From Candidatus Hepatoplasma crinochetorum (GTDB lineage Bacteria > Bacillota_I > Bacilli_A > Mycoplasmatales > Hepatoplasmataceae): DNA of 64,000 nucleotides. The notes under the pieces are model-generated. The model saw only the letters and a program-made list of their open reading frames with translations. It did no database searches and had not been told where the DNA came from. The number at the start of each line of letters is the position of its first letter. Position 1 is the stretch's first letter. Shown in pieces: positions 1-64,000 of the stretch. Location of the stretch: contig CWGI01000001.1 in the NCBI GenBank assembly GCA_001179805.1, positions 1-64,000 on the forward strand, written 5' to 3'. The translations under genes and the position numbers were made by a program.

Positions 1-2700
1 CAACTTCATCATTTAAAGTATCAATTGCTGCTTTATTATTTTTATTTACAATTTCTTGATTTGTTCCACCTTCAGCTGTCGGATTTGCAGTAGGAACATC
101 AGAAGTATCTCCATCAAGAATACCATCAACTTCATCATTTAAAGTATCGATTGCTTCCTTATTAGCTTCATTTACTTCTTGTTGATTTGAACCACCTTCT
201 TTGGTAGGATCTACAGTATCAACAGTAGCAGTATTTCCTGCTGGTGTTCCATTATTAATAAGGTCATCAACTTCATCATTTAAATTATCGATAGCTTCTT
301 TATTAGCTTCATTTACTTCTTGTTGATTTGCTCCCCCTTCAGCTGTCGGATTTGCAGTAGGAACATCAGAAGTATCTCCATCAAGAATGCCACTAACTTC
401 ATCATTTAAATTATCAATCGCTTCCTTATTAGCTTCATTTACTTCTTGTTGTGTTGTTCCACCTTCAGTTGATGGACTAGCAGTATCAATTACTGCAGTA
501 TTTCCAGATGGAACTCCATTATTAATAAGGTCATCAACTTCAGTATTTAATGTATCAACTTCATCATTTAAAGTATCAATTGCTGCTTTATTATTTTTAT
601 TTACAATTTCTTGATTTGCTCCCCCTTCAGCTGTCGGATTTGCAGTAGGAACATCAGAAGTATCTCCATCAAGAATACCATCTACTTCATCATTTAAATT
701 ATCAATTGCTTCTTTATTAGCTTCATTTACTTCTTTTTGTGTTGATCCACCTTCTTTAGCAGGATCTACAGTATCAACAGTATCAGTATTCCCTGCTGGA
801 ACTCCATTATTAATAAGATCATCAACTTCAGTATTTAATGTATCAAATTCATCATTTAAATTATCAATCGCTGCTTTATTGTTTTTATTTACAATTTCTT
901 GATTTGCTCCTCCTTCAGCTGTCGGATTTGCAGTAGGAACATCAGAAGTATCTCCATCAAGAATGCCACTAACTTCATCATTTAAATTATCAATTGCTTC
1001 CTTATTAGCCTCATTTACTTCTTTTTGTGTTGATCCACCTTCTGCACTTGCATTTGCTGTATCAATTGTTCCGGTATTTCCTGCCGGAACTCCATTACTG
1101 ATAAGGTCATCAACTTCAGTATTTAATGTATCAAATTCATCATTTAAATTATCAATCGCTGCTTTATTATTTTTATTTACAATTTCTTGATTTGCTCCCC
1201 CTTCAGCTGTTGGATTTGCAGTAGGAACATCAGAAGTATTTCCATCAAGAATGCCACTAACTTCATCATTTAAATTATCAATTGCTTCCTTATTAGCTTC
1301 ATTTACTTCTTTTTGTGTTGATCCACCTTCAGCACTTGCATTTGCTGTATCAATTGTTCCGGTATTTCCAGATGGAACTCCATTACTAATAAGATCATCA
1401 ACCTCAGTATTTAATGTATCAAATTCATCATTTAAAGTATCAATCGCTGTTTTATTAGCTTCATTTACCTCTTTTTGTGTTGCTCCACCTTCTGCACTTG
1501 CATTTGCTGTATCAATTGTTCCGGTATTTCCAGATGGAACTCCATTATTGATAATACCATCAACTTCAGTATTTAATGTATCAAATTCATCATTTAAATT
1601 ATCAATTGCTTCTTTATTAGCATCGATCGCTACTTTATTATTTTTATTTACAATTTCTTGTGTTGATCCACCTTCATTAGTAGAATCTGCAGTATTGATA
1701 GTTGAAGTTGTAATATCATCACAATCACAACCAGAATCACAACCACAATCAAGACAATCAATCTTGTCATTAATTTCATTGATTTCTGAATTAACTTTAA
1801 TTACTTCTGCATTTAATGTAAAAATATTTTTTTTATTAGCTTCATTTACTTCTTTTTGATTTGGTCCACCTTCAAAAAAACTATCAACAGTAGATACATT
1901 TTCTGTATTAGTTTTTATATCGTGATCATCAATTTTAGAACTAATATCATCAACTAAAGTATTTATACTATCTATATCTTTCTTATTAGCTTCATTTATT
2001 TCTTTTTGATTTATTCCACCTTCTAAAGTAGTATCAACAGCACTAATAGAAGAAGTAGTATTAGCTTCTCCAAAAGATTCCATCTTATCACTAATATCAG
2101 AAATTTCTGAATTTAATGAATCAAAATTAACTTTATTTTTTATATTAATTTCTTGTTGTGTTTCACCATTTTCTAAAGAAAAATTAGTGGCATTAACTTT
2201 TGCAGTATTTATATCTAAATCTAAATCCAAATTATCAATTTTATCATCAATTTCGGTAATAGAATCATTTAAATCATCAATGTTTTGTTTATTTTTTTCA
2301 TTTACTTTTTGTTGTGTTGTCCCACCTTCTAAAGTAGAGTTAATTGTTTCAATAGAAGAAGTAATAGTTTTTATTGAAGTATTACCGTTAACAACATCAT
2401 TAAATTCACTATTTAAATTATCAATGTTTTGTTTATTTTTTTCGTTTACTTGTTGTTGTGTTGTTCCACCTTCTAAAGTAGAACTAATAGTATTAATAGA
2501 TGATGTAATAGTTTTTATTTTAGTTCCACCACTTATAATAGAATTAATACTTTGTGTAACATTTTCATTTACTTCTTGTTGAAATCCTCCCCCTTCAGTA
2601 ACAGGATTTACTGTTTGTACATGAGCAGAATCAGTAATTGATGCTGTAATTTTTTCTGTTTCTTCTACAAAATCACTTTTATCAGATTCATTTTCCTTAA
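1..2700 (-). repeat. Tandem coding repeats with a 288-bp higher-order period
   Basis: The EGG-coding motif recurs about every 120-200 bp (near 70, 192, 335, 463, 626, 752, 912, 1046, 1200, 1330, 1488 and on to about 2588). Between roughly 100 and 1550 alternating unit types form a higher-order repeat: the segment at 963 recurs at 1251 (288 bp) and at 387 (576 bp). Similarity falls toward the gene's 5' end, so the young expansion is at the C-terminal side. Confidence 0.85.
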
Positions 2701-2725
2701 AATTTAACTCATTTTCTTTTTCCAT
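1..2725 (-). CDS. Giant tandem-repeat coiled-coil-like protein (3' end outside window)
   Basis: Open on the minus strand from an ATG at 2725 to the window edge, at least 908 codons. The start follows AGGGT about 10 nt upstream. The N-terminus (MEKENELNFKENES) is acidic, with no signal peptide or membrane segment, so the protein looks cytoplasmic or is exported without a signal peptide. The rest is about 18 copies of a 40-50 residue unit around an EGGxxQxEVNEANKxAIDxLN core, rich in Asn, Asp, Glu and Ile, with spacing that suggests helical or coiled-coil segments joined by GG turns. Copies nearest the left edge are almost identical. A short cysteine-rich insert (DCLDCGCDSGCDCDD, near residue 325) is unusual. 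A cytoskeletal, adhesion or scaffold role is possible but unproven; I recognise no family. Open frames on the plus strand here (387-614, 963-1190, 1251-1859, 2187-2582) are shadows of the repeats. Confidence 0.8.
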   Translation of the reverse strand, partial: MEKENELNFKENESDKSDFVEETEKITASITDSAHVQTVNPVTEGGGFQQEVNENVTQSINSIISGGTKIKTITSSINTISSTLEGGTTQQQVNEKNKQNIDNLNSEFNDVVNGNTSIKTITSSIETINSTLEGGTTQQKVNEKNKQNIDDLNDSITEIDDKIDNLDLDLDINTAKVNATNFSLENGETQQEINIKNKVNFDSLNSEISDISDKMESFGEANTTSSISAVDTTLEGGINQKEINEANKKDIDSINTLVDDISSKIDDHDIKTNTENVSTVDSFFEGGPNQKEVNEANKKNIFTLNAEVIKVNSEINEINDKIDCLDCGCDSGCDCDDITTSTINTADSTNEGGSTQEIVNKNNKVAIDANKEAIDNLNDEFDTLNTEVDGIINNGVPSGNTGTIDTANASAEGGATQKEVNEANKTAIDTLNDEFDTLNTEVDDLISNGVPSGNTGTIDTANASAEGGSTQKEVNEANKEAIDNLNDEVSGILDGNTSDVPTANPTAEGGANQEIVNKNNKAAIDNLNDEFDTLNTEVDDLISNGVPAGNTGTIDTANASAEGGSTQKEVNEANKEAIDNLNDEVSGILDGDTSDVPTANPTAEGGANQEIVNKNNKAAIDNLNDEFDTLNTEVDDLINNGVPAGNTDTVDTVDPAKEGGSTQKEVNEANKEAIDNLNDEVDGILDGDTSDVPTANPTAEGGANQEIVNKNNKAAIDTLNDEVDTLNTEVDDLINNGVPSGNTAVIDTASPSTEGGTTQQEVNEANKEAIDNLNDEVSGILDGDTSDVPTANPTAEGGANQQEVNEANKEAIDNLNDEVDDLINNGTPAGNTATVDTVDPTKEGGSNQQEVNEANKEAIDTLNDEVDGILDGDTSDVPTANPTAEGGTNQEIVNKNNKAAIDTLNDEV

Positions 2726-3178
2726 AATTTAATTTACCCTATATATTATTTTTTAAAATTATTTTTATTTAATATTAATTAACATTTTTTTACACTAAAA
2801 ATGAAGCATTTCTGCATGTCTCTAATTTAACTCTAAATATAGATAATTATTTATCAAATTTTGATATTCTAAAAATCCATTATCTTATTTCTAATTATAA
2901 TAAAAAATAAAATAAAAATATCTATTTTATTTTTTTAATTATTTTTTGTAATTTATAAATTTAAGCAAAATATAACTTTATTGGAGGGATATATTAATTT
3001 ATTTTAAATATAATTTATGATTTTTTTATTAATGAAAAAAATTTTTATATTTATAAAATATAATTTTAGAAAATAATTTAAATATATTTTATTTTTTTAA
3101 ATATTTTATTTTATTTTTTTAAAAGTTGATATAATTTTGAAAAATGGGAATGTAAATTAAATTAATTATTTTTAGGGT
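2726..3178. other. AT-rich divergent intergenic region
   Basis: About 450 bp between two divergent large genes, almost pure A/T. It should hold both promoters. A good -10 box for the plus-strand gene is at 3130. An isolated GGAGGG near 2983 is followed by no useful start codon; the nearest ATG (3017) opens only 19 codons. I see no RNA gene here. Confidence 0.6.
3130..3135 (+). promoter_or_regulatory. -10 box TATAAT of the first RCC1-like gene
   Basis: A perfect TATAAT lies 44 bp before the ATG at 3179, preceded by a T-rich stretch with no clear -35. The predicted leader of about 35 nt carries AGGG immediately before the start. Confidence 0.5.
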
Positions 3179-6100
3179 ATGAAAAAATTCTTTATTACAC
3201 TTATTATTTTTCCAATATTAATTATGTTTGGATCAATAAATAGTAGTTTTAAATTTTTAAAATCAAAAAACTATTCAGATTTAGAAATCGAATCAATCGT
3301 AGATTTAGAATTTTCAGCAGATGGTAATACAAATGGAGCAGTTGTCGACACTAATGGTGATCAAAATGGTGACACTATTTATATGTGAGGACAAAATAAT
3401 AACTATCAAATAGGAGATGGGACAGCTACAGATAAATTTTCACCTGTAGAAATTACGCCTCAAGGACAAAGTAGTTGAGGGGGAGATATAATTAATTTAG
3501 AAATCGCACAATTATTTAGTGGTGCTACTGTTGATAGTAATTATGATGGTTATGCAGATACACTTTATTTATGAGGTAGTAATTATCGTGGTGAAATTGG
3601 AAATGGAGAAACAACCGGATCAATCACAACTCCTCAAGTTATTACACCAGAAGGAAGCACAACTTGAGATGGAAATATCATAAATTTTTCATTAATGTAT
3701 GCAAATACAGCTGTTTTAATTGATACTGATTATGATGGATATGGTGATTTAGTTTATGGTTGAGGTGAAAACACTGATTATGAAATTTCACCTAAAGATG
3801 ATAATGCAATTTTATATCCTGAAATAATTGCTCCTGAAGATAATGATTGAGGTGGGAATATCATTGATTTAAAATTAGGTTCTCGATTTGGTGGAGTAAC
3901 TGTCGATAGTAATTATGATGGTCTTGCAGATATGTTATATATGTGAGGAGATAATAGTTATGGAGAACTTGGATTAGGAGCATCATATCAATATTCACAG
4001 TATCCTACAATAGTTAATCCACAATCTGGTAGTTGAGATGGTGATATTATAGATCTTACACTCGGATTTTTTAATTCTGGTTTATTAATAGATACTGATT
4101 CAGATGGAATAGGAGATTTAATTTATAGTTGAGGACAAAATAATTATGGTCAACTTGGGGACGGAACAAACATAATTAGATATTCTCCAAAAATAATTAC
4201 TCCTAGTTCAGGAAGTTGAGGAGGAAATATTCTTCAATTTGAAAAAGGAAGTTATACCTCTGGTGTAATAATAGACTCTGATTTAAATGGATCAGGAGAT
4301 CTACTTTATATGTGAGGGCAAAATGGTAATGGTCAACTTGGAGCAGGATCAACAAGTGATATTTCTACTCCAACAATTATTTACCCTGAAGGTCAATCAT
4401 CTTGACCTGGATCTATTTATTCATTGTCAAATGGATTTAGTAGTACTGGTGTAATTACTGATAATAATAATGATGATCTTATTGATAGCTTTTATGCATC
4501 TGGAAACGATGAATATGGGCAATTAGGAAATGGAAGTAATAGTAATATTGATCAATTATATTTTGTTGTTATTTATTCTAGTGATTCTGCTTCTATTGCT
4601 AGTCTAGATTTTATTTATGATGATAATCAATTATTTATTGATTTAAGATTATATGATTACAGTAATGTAGTAAATAGCAATCCAACTGTTTTATTAGTAG
4701 ATAGTGGAAATGTTAATTATACAACAACTTTTATTTCTTCAAATTCAGATATTCCTAATGATCAATATTATTATCAAGTAAATGGAATTGAGCGAGGAAC
4801 ACATTATTATTTTACAGAAATAATAATTAATGATGTTACTTCTCCTATTACAGAGGATCTTATAACTGATTATATTATTTCAGATTATTCTATAGAATCA
4901 GTAACAGAACAAACAGCTACAATTTCCTTAAATTTAAGTGAAAATGATAATGTAGATTTTAGTGATTATACAAATGAACAATTAAAAGTAAAAGTAAATT
5001 ATACTGATCTTGATCAAAATAATTCTTATAATCAAGAATTTACACTTAATAGTTTAATATTTAAGCAAAAATTTGAAATTATTAGTTCGGTAGAAATTGA
5101 ATTAACAAATTTAAAAGCAGAAACAAATTATCAGATAGATTCAATTGAATATTTTTATGAAAATGGAAGTTATAAATATCAAATTGAACAGTCTGCTGCA
5201 AGATTTAAAACTCAATCTGTTCAACCAACAATTCAATCCGCAACAAGTCTAGTATTAGATGAAACAATAACTTCAAATTCATTTCAATATACGATTGAAA
5301 TAGATAATTTAATTTCTAATTCTGATAATACAAATTTCACAAATTATGATGTAAATGATGGTTTATGATTAGTTGATCAAGATGGATATATTTATGAATC
5401 AACTTTTGTTACAAAAGAATTTTATAGAAATGGTGATTATAGTAATACTTCTGATTATATAATGACTTATGAAGTAAATGGACTTCTTGCAGGAGAATAT
5501 TTATTTAATGGAGCTAGCTTCGAACAACCTAGTGAAGCTAACTTTGAACAACCTTTAAATTATGCTGATTCTGATGTAGTTATTTTAGATCCTCCGATGG
5601 ATGTAATAATACCTGATGATGGATATATAGACCCAGTAGTTCTTGGTAGCACTTTTGCAGTTACTAGTGTTGCACCTACATCATTTCAATATAAAATTAG
5701 TTTAGATGACTTACTTTTAACAGGAACTGTAGGTAGTGAACCATTATTTTCTAATTTTGATCAAACAGACGGTCTTTATTTAAAAGATAGTAATCACAAT
5801 ACTTATCATTCAGAATATGTATCAGCAACCGCTATTGATCAAGGAAGCGGAACAGAAGTTGGAACAAAAAAATATCAATTTTCTTTTCAAGTAAATGATT
5901 TAGTACCAGATACTGATTATCAATTCAACGGCATAAGTCCTAATCAAAATGGAACATTTACACCTATAGATAATGGGGAAGTTCATACAAGTGCAACTAG
6001 TGATGATTGTTGTTTTCCATTATGATGATGAGTCGCTCTTATAATAATATTATTACTAATATTAATAGTATTAATCTGCTTATTATTTAAAGGAAATTCT

Positions 6101-6622
6101 CATAAAGAAAAAATAAAAAGAAAAGAAACAGTAGAAGTAAATCAACAAGAAAATAAAAATGTTGAACCTAATAATGCTGTTGCAGCTAATAATGTTAAAC
6201 AAAATAAATCACCAGCAAGAAGAAGAACATATAAAAAAAATGATGATACAAAAAAATTAACAGAGGAAATTGCAGAGTTATCTAAAATTGTACAAAAAAT
6301 AGATCAAGAAAATAAAGATATAAAAATTAATATTCAAGGAATCGGCCAAGAAGGTAATGTTCAACAAAAAAGAAAAAAAGTAAATAAAAAAGTCGATGAT
6401 ACAAAAGAATTAAAAGAAGAGATTACAGAATTATCTAAAATGGTCCAAGAATTAAATAATACAAATAATTCTAAACCAACAAAAAAATCAAAAAGAAGAA
6501 ATAATAAAACTGATAAATTAACTAAAGAGATTACAGAGTTATCTAAAATTGTACAAAAAATAGATCAAGAAAATAAAGGTATAAAAAAAGATATCAAAGA
6601 AATTAGTAAAAAAAAAAAGTAG
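3179..6622 (+). CDS. Surface protein: seven RCC1-like blades, Ig-like domains, C-terminal anchor
   Basis: 1147 aa, read through many UGA(Trp) codons in one frame. It starts with a signal-peptide-like segment (MKKFFITLIIFPILIMFGS) without a lipobox cysteine. Residues about 45-460 hold seven repeats of the form hSgvxxDxdxDGxaDxLYxWGxNxxGQLGxG: an RCC1-type blade carrying a DxDxDG acidic loop of calcium-binding type. Beta-rich Ig/FN3-like modules follow (about 470-940, with the NGSYKYQIE-type strand shared with paralogues at 53834 and 56702). A membrane anchor (WWWVALIIILLLILIVLICL, about 950) precedes a lysine-rich cytoplasmic tail with three imperfect ELSKIVQKIDQENK repeats. The seven-bladed propeller is inferred from repeat count. 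A role in adhesion or ligand binding is likely but unproven. The frame ends within an 11-A tract (see 6619). Confidence 0.85.
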
Positions 6623-6792
6623 ATAGCAAAAAAAATAGAGTAAGAAAAGTAAATTCCAATAATAAACCAATTAAAAAATATAATCAAAAAAATCAAAAGG
6701 ATTTAGAATTTTTTATTACAGAAGAAGAAGAATACGTAGAAATTAAAAATTCTCCTAAAAAAGCAAATAAAAATGGTAAAAAAAGAAAATAA
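6619..6792 (+). pseudogene. Out-of-frame continuation of the surface protein tail
   Basis: After the 11-A tract at 6608-6618 the upstream frame stops at once, but the +1 frame continues for about 58 codons with the same lysine/asparagine-rich composition (VDSKKNRVRKVNSNNKPIKK, then FFITEEEEYVEIKNSPKK), ending at TAA 6790-6792. A 7-A tract at 6778-6784 then separates it from the frame of the next ORF. Adding one A to each tract would fuse 3179-7645 into a single protein. These are either phase-variable slippage sites or homopolymer sequencing errors. Confidence 0.55.
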
Positions 6793-7645
6793 AAAATTAT
6801 CAAAAAATACCATTATTATTGATGATCTCATTGATAGTAATAAAAGAATATCAAAACTTATAAGAGAAACAAGAAAAAAAAATATAAAATCTGTTTCTCT
6901 TGTTATTGATTATAACGAAGAAAAAAAAATAAATAAGAAAAAAGCAAAACAACATAAAAAAAATGATAAAAAAATAAATGATAATAATAAAAAAGAAGCA
7001 AACGCAAAAATTTATCCTTTAATCGAAATAATTGATGATTCTATACAAGATAATCATCCAAAAGATTTAGAAGTTACTGAAAAAAAAGAAAGTAATGAAA
7101 AATTAGATCATAAAGAAAAAATAATTGATGATTCTATACAAGATAATAATACAAAAGATTTAGAAGTTACTGAAAAAAAAGAAAGTAATGAAAAAATAAA
7201 TGATAAGCAAAAAATAAGTATTGAGAAATTAAATGATAAATTTGTTGATATCAATAAAATAGTTACAGAAATTGTAGAAAAATTAAAACAAAATAGTAAT
7301 GCAAAATCTATTTCAATTTTTGTTAATTATAATCAAAAACAAAAAATTAAAAACAAAGCAAAAAATAAAAAAAATAGAATAAATAAAAAAACAACACAAG
7401 AAAAACCAGAAGAAAAAATAATAAATGATAAAAATTTAAATTTAAAGAACAAAAAAAGAAATGATTTAAAAACAAAGGAAATATCAAAAGATAAAAATTC
7501 TCCTAAAATAGAACAAGAAAATATTGAAATTAAGGATTTAAATACAGAAGAATTAAGAATTTTAAAAATCAAAAGAACAGCATCTTTTAAAATTTCAAAT
7601 CCTTTCAAATCTAATTCATCAAAAAAAAATAATAAAAAAAAATAA
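6773..7645 (+). CDS. Lysine-rich low-complexity protein, probable detached tail of the surface protein
   Basis: 290 aa, extremely rich in Lys, Asn, Glu and Ile, with no signal peptide, membrane segment or recognisable domain. It has an internal duplication of IIDDSIQDNxxKDLEVTEKK (about residues 85-135). The VSLVIDYNEEKKI segment (about 44-55) and SISIFVNYNQKQKI segment (about 175-188) are also paired repeats. There is no convincing ribosome binding site before the ATG at 6773, which lies inside the preceding out-of-frame segment. I therefore read it as the distal cytoplasmic tail of the 3179 protein, separated by two A-tract frameshifts. An independent gene remains possible. Confidence 0.5.
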   Translation: MVKKENKKLSKNTIIIDDLIDSNKRISKLIRETRKKNIKSVSLVIDYNEEKKINKKKAKQHKKNDKKINDNNKKEANAKIYPLIEIIDDSIQDNHPKDLEVTEKKESNEKLDHKEKIIDDSIQDNNTKDLEVTEKKESNEKINDKQKISIEKLNDKFVDINKIVTEIVEKLKQNSNAKSISIFVNYNQKQKIKNKAKNKKNRINKKTTQEKPEEKIINDKNLNLKNKKRNDLKTKEISKDKNSPKIEQENIEIKDLNTEELRILKIKRTASFKISNPFKSNSSKKNNKKK

Positions 7646-7675
7646 TTATTTAAGATTTTCTTAATTAAGATTTAT

Positions 7676-7707
7676 TTTATATTTAAATTTTATAATTTAA
7701 ATATAAA
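7676..7707. promoter_or_regulatory. 32-bp palindrome upstream of SDR gene
   Basis: Perfect inverted repeat: TTTATATTTAAATT, a 4-nt loop (TTAT), then AATTTAAATATAAA, 14 nt before the SDR start. The same arms, with ATAT as loop, lie before the SDR gene at 15676. Probable operator and/or promoter element. Confidence 0.55.
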
Positions 7708-7721
7708 ATGGAGAATAGAAA

Positions 7722-8483
7722 ATGGAATATATATTAATTACTGGTGCAAGTTCTGGAATAGGAAAAGGAATTGCATATCAATTTGCAAAAAGAAAACAAA
7801 ATATAATTATTGTCGCAAGAAGAAAAGAATTATTAAAAAACATCAAAATTGAATTAGAAACTAAATATAAGATAAAAGTCTTAATTTATGCTTATGATTT
7901 ATCAATTGAGGATAATGTTATTAAATTTTATAATGAAATTAAAAAATTTAATATTAAAACATTTATTAATAATGCTGGAATTGGTGAACATAATGATCCA
8001 TGAGATTCTAATCTTAAAAGAATTTCAAAATTAATTGATCTTAATATTAAAACTTTAATATTTTTTTCAATTTTATTTATAAAAGATAATTTAAATAAAA
8101 ATAAAACATTAATAAATATTTCTTCTACAGTAGGATTTGAAATATTATTAGATGAATTAATTTATTCTAGTAGTAAATTTTTTGTATCTACATTTAGTGA
8201 AGGAGTAGCTAAAATTATTAAAGAAAAAAATTATAAATTAAAAATAAAATTATTTGCTCCTTCATCTACAGAAAGTGAATTGTTGAATGAAATGTTAAAT
8301 TATTCAAATATATCAAAAGAAGAAAAAGAGAAGATAATTATTAATAAAAAAAATAAGCAAAAATCAATTGAAAAAATAATTGCTTATTTTTTTGAACTTT
8401 ATGAAAGTGATTATATAATTGGAATAGTAGATTCAAAAGAAGATAAAATTAAGCTGTTAAATAATTATTTTAAAATTCATTAA
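7722..8483 (+). CDS. SDR-family oxidoreductase (first copy)
   Basis: 253 aa, a classical short-chain dehydrogenase/reductase with a Rossmann fold. It has the cofactor motif TGASSGIG (residues about 7-14), NNAG (about 86-89), a catalytic serine strand (NISSTVG) and YSSSK (about 147-151). A basic pair after beta-2 (ARRKE) suggests NADP(H). The substrate cannot be told from sequence. RBS GGAGA lies 7 nt before the ATG; one UGA(Trp) at 8000. It is close kin of the SDRs at 15676 and 16495, and more divergent. Its 3' end is partly duplicated as a relic at 10343. Confidence 0.9.
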
Positions 8484-8527
8484 TTTATAAATAATATATA
8501 TTATATTTTTATTTCTATGCTATATTA

Positions 8528-8533
8528 TATAAT
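8528..8533 (+). promoter_or_regulatory. -10 box TATAAT of the cysteine-repeat gene
   Basis: Perfect TATAAT 30 bp before the ATG at 8563. The leader holds the RBS (GAGAGG) framed by two direct AATCGA copies (8541 and 8554). No good -35 is visible. Confidence 0.45.
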
Positions 8534-8562
8534 TTAATTGAATCGACGAGAGGAATCGAAAT

Positions 8563-8907
8563 ATGTGAAATCTATTTGGTAAAAAAAATAAATCTAAAAA
8601 TGAACATGAACATTTTGAAAGTGAAGCATGTAAAAATTGCAAAGAATGCAAAAATAAAAATTGTAGTAATGAATGCAAAACATGTAAAGATTGTCTTATG
8701 AGCAATTGCAATGATAAATGCAAGGAATGTAAAATGCATGGAAAAGATTGTGATTGCGATAAATGCAAATCATGCAAAGAGTGTGAAAAAACAGCTTGTC
8801 AAGATAAATGCAAACCATGCAAAGATTGTATAGATAAAAATTGCAAAGCAAATTGTACTAAATGCAAAGAAGAAATTAAAGATCATATCAATAAAAACCA
8901 CAAATAA
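8563..8907 (+). CDS. Small cysteine-repeat protein, possible metal-binding
   Basis: 114 aa with 22 cysteines and about a quarter lysine. After a short N-terminus (MWNLFGKKNK, then EHEHFESE) the protein consists of five 15-residue repeats, C-K-x-C-K-(E/D)-C-x4-C-x3, with the third copy irregular (CKECKMHGKDCDCDK), plus a final CTKC. It ends in a short His/Lys tail. There is no signal peptide. Repeated CxxC and CxxCxxC pairs suggest metal clusters (zinc, copper or iron-sulfur) or a disulfide scaffold. The pattern is metallothionein-like in spirit, but I recognise no family. Other proteins in this window have few cysteines, so the composition is exceptional. Good RBS (GAGAGG), own -10 box and terminator: a monocistronic unit. 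Confidence 0.8.
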
Positions 8908-8945
8908 AATTATCAAATTACAAATTGTAAGATAAAAAATATTTT

Positions 8946-8976
8946 AAAAGAACAATAATAATGTTCTTTTTTATTT
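8946..8976 (+). terminator. Rho-independent terminator
   Basis: AAAAGAACA (8946-8954) pairs with TGTTCTTTT (8962-8970), followed by a T-rich run. It closes the cysteine-repeat gene. Confidence 0.75.
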
Positions 8977-9089
8977 TTTAAAAAATAAATATTAAATTAA
9001 CATTTTTAAAATATTTTAATATATTAAAAATGTTAAAATTAATTTTATATAATTATTTTATTTAATTAAGGAGCGATTCATATTTTAAG

Positions 9090-9866
9090 ATGGAAAATGA
9101 GAATAAAGAGATTGAATTTTTTTCTTGAATTAGAAAGATTGAATTTTTAAAATTAAAAAAATATTATCAAAAATATTATCAAAAAAATGGAGGCAATAGA
9201 GAATTATTTTTTATAAATAAATATTTAACAGAGAAAAAATTAAATAATTTTGATCAAAAAAATTTTAATTTATGAATAAACAAATTTAAAAAAGAAAATA
9301 ATTTTGAAATTAAAGAAAATGAGGAATTAAAAAAAATTAACGATCCAGATCAAATTATTTTACATAAAATTTATTATTTATTTGAAGATATAAAAAATTA
9401 TATGTTATTGCTAAATGAGAAAAATTATAATAAATTTTATATATATAAATTAATATATTTTATTTTAGGATTTTCAATAAATACAAATAAAAAATATGAG
9501 TTATGAAGTAATGAAGAAGAGATATTAAAATCTTTTATTATTAATAAAAGTAAAAAGACAAAACTAAATTGATATGCATTTGAAAATGGACCTATTTTAG
9601 GAAATATTTTTATTACAAACGAAGATGATTTTCTTTTTTATTTCAAAGTAGATGATGAAAGAAAACTAGTTATATTTGAAATGGCCTATTTTCTTTTAAA
9701 AAATTTTCCTACAATTAGATTAACTGAAGAAAGCTATAAAACTGATCCTTGATTAAAAAATTATGAAAGTAGTGGAAGTCAATTGTATTTTAAAATTAAG
9801 AATGAAGATATAATTAATTATTTTAAAAACAATAAACCTTTTTTCTTAAAATTATTAGAAGATTAA
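9090..9866 (+). CDS. Panacea/DUF4065-like protein, candidate antitoxin
   Basis: 258 aa. The N-terminal half (1-115) is lysine/asparagine-rich with no recognised fold. The C-terminal half resembles the Panacea (DUF4065, SocA-like) domain: IYKLIYFILGFSI aligns with the family's KLLYFAQG-type helix, then WYAFENGPILGNIF with the W..GPV core, and LTEESYKTDPWLKNY with the conserved T...PW segment, before a final IINYFKNN helix. Panacea domains are known as the antitoxin half of many toxin-antitoxin pairs and in phage proteins. The next gene starts 5 nt after this stop and is a small membrane protein, the arrangement of such pairs. RBS AAGGAG lies 15 nt before the ATG, somewhat far. Assignment rests on motif reading only. 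Confidence 0.55.
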
Positions 9867-9871
9867 AAATT

Positions 9872-10342
9872 ATGAATAATAATAAAATAAAAAGAAATAA
9901 ACAACATGAAATTATAAGATTGAAAAGACTTGAGCATAGAAAATTAATAAGAGAAAAATTTAAAAAATATTTTCTTTGAAGATTATGGTGACAATTTATT
10001 ATAGTTTGAATAATAATTTTAATTTTATTGCTTACAATTTTTAAACCTAGCGAAACACAAGATTGAGCTGTATTCATTGAATTTTTGTTTGCTTCAATAA
10101 TTTCATTGATTGCAATTTATTTTACTTTAATAATAGATAGACAAACATCAAAAAGTCTTGATGAAATTGATATTTTAATTAAAAATACAAAGAAAATAAT
10201 AGAAGAAGAAAAAACACAAAAAATTAAGACTGATAAATTTAAATATAATGAAAAATATTTAAATTTTGTGAATCAAGATTTTTATGATAAAAATATTGAT
10301 TTAAAGAAAAAATATGAAAATAAAATTATAAATAAAAAATAA
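9872..10342 (+). CDS. Small two-TM protein, candidate toxin partner
   Basis: 156 aa. A very basic N-terminus (1-40) is followed by a Trp-rich hydrophobic segment (FIIVWIIILILLLTIF, about 48-63) and a second one (FIEFLFASIISLIAIYFTLI, about 68-88). A charged, probably coiled-coil cytoplasmic tail (90-156) follows. It starts 5 nt after the Panacea-like gene, so the two are co-transcribed. Several toxins paired with Panacea antitoxins are known to be membrane proteins, which makes a membrane-acting toxin a reasonable inference. It could equally be an unrelated membrane protein. No enzymatic motif is visible. Confidence 0.5.
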
Positions 10343-10441
10343 GCAGAAATTAATTAAAAAAATTGTTGATTATTTTTTTAAACTTTATAATAGTGATTAT
10401 ATAATTGGAATAGTAAATTCAAAAAAATACAAAATTCATTA
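10343..10441 (+). pseudogene. 3' relic of an SDR gene
   Basis: The frame reads KKIVDYFFKLYNSDYIIGIV then NSKKYKIH and stop, matching the C-terminus of the SDR at 7722 (EKIIAYFFELYESDYIIGIV, ending FKIH). Nucleotide identity is obvious over about 80 bp and includes the stop and the TTAATT after it. No start or upstream part remains. The relic shows that a second SDR copy once ended here. Confidence 0.75.
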
Positions 10442-10547
10442 ATTAATTAAAAAATATATTACATTTTTTAATTAATTAATGATGTTTTAAAGTAGATTTT
10501 TTATAAATTGTTTTAATTTTAAATATCTTATAATAATTTTTAATTAA

Positions 10548-12104
10548 TTATTGTAAAATCTCTTCTAATATTCTTTTTTCTAATTCTTGAAGTTCTTTTT
10601 TTAATTCAATTTCTTTTTGTTCTGCTTCAAAAATATCTCTTTTAATTTCCTCTATTGGTCTATAAGTTTCTTCTTCAAAGTTATCAATATATCTAGATAT
10701 ATTTAAATTAAAATCATTTTTCTTAATTTCATTTATATTTACATTTCTTGAATATTTTTCGATTTCTTTTTTGTTTTTATATGTATCAACAATTTTTAAA
10801 ATATCTTGATCTCTTAATTTATTTTTATTTTTTACCTTTTCGAATTCTTTTGATGCATCAATAAATAAAATACTTTTATTGTTTTCTCTACATTTTTTAA
10901 ATACTGCAATTATTGCTGGTATTCCTGCTCCAAAAAATAAATTTGATGGTAAACTAATTATTGCATCAAATCAATTATAATTTTCAATTATTTGTCTTCT
11001 TATTTTTTCTTCCGCTCCCCCTCTAAATAAAATACCATGCGGTAATACAGTTGCCATTATACCATCTTCACTTAAGTGATAAAGCATATGTTGTATAAAA
11101 GCAAATTCAGCCCGAGAAGTTGGCGCTAGTGCATCAAATATTGCAAAGCGATCATCTATTTGATAATCTTTTTCTTTTGGATCTCATTTTGTTCCAAATG
11201 GAGGATTTGCAACAATAATATCAAATTTTTTATTTTGCTTAAATTTATCATTTTTTAAAGTATCTCCTTGTTTTATTTTAAATTTTCCGTAATTAAAACC
11301 ATGTAAAATCATATTCATTCTTGCTAGATTATATGTAGTATGATTTAACTCTTGTCCTTGAATAATTGTGGGTATTTCTTTTTTTAAATTATTGCTTTCA
11401 TTTTTTACGATATTTTTAATTTCATTATATGCACGAATTAATAATGAACCAGAACCACAAGTAGGATCATATATTACATTTGCTTCTTTTGCTTTTTTTG
11501 AAGTAGCTACTATTTTAGCAATTGTTTTGCCTACTTCAATTGGAGTATAAAATTCTCCTCCTTTTTTCCCTGCATCACTTGCAAATTTAGAAATTAAATA
11601 TTCATAAGAATCCCCTAAGAAATCATTATTTTCTCTACTAATCTCAAAATATTCTAATTCAAGCATAATTTTTGCAATTAGTTGATTTATTTCTAATTGT
11701 GTATCCCCTAATTTTTTATCATTTAAATCTAATTCATCAAAAAGTCCGGAAAAATCATCTCGACTTTTTTCAGAAGTAGAATTTTCAATTTCCTTAAATG
11801 TATCTGATAATAGAATATTTAAATTATCAATATTTTTTTTATTTTTAATATTTTCAATTATTTTTGAATAAAAATGATTAGGATTAATAAAATAGCCTAA
11901 TTGATCTATTACATCTTCTTTTACTTCTTGATCTAAATCAGCTAAGCTAAATTCTTCTTCTCTATAATAATTTTCTAAATTTGTGGAAATATATTTAAAA
12001 AATATAAAACCAAGAATATATTTTTTAAATTCATTTGCATCCATTCTTCCTCTTAATTTATTGGCTATATTTCATAATTTTGCATTTAATTCTTCTTTTT
12101 TCAT
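10548..12104 (-). CDS. hsdM: Type I restriction-modification, DNA methyltransferase subunit
   Basis: 518 aa, the normal length for HsdM. It transfers methyl from SAM to adenine in the site chosen by HsdS. The N-terminal helical domain begins ELNAKLWNIANKLRGRMDAN, typical of the family. The SAM motif is DPTCGSGSLLIRAY (about 211-224), the catalytic motif NPPFGTK (about 300) and EFYTP lies ahead of motif I. The ATG at 12104 is chosen because AGGAG lies 5 nt upstream and because it restores the conserved N-terminus; a later Met at 12044 would cut it. It is the last gene of an hsdS-hsdR-hsdM operon, 13 bp after the hsdR stop. UGA(Trp) occurs at the WDPKEKDY segment. Confidence 0.95.
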
Positions 12105-12117
12105 TTTGCTCCTAAAA

Positions 12118-14958
12118 TTATATTTGTGTTCAATTAAAAATATCAATTAATTTTTCACTTATCTTTTTTTGTTTTTTAATTCTTTCTTTTCCTCGTAATG
12201 GTAAAATTGCTTTTCTTAATTCTCTTATATTAATATTTTCATTAATTTGATATTGATCAGCGACATTATAAATATGTTGTTCATTAAGATTTTCTTCTGA
12301 AATTAATTTTTTAATCATTTCAGATCTTTTATTTTCTAAATTATTTAATAAATTATTAATTGTAATATTTATGATTTCGTTTTTATTGATAATATCTTCA
12401 ATTGTTTTATTTATAAAATCAGTTATCAAATCAATTAATTTTTGTGAATAATTTGATTTTTTAATATCCTCTGTTAATTTTTCTAAATTTTTAATATAAT
12501 GATTTTTATCTTTATAATTTTGATTTATTTCTTTTAAACATTTTTCAATATATAATGAATCTATTTTTTCATATCCCAATAATTCTATTTTAAAATTAAT
12601 TTCACTTAACCCACTTATTTTTTCTTTATCTTCTCTTTGTTCTTTATAAAAAGTGGAATAAGTATTTTTAAGTTCTTCAAATGGTTGTTTTTCAATATTT
12701 AAATCATCATTTTTAAAAACTGTGAAACTTTGTAACATATTAAAATTTGTTATTATTTCTTTAAATAATTCAATAAATTCAATTTTATCAGAAGGGTTTT
12801 TAAAAGATAAAATTTGATCATAATTTTGGTATTTTTTATTTAATTGATTAATTAAATTATTAAAGTCTTTTAAATAAGCCTCATAACTTTTTTTCAATAC
12901 TCTTGTATCTGCATTTGTATCAGCAAATAATTTGATTGCTTCTTCTACATTTTTTCTAATTGGTCTAAAAGAAATTATTTGTCCTGTATCTTTTAAATCA
13001 TCATAAATTCTATTTGCTCTTGAAAAAGTTTGAATTAAAGTATGATATTGTAAATTTTTATCTACATATACTGTATTTAAAAGTTGAGAATCAAAACCTG
13101 TTGTAAGCATATTTACAACAATTACAATATCAATATTCTTATTATTTCTAAAATTATTAAGTAATTTTTTTCGATATACATCATATCAATGCTCATTTTT
13201 AAGATCAATTTTATTTTCTGTGTTTACATTAAAATTTTTTACTATTTCTTTAAGAAAATTTTCTTTATTTAAATTAGAATTAATTCTTTCTTCTTTATCT
13301 AATGAAAATATTGCACTAACTTTTATTTTTTTATCTTTTGATAATTTTTGATTTATTTTTGAAAAAAAATCATAATAAATTTTAAGCATATTAATACTAG
13401 ATGTTACTAGTAAAGCATTAAAATTTTTTTTATGTGTTTTTTTATTATGCATCTCAAATATTTTTTCTACAATTAATTTAATTCTAGTTTGATTATTTCA
13501 AATTTCTTCTTTATTTAAATCTTTATCTTCAATAATTTTTTCAGATTCTTCTAATTCTAATTGACCCTTTTTTTGATCAAATGTTTTAAAATATTCAACA
13601 GAAAATCCAAGAACATTTTTATCATTTATTGCATTATAAATTGTATAATGGTGCAATTCTTTTCCAAATACTTCTTCTGTTGTTCGATTATTTATATTGT
13701 TAATTTTAAAAATTGGTGTTCCTGTAAATCCAAATATTTGAAGATTATTAAAATAATTAGATATATTTGCACTAATTTCACCAGATTGACTACGATGAGC
13801 TTCATCAAAAACCATTACGACTTTTTCATTTTTCAAAGAATTATTTTTTACAATATAACTATCTTCTTTTAATAATTTATTTAATTTTTGAATCGTTGTA
13901 ATAATTATTTCTCTTTTATCATTAAATAATTCTTTTTGTAAATCATTGGTTGTTAATACGGATTTAATTTCTCCTTTTATTCTTGCAAAATCATTAAATT
14001 GACTAGTAGTTTGAGAATCTAAATCTTTTCGATCAACAACAAAAAGAATTTTTTTAATATCTAAAATTTCATCTCTAATAAGTTGTACAGTTTTAAAAGA
14101 AGTTAAAGTTTTACCTGAACCTGTTGTATGTCAAATATATCCACCATGTAAATTATTTTTACTCTTGTTAGAATTAATTTTAATTTTTTCTAAAATTTTT
14201 TTTATAGCATAGAATTGATATGGTCTTAAAATTTTTATTTCTTCACTTTCTTTTTGAATTACCATATATTTAAAGATCATATTAGATAAGTGACAAGGAT
14301 TTAAAAAAGCATTACAAAAAGATTCTTTTTTATTTATATTTTTTAATAAAAAATTTATAGATTTATTATCTTGATCTGTTCAATTAAAGGAAAATTTATA
14401 ATTATTTTCTTTATGGTCTTCATTTTTATTATTTGTTGCAAAATATTTAGTTTCAGAACCATTTGAAATGATAAAAATTTGAATAAATTTAAACATTTCA
14501 TTAAAATTCATTTTGTATCTATGACACTGTTTGAAAGCTTCTTCTAAATTAATTCCTTTTTTCTTAAGTTCTATTTGAACAAGAGGAAAACCATTAATAA
14601 ATAAAGTTACATCATATCTTTGTATTTTATTGCTATTAATTTTTATTTGATTTGCGACTTGGAAGTAATTTTTACAAAATTTATTATCAAAAAATCTAAT
14701 GATATTACCATTATCTAGTGTAAAATTTGTTTCTTCCCTTAAAATAATTGCTCTTTTAAAAATATCACCACGATTTAAATAATTGTAAATTTTATTAAAA
14801 TCTTGTTCTTTTAATTTAATATTATTAAATTTTTCAATTTGTTTTTTTAGATTTAATTTTAGATCATTATTATTTTTTATTTTTATGTATTGATAACCTA
14901 AATTTATTAATTTTTCTATTAAATTATTTTCTAATACTGATTCGTATTCTATTTTCAT
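12118..14958 (-). CDS. hsdR: Type I restriction endonuclease subunit R
   Basis: 946 aa, read through several UGA(Trp) codons. HsdR translocates DNA and cuts at a distance from the HsdS site. The N-terminal nuclease domain carries the D...ExK motif (YDVTLFINGFPLVQIELKK, about 128-146). The SF2 motor follows, with Walker A HTTGSGKT (about 280), DEAH box VFDEAHRSQSG (about 378-388), GFTGTP (about 405) and the later LTTGFD and QTFSRANR motifs. A long helical C-terminus (about 700-946) serves complex assembly. No frameshift is visible, so the subunit looks intact. The start follows a short gap from hsdS (80 bp). Confidence 0.95.
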
Positions 14959-15038
14959 TTATTTAATCTTCTTAAAATATAAAATTAATCTTTAAATATA
15001 TTTATAATGATTAATTATAGCAAATCTTAATTAAATAT

Positions 15039-15575
15039 TTAGTTTTTAAATATAGTATTTAAAAAACTTTTTTTATAATCATCAATTAATTTAATTAATA
15101 AATTACTATTCGCTATTAATTGATCTATTTTATTAAAAAAATTACCTACTAATTTTTGTTTATTTATATCTATTAATTTTATTTTTTCCTTTTTTCATTC
15201 ATTAAAATAAATATGTTTAATAGTAGAACCAACTTCATATTTTTTAAAATTTATTGTTTGTAATAAATAAAAAAGATATTTTATATCTATATTATTTTTA
15301 GGAAAAATATATTCTAGTGTATTAATAATAGATCCTTTATTTTTAATGTAAAAAGGATTTCCTATTGTTCCATCTTTTGAAATCGCTATAAAATTAATAA
15401 AATCATACTTTTTAATTTTCCCTAAGATTTTCTTATTAGCAGAATATATTGGGTATTCTCCTTCAAATTTAGATTCTTTAATTGAATTATTTGATAATTT
15501 TCTAAAGCATATATCATCTATAATATTTTTATTTATATTATTTTCTAATTTTTGATAATTAAAATTAATATTCAT
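15039..15575 (-). CDS. hsdS: Half-size type I specificity subunit
   Basis: 178 aa with one UGA(Trp). Full HsdS proteins are about 400 aa with two target-recognition domains. This one has a single recognition domain (FRKLSNNSIKESKFEGEYPI, SKDGTIGNPFYI, LFYLLQTINFKKYEVGSTIK) and one C-terminal conserved helix (KIDQLIANSNLLIKLIDDY). The GSTIKHIYFNE segment is a typical TRD end. Half-size HsdS can work as a homodimer recognising a palindromic bipartite site; that is the likely mode here, unless it is a truncated leftover with the full copy elsewhere. It is the first gene of the R-M operon, divergent from the SDR at 15676. Confidence 0.85.
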
Positions 15576-15632
15576 TAATAAACAAAATTAATTAAAGAAA
15601 TTACAAATAAATTATTTGTTTAAGATATTTAT

Positions 15633-15664
15633 TTTATATTTAAATTATATAATTTAAATATAAA
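15633..15664. promoter_or_regulatory. 32-bp palindrome shared with the 7676 site
   Basis: TTTATATTTAAATT, loop ATAT, AATTTAAATATAAA: the same 14-nt arms as at 7676-7707, 11 nt before the SDR ATG. It sits in the divergent spacer and could also affect hsdS. Confidence 0.55.
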
Positions 15665-15675
15665 AGGAGAAGAAA

Positions 15676-16440
15676 ATGAGATATATAACAGTAACTGGAG
15701 CAAGTTCTGGAATTGGAAAAGCGATTGCCACTTATTTTGCAGAAAAAGGACATAATATTATTATTGTTGCAAGAAGAAAAGAATTATTAGAGAATTTAAA
15801 AAATGATCTTGAAAAAAAGTATCAAATAAAAGTAATTGTTTTTATTTATGATCTTGCAATTACAGAAAATGTTTATAAATTTTACCAAGATATAAAAAAA
15901 TATGACGTTGAACTTTTAGTAAATAATGCAGGATTTGGCGATATTAATAATCCTTGAGATTCAAATCTTGAAAAAATTAATAAAATGATCGATCTTAATA
16001 TCAAAGCACTTACAGATCTTACAATTCTTTTTATTAAAGATAATTTAAATAAAGAAGCACAGATTATAAATGTTTCTTCTGCAGTTGGATATTTTATTTT
16101 ACCAACAGGAATTTCTTATTCTGCTAGCAAATTTTATGTTTCTACATTTACAGAAGGAATATCAAGATTTTTAAAAAAACAAAATGCTAAAATTAAAGTA
16201 AAAATCTTAGCTCCTGCAGCAACTGAATCAGAATTTTTAATAAGAGCTTATAATAAATCTAAAATAGATAAAGAAGCACAAGAAAAATCAAAAGAAAGAG
16301 TTAAACAGACTGCAAAAACATCAGAAGATTTAGCCTATTTTGCATATCAACTTTATCAAAGTGATAGAGTAATTGGAATTGTAAACCCTTTTACTAATAA
16401 ATTTAAATTAAAAAATAAATGATTTGATTTATTGGAATAG
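15676..16440 (+). CDS. SDR-family oxidoreductase (second copy)
   Basis: 254 aa, a complete classical SDR: TGASSGIG (about 7-14), NNAGFGD (about 86-92), VSSAVG serine strand (about 135) and YSASK (about 148-152). The ARRKE basic cluster after beta-2 points to NADP(H). RBS GGAG lies 7 nt before the ATG. UGA(Trp) codons occur at the NPWDSN and NKWFDL segments. It is closely related to 7722 and 16495 and forms a tandem pair with the latter (54 bp gap). The substrate is unknown; similar mollicute SDRs are annotated only in general terms. Confidence 0.93.
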
Positions 16441-16494
16441 TATTATTAAAAATATATATTTTTTATAAAAATTAATATGAGGAGATAATAGAAA

Positions 16495-17253
16495 ATGAAA
16501 TATACATTAATAACAGGTGCAAGTTCTGGAATTGGAAGAGCACTAGCGGAAAGATTTGCACAAAAAGGATATAATTTAATAATTGTTGCAAGAAGAACAA
16601 ATTTGTTAAGTATTTTAAAAAAAGATTTAGAAAATAAATATAAAATAAAAATTATTGTATTTACGGTTGATTTATCAAATCTTCAAAAAGTTAAAAAATT
16701 TTATAAAAACATCAAAAAATATCAAATTGAAACATTTATAAATAATGCGGGATTTGGAGATGTTAATTTAGCTTGAGATTCAAATATTGAAAAGATTGAA
16801 AAAATGCTTGATTTAAATATTAAATCTCTTACAATACTTTCAATCATGTTTATTAAAGATAATTTAGATAATGATGTGCAATTAATAAATGTATCATCTA
16901 CTGCAGGGTATAGTGTTTTTTCTGCAGCTATAAGCTATTCTGCTTCCAAAATTTATGTTGCGTCCTGAACTGAAAGTGTAGCAAAACAATTACAAAGATT
17001 AAATAAGAAAATAAAAGTAAAAGTTTTGGCTCCAGGAGCAACAGAAAGTGAATTTAATGATCGATCTTTAGTAAAAACAAAATTAACTGAAGACAAAATA
17101 AAAGAATATAAAGATCGAGCAATAAGAAAATCTGCAGAGGAACTTGCAGATGATGCTTATAAATTATATAAAAGTGATAAAATTCTAGGATTAATTGTAA
17201 ACAATAAATTAGAACTTTCTGATGGAAATTATCCTATTAGATGATTTGATTAA
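16495..17253 (+). CDS. SDR-family oxidoreductase (third copy)
   Basis: 252 aa: TGASSGIG (about 7-14), NNAGFGD (about 86-92), VSSTAG (about 135), YSASK (about 147-151). GAGGAG lies 11 nt before the ATG. It ends four bases before the stop of the convergent ASCH-like gene at 17258. A tandem duplicate of 15676, but without the palindrome upstream, so it probably depends on read-through from its neighbour. Internal UGA(Trp) codons, including VASWTESV. Confidence 0.93.
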
Positions 17254-17257
17254 ATTT

Positions 17258-17644
17258 TTAATTTATATAAACAAAAGATTGAGGAGGATATGATAATTTA
17301 AAATCAGATAGTTTTTTTGGTTTTTTAAATTCCCTAAAATATTCAATTTCATATGCAATTGCTTTATTTTTATTTTTATAATATTTATAATAAAATTCTT
17401 CATTAATTCCTGCATATTCTTTTGTTAAGGTTCATATTTTTTCTGGTGTATCAATATGAACTTTTTTTATTTTAATTGATCCAATAATCTTTGATATAGG
17501 AAAAGTAACATATAAAAGAATAATTTCTTTTTCATTTCACTTTTTTGCTTCTACTTTTCTAAATTCAAATTTCTTAATTTTATTTTTAATATTTTCGATG
17601 TGTTCAAGATGAATGGACATTAATATTTTCATTTTGATTTTCAT
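17258..17644 (-). CDS. ASCH/PUA-like domain protein
   Basis: 128 aa. It resembles the ASCH-like proteins of the COG4933 type: MSIHLEHIENI at the start, KFEFRK, YVTFPISKIIGSIKI, an IWTLTKEYAGI helix region, KAIAYEI, and the hallmark end SYPPQSFVYI. ASCH/PUA folds bind RNA or modified bases; several have roles in translation control or defence. The ATG at 17644 overlaps the 3' end of the GNAT gene by 25 nt, so the two are translationally coupled. An internal ATG at 17632 (MKILMSIHLEH) fits the family start equally well. Function in this organism is unknown. Confidence 0.7.
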
Positions 17645-18711
17645 TTTTCCAAAATTAAATTAATTATTTTAATTTTATTTTCCATTGGATGAGAAGGTAA
17701 ATAATCTCCTTTTTTTCACATATTATTATCTTCTAAAAATTGATAGTTAATATTATTTTTTTCACCAAATGAAAATATATGTAAAAATTTAATAATTATT
17801 TTTCTATTAGAAGTAAATTCTTTTTTTAATTCGTCTGATGTAAAAACGGATGTATTTCCTACAATTTTTAATCATTCTTCTAGTTTCATATTTTTTCCAT
17901 TAATTACTTCTGTTATAATTCCCACTCCCGTTATAACAGATCTAAAAATTTTTTGAGGAATATCGCTTTTTCTATATTCCAATAAAAAATCTCCTTTTTC
18001 AGGAATTTTTATATATGGTGTTTTTGAAAGATATGTTTTAGTAATACTTATTGAAGAAATATCAAATTCTTTTGCTTTATTTGAAGTTTTTCATAATTTA
18101 TTCTCTGGGAATAATTTGTCATGATACTCAGTTTCAAAAGGAAGTAAATAATAATTTGAATTTTTATAATTTTTAAAAACTTCTTTCCTAAAATATCATC
18201 TATAATCACTTTTAATTGAATTTGTAGATTTATTTTTAAATTTAGTTAAAATAATTTCTTTATTTTTAAATCCTGTTTCTATAAAACCCCAAGAAAGCAA
18301 AATTTTATATAGATTATCTTGTTTTTCTTTAAATAAACTAACATAACATTCATCCACATTTTCTTCATCCATTACTGTAAAAATAATATTAATTAAAGCT
18401 TCAGAGAATCTTTGAGATTTGTATTTTTCATCTATTTTAAATGTAGATATCTTTATTCTTTTAATTTGTTTTTGCAATGGTAATATGTCTTCTTCAATTT
18501 CATTTTTAATTTGCAACATTAAAAATATCTTTATTTTTTTATTATTATCAAATTTAACATATACTTCTAAATTTTCTGATTTCTTTTTTAAAAATCATCT
18601 TTCAAAATCTTGATAATCTTTTTTTAAAGAATCGAAAAAATTATCATCTAAATTAACTTTGTTTAAATTAATTTTCTCTAAAATTTCCATAAATTTTTCT
18701 TTCTTTTTCAT
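17620..18711 (-). CDS. GNAT acetyltransferase fused to a PUA/EVE-like domain
   Basis: 363 aa from the ATG at 18711, or 356 aa from 18690. The N-terminal half (about 1-165) looks like a GNAT fold: acidic start with an FFDSLKKDYQDFERWF helix, then IKISTFKIDEKYKSQRF (acetyl-CoA pocket) and a SWGFIETGFKNKEIILTKF end. The C-terminal half (about 185-363) reads LFPENKLW, YIKIPEKGDFLLEYR, RSVITGVGIITEVI and IIIKFLHIFSF, as in PUA/EVE-like domains that accompany such GNATs. The overlapping downstream ASCH-like gene belongs to the same unit. Known relatives are poorly characterised. No frameshift; several UGA(Trp). Confidence 0.65.
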
Positions 18712-18798
18712 AAAGTAATTTTATCAAAAGATTTATTAAATTGCTTTTTCAAATTTTAAATATTATAATTAATTTATTAATTAATTATTTTAAAAAAA

Positions 18799-19812
18799 AT
18801 GATAGAAGATAAAAAATTTTATAAAGAATTAATATTAGAAAACTTATATTCTTCAATTAACAATTATAATGATATGAAAAATAATTTTTCATTCGTTTTT
18901 TTTATTAGTGAAATTCATAGAGCTTATACTTTTCTTTTTATTTCTATATTAGAAATTAGGGAAGAAAATGATTATAAAAAATATAAAAACAATCAATCAA
19001 AAACACCTAATTTTTTATATCTTGCTAATAGAGTATATGAAAAATACTTAAGTGAATATGGCAAAGAAAATAAAAATTTAATACCAAAATTTAAAAAAAA
19101 TATGGAGAATTTAAATTCATTAAGAGGAACATATTATCATAATCCTTTTCCAGATGAAAAAAATATAAATTCTTTTTATTTTGAATTTTATAAATATGAT
19201 AATGCTGATCAATTTTTAAAAGAAAAATTTAAAAGTTTTACTGAATCATTAATTGCAAATTATATTTTTATATGTGATTTCTTTTTTGATATTAAAATAG
19301 CAAAATTTTCTTTTATTAATTCCAATAGTTTAATATCAAATTCAAAAATTTTAGAAGAAAAATTTAATAAAAATAAAAATTTAAAAAAAATATATGATTA
19401 TTATTTTACAAAAATAGAAACATTAATAAATATAGACGATTATTTTGGATCTCAAGCTTTACTAAAAAAAATTTTGGAGGAAATAAAAAATTTAAATTTT
19501 AAATATTACAAAACCTATTTAAATAAAGATGGAAAAATTACAGGAAATGGAGCTTATTATATATATTATTCTTTGCAAATTTCAAATGAATTTATTAAGA
19601 ATAATAATATTTATGATGATGAGGAAAATTGAATAAAAAAACATTATTTTCCTAATAATAAAGATAATGAGTTAAATGCAAAAGGATATAACAAAAGTTT
19701 AATTCCTTATATTAAATATATAATTGATCATTATCCAAGAAGTTATTTAGTAAAAAATTATAAAGAAAAATCTCCTTTTTCTTTTGATAATATAAAAAAA
19801 TGAGATATTTAA
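18799..19812 (+). CDS. Hypothetical protein with HEPN-like RxxxxH motif
   Basis: 337 aa, mostly helical, with no signal peptide or membrane segment. No relative is recognised with confidence. In the N-terminal part, FISEIHRAYTFLFISILEI (about 35-53) is followed by LNSLRGTYYHNPFPDE (about 106-121), which contains R-x4-H (RGTYYH), the catalytic motif of HEPN ribonucleases. The C-terminal half is Lys/Asn/Tyr-rich. It has no clear RBS (poly-A before the ATG), so it may be leaderless. It diverges from the GNAT/ASCH pair across an 87-bp spacer and sits in the conflict-gene region. A HEPN toxin or abortive-infection nuclease is an inference from one motif and context. Confidence 0.6.
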
Positions 19813-19831
19813 AAAGTTTTTCAATATATAT

Positions 19832-21256
19832 TTATATATTTAATACTATTACTTTTTCTTTGGTCATAGATAGGATTGAATTTCTTATTCCTTGTGTTCC
19901 AAGACCTGAATCTTTATAACCAATAAAAGGAAAATTATCAGGACCACGTTGACTTTTTTTATTGAAATTTACAGTTCCAACTTCAAGCTTATTTGCAAGA
20001 TAAAATAAATTATTAATATCTTTTCCAAAAATTGAAACTTGCAATCCAAATTGAGAATTATTATGCATTTTTATCAAATGATCAAAATTATCATAAATGA
20101 TAATTGGTAAAATAGGACCAAACTGTTCTTCTTGTGCTAATTGATCAGTTTCAATTACATCTGTAATAAGAGTAGGATAGAAGATATTTTTATTAATATC
20201 TTCTTTATTTCCAATTAGAATTTTAGCTTTTTTATTTAAGGAAGATATTAACTCCTTTTGATATTTTAATGATGATTGATCAATTAACGGAGTAATATCA
20301 GTATTTGTTTCAGGAAGGCCTATCTTTAATTTTTTTATTTTTTCAGTTAATATTTTTTCTAAATTATTTTTATTTTTTTTGCTAACAAAAACTCTTTTAA
20401 TAGCAGTACATCTTTGTCCAGAATAACTAAAAGCACCATTTATAATTTCGTTAGTTGCATTTTCAAGATCACAATCATCTAGAATTATTGCAGCATCTTT
20501 TCCTCCAAGTTCCATAATTAAAGGAATCATGCCTGCTTTTTTTGCGATATCTTTTCCTACATTTGTACTTCCGGTGAAATTTATAAAATTAATTAAAGGA
20601 TGAGTTACAAGATAATCACTTATTTCTCTTCCTCTTCCAGTTACTAAATTTATAATTCCTTCTTCTACTCCTGTTTGTTCTCATAATTTAATAAGTTCAA
20701 TTGCAAAATAGCTTCCTTGTGTTGCCGGTTTAAAAACACAGACATTTCCACTTATTAAAGCGGGAGCAATTTTAGAAATGGAAAGATTCATTGGAAAATT
20801 AAAAGGACTAATTACCAAAACTACGCCATAAGGTTTTCTTTCAATTAAGGCAATTTTACTTTTATCACCATTATAAAATTGTTCACTTGTTTTTGCTTTT
20901 ATCTCAATTCTATACATTTCCTCAATTGTATATCTTATATATTCAATTGATCTTTCAATTTCACTTACTGAATCTTTATAATTTTTAGCTACTTCCTTTA
21001 CGATTAAATTTGCTAATTTTTCTTTATTTTTTTCAATTAAGTTTGCTCATTTTTTAAGATAAACTGCTCTTTCTGAAATTGTTTTTTTCTCTCATTTTTT
21101 TTGCTTTTCTTCTGCAAATTGATAAATTTTATCAACTGTATCTTTATTTAAAGCATAAACTTTTGCATATTCTTTTTGTAAAGAAGGATTAATTATTGAA
21201 ACATAATTTTCTGTATGATATTTTTTTCCTAAAATTTTATAATTTCCAATTATCAT
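19832..21256 (-). CDS. gapN: Non-phosphorylating NADP-dependent glyceraldehyde-3-phosphate dehydrogenase
   Basis: 474 aa, the GapN length. It oxidises glyceraldehyde-3-phosphate straight to 3-phosphoglycerate with NADP+, giving NADPH and bypassing ATP formation. Aldehyde dehydrogenase landmarks: SPFNFPMNLSISKIAPAL, NFTGSTNVGKDIA, the catalytic Glu in MELGGKDAAIILDDCDL (about 251) and the catalytic Cys in YSGQRCTAIKRVFV (about 281). The IKRVFV continuation and GPDNFPFIGYKDSGLGTQGI end are typical of GapN rather than other ALDHs. AAGGAAAAAG gives an RBS before the ATG. A 28-bp palindrome sits upstream (21334-21361). Confidence 0.93.
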
Positions 21257-21333
21257 CTTTTTCCTTTTATTATTATTATTATTTTTCTATAATCATAAAT
21301 TAATATTGTATTCATTTATGTATTAAAATTACC

Positions 21334-21361
21334 ATTCATTATATATAAATATATAATGAAT
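21334..21361. promoter_or_regulatory. 28-bp AT palindrome upstream of gapN
   Basis: ATTCATTATATAT, two-base centre, ATATATAATGAAT: a perfect inverted repeat 78 bp upstream of the gapN start. Operator or terminator of the upstream unit are both possible. No T-run follows on either side, which favours an operator. Confidence 0.4.
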
Positions 21362-21415
21362 ATTATTAAAATTATCTAAATTTATTATAAAATAATTAAT
21401 TTCATTTTTAAATAT

Positions 21416-21511
21416 CTATGATTTATTTTTTTTATTTTTAGATTTAATTTTGCTATTCATTGAAATAATTCCTAATAAAGGAATAATAATAAATCCATAA
21501 TATTTTTCCAT
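21416..21511 (-). CDS. Possible 31-aa membrane microprotein
   Basis: ATG at 21511 to TAG at 21416: MEKYYGFIIIPLLGIISM followed by a basic tail (SKIKSKNKKNKS). One short hydrophobic segment plus a positive tail is a typical microprotein layout. It starts 16 nt after the HAD gene stop with a weak GAAAGA ahead, so it could be the last gene of that operon. It may also be chance in AT-rich DNA. Confidence 0.35.
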   Translation of the reverse strand: MEKYYGFIIIPLLGIISMNSKIKSKNKKNKS

Positions 21512-21527
21512 ATTTATTCTTTCGATT

Positions 21528-22433
21528 TTAAATATCTTTTTTTTCAAAAAAATTATTTAAAAAATGACTAACGCCACCATTATTATTATCATACTTTGTA
21601 ATATAATTTGCTATTTCTTTTATTTCGTCTAATCCATTTATCATTGCAACACCATGGTTTGCATTTTTAATCATCTCATAATCATTTAAGTTATCACCAA
21701 TTGTAATAATATTTTCTTTTTTTATTTTATATTTATCAGCAATAAATAAAATAGAACTTCATTTATTATATTTTTTATTATTTATTTCTAAAACGATTGA
21801 ATCACCAATTTTATCTCTTCAAAATCATAAATTTAATTCGTTCCCATATTTTTTATTGAGATTTTTTAATATTTTATCTAAATTAATATTTTCTTTTATT
21901 TTTAAATGCATATATGCACTAATTGGTTCATCTTTTATATTTTTAATATCAAGTTTTTTAATTTTAAAATTACTAAAATTATTATATAAATCAAAAACTA
22001 ATTCATCATTAAAATTATCCATTCTGACATAATCTAAATATTTAAATACTAAATTATATTTAATATCATTTAATATTTTATCTTTTGCAATTTTTTTTAA
22101 ACTATTAAGATTCATTTTTGTATCTAAAAGAATCTTATTTTTATTTGGAATAGATATGTGACAACCATTAAAATTGGAAAGAATAATATTTAGTTTAATA
22201 TTATTAAATAATTCTTCTGCAGATTTTAGACTTCTTCCTGTTGCAATTACAACTTTGTGTCCTTGTCTAATTAATCTATCTAAAATTTTAATTTCTCCAT
22301 CTAAGATATAATTTTCAGATTTTATAGAATTTGTTTCTTGATTAATTTCTTGATCAGGAATTAAAGTTCGATCAATATCAATAGCAATTAATCATTTTTC
22401 TTTTTTAGAATTCAATTCAATTTCCTTGTTCAT
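21528..22433 (-). CDS. Cof-type HAD-IIB phosphatase
   Basis: 301 aa. Motif I is DIDRTLIP (DxDxT with Arg in place of the usual Gly, about residues 18-25), motif II VVIATGRS (about 60), and motif IV GDNLNDYEM (about 245) with GVAMINGLDEIKEIA after it. The cap domain lies between (about 90-200), as in Cof/YidA-like sugar-phosphate phosphatases common in mollicutes. The substrate is unknown. The start overlaps the 3' end of the helicase gene by 29 nt. A second Cof-type paralogue lies at 36313. Confidence 0.9.
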
Positions 22434-23697
22434 AAAATTTTATTGCTTCCCTATTCGCTTTAATATATTTTTGGTCAAAATTTAAAATATACATATTTTT
22501 TGGATCTTTTATTCTTGAAAGAGCGGTGTAAAGTTGACCATCAGCAAAAATATTTTTACAATCAATTAATAACTCACTTAAAGTCATTCCTTGTGATTTA
22601 TGAATTGTAATTGCATAACATAATTTTAAAGGGATTTGTGTAAACGTACAAATCGTTTCTCCTTTTTCATTAACTTTTGTTCAATTATGAAAACTAACAG
22701 ATGTTTCGTTTTGATCTAATCATTTTACTTTTATTTCTTTTTTACTTAAAAAAGTAATTATTCCAATTGAACCATTTACAATCTTATCTTCTTTTTTGTT
22801 AATAAGAGACATTACTTTTGCCCCTATTTTAAGAATTAATTTTTCAGGAATGATTGTAAGTTCTTTTTTATATTCTTCAATAATATTTTCATTTATTCCT
22901 TCAGAAAGTAAAAAAGTTCCTTTGTAAAAATATTCTTTTCCTTCTAGTTTTTCTAAATTTTGATTATTTATTTTTTCGGCTTGAAGATTGTTTGATACTA
23001 ATTTTGTTATTTGATCAATATTTTTACTTTTTTTATCTTCAAAATTAGCAAAATAATTTTTTACTTTTTCATCAAAATTACCAATACGAATTTTTTTTAA
23101 ATTTTCAAGATATACTTTATCATTCTGGCGAAAATTTTTTGTTAATTTTATTAATTTAATATCTAATTTATTTCAAAGTTCAGAATTGAAAATTCATTTT
23201 TCATTTAATAATTCATTTTGTCAATTTTTTATAATTGGAGGAAGTTGTAAAAAATCACCAAACATAATAATTTTTATTCCTCCAAAAATTTTGTTATTTC
23301 CTTTTCCTTTTTGTAATAAAAGATTAATTAATTCAAAAAAATCACTTTTTATCATTGATATTTCATCAATTACTAAAATATCTGTATTTTTTATCTGTTT
23401 TGCTTTTATTTTTCATCTTCGATTATTTCTTCCTGTGATAATTGGAAAATGTTCTTTTTGATCATAAAATAAATTACCCAAATAATAATTTAAAGTTGTC
23501 CCTTCAAATATTGTTGCTGATATTCCTGTTGAAGAAGTAAAGACAGCATTTAATTTTCTTTTTTTAAAATATTCTTTTAAATTTATTAAAAGAGTTGTTT
23601 TTCCTGTCCCGGCATGTCCTGTTATAAAATAAAAATTGCTTTCTTCTTTTTCAAAAATTTCTATAAATTTTTCTAAATAATTTTTTTCTTTTTTCAT
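22405..23697 (-). CDS. Pif1/RecD-type SF1B helicase
   Basis: 430 aa. An ATP-dependent 5'-3' DNA helicase by family. Walker A is GHAGTGKTTLL (about 24-34), Walker B LVIDEISM (about 106-113), motif III FGDFLQLPPII (about 140-150), and the C-terminal motifs ITIHKSQGMTLSELLIDC (about 365) and LYTALSRIKDP (about 390). It is compact, close to a minimal Pif1 core, with no N-terminal RecD extension. The last residues (GNWIEF) read through a UGA(Trp) into the HAD gene region, so the two genes overlap and are coupled. Diverges from ileS. Confidence 0.9.
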
Positions 23698-23849
23698 TCT
23701 TTAAAGTTGTGATTTTTTTTACCAATATTACTAATAATATTAATAGCAATTTAATTATAAAAAAAGTGGCAATTATTTTATAATTAAAATACTTACAAGT
23801 TAACTGATTTAATTATCAAACTTTGTTTAGTTAATTTTTAGATTTAAAT

Positions 23850-26519
<2,670 letters not shown>

Positions 26520-26537
26520 AATATAAAGGAAAGATAC

Positions 26538-28304
26538 GTGGGTGCAAAAACGACAAAAAAATCAGAATCCAATTCTAATCGATATGGACTTCTTACTTTG
26601 ATTGCAATTATTGTTGGAACAGTAATTGGATCGGGAATTTATGTAAAAAATGCTTCCTTAATGGAGCAATCACAATCTATTATTCTTTCTACAATAGGTT
26701 GAGTTATCGGTGGACTTATTGTTCTTGCGATGCTTGTTGCTTTTATTGAAATTGTTTCAATAACAAATAAAAAAAATGAACAAGGAACCTTTACAGCTTG
26801 GAGTAGATATCTTTGAGGAGAAAAAACTTCTAAGCTTATCGGAGGATATTTTCTTTTTGTTTATTTTCCATTGATTATGGCATCGGAATCAATTTTTGTT
26901 GGGAATGAATTTTATTTTATTTTTTATCCTAATGGAACCGGAGGAAGCGAAGTAGCTTGATTTTTTATAATTTCAATTATCGCTCTTCTTGTTATTGTTC
27001 TTGCTTTTTCAATCACAACTTTTACCGTTAAACCAGGGGAGGCGATTCAATCATTTGGAACAATTGCAAAAATTTTACCATTAATTTTTTTGTTGATTTT
27101 ATTATTTGTTTCAATTGGTTTAAATGGAAGTTATGATAATACGCTTATAAATGATGGGGCTTTTGATCCCAATTCTTCTGTAAATACTGGGTTACATGAA
27201 AATGCTTTTTATCATTTATTATTAATTCTTCCTGCAATTTTATTCGCCTTTGATGGATTTTTATTTGCTGCTTCATTATCTAATGAAGCTAAAAGTCCAA
27301 AAACATATAAAAGAGCTTTAATTATTTCTGTTTTCTTTATTACTGCAATTTATCTTTTATTTTCCCTTTCTTCCTTTTTATTGGGAGAAGGAAATGGGGC
27401 AAATGGTAATTATGAAATAAACGGAATCATTGTTGCTATTTTTGCTAAATTTGGATTAGAAACTTTAGGAAAAGATATTCAAATAATTATTACAGTTATT
27501 CTTATGATTTCAATCACAACTGCTGTATTTGGTTACTCATTATCTTCAATGTGAACATTATCAGATAGTTCAAATCTTGATGAAATTGTTGATCGAGAAG
27601 GATTAATGATTAGGCGAAATTATAAAGGAATACCGACACGTGCAGGAATAAAAATGTTTATTTATACGCTTGTTGGTTTATTTATTATGCGAATACTTGA
27701 TGGAATTTTCATCTTAGTTGTTTCGACAAATGATTCCCTGATCGGAATGACAGATTATATGTCTAATTTATTTACACTTACAAATTTTGTAATGTATTCT
27801 TTTATTATTATCGGCGCAATTTCTAATAGATTTACAAATAAAGTAGATACAGAAAAACAAAAAGGATTTATGATTTGTGCGTTTTTTTCTGTATTTATGA
27901 TTTTGTTATCTGTTACCTCACTCGCTTATTCTTTAATTGATGGATTATTTATTTCTCAAAATGAAGATGCGATTATTTTAAAAACTATTTCAATTATTAT
28001 TTTTATAGCCGCTATTTTTATAACATACTTTTTTAATCGCTGAAATACAAGAAAAAATGTCTCTAAAAATAAAAAATATAAAGAATTTTATAAATATGCT
28101 TATAATAATAAAATTCCGTTTACAAATTACATTGAAGATCAAAAAAGAACTGAAAAACAATTTATTGCATATAGTAAATATAAGGAAATGAGTTTTAAAG
28201 AAAAATCAAAAAATCGTTTGAAAAATCAAAAAAAATTATGAAAAGATATGTTATCTGATTTCAAAAAATGATTTAAAAATATTTTTCATAAAGATAAAAA
28301 ATAA
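26538..28304 (+). CDS. APC-family amino-acid permease
   Basis: 588 aa from a GTG start (AAAGGAAAG lies 5 nt upstream; no nearer in-frame ATG before residue 45). TM1 contains the APC signature IIVGTVIGSGIYVKN (about 23-37). About 12 hydrophobic segments follow, with LPAILFAFDGFLFAASLSNE (about 230-250) as the characteristic APC region. The last 85 residues are a basic cytoplasmic tail rich in Lys and Asn. The substrate is unknown: an amino acid or polyamine. It follows ileS by 18 bp and is likely co-transcribed. Confidence 0.88.
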
Positions 28305-28417
28305 TTTTTTAATTTCTTTAAAATAGTTTATTATTTAAATTATTATGTTGATTTTTTAAGAATGAAGATTAAAAGTATTTCATATATATAAAATTGGAGT
28401 TTTAATCAATTGACTTA

Positions 28418-30766
28418 ATGAAAAAGTTTGTTTTTAATATTTTTTCTTTAATAATACTTGTATTGGGGATTTTTGCAAGTGGAAGTAATACTAACTTCTA
28501 TTCACAAAATAATGATGATTATTTTGAAAAATACAACAATAATCAAACTAATATAGATCAATTATTGGTAGGTCTGAATCAATCTTTTTATTTTGATCCT
28601 ATAAATAAAATTGTTTATGAAAATGATTATGATTTAACTTTGCAAGTAAGTTCTGATAATTCTAATAATTGAGTTGCAAAAGAAATAGATCGTCAATTTT
28701 ACTCACTTCAAAAAATGAATAAAAACGCCTCTTCAATTACTTATGATGTAAATTTTGAAATGAATTCATGAAATAATTGAAATACAACTTTTTATTTACA
28801 AGCAGACGACAATTTATTTATAACTTATCTTACAGATTATAATTATTATGATTATTCTTATTTTGTCCTTCCATCAGAAGTAATCGGAACAGAAATTGTT
28901 GATTTTGGTTATTTAAATAATCAATTTATCATTTTATTTTCGAATGGTGATATTATTTATAATCAAATTCTTTATCAATATGATCAAGATAATAATTTGT
29001 ATCAAGATTTTAGTTATTTAAATGCAGGAAAAATGATTAATTTTACAATGACTGATAACTATCTTTTTGCTACAACTGATCAAGGAGCAATTTATCAATA
29101 TGGAACAGATATTTTTGATGTAAATAAAGATCAAGATATTTTGGATCAACCTTTAATTATATATTCTTATGCTTATGATATTGATCAATCCTATTATTAT
29201 CTTTATAATTCATTAATTTCAACTGAAGATAACATTTTAGGACAGAGTAAAAATATTAGTCCAATTAGTGGGCCGGCTTTAAAAATTTACCTTGAAAGAT
29301 CTAATGGTACTTCTGATCATAATCATTTGATCATTCAAACTGATCGAAATTTTTATCAAATATATTATTTTCAAAATTATCTTTTTACTTTTGATAAATT
29401 TTTTACTGATAATAATTATGATGTTTCTTCTTATTCAATTAAAGAAAATCATTTTAATACAACAGATATTTATATTACAAATACTTTAAATTATGACAAT
29501 AATCTTTATATTACAAATATTGATGATTTTTCTGAAATTTCATTAAAAATTATTGATTTTAATTTACTTACTGAAATTGAAGAAACTTCAATAGATGGAT
29601 ATACATCACCAATTTATCAAAAAGAAATCATAAATTTCGCGGAAACAGAATTACCTGATGTTTATTTAGTAACAACAAATGATAACCTCCAATATTTAAT
29701 TAAATTAATAGTTACGGATGGTGAAATAACTTATTATCAAGTTACAACTTATAATTGAATTGATAAAGTAGAAGACATTAATTTTTCTGGAAAAGGAGAG
29801 ATTGTTACTCAAAATCCAAATTCCTTAGAATTTAAATTAAATAATATAAAAATGAATACCGATCGTTCTTTAAATGAAATTGATTTAGAAGTAGAAATCA
29901 ATAATGTTTTAATAACTAATTCTTCTTATGATTTAAATTTTAAAGGTATTAACAATAATGAAAATGATATTTTAAGTTATTATTTTGAAATTGATTTAAG
30001 TAATGAAAGTTCAAATTCATTAATTAAATTTAGTAATGTAGGTATGTACAATCAAAATAATCAACTTATTGAGCAAAATGTTAATTATATGACTTATACA
30101 ACAATGAGTTCTCCTGTAATGAAGCAAAAAGATAATTTTGAAATTATTCAAAATGAAGAAGATGATACAGATACAAGTTTTTATTTTATTGTTTCATTTT
30201 TAACAACGGGCGATTATAATTTTGAATCAGATGAAATTATGACATTGAATGCGACTGAACTTATCGATAATGAAACAAAAGAAGTTAGCTTAGATACAAC
30301 TTATGTAAAATTAATTGAAGGTACTGCTAGTTCTTTAAGTCAAACTTATGAATACGAGGTTCAAAATTTAGATGAAGAAGCAATTTATAATAATTTTAGT
30401 CTTACAGTTTCTCAACCCAATGTGATTGGAGTAGAACAAGCAGAATCATTTGCAATCGATACAACCGCAACATTCATTTCTGGAAATATCTCTTCTTTTC
30501 CTGTTTTTGCATATGTCTTATTACTAGTATTTCTTTTATTATTTATTGCTATTCTTGCTTTTTATTATTTGAATTATGTTTACAACAAACGGTCAGCTGA
30601 AAAAATTGAGTATACATTTGAAAATTGAGATAATCTTTCTGATTCTGAAATAAGTAAAATTGATAAAACAATTAAAACAGAAGAATATAGTCCAAAAACA
30701 ATTCATAAAAAAATTACAAAAAATCAATATAAAAATAGTAATCAACAAAAAAATAAAAAGAATTAA
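28418..30766 (+). CDS. Large anchored surface protein of unknown function
   Basis: 782 aa. A signal-peptide-like start (MKKFVFNIFSLIILVLGIFA) without lipobox is followed by a 660-residue ectodomain very rich in Asn, Asp, Tyr and Ser. The first part (about 50-440) has repeated short beta-strand motifs such as IYQYGTDIFDV and DNLFITYLTDYNYYDYSYF, which could form a propeller, but no RCC1 blades. The second part (about 450-690) looks Ig/cadherin-like. A TM helix (YVLLLVFLLLFIAILAFYYL, about 702-721) and basic tail end it. GGAG lies 18 nt before the ATG; an in-frame AUU at 28409 is better spaced. Same layout as the other surface proteins in the window. Confidence 0.8.
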
Positions 30767-30821
30767 AAATAATTTATAATTTTTTTGATTAAATAATTAA
30801 AAAGATTAGAAGTTATAAATT

Positions 30822-31532
30822 ATGCACCGTTTTTTTATTGAACAAAAATTTGAAAATAATAAAATAAAACCATCAAAAAAAATTATTCATCAATTAACAA
30901 AAGTTTTGCGAATCAAAAGAAATGAAGATTTTGTTGTGATTCAAAATCAAAAAGAATATCTTTGTAATTTGATTGATAATCAGATTGTTTTAAAAAAAGA
31001 AATAATTCGTAAACAAAAAAATCAAGATTTTAAAAAAGAATTAATTTTAGTACAAGGAATTCCAAAAAACAAAAAATTATCAATTATTTTGCAAAAAGGA
31101 ACAGAGATCGGTGTTGATCATATTTATCTTTGAAAAACTATTCATTCAAATGTTTTAATTCAAAATATTTTTAAAAAAGATTCACATTTTAAAGAAATAA
31201 TAAAGGAAGCATCTGAACAAGCTAATAGAATTGATCTTCCGCAAATTTCTTATATAAATTCATTCAATGAGATTGAATTTAAAGATCAAGATTTATTATT
31301 AGTTTTTTATGAAAAAGCCGATCCGATTAAAGATCATATTAGAAATTATTTAGATGTTTTTAATAATTTTAAGAGAATATTTGTTTTTATCGGTCCCGAA
31401 GGTGGATGAAGTGAAGAAGAAATCGGTTTATTTAAATTAAAGGAAGCAACATTGCTTTCAATAGGAGAAAATATTTTAAGAACAGAAACAGCAGCTATTG
31501 TTGCTTTAGGATTAATAAAATATTTAAATTAA
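30822..31532 (+). CDS. rsmE: 16S rRNA (uracil1498-N3)-methyltransferase
   Basis: 236 aa SPOUT methyltransferase. N-terminal PUA-like part begins MHRFFIEQKF with HQLTKVLRIKRNEDF. The catalytic trefoil knot has QKGTEIGVDHI (about 87-97), FVFIGPEGGWSEEEI (about 187-201) and the SIGENILRTETAAIVAL end (about 212-228), all standard RsmE signatures. It adds a methyl to a 16S decoding-site uridine. It precedes obg by 11 bp. Confidence 0.94.
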
Positions 31533-31543
31533 GATACTAAATA

Positions 31544-32839
31544 ATGAAAAATATAACTTTTATAGATGAAGCTAAAATTAAAATAAAAGCCGGAAATGGC
31601 GGAGATGGAAAACTTGCTTTTCATCGGGAAAAATATGTTGAAAGAGGAGGACCTTCAGGTGGTAATGGAGGTAACGGAGGTTCAATTTACTTTAAAGGAA
31701 CAACAAATTTAAATACATTATTAAATTTTAAAGGAAGATCAATTTATCGTGCTGAAAATGGACAAAATGGTGATATTAAAAATATGACCGGAAAAAATGG
31801 AGTTGATCTTTTCATTTCTGTTCCGATCGGAACAGAAATTATTATCAATGATGAAAAAATAATTGATATTACTTATGATAATCAATTATTTATTGCGATA
31901 AAAGGTGGAAAAGGTGGAAGGGGAAATGCTTCTTTTAAATCTTCAAAAAATAATGCCCCTACAATTTATGAAAAAGGAGAGAAAACAGATTTTATTGAAG
32001 TTGTTTTAAATTTAAAACTACTTGCAGATGTTGGTTTATTAGGATTACCAAACGCTGGTAAATCAACATTAATTTCAGTAATTTCAAATGCTAAACCGAA
32101 GATTGCAAATTATCAATTTACAACGTTAAAACCACAATTAGGTGTTGTAAAATATAAAAATTATAGCTTTGTAATTACAGATTTACCAGGATTAATTGCA
32201 GGAGCAAGTCAAAATAAGGGAATGGGAATTGAATTTTTAAAACATCTTACAAGAACTAGACTTTTATTACATTTAATTGCAAGCGATCAAAAAGATTTAA
32301 TCAAAAATTATCAATTGATTCGTAAAGAACTCTCTTCTTATTCCAAAAATTTATCAACAATTCCTGAAATTATTGTGATTACAAAAGAAGATCTTTTGAA
32401 TAATGAAGAAAAAAAGGTAATTAAAAATTTATTTGATAATCAAAAAATTTTCTTTATTAGTGCAATTAAACATCAAGGTTTGGATCTTTTATTAAGAGAG
32501 ATTTCAGAAAAACTTAAAGAAATAAAAAAAATTGAGCAAGATGAAGCTGATTTAATTTTAGAAGAAAAAACAAAAGAATTTATTTATCATAAATATGAAG
32601 AACCAAATTTAGATTTTTCAATTGCAAAAAAAGATAATTCTTGAATTATCGATGGAAAATATCCAAAATATTGAGCTAATAGAATTCCTCTTACAACTTA
32701 TGAAAATTATTTAAGAATAATCAGCAAATTTAAAAGTAAAGGGATAATCTCAAAATTAAAAGAAGCAGGTTTAAAAAAAGGTGATATTATTACTGTAAAA
32801 GATACTTTTTTTACAATTGAATATCAAGAAGAATTTTAA
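31544..32839 (+). CDS. obgE: Obg GTPase (ribosome assembly)
   Basis: 431 aa, full length. Glycine-rich OBG fold (KAGNGGDGKLAFHREKYVER, GGPSGGNGGNGG; residues 1-160). G domain: GLPNAGKSTLI (G1, about 165), FTTLKPQLG (switch I), ITDLPGLIAGASQ (G3, about 213), TKED (G4, about 283). A C-terminal OCT domain ends in KKGDIITVKDTFFTIEYQEE. It acts in large-subunit maturation. Immediately downstream of rsmE, same operon. Confidence 0.96.
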
Positions 32840-32911
32840 ATTTATTACTTTTTCTTTATAATATTAATTATATTTATAATAATTTAATACTATAAAAAGA
32901 TTTATTATATT

Positions 32912-33514
32912 ATGGTACAACAAAACAAAGTAAAAATTAAGCAAGAAGATCGAATCTCAATTAAAAATATCATTGATGATTCTAATCCTAAGTTACGTGA
33001 AATTTCTTTTGATGTTCCTTATCCACTTTCAAAGGAAGATAAGTTTATTATGCATCAGATGATTGATTACGTACGTAGTTCAATCGATCCAAATCGTGAT
33101 CAAGATGATAAAAGAGAATTAAGACCAGCTTATGGAATTAGTGCAATTCAATTAGGATATCCGAAAAAAATGCTTTTCGTTCACGTTCCAAGTGATTTTG
33201 GTAAGGAATCAGAAGAATTTGCACTTGTAAATCCAAAGGTTATTCAATATACAGATAAAAAAGCTTATCTTGCAGGAGGAGAAGGATGTCTTTCTGTTCG
33301 TGCTAATCATCCTGGATATGTTTTAAGAAGTTACGGAATTAAAATTGTTGCAATTGATTACTTTACGGATCGTGAAATAGAAATTGATGCAAAAGGGTTA
33401 ACAGCAATTGTTTTGCAGCATGAAATAGATCATCTTTTGGGAATTTTGTTTTATGATAGAATAAACAAATTACAACCATTTGTTTTAACTGATAAAAAAG
33501 CGGTTAAATTGTAA
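32912..33514 (+). CDS. def: Peptide deformylase
   Basis: 200 aa. Removes formyl from nascent N-terminal Met with a bound metal. The three motifs are present: GISAIQLG (about 76-83), EGCLSV (about 122-127, metal Cys) and QHEIDHLLG (about 168-176, metal His pair and catalytic Glu). There is no RBS before the ATG at 32912, only A/T, so translation may be leaderless. The 72-bp gap from obgE likely holds a promoter. Confidence 0.96.
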   Translation: MVQQNKVKIKQEDRISIKNIIDDSNPKLREISFDVPYPLSKEDKFIMHQMIDYVRSSIDPNRDQDDKRELRPAYGISAIQLGYPKKMLFVHVPSDFGKESEEFALVNPKVIQYTDKKAYLAGGEGCLSVRANHPGYVLRSYGIKIVAIDYFTDREIEIDAKGLTAIVLQHEIDHLLGILFYDRINKLQPFVLTDKKAVKL

Positions 33515-33552
33515 TAATAATTTATAAATAAACAAAATAAAGGAGTTTTAAA

Positions 33553-35259
33553 ATGAATGATGAGGATAAAAACGAATCATTCCAGTTGAATATTAAAAAA
33601 ATACCACCGATGTATGTATATGCACTTGGTGGATTAGGTGAAGTTGGAAAAAATATGTATATTGTTGAGCAGGGAAATGAACTTTGAATCGTAGATTCAG
33701 GGATTATGTTCGCTGCTGAAATCAGTGTTGAAGGTGTAATACCATCTTTTGAATGATTAGAAAAAAATCAAAAAAGAATCAAAGGATTAATAATTACACA
33801 TGGACATGAAGATCATATTGGCTCAATACCTCATCTTTTAAGTTCGGTTTCAATTCCAAAGATTTATGCAGGAAGAATTGCTGCTAATCTTATTTGATCA
33901 AAATTAAGCGAAAGACAAGTTCCTAGACAAAAAATAGATATTATTAATAATAAATCAGTAATTAAAACTTTAAATTTTAAAATTGATTTCTTTAATGTGA
34001 ATCACTCTATTCCTGATTGTTATGGTATTAGATTTAGATCAAGACACGGAACAGTTGTCACTACAGCTGATTTTAAATTTGATTTTACACCAGTTGGTGC
34101 AAAAGCCGATCTTTATAAAATGGCTTCATATGGAAACGAAGGAGTAACTTTATTATTATCTGATTCGACAAATGCACAATCAGAAAAATTTTCTGTTTCA
34201 GAAAAAGTAGTTGCGAGAAATATTGATAATATTGTGAGTAGAACAAAAGGAAGAATTATCGCCGTTACCTTTGCGTCGAATGTATTTAGAGTTCGTGAAC
34301 TTATCAAAATTGCAATTAAATATAAACGTAAAATTGTTGTTTTTGGTTATTCAATGGATAAAATTATTAAAATTTCTCGTAAGATTAAATATATTAATCT
34401 TGATGAAGATGTAATTGTTGATGCAAGAGATATGAGTAAATATAAAGAAAATGAACTTTTTATTATCTCGACCGGAACACAAGGTGAACCAACAGCAGCA
34501 CTTACAAAAATGTCGGATGGAAGACATAAAGATATTCATTTGAATGAAAGAGACACAATTGTTTTTGCCTCAAGTGAAATTCCAGGAAATTATGAAAACA
34601 TTGAAAAAGTGGTAAATAACTTAATTAAAAAAGGTGTTAAATTAATTAATAATCATAATTATCCAGGTGTTCATGCTTCTGGACATGGAGGAATGCAAGA
34701 ACAATTATTAATGCTTAATCTTCTAAAACCATTTTATTTCTTTGCAATTCATGGAGAAACTGTAATGCAAGTAAAACATACAAAAACAGCAATTGCAGCG
34801 GGAATTAAAAAAGAAAATACTTTTATTATTCCAAATGGAAGAAAATTAAAAGTTTATCATGGTAGAGTTACATTGGATGATTATGTCCCAACCGATGATA
34901 TTTACATCGATGATACAAATTTAAAAGGTCAATCATCAAAAGTTATTACTGATCGAAATTCAATGAGTGAATTCGGTGTAATTACGATTACTGTCGGTAT
35001 TAATTCAAAAGAAAATAAAATAATTATAAGTCCAGAACTGACAAGTTATGGAACAATAAATCAACAAAAAAATAAAAATTTTATTACTCAAATTGAAAAT
35101 ACAGTTAAAAGTAATCTTGATCTCTATTATGCTAGTAGAGAGAGAATAACATTTAATGGAATTAAGGAAATTATTCGTAATTCAGTTCGCGAAGAAATTT
35201 ATCAAAAACGTAAAACATCACCAATAGTTATTCCGATTGTATTAAATTGTAATTTTTAA
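33553..35259 (+). CDS. rnj: Ribonuclease J
   Basis: 568 aa beta-CASP metallo-beta-lactamase RNase, the main mRNA decay and rRNA-processing enzyme of many low-GC bacteria. [17 protein letters not shown] opens the fold (about 22-38), [15 protein letters not shown] is the metal motif HxHxDH (about 79-93), and the beta-CASP region has ISTGTQGEP (about 303) and [11 protein letters not shown] (about 373). A good RBS (AAAGGAG) lies 8 nt before the ATG. The C-terminal domain is short. Only one paralogue is in this window; mollicutes often have two. Confidence 0.95.
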
Positions 35260-35291
35260 AATATAAAAAATTTTAGCAAGAAGGTTAATTT

Positions 35292-36302
35292 ATGGAAAAG
35301 AAACGCTTATTTTCGGGTTTAACATCGACCGGAAGATTAACATTAGGAAATTATATTGGTTCACTCAGTAAGCTTTTAAAATTACAAGAGGACAAAAATA
35401 ATGAAGTAATTATTTTTATTGCAAATTTACATGCTCTTACGATCCCAATTACAAAAGCAGAATTACTTAGAAATGTAAAAGAAAATTTAAAATTATATAT
35501 TGCAATCGGAATTGATCCTAAAAAAACAAAAATTTATTTACAATCACAGATTGAGAAAGTTAATGAATTATTTTATATTTTGTCAACAATGACTACGATT
35601 GGTCAATTAGAAAGAATGACACAATATAAAGATAAAGCAACAAAACAAGCAAATTCAACTTTTAAAATTCCAACCGGAATTTTGTTTTATCCAATTTTGA
35701 TGGCTGCTGATATTATTCTTTTTAATCCAGATTATGTTATCGTCGGAAATGATCAAAAACAACATCTTGAGTTTACTAGAGATTTAATTTTAAAATTAAA
35801 TAATAATTATGATACAGATATTAAATTGGTAGAAGCAAAAATTGCAGATCTTAAAGAAGGTGCAAAAATTATGGCGCTTAAAAATCCTAAACAAAAGATG
35901 TCTAAATCAGATCAAAATAAAGATAATACAATTTATTTATTAGATGACCTTTTAGAGGTAAAAAGAAAAATTTTAGGAGCTCTTACAGATTCTGAAAATA
36001 AAATATATTATGATTTAGAAAAAAAAGCAGGAGTTTCAAATTTACTTGTAATTTATAGTACGATTAAAAATATTTCTCTAAAAAAAGCAGAGCAAGAATT
36101 TAAAAATTTAACTGACTATCGCAAATTTAAAGAGATTGTTGCCGATCAAGTTTGTAATTTATTAGCAAAAATTCAAAAAAATTATCATAATTTAAATGAT
36201 GATAAATTAATAGAAATTTTAAATTATAATTTAAAATACTTAAAAAAAGAAGCAAATAAAAATTTAGATAAAATTAAAGATAAGATAGGTCTTATTTTAT
36301 AA
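35292..36302 (+). CDS. trpS: Tryptophanyl-tRNA synthetase
   Basis: 336 aa class I synthetase, normal bacterial length. FSGLTSTGRLTLGNYIGSL (about 7-25) holds the TxGN form of HIGH. The KMSKS loop is KQKMSKSDQNKDNTIYLLDD (about 200-219). GNDQKQHLEFTRDL (about 152) is the tRNA/Trp signature. It charges tRNA-Trp, which here must read UGA. RBS AAGAAGG upstream. Confidence 0.96.
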   Translation: MEKKRLFSGLTSTGRLTLGNYIGSLSKLLKLQEDKNNEVIIFIANLHALTIPITKAELLRNVKENLKLYIAIGIDPKKTKIYLQSQIEKVNELFYILSTMTTIGQLERMTQYKDKATKQANSTFKIPTGILFYPILMAADIILFNPDYVIVGNDQKQHLEFTRDLILKLNNNYDTDIKLVEAKIADLKEGAKIMALKNPKQKMSKSDQNKDNTIYLLDDLLEVKRKILGALTDSENKIYYDLEKKAGVSNLLVIYSTIKNISLKKAEQEFKNLTDYRKFKEIVADQVCNLLAKIQKNYHNLNDDKLIEILNYNLKYLKKEANKNLDKIKDKIGLIL

Positions 36303-36312
36303 AAAGGTAAAT

Positions 36313-37248
36313 ATGGTTAATAAAAACACTGGTTATAAACAAGAAAAATATTTTATAAATCCAACAGTAGTTCAAAGTCCTTATTGATTGATTACGGTTG
36401 ATCTTGATGGAACTTTATTAAAAACTCCCTCTAAAGAAGATCTTTTAAAAAATATTCCAAATTACGATATCAGTAAAAAAAATATCTTAGTTTTAAAAAA
36501 ATTAATTAATAAAGGTCATAAAGTTGCAATTGTAACCGGAAGACCATGAAGAGATACAGAAGAAATATATAAAAAAATCGGTTTAAGAACAGTTGTCGCA
36601 AATTATAATGGGGCTTCAATTCATAATCCAAATGATGAAGGATTTATTCCTTATACTTCAGCGATGAATCGAAAATATTTTGATGGATTATTAAATAGAA
36701 CAAGTATCAAAAAATTTTATAAAAACTTTGTGATTGAATGTTATGAAACAACATATATTTTAGATGCAAAAGATAAAGATTTTTTAAATAAATTCCATAT
36801 TCATTATGGACCTAAAGTAATTGAAATAAGTAAAGATTTTTCTTTACCTATCAATCCTCAATCACTTATTTTTAAATTAGAACCAACAAAAAATTTTAAT
36901 AAATATAATCTACTAGTTGAATTAAAAAGAAAATATGCAGAAACATTTTTATTTAGATATTGAGATACTTTGGATGGAAAGAATTTTCTTTATTTAGAGG
37001 TTAATACAAAATCAATTACAAAAGGGAGCGCATTACAATTTATTGCTTCTTATTATAATATTCCAGTCGCAAACACAATCGCTTTTGGTGATGGTGAAAA
37101 TGATCTTGAAATGTTAGAAGCAGCAAATGTCGGTGTTGCGATGAAAAATGCAAGTGATCTTGTAAAATCGCATGCAAAAGATGTTACAAACTTAACAAAT
37201 GATGAAGGAGGAGTGGGTGACTACTTAGAAAGTTTTTTTAAACTTTAA
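36313..37248 (+). CDS. Cof-type HAD-IIB phosphatase
   Basis: 311 aa. Motif I TVDLDGTLLKTP (about 28-39), motif II VAIVTGRPWRDTEEI (about 74-88), motif IV FGDGENDLEMLEAANVGVAM (about 254-273), with a C2-type cap between. Unlike its paralogue at 21528 it keeps the standard DxDGT. Sugar-phosphate or flavin-nucleotide phosphatase by family; substrate unknown. It follows trpS by 10 bp with RBS AAAGG and precedes the M42 peptidase by 17 bp. Confidence 0.92.
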
Positions 37249-37265
37249 ATATTAAAAAGATTAAA

Positions 37266-38396
37266 ATGGAAAAAAATTTAAATAAAGCTGAAAAAAATCA
37301 AGATATTAAAATAAAAGTAAGTGAAAGACTTATTAAAAATGCGATTAAATTATCAAATTTAAACGGTATTTCATCAAGAGAAGAAGAGATTGCTAAATAT
37401 CTTAAAGAAGAATTAAAAGATCTTAAAAATTTAAAAATTGAACGTGATGGATTAGGTTCAATAGCTTTTATAAAAGAAGGAAAAAAAGGAGGACCGATAA
37501 TTTCTTTTACAACACATATGGATGAAGTTGGATTTATGATCACAAACATTACAAAAGATGGATTCTTAAATTTTTCTCCAATCGGTGGTTGATGAAGTCA
37601 TGTTATCTTAGCACAATTATTACGAATAATTACAGAAGATAATAAAAATATTATCGGTGTTGTCGGTTCAAAACCTCCACATTTACTGACAAGAGAAGAA
37701 GCACAAAAAGTTTTACCAATTAAAAACTTATTTATTGATATCGGTGCAAAAAATAAAGAAGAGGTTTTAAAACTTGGAATAAATATCGGCGATCAAGTTG
37801 TTCCTTTTCAAACAGATGTTCATAAAATTTTAAATGATCGATTAATTGGTAAAGCCTTTGATAATCGAATTTCAATCGCAACAGGAATTGAAATTATGCA
37901 ACAAATTTCAACACAAAATCTTGATGCTACTGTTATTTTTATCTGCTCTTCACAAGAAGAAGTCGGACTTCGCGGAGCAAAAACAAGTGCTTATAAATGA
38001 ACACCTGATATTGCATTTGCAATCGATGTTACGATTGCAAATGACACTCCTGGACTTATTTTTAATGATACTAAATTAGGATCAGGACCTGCTCTATCTT
38101 TATTTGATAGTTCAGTACTAGCAAATCCAAATTTATTTAAAAAAATTAAAAAAATTGCAGAAAAAAATAAGATTAATTATACGATTGATTCACTTACAGG
38201 TGGAGGAACAGATGCAGGGACAATTCATCTTACAAAAGATGGTATTGTGACTATGACAATTTCAATTCCTTCTCGTTACATGCATTCTCATAATTCTATT
38301 ATTGATTTAAAAGATGCACAATTAACAGCAAATTTAGTTGTAAGAATATTAAATGAATTAACAACAAATTTAATTAATGATATAAAATATAAATAA
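37266..38396 (+). CDS. M42-family aminopeptidase
   Basis: 376 aa. M42 (glutamyl aminopeptidase/cellulase M-like) metallopeptidase. FTTHMDEVGFMI (about 80) carries the first metal His and Asp, GKAFDNRISIATG (about 196) the bridging Asp, SSQEEVGLRGA (about 228) the catalytic Glu pair, and SLTGGGTDAGTI plus SIPSRYMHSHNS (about 345) the final metal His. Cytoplasmic, likely forming dodecamers as in the family. Last gene of the cluster before the anchored protein at 38412. Confidence 0.92.
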
Positions 38397-38411
38397 GGGA
38401 GATATTCAATT

Positions 38412-39107
38412 TTGATGATAAAAAATAAATTTTTTTCTTATTTCTTCAGTTTTGCAATTTTATTTTCTTTATTTGGTTTTTTAAATTCAGGAAAATTAAA
38501 TCAAAATGATTATTTTACAGAAAAACCTAAAACTGAAAATTTAATAAATATAACAGCTGATCAAAATGTTTACACAGCACAAATTAATGAAATAGGAAGA
38601 ACAAATATTAAATTTACTGTTTTATATATTCCTGATGATTTTTTTCCAACCGATATTAATGGGGACGTTACCTTTGCTTTTTCAACCGATCAAAACGCTT
38701 ATCCAAATCCATCTTTTCCAGACAATGCAAATATTACTCTTGATCAAGTAATCGATAATGAAAATGATACATATAATCTTGTTTTTAATGCTTCTTCTTT
38801 AGATTCAAGTACGAAATATGAGATTTATTCAATTTTTGGATGATATGAAGATAGTAATAATCCTGGTATTTGAATTCCATTTAGTGATGGTGATGGAAAT
38901 AATGAAATTCAACTTTTAAATGAAAATGGTGAATCAGGAATTAGCGCGACAACAAAAATGAGTTCTGGTTATTTTTGAGGAATCATTGCTTTTTCAATTG
39001 TTATCCTTATTTTATTAATCACAATTGTTGTTATATTTTTCATAAGATATAATACATATCGAAAAACAAAAGAAAAATATGATTTGTTAAATAAAGAAAT
39101 AAAATAG
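38412..39107 (+). CDS. Small anchored surface protein
   Basis: 231 aa from TTG 38412, or 230 from ATG 38415; GGGAG lies 10 nt before the TTG, which favours it. N-terminal signal-like segment (FFSYFFSFAILFSLFGFL), one beta-rich ectodomain (about 40-190, with NAYPNPSFPDNANITLDQ and SLDSSTKYEIYSIFGWY, FN3-like) and a C-terminal TM helix (WGIIAFSIVILILLITIVVI, about 192-211) with a short basic tail. It resembles one Ig/FN3 module of the RCC1-like surface proteins on a membrane anchor. Function unknown. Confidence 0.78.
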
Positions 39108-39129
39108 AATCAAAAAAGAATAATTTATC

Positions 39130-39161
39130 AAAAGCAATTACATTTATGTAATTGCTTTTTT
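39130..39161 (+). terminator. Rho-independent terminator
   Basis: AAAAGCAATTACAT (39130-39143), 2-nt loop, ATGTAATTGCTTTT (39146-39159), then TT. A perfect 14-bp stem that ends the 38412 transcript. Confidence 0.88.
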
Positions 39162-39191
39162 AAACTTAAATTTATAAGTATAATTTATGAA

Positions 39192-42071
39192 ATGAAACAA
39201 CAACTAAATTTAAATTTAATTACAAAATCATCTTTTAATTTTTTTACATCACTTTTAAAATTAGATGATATTATTGATTTTTCTCTTAAAAATAATTATG
39301 AAAATGCTTGCTTAATTGAAAAGGATACGATGTATCTTATTTATCCTTTTATTAAAGCATGTGATAAAAATAATTTAAAAGCAATTGTTGGTCTTGAAAT
39401 AAGTTCTCTACAAATTATTTTGTTTGCCAAGAATCTATCAGGTTATTATAAATTGATAAAAATTTCTTCACTTATTAATACAAAAAAAGAATTAAATATT
39501 GAAAAGTATCTTAAAGATAGTGATTTAATTATTTTAGCTGATTATCAAAATTTTCCTCAGCATCTTTTTTTAAAAAATGAGCAATCTGAAGCATTAGAAA
39601 TTTTTGCTAAAATAGGTAACAAAAAATTACCTGAAAAAATTGATAAATTATTACAATCAGATGAATTTATTGAAAAATATGGTAATGATATTTTTATAAA
39701 ATATCAAAATATTATCAAAAAAATAGATTTAAAATTTGATTTTTCAAAAAAATTTAAATTACCTGATTTTGAAATTGATTCTAAATTTAAAAATCAAGAT
39801 CAATATCTTTATTATTTACTAACAATTAATCTTAAAAATTATTTTAAAAAAAGCAAATATGCCTCTCAACATAAAAACATTTATCAAGAGAGAGTTGAGT
39901 ATGAGTTTTCAGTAATTAAAAAAACAGGATTTACAAATTATTTTTTAATTGTTTTTGATTTAATTAGATATGCAAGAAAAAAAGATATCTACGTCGGTCC
40001 TGGAAGAGGTTCTTCTTCCGGATCAATCGTTTCATTTCTTTTAAATATTACACTTGCTGATCCTATTAAATCAAATCTTTATTTTGAAAGATTTTTAAAT
40101 CCAGCAAGAATCACCTTTCCTGATATTGATATTGATATTGAAGATGAAAGAAGAGATGAATTATTTTTATATCTTAGAGATAAATATGGAAGTGATTATT
40201 TTGCGCAAATTATTACATTTCAATCCTTGAAGGCAAAAATGTCACTCAAAGATATTTTTCGTTTTCTTAAAATTTCGCCTGCAGAAGCAAATAAAATCAC
40301 AAAACTTTTAGATGATCGTATTACTTTACAACAATCATATGATCATAATAAAAATTTTAAATATGCAATTGAAGAAAATCATAATTTTAAAAAAGGGTAT
40401 GAAATAGCAAAAGAAATTGAAGGATTACCACGTCAATTTTCAACTCATGCTGCTGGAATCGTAATTTCTCACCAAAAGATTTCTAATTTAGTTCCAATTC
40501 AAGCTGGGTATAGTAAAGATTATAATCAAACACAATATTCAATGAATTATCTTGAAGAAAATCAATTATTAAAAATGGATCTTTTAGGATTAAGAAATCT
40601 TACTTTCTTAAAAAAAATTCTTAATTTAATAAAAGAGAGCAAAAATAAAGAAATAGACTTAAAAAAAATAAATTACCAAGACCAAAATGTTTTCAAATTA
40701 TTATCGCAAGGTAAAACATTAGGAATATTCCAACTTGAATCGATAGGAATGAGTGATGTTTTAATAAAAATTAAACCAACAGAATTTGAAGATATTGTCG
40801 CTACTATTTCATTATTTCGTCCCGGGCCAATGAAACAAATCGATCACTATATTAAAAGAAAACATCAGATTGAAAAAATAACTTATCTTGTTCCGCAATT
40901 AGAATCAATTTTAAAAAAAACATATGGGATTATTATTTATCAAGAACAAATTATGGAAATTGCTCAGAAGATAGCAAATTTTTCACTTGCAAAAGCTGAT
41001 TTATTAAGAAAAGCAATTTCAAAAAAAAATAGTGATGAATTAAATTTATTAAAAAATGATTTTATAAATGGAGCAATAAACAATAATTTTATAAAAGAAG
41101 ATGCGATCAAAATATATGATCTTATTTTTGAATTTGCTCTCTATGGTTTTAATAGATCACATGCTGTCTCTTATTCGTTCATTACTTATTGATTAGCTTA
41201 TTTAAAAACATATTTTCCACAAGAATTCATTGTTTGTTTATTAAATCAAGCAATTGGCAATGATAATAAAACAATTCAATATATCGAAGAAGCACAGTTT
41301 TTTAAAATTAAAATTAGTTATCCCGATATAAATAACTTAAATTACAATTATTTTTTAAAAGATAATCAAATTTTTCTTGCATTAGAAGTAATAAATGAAT
41401 TAGGAAAGCAAACGATCAATGATCTTTTAAAAGAAAGAAAAGAAGGGATATATCAAGATTTTATTGATTTTGTAGTTCGCACACAAAAATTAAAATTATC
41501 AAGAAAACAACTTGAATTTTTAATAAAAGGAGGAGCCTTAGATAATTTTAATTTAACAAGAAACACAATGCTCAATAATCTTGATTTAATTTTAGAGTAT
41601 GCTAAATTGGTTTTAATTAAAAAAGATAATTCTTATAAAATTGATTATTCAATTGTTTCTGAGAAACCAATTTTAAAAGAAGCAGAAAAAGAAAATTATC
41701 AAAAATTTGAAAAAGAAGCACTTGGATTTTTATTGGAAGCAAATGATTTTATTAAATATCAAAATAAATTAACAGTAAAACAAAAAGAAAATTTATTAAC
41801 AATATCAGAAATAGAGAATGAACAAGATAAGTTAGTAAAAGTTTTCGGAGTGATAAATTCTATTCGAAAAATTAAAACTAAGAGATTACAAGAGATGTCT
41901 TTTATTGAAATAAAAGACAATAAAAATAAAATTTCAATTACGATTTGACCTAACCAATTTAAAGTAATTGAAGCAAAATTAAAAATAGGTATCGGAATTA
42001 TTATTCGTGGTAAGATTGATTTAAGAAGAACGAGAACAATTATTTTAGAACAAGCAGAATTTATTGAGTAA
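39192..42071 (+). CDS. dnaE: DNA polymerase III alpha subunit, DnaE type
   Basis: 959 aa, short for DnaE (about 1100-1160). The N-terminal PHP domain is degenerate: the usual HxHS metal motif is replaced by LNLITKSSFNFFTSL, so it should lack metal-dependent proofreading. The palm carries GPGRGSSSGSIVSFLL (about 271-286) and catalytic FPDIDIDIEDERRDE (about 308-322). HAAGIVIS (about 420) and FNRSHAVSYSFITYW (about 652-666) are standard. The C-terminal OB region is present (KLVKVFGVINSIRKIKTK) and the protein ends soon after. UGA(Trp) at 41191. In mollicutes DnaE works beside PolC. Confidence 0.94.
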
Positions 42072-42102
42072 AAATATATTTATTAATTGAGGATGTAAAT
42101 AA

Positions 42103-43188
42103 ATGCAACGTTTGTATATAAAAACGATTACTATTCATTATCTTGGACCATGAATAGATAATCACTTTCGCTTTAAAAAAAATAATCTTATTTTTGGGAT
42201 TAATAATGATGCTGGAGGATTGGATGTAATTGAAATTATTAAATTAATAAAAGATGTTCGTAAAAAACATCGAATCGAAGAAAAATATTTTTATAAAGAT
42301 TTATTAAATAGTAGCAATACAAATTTTAATAAATGTCTATTAAAAATAACTTTTTTTAATTCAAGAAAAGATACTTATATTAAATTAACAAAAGAAGGAA
42401 TGATCGATTATAAATATAGTAAAAATTTACTACTTTTAAACAAAATAAAAATTACTATTTTCGAAACAAAAGAACAAATTGAAAGTATTATTAATAATCT
42501 TGATTCAAAAAAAGATCGTATTAATTATTTAAAAGATAATGTAATTGTTTTTCTTAAAATTGAAAAACTTCTTTCTGAATCTAAGATGAAAAAAATCTTA
42601 AATTTTTCTTATAAACATGCAGGACAAACTTTTTTTTCGACAATTTCTCCTAAAATAATCGTTCATGCAATAAATAATTTTGATACAAAAAATCTTGATG
42701 TTTTTTATATGGTCGATCACTTTGAAAAAAATAAAAGACCTAATTTAATACAAGAATTAACAGAATATACGGGTGAAAAGATAAGAAAAAAGATTTTATT
42801 TGTAGAAGGAATAAGTGATCGATTGATTATCGAATCTATTGCCAAAAAAAATAAAATAAAAGATTTAATAATAGTTGATACAGGAGGAATTGCAAATATT
42901 AATTTTGATGCAATTGCGCAATTAAATCATTTTCTTACAGCGCGAGCGATTATTGATCATGATAATGAAGTTAATCGTAAATCAAATCATTTAATTTATG
43001 TTCTTGCAAAAAGAGCGATTGAATGATATTTAGATCAAAATGTTTTACGAAAATATGATCTTAATGATTTTAAAATGTCTTCTCATAACAAAATCTTGAT
43101 GGCTGAAAATTTTAAAAATACTTATTTAAAAAGTCAAAATTATAATCAATTAGAAAGAGAATTTTTAAAATTATATAGTTCTTTTTAA
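42103..43188 (+). CDS. OLD-like TOPRIM protein with degenerate ATPase
   Basis: 361 aa. The N-terminus (IKTITIHYLGPWIDNHFRF, then NNLIFGINNDAGGLDVIEII) has the shape of an SMC/OLD-type ATPase start, but the Walker A site lacks the Lys and Ser/Thr (GINNDAGGLD). The C-terminal part is a TOPRIM domain: KKILFVEGISDRLIIESIA (about 229-247, catalytic Glu), LIIVDTGGIANI (about 255) and AIIDHDNEVNRK (about 285, DxD). This suggests a nuclease of the OLD family that has lost ATP binding. Role unknown: repair or defence are both possible. RBS GAGG 9 nt upstream; 31 bp after dnaE and probably co-transcribed. Confidence 0.7.
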
Positions 43189-43213
43189 AATATATTAGAA
43201 TTAAATTAATAAA

Positions 43214-45244
43214 ATGGAAAATATTAAAAAAGAAAAAAAGAAAAAAATAATATCTTTTGATATTTTAAAATTTCATTTATTTAAACTTATTATCGGAATT
43301 ATTTTTCTAATTATTTTCTTTTGAACTGAATTTTTTGTAGTCTTTTATCCTGATTCAAATTTATTACCAGATATATTTGTAAATATCTGATGACAATTTT
43401 CATTATCAACAATAATTTTAATCTTAATTAGTTATGAATATTTAGTAAATTCAATTAAAGATATATTCAAGAAAATAATTTCTGATGATCTTTTAGTTAC
43501 AATATCTGCTTTTACCTCTTATATTTTTTCAATCTGTGCGATTGGAATAAATTTTAATGAATTGAAAGCAAATGATTGACTTATTACGAATATAAATGGT
43601 ACTAGTGATACTTTATTTATTTTATTTGCAGCTTTTGTTGAAGTTTCGGTAATTATTTATATTGGAAGAATGATTGAGTTTTATGTTACAGAAAAAACAA
43701 TACATGAAATTACTGCAATTAATGATTTATTTGTTGATGAGGCGGTTATTTTGAGAAATAATAAAGAAGAAAGAATTGCGACCGTTGATCTAAAAGTTAA
43801 TGATATTATAATTTGTTATCCCGGAGAGACAATCCCGGTTGATGGAATGGTATTGGAAGGAGAAGCATTAATAAATGAGGCTTCTTTTACAGGCGAAACA
43901 AATCTTGTAAAAAAAAGAAAAAATAGTGATGTTTATGGAGGAACAATATCTAATCAATATTTAAAAATAAAAGTAAAATATCGCTTAGAAGATTCACTTA
44001 TAAATAAAATTCATCAAGGAATATTAAAAGCAAAAGAAGCTAAATCTGATTATCAAAAAATTGCTGATAAAGTTGTAATTTTTTTAGTTCCGGTTGTTTT
44101 GGTGTTAGGATTTTTAGCATTAACATTTTGATCAATTTTTTCTGGATGACAAGATGGATTATTAGTAATGGTTACGGTTTTTGTTGTTGCTTGTCCTTGC
44201 TCTTTTGCAATGATTACACCTCTTTCAATCCTTGTCGCAAATGGAGTCGCTTTAAAGAAAGAAATTATCTTTAATTCTAAAAGACCATTTGAAAAAAAAG
44301 AAGTAATAGATACGATTGCTTTTGATAAAACGGGAACGATTACAACGGGAAAATTAGCTGTTAAAAAAACCAATCTTTCTACTAAATATTTAAATTTAAT
44401 TTATTCAATGGAACTTTATTCAAATCATCCAATTGCAAAATCAATTGTTTTAAATTACCAAAATCAATTTAAAGATAGATTAAATTTAAAAACACAAAAT
44501 GTCGTTGGAAATGGATTGAAAGCAAAATATGAAGATCAAACTTACTATTTAGGTTCTTGAAATTTTGCAAAAAATATTTTAACTAGAGTAGATCAAAAAG
44601 TTTTTGTATCAAGCAATGAACTTATTATTTATCTTTTTACAAAAGAAAAAATAATTGGTTATCTTGAACTTGAAGATGAAATTAGAGAAGATGCTTATAA
44701 TGTAATAAATTCTCTGAAAAAGAAAAATATTGCAATATATATGATTACAGGCGATCAAAAAAAAGTTGCTTATAAAATTGCAAGAAAAGTTGGAATTTTA
44801 GAAGAAAATGTATTTTATCAAACTCTCCCTTCTGAAAAAGCAGAAATTGTTGAAAAACTAAAAAAAGAAGGTCATACTGTTGGTTTTGTTGGTGATGGAA
44901 TAAATGATTCTATCGCACTTGAAACAAGTAATTTGGGAATTTCTTTAGGTTCGGGTTCTGCACTAGCATTACAATCAAGTGATATTACAATTAGAAATGA
45001 TGATTTAAAATTAATCAATGAGGCCTTAGATATCTCGAGCAAAACTTTAAAAACAATCTATATTGGTCTTATCGTTGCAAGTATTTATAATTTAATTTTA
45101 ATTCCTCTTGCTCTTAGTGGGATTTTAGTTCCTTCAATTGGGGCGATTGCGATGGCAATAAATGATACAATGGCTGTAATCATCGCTGCTAGTTTAAAAA
45201 GATTGAGTTTCAAAAAGAAAAATAAAGATAAAGAAAATCTTTAA
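43214..45244 (+). CDS. P1B-type heavy-metal ATPase
   Basis: 676 aa. Pumps a transition metal across the membrane. CPC motif in TM6 (VVACPCSFAMITP, about 324-336), phosphorylation site AFDKTGTITTGK (about 369-380), actuator TGET (about 227), SMELYSNHPIAKSI with the P1B His-Pro (about 400), and hinge GFVGDGINDS (about 557-566). No N-terminal metal-binding domain. The last helices read ASIYNLILIPLA and MAINDTMAVIIAAS: the YN fits copper pumps, but the usual MSLSS-like element is replaced by NDT, so the ion is uncertain. It follows the TOPRIM gene by 25 bp. Confidence 0.9.
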
Positions 45245-45269
45245 AAGATATTTTTTATCAAAAAATAAG

Positions 45270-45275
45270 TATAAC
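45270..45275 (+). promoter_or_regulatory. Possible -10 (TATAAC) of the tracrRNA-like gene
   Basis: TATAAC lies about 20 bp before the first anti-repeat. The -35 is not convincing. The predicted start near 45282 gives an RNA of about 190 nt. Confidence 0.3.
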
Positions 45276-45281
45276 AAAAGT

Positions 45282-45472
45282 GAATTACTTGGTAGTTTTA
45301 AACAATTTATGAATACCAATCAAATCAACTCAAAATTTAAATAACTCATGAATACCAACTAATCAAGATAATGGTTTAGAAGTAACTAGATTGCTTCGAA
45401 TATCTAAGGGTACTCAGGTAACCCTCTTAACAAATCCTGAAAAGAGTCATTTTAGTAAAATGACTCTTTTTT
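45282..45472 (+). ncRNA. tracrRNA-like RNA with two tandem anti-repeats
   Basis: Two copies related to the CRISPR repeat at 53464 lie in tandem: a weak one at 45295-45329 and a strong one at 45334-45369 (about 29 of 36 positions match). Read on the plus strand, the second is anti-sense to the crRNA repeat: its AACUAAUCAAGAU end pairs over 13 bp, with two wobbles, with the repeat's GUUUUGAUUAGUU. After it come a hairpin (GAAGUAA with UUGCUUC, 45379-45397) inside an outer UUAGA/UCUAA stem, a second hairpin (GGGUAC with GUAACCC, 45408-45424) and a strong terminator. This order, anti-repeat, nexus-like hairpins, terminator, is that of type II tracrRNA. No cas gene adjoins it. The 5' end is a guess. 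Confidence 0.7.
45440..45472 (+). terminator. Terminator of the tracrRNA-like gene
   Basis: AAAAGAGTCATTTT (45440-45453), 3-nt loop, AAAATGACTCTTTT (45457-45470), then TT. A perfect 14-bp stem. Confidence 0.9.
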
Positions 45473-45479
45473 ATTTTAT

Positions 45480-45715
45480 TTGATTTAATAAATAATTTTT
45501 ATATTTTTTATAATTATCAAATTTAATTTCATTTAATTTAAAAAATAATTGATCTCTTAATTTTTCATTTTCAATTTTAAAATTAAAGGGACCTAAATAT
45601 TTATTTTCAGTAAAATCTAAATCTAATAAGATATAAGATAATCTATTTTTAATAAAATCATCAGTTATTTCTTTATAATCGTTTTTTTTGTTATTTAAAT
45701 ATCAGTGCTATAATT
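45480..45715 (-). pseudogene. Start-less 3' remnant of an unknown gene
   Basis: The minus strand is open for about 78 codons with no start, reading NNKKNDYKEITDDFIKNRL, then SYILLDLDFTENKYLGPFNF and a lysine-rich end (NYKKYKNYLLNQIK). Codon use and composition look like real coding sequence, so this is probably the tail of a lost gene. I cannot identify it. Its place beside the tracrRNA-like gene makes a cas origin conceivable, but nothing in the residues shows that. Confidence 0.4.
45709..45714 (+). promoter_or_regulatory. Extended -10 promoter (TGCTATAAT)
   Basis: TATAAT preceded by TGC, 45 bp before the ATG of the 20-codon ORF. Matches the extended -10 form also seen at 56667. Confidence 0.55.
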
Positions 45716-45758
45716 TTATTGAAAAAGCTTATTTAAGACTTTTTTAAAGGGGAAAATT

Positions 45759-45821
45759 ATGAACACTTTAAAACCAAAATACACAAAATCAGGTGGAGAA
45801 TTATTAAGTTGATTTAAATAA
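45759..45821 (+). CDS. 20-aa peptide or truncated gene start
   Basis: ATG with an excellent Shine-Dalgarno (AAAGGGG, 7 nt spacing) and a strong extended -10 promoter. It reads MNTLKPKYTKSGGELLSWFK and stops. Either an expressed microprotein or leader peptide, or the intact 5' end of a gene whose body was lost when treC or the neighbouring CRISPR parts were rearranged. Convergent with treC. Confidence 0.4.
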
Positions 45822-45826
45822 TAATT

Positions 45827-49536
<3,710 letters not shown>

Positions 49537-49755
49537 TCTACTTTTAATTAATTTACCCTTATATTAAAATTTTATTAATAATTAAAATATTTAAATTCTT
49601 TTTTTGAACTTGTATATACAAATTAATCACTATTCGATTTTTCTTTTTTAAAAAATGAGAAAAATAAAATATTTAGTATAAATTAAATTTTTAAAGGCAT
49701 TTTTTATGATATTTTAAAAAAAAATATTTTTTTGCTTTTTTAAAAATTTAATGTA

Positions 49756-49761
49756 TATAAT
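49756..49761 (+). promoter_or_regulatory. Promoter of glpF-glpK-glpO
   Basis: TATAAT at 49756-49761 with TTGCTT at 49734-49739 (16-bp spacer). RBS AAAGGG and the glpF ATG follow about 26 nt downstream. No cre-like operator seen. Confidence 0.6.
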
Positions 49762-49787
49762 ATATTTTGAAAGGGAAATTAAAAAAA

Positions 49788-50513
49788 ATGGATTTAAATT
49801 TAGGTGGAATATTCCTATCAGAAATGATAGGAACATTTCTTTTAATATTAATTGGATGCGGTGTTAATGCCAGTGTCAATTTAAAAAAAACATATTCACA
49901 TAATTCTGGCTGAATTGTAATATCTTTCGGTTGAGGAATGGGAGTTATGATCGGAGCTGCTGCAGCTTATTATTCGGGAGGTCATTTAAACCCCGCTGTT
50001 ACATTAGCGATGTGAACAGAAGATTTTATTAATACACAGGAAGCAATGATTTATTTCTGTGGGGAAATTGTAGGAGCATTTTTAGGTGCTTTAACAGTTG
50101 CTTTTTTATTTTGAGATCACTTTAAAGAAACAGAAGATAAAAGCGCAATCGCAGGAACATTTCATACTACACCAGCAATTAAAAAATGATATAGAAATTT
50201 TGCAACAGAATTTTTTGCAACATCAGTTTTAGTGCTGCCTTTACTAACAATTACTGAAGTGGATGTTTCATGAATTTATGGACCTCTATTTGCAGGATTA
50301 ATAGTTTTAGGTATTGGATTAACATTAGGGGGACTTACTGGATATGCAATTAATCCAGCAAGAGATATAATGCCAAGATTGGTACACACAATTATTCCAA
50401 TTCCTAACAAAGGAACAAGCAATTGAGAATATTCATGAGTTCCAATTTTAGGTCCTCTATTTGGATCAATGCTTGCGGTTGGAATTTTTGAATTAATGTT
50501 AGTTGCATTTTAA
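49788..50513 (+). CDS. glpF: Glycerol uptake facilitator
   Basis: 241 aa aquaglyceroporin. Six helices and two NPA half-helices: [12 protein letters not shown] (about 63-74) and [13 protein letters not shown] (about 184-196). Arg after the second NPA and Asp after that (NPARD) fit the glycerol-conducting group. It brings in glycerol for the kinase encoded 60 bp downstream. Several UGA(Trp) codons, so it is fragmented under the standard code. A second, divergent MIP protein is at 62936. Confidence 0.95.
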
Positions 50514-50572
50514 TTTATTTATATTTTTAAGATATCAGTAGAAAATAAAAAAAGAAAGAATAGAAAGAAAAA

Positions 50573-52069
50573 ATGGAAAAAAACACAAAATATATTTTAG
50601 CTTTGGATTCAGGAACAACATCAACACGTGCTGTTATTCTTGATAAAAATGCAAAAATAGTTTCAATTGGTCAAAATGAATTTACACAATATTTTCCAAA
50701 ACCAGGTTGAGTAGAACACGATGCAAATGAAATTTATGCAAATCAAATTGCAGTTGTGATTCAAGCAATTCAAAAAGCTCATTTAAATATTAGCCATATT
50801 GGAGCGATTGGAATTACAAACCAAAGAGAAACGATTGTAATATGAGATAAAAAAACAGGAATGCCTGTTCATAATGCGATTGTTTGACAAGATAAAAGAA
50901 CTTCAGATTATTGTGAATCATTACAAAAAGATACAAAAACAGTTGAAATGATTAAAGAAAAAACAGGACTTGTATTGGATCCTTACTTTTCTGGAACCAA
51001 AATTAAATGATTATTAGATAATGTAAAAGGATTAAGAGATCGTGCTAATAAAGGGGAAATTTTAGCAGGAACAATTGATACTTGACTTACCTGAAAATTA
51101 ACAAATGGTAAATCTTTTTTTACTGATTATACAAATGCTTCAAGAACATTACTTTTTAATATTATTGATTTAAAATGAGATCAAGAATTATTAAAATTAT
51201 TTAATATTCCTGAAAAAATATTACCAGAAGTTAAAAATTCTTCTGATGATTTTGGCGTAACTGAAATTGATGCTTTCAAAGGGATTCCAATTTATTCTTT
51301 AATTGGTGATCAACAATCATCACTTTTTGGCCATCGTAGTAAAATAGGTGAATTAAAAGGTACTTATGGTACTGGAGCATTTTTAATGTTAAATACAGGA
51401 GAAAAAGTTGTCCGTTCAAAAAATGGATTGCTTACTACAATTGCATTAGGTTTAAACGGAAAAGTTACTTATGCACTTGAAGGTTCTATTTATATTGCAG
51501 GAAATGCTTTAAAATGAATTAAAGATGAATTACATTTAATTCAAGAATATGGACAAATTGATTATTATTTAAAAGATGATTATGATGCAAAAGGCGTTAC
51601 TGTTGTTCCTTATTTTGTTGGAGTTGGTTCTCCTTATTGAAATACACGAGCAAGAGGACTTATTACAGGATTGACAAGAGGGGTAAATAGAGGAGATATC
51701 ATAAGAGCAACTGCTGCATCAATTGCTTTTCAAACTTATGATATTTACAAAGCATTCCAAGAAGATTATCAAAAAAAAATAATTAAAATGTCTATCGATG
51801 GAGGAGTATCAAAAACCGAAAAATTAATGCAACTTCAAGCCGATATTTTAGATTCAAGATTATATAATCCTGAATCAACTGAAATTACAGCATTAGGAGC
51901 TGCATTTCTTGCAGGACTTAAAGTTGGTATTTGAAAAAATCAACAAGAACTTGATAGATTACTTAAATATAAAAAAGTATATAAACCAATGGGTGATCCA
52001 TCACATAGATCTGAAATTATTAAAAATTGAAAAGAATCTGTAAAATTAGCACTTGAGTGAAATAAATAA
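50573..52069 (+). CDS. glpK: Glycerol kinase
   Basis: 498 aa, full length FGGY kinase. Makes glycerol-3-phosphate from glycerol and [18 protein letters not shown] (about 8-22) is the phosphate-1 loop, [14 protein letters not shown] (about 83) and [10 protein letters not shown] (about 103) the substrate region, [12 protein letters not shown] (about 243) the catalytic Asp, and [16 protein letters not shown] (about 407) the adenosine site. The stop is 10 bp before glpO. RBS-like AGAAAGAAA upstream. Confidence 0.97.
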
Positions 52070-52079
52070 AGGAAAATTT

Positions 52080-53204
52080 ATGAACGAAGCAAAAACATAT
52101 GATGTTGTCATCATAGGTGGAGGAGTGATTGGATTAACAATTGCAGAACAATTTTTACAAAAAAATATCAAGAATATCTGTTTACTTGAAAAAAATAATG
52201 AAGTAATGCTTGAAACATCTTCTCACAATAGTGGAGTAATTCATAGTGGGTTTGATGCAACTCCCGGAACTCTTAAAGCAAAATTTAATGTTCAAGGTCG
52301 TCATCTTTTTGAAAAAAAATATTTAAATAAGAATGCACAATTTCATTGAGAAAATGCAAATTCTTATATTTTAGCTTTTACAAAAGATGAAATAGAAGAA
52401 TTACATAAATTATATGAACAGGGAATTAAGAATGGTCTTGAAAAAAGTAGTATGAAAATTATTGAAGCAGAGGAGCTTTTTAAAATAAATCCTTTTCTTA
52501 ATAGAAGAATTTTAAAAGCACTTCAAGTTACTACCTCTAAAATTATAGATCCTCATGAGTTTGGTAATTTTATTTTTACAAAAGCAAAAGAATTAGGATT
52601 GAAATATCATCTTAATTTTAAAGTAATAAGTATTGAAAAAAGTAAAACAAATTGAATCATAAAAAGCGATGAAAATCGTATTATAAATGCAAAATATATT
52701 ATCAATGCAAGTGGAGTAAGAGCAGAAGAAATCGCAAGACTTGTTGAAAAAAATCCTTTATTTAAAATAAAAACAAGAAGAGGACAATATCTTATTTTAG
52801 ATCAAAGTGAACATAAATTTGCAACAAATGATGTTTTTTTCCTTACTCCTTCCAAACATGGAAAAGGAGTAATAGTTGCTTCTCTTTTAGATGGAAGAGT
52901 GCTTGTTGGACCAAATGCAGAAGATAATGTTCCAAAAGATAATATTCATTTGGTAACTGAAGAAGGATTAAAATATGTGCGAAAAATAGGAAAGAAAATT
53001 AATTCAAAAATAAATCTTGATCGTGTTGTTTCTGTTACTGCAGGATCAAGATCAATTAATGAATTAACAAATGATTTTTTTATCGACCAAAGCCAAGAGG
53101 TAGATAATTTTTTTCACGTGGCAGGAATTCAATCTCCTGGTTTATCAAGTTCACCAGCAATTGCAGAATATGTATTTAAAAAATATCAAGAACTTAAAAA
53201 ATAA
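52080..53204 (+). CDS. glpO: Glycerol-3-phosphate oxidase (FAD), H2O2-forming type
   Basis: 374 aa, the length of the mollicute GlpO rather than the 600-aa lactobacillar enzyme. FAD-binding DVVIIGGGVIGLTIAEQ (about 8-24), SSHNSGVIHSGFDATPG (about 51-67), IINASGVRAEEIA (about 204-216), and AGIQSPGLSSSPAIAEYV (about 348-365). Oxidises glycerol-3-phosphate to DHAP with release of hydrogen peroxide in pathogenic mycoplasmas. The fold is shared with L-2-hydroxyglutarate oxidase, but the operon with glpF and glpK supports GlpO. RBS AAAGGAAAA 5 nt upstream. Confidence 0.93.
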
Positions 53205-53218
53205 GTAAATTTTAATAA

Positions 53219-53250
53219 AAAAATATAGGGAATTAACCCTATATTTTTAT
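53219..53250. terminator. Bidirectional terminator after glpO
   Basis: AAAAATATAGGG (53219-53230), 6-nt loop, CCCTATATTTTT (53237-53248). A-run on the left and T-run on the right let it stop the glp operon and any minus-strand transcript from the cas9-like remnant. Confidence 0.85.
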
Positions 53251-53259
53251 TTTACAAAA

Positions 53260-53466
53260 TTATCCTTCTAATTTTCCTAATCTTGTAATATTTACAAGTT
53301 TTAAATCTTGTGCTTTTGTGATTCCTATTCTAGGCCATTCTCCTATTATATTTTTATATTTATGATCACCTTGTTGTTTTAAATTTGCATTTCCTGTTGA
53401 TATTAATTTTCTTAAACCATCTAATCATCGATAAGTATAAATAATTTCACTATTAAATGAAATGGG
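53260..53466 (-). pseudogene. Start-less remnant resembling the Cas9 C-terminus
   Basis: Open for 68 codons on the minus strand without a start, from the edge of the terminal CRISPR repeat to TAA at 53260. It reads IYTYRWLDGLRKLISTGN, then GDHKYKNIIGEWPRIGITKA and DLKLVNITRLGKLEG. The pattern RIG(I/V)-x-KA ... LKK-x-x(I/V)-x-x-LG-K/N-(I/L) near the stop is how many type II Cas9 proteins end (PAM-interacting domain). Direct contact with a CRISPR array supports a cas9 3' remnant left after deletion. It uses UGG and UGA for Trp. Another origin is possible; residues alone do not prove Cas9. Confidence 0.45.
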
Positions 53467-53631
53467 TTAAAAAACTCATAAATACCAGTTAATCAAAACG
53501 TCACCATAATCTTCAAAGAAAATATTTTTGGGTTAAACAACTCATGAATACCAACTAATCAAAACAATTTAATATGAAAACATTTGGTGTTATTAGGGTT
53601 AAACAACTCATGAATACCAACTAATCAAAAC
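53464..53631 (-). CRISPR. Mini CRISPR array: three 36-nt repeats, two 30-nt spacers
   Basis: Repeats at 53464-53499 (degenerate, about five mismatches), 53530-53565 and 53596-53631 (identical). Spacers at 53500-53529 and 53566-53595 are exactly 30 nt and unrelated to each other. On the minus strand the repeat begins GTTTTGATTAGTTGG and ends GTTGTTTAACCC, a type II form. The degenerate copy is the leader-distal end if transcribed leftward, with the A/T-rich leader near 53632-53700. No cas genes adjoin except the remnant at 53260. The anti-repeat partner is at 45334. Confidence 0.88.
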
Positions 53632-53773
53632 ACTCTGAAAAAATTATATTAAAAAATGGATATATATAAGGATTTTTTAAGTTTTTAAATTTTAATTTTT
53701 TAAAAAATTAAAAATATTCTCCTTTTTTTAATTATTAAATATTCAACTTTTAAAATTTTTTAAATTTTATTGT

Positions 53774-53779
53774 TATAAT
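53774..53779 (+). promoter_or_regulatory. Extended -10 promoter of the second RCC1-like gene
   Basis: TGTTATAAT, with TATAAT at 53774-53779, 55 bp before the coding start. Good -10; -35 weak. Confidence 0.5.
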
Positions 53780-53833
53780 TTTCTCATTAAAAGAGTTAAT
53801 TTTTAATTTAAATAAAGGGTTTAAATTCAATGA

Positions 53834-56482
53834 GTGATGAAAAAATATAAATTTTTCAATTTTAAAGTTTTTACTATATTTATTAGTTTATTAACATTTA
53901 TTGGTATTTTTAATGTTAATTTTATTGATTTAAATAATAAAAATAAAACAAATAATATTGATCAAGAGGTCGGAAATATTATTACACAAGCAAATGGACA
54001 GCAAGTTTATGGAGAAGATTCTGATCAAATTTATGAAGCTTCTTCGGGGACTTTAGTAGATCAAGATCTTGATGGATATGCAGATACTATTTATATGTGA
54101 GGTGATAATGAATATGGTCAATTGGGAATAAATAATCAAGTTGATCAATTTGTTTCCTCTCCACAAAAAATAGATACATTTACTTATGGAACTGGTGGTT
54201 TTTATGATTTAGAAACTAGTGGTACTCATTCTGGTGTTGTTTTTGATTCAGATAATAATGGTAAAAGTGATCAATTATATCTTTGAGGTGATAATGATTA
54301 TCAACAATTAGCAGTTGATAAAAATATCACTAGTAAAAGTGCGATTCCAATTCTTGTTGATTTTAATTGAGCAGGAGATATTATTGAATTAGAATTATCT
54401 AATAATTATTCTGGTGTTACTGTTGATTCAAATTATGACGGATATGCTGATACATTATATATGTGGGGAAATAATCAAGATGGACAAATAGGTGATGGAA
54501 ATAAAGAAAATACAATCTTAGAACCAACTTTAATTACTCCTAAAGGACAATCCAATTGAGGGGGAAATATTATTGATTTTGAAACCGAAGGAAATCATAC
54601 AGGTATAATTATTGATACTGATCTAGACGGATATGCTGATACATTATATATGTGGGGGAATAATGATTACGGCCAAATTGGAAATGGAGAACGTAATCTT
54701 GATGTTACTACTCCAACAATTATTATTCCAAAAGATAGTTCAAGTTGAGAAGGTAATTTAATTGATCTTGAATTAGGTTCTTATCATTCAGGTGCTGCTG
54801 TTGATTCAAATTATGACGGATATGCTGATACATTATATATGTGGGGAGATAATTATTTTAATCAATTAGGAAATTTACAATTAGATTCTGATACTCTCTT
54901 ACCTTTAATCTCATTCGGTCCTGATCAAAATTGAGGAGGAGATATTACTTCATTTTCTCTTTCTGGATTAAATAGTTCAGTCGCAATCGATACAGATGAT
55001 GATCATCTAGGAGATAAAATTTATCTTTGAGGTGATAATAATTATGGCCAAATTGGTAATAATAGTAAAACAGAAGGAAATAATAATAAGGGTGAAGTAA
55101 GTATTCCAACTTCACCTTTAAATCAAAGTGGAGAGGAATTTGATTTAAATGGTAATGTAATTAATTTAGATTTAAGTGGAAATTCAAGTTCTGTGTTAAT
55201 AGACACCAATAACGATGGATTAGGTGATAATCTTTATGTATGAGGAAATAATGATTATGGTCAATTAGGAATTGGAACAATTGGTGAAGATTTATTAACT
55301 CCTGATCAAAATGATTTTAATTTGAAAAACTTTAAATTACAAGATTATCAAATTTATAATCAAAATGATCATCAGATGTGAGTAGATATTACCTTAAATG
55401 ATCCAAGTGATATTTTTAATCAAAATAATATTCCAACTTTAAAATTACAAGATCAAAATAATATTTATTCAACAACTTATATTGACAGTAATTCAAATCC
55501 AGAAGATGATTTTTATAGTTTTAAAATAAATGATCTTAAAACAGGAGTTCAATATGATTTTGATCAAATTTTAATTAATGATCAAAATAACGATTTTTCT
55601 ATTGATAAAATATTCAATATAGGTGAAAATAAAATTTCAAATGATTATCAAATTATTGATGCTAATATTTTTGAAAAAAATATTAGCTCAACAGAGGTTT
55701 TGGTTAATCTTACAATTGATAATAGAATTAGATTTGATATTTCAAATTTTACCGAACAACAATTACAAGTTAGAATAAATTATCAAGATCAAAATGGTAG
55801 CTATCAAGAAGTAACTGAAATTAATCAAAATCAACAAATATTGCTACAAGATTTAGAACCTCAAGAAAATTATTTAATTACAAATATTGATTATTTTTAT
55901 GAAGATAATAATTATAAATATAGTTTAAATGATTTAAATTTATCATTTTCTACAGATAATGAAACTCCTGTTTTTTATGATCTTAATAATACTTTTAGTA
56001 TAGATAGTGTTCAACAAGAATCATTAAAATTTACTGTAGAGATCGATAATATTGTTTTTGATCAAGATGGTTCGGTTAAAAATATTGAAAATGTTGTTTT
56101 GGTAGACAATAATAATGATGTATATGAAAGTCAATACGTACAAGATAGTTGAGTAGAAGATCAAGATAATTTAAAACTTGATAACACAGTGCAAAGAGGA
56201 TATGCTACATTTGAAATAACAGATTTAAATGAAAAAACTAATTATAATTTTGTTGGTATTAGTTTTTATGATGATGGAACTGGAGCGCAGATGTTTGCTG
56301 AACCTCAAATAATACAAACTGATAAATACATTAATTATATTTTGATAACTTCAATTATCGTTGGTTTGTTATTATTGTTATTAATATTAGTAACAGCAAT
56401 TTATATATATAAAAAATATTATCATGCAAAAAAAGAAGTTGAAATAACACAAGATTTAGAAATATTTACAAAAACAGAATAA
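53834..56482 (+). CDS. Anchored surface protein with seven RCC1-like blades (second paralogue)
   Basis: 882 aa from GTG 53834 or 881 from ATG 53837. Signal-like start (FNFKVFTIFISLLTFIGIF) without lipobox. Seven RCC1-type repeats (about 60-480), each with a DxDxDGxaD acidic loop then LYMWGxNxxGQ(L/I)GxG, several nearly identical in DNA. Ig-like modules follow (about 490-830; DYFYEDNNYKYSLND is shared with paralogues). C-terminal TM helix (YILITSIIVGLLLLLLILVT, about 835-854) and short charged tail. AGGG is best placed for ATG 53830, which opens a six-codon leader frame (MSDEKI) overlapping the real start. Probable adhesin or ligand-binding propeller. Confidence 0.85.
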
Positions 56483-56484
56483 AA

Positions 56485-56515
56485 GAGAAAAAGATCCAAA
56501 AGGATCTTTTTCTTC
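56485..56515 (+). terminator. Rho-independent terminator
   Basis: GAAAAAGATCC, AAAA loop, GGATCTTTTTC: an 11-bp stem just after the stop at 56482, ending in TTTTTCTTC. Confidence 0.85.
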
Positions 56516-56666
56516 ATGAAAATTAATATTTTTAAGAGCGATGTAAATAAAAAAGAAGATAAAATTTATTTTTTATTTTGCTTAATTAAGATCTTTCTTA
56601 GCATCCTTTAATAATTTATTATTTAAATTATATTGTTCTCAAAATTTTAATTTTAAATTATGGTGC

Positions 56667-56672
56667 TATAAT
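56667..56672 (+). promoter_or_regulatory. Extended -10 promoter (TGCTATAAT)
   Basis: TATAAT with TGC ahead, 30 bp before the ATG at 56702. RBS AAGGGAT follows. Confidence 0.6.
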
Positions 56673-56701
56673 TAATTTATTAATTATAAGGGATTAATAA
56701 A

Positions 56702-58705
56702 ATGAAATTTACTAAAAAGTTACTATTACCAATTACATTACTTTTTATTCCTACATTTTTTATAAATAATTTAAATCTAAATAATTTTAATAATTTTAAA
56801 AAGGAAATTAATTCTGATTATGATTTTATAATTGACCAAGAAGATTCTACTTATTTTTCAGGAGAAATCTTAGATACAGATCTTGATGGATATGGAGATA
56901 GTCTTTATATGTGAGGAAAAAATAATAAAGGACAGATAGGTAATGGAACGACAAATAATGCAGATTCTGGACCTATTGAAATTTTTCCTCATAATAGTGA
57001 TTGAAATGGTAATTTAATTGATCTTGAATTAGGAGAAGAACATAGTGGAGTTACTGTTGATACAGATTATAATGGTTACGCTGATACATTATATATGTGA
57101 GGAAGTAATGATTATGGTCAAATAGGAAATGGAAGTTCAATTAATTATTTTTTTTATCCTGTAAAAATAACACCAAAAAATTATATTAATTGAAAAGGAA
57201 ATATTATTGATTTATCTTTGGAAGGAAATTTTTCTAGTGTAATTATTGATACTGATCTTGATGGATACGCTGATACATTGTATATGTGAGGAGAAAATAA
57301 TAATAAACAATTAGGTAACGGAACAGATATATCTTTAAATACTCCTACAATTATCGTCCCTGAAAATGGTGATTGAAATGGTAATTTAATTGATCTTGAA
57401 TTAGGACAAAATGATTCTGCACTTACAATTGATACTGATCTTGATGGATATGCCGATACATTGTATATGTGAGGGAGTAATGCTTTTTGTCAATTAGGAC
57501 AAAATGAGTCTAAATTTATAGATCAAGCTTATCCAAAAATTACAGAACCAATCACTTCTGATCAATTTCTAGGAAATATTTTAGATGTTTCAACATCAAT
57601 TTATAGTTCGGGAATAATTGTTGATTCTGATTTAGATAATTATGGTGACACCCTCTATATGTGGGGAACAAATGTAAATGGTGTGCTTGCAAATGATAAT
57701 ATTATAATTCCAATTCCCGCTATTGTTACCTCAATTAGTGGTAATTTAATTAATTTTGAAACTAATAATAAAAATTCTGGTGTTACTATAGATACTGATT
57801 TAGATGGTTATGCCGATACATTGTATATGTGAGGAGATAATGAGTATGGACAAGCTGGAATAGGTAATTTAAATCAAAGTTATATTAATTATCCTACTGC
57901 GATATTTCCTTATTCTGATAGTTGGAATGGTAATATTTTAAATTATTCGATTGGAAAAACATATGCAAGTGTGATTATTGATCAAAATTGAGATGGATAT
58001 GGAGATAGACTTTATATGTGAGGAAGTAATGAATATGGAGAAGCAGGAATTGCTCCTTGTCCTAATTTTATTATTCCTAATTCTATTTTTGAATCAAAAA
58101 GTTTTCAAATTTCTGATCTTGAAATAATAAATAATCAAAATCATGGATTTGATTTAAATATTACTTTAAATGATTATTGAAATATTTTTGATGCAAATAA
58201 TATTCCAGAGATATCATTATTTGATCAGTATAATAATTTGTATGATTTAACTTATTTGGAAGATGATTCTTCTCCTATTGATGATATTTATAGTTTTGAA
58301 ATAAATAATATTGAAATAGGAACAAAATATGTATTTACAAAAGTTCAAATTGATACAATTTACTTTAATTTTACTCCAATTATCTCAATAAGTGATTATC
58401 TTATTTCTAATTTAGAATTGGAGGAAACAGGAATAAATAATGCTATTTTTAATTTAGATGTGGTTTTAGGAAGTAATTTAAATATTAGTTACTTTACTTC
58501 AGATCAACGAAAAGTAAAAGTAAATTTTAGTGATGATACATATCAAGAAGTTTTAATTGATCAAAATTGAGATGTTGAATTAAAAGAATTAAATTCTGAT
58601 ACTAGTTATCAAATAATCGGAATTGATTATTTTTATGAAAATGAAAGTTACAAATATAATTTGCCAGTTGATATTACTTTTAAAACATTAATTGAAGAAT
58701 ATTAA
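56702..58705 (+). CDS. RCC1-like seven-blade surface protein lacking an anchor (third paralogue)
   Basis: 667 aa. Signal-like N-terminus (KKLLLPITLLFIPTFFI). Seven RCC1-type blades with DTDLDGYADTLYMWG loops (about 55-465; the fifth, TNVNGVLAND, and seventh are degenerate). One Ig-like pair follows (about 475-660), ending in the shared DYFYENESYKYNLP strand. Unlike both paralogues it stops there, without the final Ig module or TM helix. The stop overlaps the convergent gene at 58702 by four bases, so the 3' end may have been cut by rearrangement, leaving a secreted form. RBS AAGGGA, extended -10 promoter. Confidence 0.85.
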
Positions 58706-59379
58706 TTTTTTTCTTCTTTTGGTCAAATTCATTCCCCAAATAATGGATGTTGAGGAAAAATACCTGATCAATGTGCAATTTTTTTATCAATATAAAAAGT
58801 AAATATAAAGTCGCGATGAAGAATTATTTTTTTACTTTTTAAATCTAAAAGTTTAGCATCAATTCTTATTTTTTCATTTTTTACATCGATAATAATATAA
58901 TTTATCAAAAATTTAATATAACTTTTTTGATATTTAATTTCAATATTTATATTACTTGTTAAGAGTCTTTTTGATTTTCATTTTACTTTAATTAATTCAT
59001 GTCTAATTGTTTCTTCATGTTCAAGAATTTTTCCATATAAATCTGCATTTGCTTTAATTTTAAGAGGTATATTTACTTTTGTTGTAATTAAATTTGTTCC
59101 CCAAAAACTTTTAAGATTTTTTTTAATATATCTTCTTTTTGTGATTGGCATCACTAAAAAAGTTTGAATAATAATTAATACAATTACAATAAAAGTAGAA
59201 ATTTCAAGTCCATGATTAATATTTTCATTTGATACCGTTAAAATCTCTGTAATCGATAGAAAACTCAAAATTAATACTGCTACATGTAGCAAAATAGCAA
59301 GCATTTCTAATATCTTATATCAATAAGATCCTATAATTAAAATATCTTGTTTTTCATTTATTATTTTTTTATTTATCAT
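58702..59379 (-). CDS. Two-TM membrane protein of unknown function
   Basis: 225 aa. Two hydrophobic segments near the N-terminus (EMLAILLHVAVLILSFL, about 23-39; STFIVIVLIIIQTFLVMPI, about 58-76) then a basic soluble domain (about 80-225) with beta-strand pattern (INIEIKYQKSYIKFLINYII, KKIILHRDFIFTFYI) ending in HPLFGEWIWPKEE. Cytoplasmic domain by the positive-inside rule. No family recognised. Overlaps the stop of the convergent surface-protein gene by four bases. Confidence 0.72.
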
Positions 59380-59403
59380 ACTTAACTCTTTTAATGTTTT
59401 TAA

Positions 59404-60702
59404 TTATATCGCAAATATTTTTTTTACAACAAAAATGAAATTAAATATTAATATTTCATAAATAATTATTTGATAGAAATTAAAATAATTAAGATAAATT
59501 AATAAATAAAGATCTTTTAAAAGAAAAAGAATCGTAAAAAGAGGAATAAATATATATTGAAATATATCTCAAGTAAAGGGTAAAAAAATTGAAATAAAAA
59601 TAATAAAATAAATATATTTTATTATAGGATTTAAAATTAGACAGATTATTGGAGCAAAAAGATTATCATATCCTTCTCAATTGATTACAAAAGGAAATGC
59701 AATTAAAAAAATAAATATATTTAAGAAAATAAAAGACAAAATTTTATTTTTTCTTTTATCAAAAATTTTATATGTAAATGAAATTAAAAAAGAAAGAATT
59801 AATCCTGTTTGTAATAAAAGTAATGGATTATAAATTAATAATATTAGACCTGTAAGTGCAAGAGAATTAAATTTTCCTTTTTTTATTTTATTATTCTTGC
59901 TAATAAAATAATTAATTTGTGCCTTTAATCCAGTAACTGGAAAATAAAAAAAATAAAGATAATATGAGCTTATTATTATTAAAATTAAAGTTACAAAAAT
60001 TTCCTTTGTAAATAATTTTTTCAATAAGTAATTATTTATATTTATTATTAAAAGAACATGAAATCCTGAAATTATAATTAAAAAACTTATTCCTAATTTT
60101 TCAAATAAATCAGCAATTTGTTGATTATAAATTGTTTCTTTTTTATAAACAAAAAGAAGTGTTAATTGACTATAGATATTTTCTTTATTTACTAATTTTA
60201 AATAAATAAAATTGCGAAATGTTTTATTTGGTAATGTTTTTATTTGATAATCATTTGCATATCCATAATTAATGGTATGTTTAGTAAGTAAAAAATAACT
60301 AAATGAATCATATTTATCTTCCATTTGATAATAATAACAATCAAAATTTATAATGGTATGAGGGATTAGATCTGTACAATAATCATTAAATATTACAAAA
60401 TATATTTCTTGATCTTCTTTTACAAAACATGATTTAGAATAAGATTTTATTACTTCTGCTTGATGATGATAATTTAAATTTAATATTAAATTATTTAATA
60501 AATAATTTAATATTAGTAAATGGAAAAAAATCAGAATATAAAAAATTATAAAAAAATATCCACCATATTTAAATCTATAGTGGATACCAAAAATAAAGGA
60601 TAATAAAAAGAAAATTATTGTTATTTTTAAAAAATAAATGTAAAAAAGAATTAAAAAATATATTAAAAGATAGAGATATTTGTTTTCATTTCTCCTAAGC
60701 AC
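59404..60702 (-). CDS. comEC: ComEC/Rec2-like DNA-uptake channel protein, short form
   Basis: 432 aa, many membrane helices. The ComEC competence-domain hallmark is present as FEKLGISFLIIISGFHVLLI (about 200-219). An OB-like extracellular part (about 75-180) precedes it. The protein ends after the helical domain, without the C-terminal metallo-beta-lactamase nuclease domain of full ComEC (about 750 aa). Such short forms occur in mollicutes; whether they import DNA is unknown. Helices are extremely Ile/Phe/Leu-rich. Only about five UGA codons. Confidence 0.72.
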
Positions 60703-60724
60703 ATATTTAATTTATTACTAAATA

Positions 60725-62035
60725 TTAATTTTTCTGATTTTTTTTATAATAGAATCTAAAAGTTAATCAAATAAATAAAATTGTTGCTGGATTTAAGATA
60801 AACATTGATAAATAATATGAATTTGTTTTATAATCATTTGATAATAAAATTGGAATTCCACTGTTATATAATCCAGGATTTATTCCCCGATTATCAATTT
60901 GAATATTAATTACAAAATTTTCTCGTGTAACTGAAATAGGACCACCATTTGCTTCAATTTGATTACGAGAAATTGGATAAATAATAAATTTGTCTAATGA
61001 ATAAAATAAAATTAAATTGGCCAAGATTAAAACAATAAATAAATTAAAAACAAAATTGATTCTTTTATTTATTTTATTTTGATCTTCAAGATTTTTGTAA
61101 AAAACATTGTAAACTCAATAGTAGAAAGTAAGTAAAAAAACAAACACTCAAACTAACAGCAGAAGATATGATGGGATATTATTATTTGCTCCTAATCATT
61201 TGCTTTTGGGTGCAATTGCATCTGTGAAATTTACAGTGAATGGTCCAGGGATATTATTATTTATTTGATCTTGTAATCCAGGAATATCAATAAATTTAAT
61301 ATTGGCAGAATTTAAACCAAAAGTTCCCAATCCTTGTAACCCTTGAAAAGAAAAAGTCATTGAAATAAAAGCCAAAATTAAAGTTGCATTTACGGTATAT
61401 TTATATTTTATTTCATTTTTAATTTTTAATTTTCGATAATAAAATAATAATCCAAATAATAAAATAATAATAATACTTATAATTCATAAACTTGAAAATA
61501 GGTTGTTAAAAATATCTAAATTATCAAGAATTAAAAGATAATTAACAGCAACTTTAGCCCCCTCATTTTGAAATAATTGTAAAAATATAGCAAAATCTGC
61601 ATTTGGATCTATTGTATTTTTAAATAATGTATTAGCAAAAGTAATTGCTAATAATACTTGTAATGATAATAAAACAAATGTTGCAACATAAATTGCTCCG
61701 TATGTAATAAGAATCGATTTTCTCTTATTCCCATCATTATTTTTTCATGTATCTATTAATCATAGTATTATTAAGAAAAATAAAATACTTACAAATACTA
61801 AACAGACAATTGAAAATCATTCAAGATTTGTACATAGAAAAGCTTCACCAAAATAATGATTTGTATATTTTCCTAAAATTAAAAAATAAAAAATTCCAAA
61901 TCATGTTAAAAGTAAAATTAAAAATGTTCCTGATTTACTTTTTCAAAAATTTTTAAATTTTTTTCAAGAATTATTTATACTGTTTTTTTCTGTTTTTTCA
62001 ATATTAGTTTTTTCTTTTACGCTTATATTATTCAT
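60725..62035 (-). CDS. Multi-spanning membrane protein of unknown function
   Basis: 436 aa. Basic N-terminus (1-35), then about seven hydrophobic segments, such as GTFLILLLTWFGIFYFLIL, FSIVCLVFVSILFFLIILWL, GAIYVATFVLLSLQVLLAIT, LFSSLWIISIIIILLFGLLF and SYLLLLVWVFVFLLTFYYW, with a long external loop (about 350-410, NPGLYNSGIPILLSN). No transporter signature recognised. It lies between comEC and plsY on the same strand. Confidence 0.72.
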
Positions 62036-62093
62036 AATTTCTTTTCTTGATTTTTTAATTTATAACAATTTTAAAGACTTTTATAATCAAAAT

Positions 62094-62792
62094 TTATTTT
62101 TTTGTTGCTTTTTGATTTTCCTTATCAATTTTATGCTTTTTATATTCATTATAAAGAAGAATTAAATTTCCACGATGTCTATAAACTATAAGGATGAAAG
62201 AAAATCATAAAATAACAACAGCAGTTGTTGTTTGTGATCATATAAATAATGGTCAACCATCACTTAAATAAGGATTAAATGTACCTAAAAAAGCAATTGA
62301 AAATACTGCCCCAAGAGAAGCAATGGTAACTTTATGTTTTGTACTAAAAAATAATATTAAAAATACTATTCCTCCAATTCCACAGAAAATTCAATTTATT
62401 GCAAGCATAAAACCAAAAGTAGTTGCAACCCCTTTTCCGCCTTTAAATTTAAATCAAATAGGCCATACATGTCCTATTACAACAAAAAAAACCGCAATCG
62501 CAATATAATCTTCTACGGCATTAAAAATATTATCATCGCCATTATAATTTAAATTTGCAGATAATTCTGTAAAAACAATCGCAACTAAAAAAGCTTTTAG
62601 AAAATCAAAAAGAAAAACGAGTATAAATGCTCCTTTTCCAAATGTTCTTCCGGCGTTTGTTGCTCCATAATTTTTTGAACCTATCTTACCTAAATCAACT
62701 TTTTTATACCTAGAAATTAATTGTCCTGCATTCATTGATCCAACAAGATAAGCTATAGTAGAATATAGGAGTAATCCTAAAAATATATCCAT
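62094..62792 (-). CDS. plsY: Acyl-phosphate:glycerol-3-phosphate acyltransferase
   Basis: 232 aa. First acylation in phospholipid synthesis, using acyl-phosphate from PlsX. The three PlsY motifs are visible: VGSMNAGQLISR (about 17-28), IGSKNYGATNAGR (about 37-49) and WFKFKGGKGVATTFG (about 107-121), with later GHVWPI. Five or more membrane helices. ATG 62792 chosen; an in-frame TTG at 62810 would add six residues. The product uses glycerol-3-phosphate, which GlpK here can make. Confidence 0.93.
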
Positions 62793-62935
62793 TTTGCTAA
62801 ATAAATTCAATTATTTATATTATATATTAATATAAACATATTATTAATATCAGAATACTTATTGCTAAAATTGTGTAAAATTATACTTATATATTGATTT
62901 TTATTAAATTAGGTTAAAGAAAGGCATTTTTTATA

Positions 62936-63847
62936 ATGAGTAAAACAGTAGTTAAAGATGATAATAATAGCAATAAAAATAAAAGAAAAAATTATTGAGA
63001 TTTAATTGCAATTAATAAAAAATATCGTAATTGAAAGACAATTTTATTAGCAGAATTAATTGGGACATATTTATTAACACTTTGAATCATTCTTCCTTCA
63101 TCTGTTGGTTTTGATAGTATGAATAATTGATGAGGATATATTTGAACTTTAATGATTATGAAAGCACTTTGAGTAGCAGGATTTATCGTATTTATTGTTT
63201 ATGTTTTGAGGTATATATCAGTAAATTTAAATCCTGCTGTTACGATTGCAGAAATTGCAAAGGGAAATGATAAATTACCAATCGGACTTGCAAAAATAAA
63301 TATTCAATTTGCAGGTGGAATAATGGCTGGATTTACAGCCTTAGGTTTAGCTGTTTTAACAGATAATAATACTTCAAATTTAGATGCTATTAGTCCACTT
63401 GTCAGACATTATGATTTTAATAATCTTGGATCAGGTGTGTGATATGATAATCCAATTTTATCTAAATCATATAATGATTTTAATGGAGGACAAGGAATAT
63501 TTGTTATGTCAAGTATGATTTTAGAATTTGTTTATACATATGCTTTACTTGCAAGTGTTTTTTATTGACAAAAAAAAGTAAGTCATAACATGAGACCAAT
63601 TGTGATCGGTCTTATTGTATGATTGGCTGTTACTTTGGGATTAAGAACAAATAATATCGCTTTAAATCCCGCAAGATTAATCGGTCCAGCGATTGCACAA
63701 TCAGTAGGAATAAATTCAGGAATTTTAATTTCTTCTAGTCCAATTAATTATACAGATTGAATGTGAGTATATTTAATTAGCGAACTTTCTGCAGCATCTA
63801 TATTTGCAATGATTGAATTAAACAAAAGAAAAAAATTGGAAATATAA
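62936..63847 (+). CDS. Aquaporin/MIP-family channel (second copy)
   Basis: 303 aa, longer than GlpF (241), with a basic N-terminal extension (1-35) and long loops. Both NPA boxes are kept: YISVNLNPAVTIAEIAKGN (about 89-107) and NNIALNPARLIGP (about 239-251). The residue after NPAR is Leu rather than Asp, unlike the glycerol facilitator at 49788, so specificity probably differs (water or another small solute). RBS AAAGG lies 11 nt before the ATG inside a 15-nt stretch that also occurs upstream of glpF (49695). Divergent from plsY. Confidence 0.85.
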
Positions 63848-63909
63848 AAAAGGATTATCAAAAAATAAAAATCTAGCAATTTGTGTTGTTAGATTTTTTA
63901 TCCTTTTTC
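63846..63909 (+). terminator. Nested terminator hairpins
   Basis: Inner stem AAAAATCTAGCAA (63867-63879) with TTGTTAGATTTTT (63886-63898), and an outer AAAAAAGGAT with ATCCTTTTT (63900-63908) that overlaps the stop codon. Confidence 0.8.
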
Positions 63910-63977
63910 TTATAAAATGAGAAAATTATATCGTACAAGGGTTTAATATTGCAAAGAATAATTTCAAGAAGGGAAAG

Positions 63978-64000
63978 ATGAAACTAGCGAAAATTCATAT
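63978..64000 (+). CDS. 5' end of an unidentified gene
   Basis: ATG preceded by AAGGGAAAG at good distance; reads MKLAKIH and runs off the window. Too short to identify. Confidence 0.5.

What the first reader, a model, noticed from the sequence alone, without database searches (positions are those of the whole stretch)
45282..45472. tracrRNA-like gene 8 kb from the array, beside no cas gene
Two tandem anti-repeats, then small hairpins and a perfect terminator. The second anti-repeat end pairs over 13 bp with the first 13 nt of the array's repeat, with two wobbles, and stays complementary further on. Type II tracrRNAs are normally next to cas9. Here the RNA sits between a metal ATPase and treC, suggesting that a locus was broken by rearrangement. 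A tandem double anti-repeat is itself unusual.
Basis: partly seen in the sequence, partly recalled or inferred. Interest (0 to 1): 0.85.

Follow-up and report, generated by a model that had tools for sequence, protein, structure and literature searches.

The report
Orphan tracrRNA from lost CRISPR system
This is the guide-RNA partner gene of a CRISPR-Cas9 system whose protein genes were deleted in this woodlouse gut symbiont; the two spacers left behind both match the bacterium's own chromosome, and the RNA has an unusual doubled binding site that most of its relatives with intact systems share.

Summary
Window 45280-45472 holds a type II tracrRNA gene with two tandem anti-repeats, a hairpin, a nexus and a terminator; the second anti-repeat pairs over 33 bp with the array repeat 8 kb away.

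The assembly's size and contig number match "Ca. Hepatoplasma crinochetorum" Ps, published as lacking CRISPR-Cas. The tracrRNA was not moved away from cas9. In the congeners Av and scabrum the orthologous tracrRNA sits at the same place, tail to tail with csn2-cas2-cas1, about 10 kb from cas9 and the array. In Ps both protein blocks were deleted, leaving a csn2 3' end (45474-45728), a cas9 C-terminus (53266-53454), three repeats and the tracrRNA. No cas gene is found elsewhere.

Both remaining spacers match Ps's own chromosome (30/30 at 9963-9992; 29/30 at 427009), against 1 of 99 in two relatives. Autoimmunity is the likeliest reason for the loss, but the order of events is unproven.

The tandem anti-repeat is conserved in six Hepatoplasmataceae of two genera, follows each genome's own repeat where tested, and was not seen as a full pair in other mollicute families. 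In Ps the -10 box and one conserved motif look damaged, so the RNA is probably a decaying fossil.

The parts
45270..45275 (+). -10 box TATAAC of the tracrRNA promoter (TATAAT in Av, scabrum, vulgare, Tyloplasma, SnakePit MAG)
   Evidence: sequence comparison
45280..45294 (+). 5' leader of the RNA, complementary to the 3' end of anti-repeat 2
   Evidence: duplex test: -6.7 kcal/mol, shuffle p 0.03; similar in the 5 relatives
45295..45330 (+). anti-repeat 1 (AR1)
   Evidence: 25/36 to array repeat; -32.3 kcal/mol with the repeat
45334..45369 (+). anti-repeat 2 (AR2), the canonical anti-repeat
   Evidence: 30/36; 33 contiguous bp with the repeat, -46.1 kcal/mol
45379..45397 (+). hairpin after the anti-repeat; sequence differs between species, stem kept
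   Evidence: folds
45407..45425 (+). nexus AGGGTACTCAGGTAACCCT
   Evidence: pattern AGGGTACNCAGGTAACCCT matches only Hepatoplasmataceae among 320 genomes of the order
45433..45439 (+). AATCCTG, a 3-nt shortened form of AATCYYCCTG found in all five relatives
45440..45472 (+). intrinsic terminator
   Evidence: perfect stem
45474..45728 (-). csn2 3' remnant (85 codons, one in-frame stop)
   Evidence: tblastn with scabrum Csn2, 56% identity, E 4e-21
53266..53454 (-). cas9 C-terminal remnant (63 codons, frame open)
   Evidence: tblastn with scabrum Cas9, 71% identity, E 1e-20
53464..53499 (-). CRISPR repeat 1 (degenerate, trailer end; crRNA strand is minus)
53500..53529 (-). spacer 1; matches own chromosome 9963-9992 at 30/30
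53530..53565 (-). CRISPR repeat 2
53566..53595 (-). spacer 2; matches own chromosome C1:427009-427038 at 29/30 (outside the window)
53596..53631 (-). CRISPR repeat 3 (leader end)
9963..9992 (+). self-protospacer of spacer 1, inside ORF 9836-10339 next to hsdM/hsdR

Best explanation
45280-45472 is the tracrRNA gene of a type II CRISPR-Cas9 system that was taken apart in this strain. Shown by sequence: in related Hepatoplasma the system is split over two sites (tracrRNA plus csn2-cas2-cas1 between the P-type ATPase gene and treC; cas9 plus array between glpO and an RCC1-repeat gene); in Ps the protein genes at both sites were deleted, and the tracrRNA, three repeats and gene stumps remain. Shown: both remaining spacers match the strain's own chromosome. 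Inferred, about 0.5: self-targeting made Cas9 harmful and its deletion was the escape. In the intact relatives AR2 is the anti-repeat that forms the guide duplex with crRNA and carries the nexus that Cas9 binds. AR1 is inferred to capture further pre-crRNA repeats on the same transcript, because its pairing with the local repeat is kept while the repeat changes (about 0.45). In Ps the RNA has no partner protein and is most likely a decaying fossil.
For: Anti-repeat, nexus and terminator. Orthologous tracrRNAs at the same place in Av and scabrum next to cas1, identified by TIGR03639. No Cas9 by TIGR01865 in Ps, against E below 1e-100 in all three congeners. tblastn with Cas9, Cas1 and Csn2 finds only the stumps, and Cas2 nothing credible; both sites lie inside one 614-kb contig. 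Self-matches with 0 and 1 mismatches, against a best of 4 or more in 120 shuffles; relatives 1 of 99. Decay in Ps: TATAAT to TATAAC, the shortened AATCYYCCTG motif, the stop in csn2.
Against: The structural parts of the RNA and the 33-bp AR2 pairing are intact in Ps, so the loss is recent or some constraint remains. The PAM of this Cas9 is unknown, so the self-targets may not be cleavable. Scabrum carries one perfect self-match (in a gene that looks like lysyl-tRNA synthetase) while its cas9 is intact. No transcript data.
Confidence: 0.78

Rival explanations
1. Cas9 and the adaptation genes were lost or inactivated first, by drift in a shrinking genome, and the self-matching spacers were taken up or tolerated because interference was already dead.
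For: Degraded systems are frequent in mollicutes (PMC6882279). From general knowledge, spacers from the host genome are not removed when interference is off. Only two spacers remain.
Against: Spacer uptake needs cas1 and cas2, which are gone as well; two separate deletions at sites 8 kb apart look more like selected loss, though this is not decisive.
Confidence: 0.35
2. The tracrRNA is still functional and works with a Cas9 encoded elsewhere (missing sequence, plasmid or co-resident strain).
For: Structural parts of the RNA and the pairing are intact. The assembly is a draft of two contigs, about 96% complete.
Against: The syntenic sites of all cas genes are closed and carry stumps; no Cas9 by HMM or tblastn.
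Confidence: 0.07
3. The RNA has been taken over for another task, for example antisense control or RNase III titration.
For: Stems preserved although the proteins are gone.
Against: Damage at the -10 box and at the conserved AATCYYCCTG motif; no target indicated; array and stumps are decaying alongside.
Confidence: 0.08
4. About AR1 only, compatible with the fossil reading: the tandem anti-repeat is a passive duplication or array fragment with no role.
For: AR1 is weaker than AR2 and has lost its lower-stem end in Ps and scabrum. The palindromic core of the repeat makes some AR1-AR2 pairing automatic.
Against: Kept in six genomes of two genera at a start-to-start spacing of 37-50 nt, with no spacer-sized unit between them; AR1 pairs with its own species' repeat (-41 and -44 kcal/mol in vulgare and Tyloplasma) far better than with the other Hepatoplasmataceae repeats (-15 to -29).
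Confidence: 0.4

Closest known systems
Type II tracrRNAs of mollicutes (PMC6882279), including that predicted for Ca. H. crinochetorum Av
   Same: Anti-repeat, hairpins/nexus and intrinsic terminator; long hybrid with the repeat without a bulge, as reported for Av
   Different: Two tandem anti-repeats, not mentioned in the passages of that paper I read; in Ps no cas protein genes remain
Split CRISPR-Cas locus of Ca. H. crinochetorum Av (PMC3942034) and the Hepatoplasmataceae systems of PMC10928387
   Same: Same two sites, same gene order, same repeat family
   Different: Protein genes deleted in Ps, which was reported to have no CRISPR-Cas system (PMC4536667); tracrRNA not mentioned in PMC3942034 or PMC10928387 (0 occurrences)
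S. pyogenes tracr-L (long tracrRNA acting as a natural single guide on the cas promoter; PMC11417352)
   Same: A longer tracrRNA whose 5' part can fold back on the anti-repeat (predicted here)
   Different: Almost no room for a guide upstream of the fold-back segment; the upstream element is a direct copy of the anti-repeat
Orphan CRISPR arrays and self-targeting spacers (PMC6990116)
   Same: cas-less array whose spacers match the host genome
   Different: Here the tracrRNA also survives, 8 kb from the array

Membership tests
Type II tracrRNA | Anti-repeat complementary to the repeat of the system's array | tested here: met
   33 bp contiguous, -46.1 kcal/mol
Type II tracrRNA | Nexus hairpin and downstream intrinsic terminator | tested here: met
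   nexus conserved
Type II tracrRNA | Encoded near cas genes (usual, not essential) | tested here: not met
   Only stumps in Ps; next to csn2-cas2-cas1 in Av and scabrum
Type II tracrRNA | Transcribed, processed by RNase III with crRNA, bound by Cas9 | not testable with these tools
   no expression data
[quoted passage not shown]
   (the PF18541 search rang in no control genome and is uninformative)
[quoted passage not shown]
[quoted passage not shown]
   3 repeats, 2 spacers; leader-side sequence similar to scabrum by eye
tracr-L type natural single guide | 5' part carries a guide for the cas promoter plus a repeat mimic pairing with the anti-repeat | tested here: inconclusive
   Fold-back pairing predicted in all six, but the predicted start leaves no guide-length segment

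The most novel reading that the evidence does not exclude
Hepatoplasmataceae use a distinct tracrRNA architecture: a leader that folds onto the lower stem of the main anti-repeat, plus a second, upstream anti-repeat that binds another pre-crRNA repeat, so that one transcript serves two repeats or keeps Cas9 loading in check until crRNA is present.
Probability: 0.4. Interest if true: 0.7.

Novelty: new variant of a known kind. Interest (0 to 1): 0.52.

Why it matters
It corrects the published statement that strain Ps has no CRISPR system: it has a recent wreck of one, with tracrRNA, array and gene stumps at two separate sites, and with both spacers matching the host, a clear candidate for CRISPR loss through autoimmunity. 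More generally, a doubled anti-repeat kept across at least two genera raises a testable question about how tracrRNA captures pre-crRNA. I found no description of it in the papers searched.

Tried and rejected
Rfam scan of the window: no family reaches its threshold. PF18541 in the genome: no match, but none in the controls either, so uninformative. Rearrangement in Ps: rejected by synteny. Plain array fragment: the anti-repeats start 39 nt apart against a 66-nt repeat period, with no spacer between. Viral origin of the spacers: no exact match in IMG/VR. Shared spacers with Av or scabrum: none. The nexus pattern in four viral contigs, Siphonobacter and a Dehalococcoidia MAG was taken as chance and not followed up. 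A MAFFT alignment of the 3' halves was unusable because the Tyloplasma and SnakePit coordinates I gave were off; pairings were compared species by species instead. A blastn of the deletion junctions gave no hits. A gapped scan for anti-repeats timed out and was replaced by an ungapped one. The first survey of cas9 loci had too little flanking sequence and was repeated with 20-kb stretches. A PAM could not be inferred: three self-match flanks share only A at +1 and T at +3.

Full report
Identity of the genome. The window lies in a 621,166-base, two-contig genome read with UGA as Trp. Size and contig number equal the published draft of 'Ca. Hepatoplasma crinochetorum' Ps from Porcellio scaber (PMC4536667), which states that CRISPR-Cas is absent and a type I restriction system present. 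Among the same-genus genomes, lengths identify G002 as strain Av (657,101 bp, PMC3942034), G003 as Ca. H. scabrum Ps-JP (606,194 bp) and G001 as Ca. H. vulgare Av-JP; G006 matches Ca. Tyloplasma litorale (615,622 bp). Record titles confirm scabrum and vulgare, and show that G008 is a MAG named F_SnakePit_MAG_00002.

Observation. Two direct copies of the array repeat (AR1 45295-45330, AR2 45334-45369) are followed by a hairpin, a nexus and a perfect terminator. AR2 forms 33 contiguous bp with the crRNA-sense repeat.

Relatives. The tracrRNA has orthologs in Av (305295-305458) and scabrum (277660-277799) at E about 1e-28. There it lies between the same P-type ATPase gene and treC, tail to tail with two reverse-strand genes: a csn2-type ATPase gene, then cas1 (TIGR03639, E 4e-81 and 1e-79); a cas2-like reading frame lies between them. 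My searches give the csn2 product only weak P-loop matches; its identification as Csn2 is from PMC10928387 (HHpred). cas9 and arrays of 36 and 65 repeats lie about 10-15 kb on, between glpO and the RCC1-repeat gene. This split was described for Av in 2014 (PMC3942034).

What happened in Ps. The flanking genes are collinear, but csn2-cas2-cas1 and cas9 are missing. tblastn with the relatives' proteins finds only stumps: 85 codons of csn2 with one stop (45474-45728), 63 open codons of cas9 (53266-53454), and a 22-residue match upstream of the cas1 start (45755-45820) that overlaps a small forward ORF. Cas2 gives nothing credible, and the Cas9 HMM finds nothing in the genome, while all three congeners score below 1e-100. 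The cas9 stump differs from scabrum by 0.22, 0.08 and 0.29 at codon positions 1, 2 and 3, which suggests it evolved under constraint until recently; the csn2 stump, at 0.32, 0.18 and 0.33, shows this less clearly. Ps has TATAAC where the five relatives with a double anti-repeat have TATAAT, and AATCCTG where they have AATCYYCCTG. I read these as early decay; they are two small differences and not proof.

Self-targeting. Spacer 1 matches its own chromosome at 9963-9992 (30/30), inside an ORF next to hsdM and hsdR. Spacer 2 matches C1:427009-427038 (29/30, mismatch at the PAM-distal end), at the start of a glycosyltransferase gene. The best of 120 shuffled spacers had 4 mismatches. The 35 Av spacers gave no self-match with 4 or fewer mismatches; of 64 scabrum spacers one was perfect. 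Each control genome had a 40-kb stretch reading N, and Av a further 1.1 kb not fetched, so the controls cover about 93%. Two of two against one of 99 is a strong contrast on small numbers. It fits loss of Cas9 through autoimmunity but also permits self-spacers gained after interference had failed, and the PAM is unknown.

The double anti-repeat. It occurs in Ps, Av, scabrum and vulgare (genus g1) and in Tyloplasma and the SnakePit MAG (genus g4); copies start 37-39 nt apart in g1 and 50 nt apart in Tyloplasma. G007, a third genus of the family, has a single anti-repeat. For comparison I took 20 cas9 loci from other families of the order: three gave no array and two no anti-repeat candidate; in the other fifteen I saw no tandem full-length pair outside the array's own neighbourhood, although one (L159) has a partial ~15-nt upstream copy. 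That scan was ungapped with a 22/36 threshold, so weaker copies could be missed. AR1 follows its own genome's repeat: -41.2 (vulgare) and -43.7 (Tyloplasma) kcal/mol against -15 to -29 with the other Hepatoplasmataceae repeats tested; in Ps, Av and scabrum, which share one repeat type, -32. The SnakePit repeat was not recovered, so its AR1 was not tested this way.

The leader. In all six, the segment between the -10 box and AR1 can pair with the 3' end of AR2 and the junction (-6.7 to -8.4 kcal/mol; shuffle p 0.013 to 0.049 each), but not in G007. Two pairs differ by compensating changes (Av AUUAUCU/AGAUAAU, vulgare ACUAUCU/AGAUAGU; Tyloplasma UUUA/UAAA). The segments were chosen after seeing the sequences and three of the species are close relatives, so this is suggestive only. 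Minimum-energy folds of the four Hepatoplasma RNAs show this fold-back; those of Tyloplasma and the SnakePit MAG do not.

Verdict. The feature is a tracrRNA and its link to the array is solid. The claim of a rearranged locus is replaced by deletion of the cas genes from an already split system. The double anti-repeat is a conserved variant whose function is open.

Noticed in passing
window 45759-45821 (+): Possible 20-aa ORF MNTLKPKYTKSGGELLSWFK with a ribosome-binding-site-like AAAGGGG and an upstream TATAAT; scabrum has MSNLKPRYTKTGGELLSWFK upstream of treC (L098). Overlaps the region matched as upstream of cas1.
   Followed up: partly
window 9066-14958: ORF hit by spacer 1 (9836-10339, membrane-protein-like) lies next to hsdM and hsdR; no hsdM/hsdR homolog was found in the covered parts of Av and scabrum. 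Suggests an island that came in beside the self-target.
   Followed up: partly
L159 (G107) about 13500: A tracrRNA of another family in the order with a partial (~15-nt) upstream copy of its anti-repeat.
   Followed up: no
G006:C1:457836-474417 (L079, L097): Tyloplasma array of about 250 repeats in a 616-kb genome.
   Followed up: no
G001:C1:72467-77020 (L076): Several degenerate repeat copies outside the main array of Ca. H. vulgare.
   Followed up: no
G003:C1:21169 and array 295379 (L167, L075): Scabrum spacer of 32 nt perfectly matching its own chromosome, in an ORF resembling lysyl-tRNA synthetase (by eye), although its cas9 is intact.
   Followed up: partly
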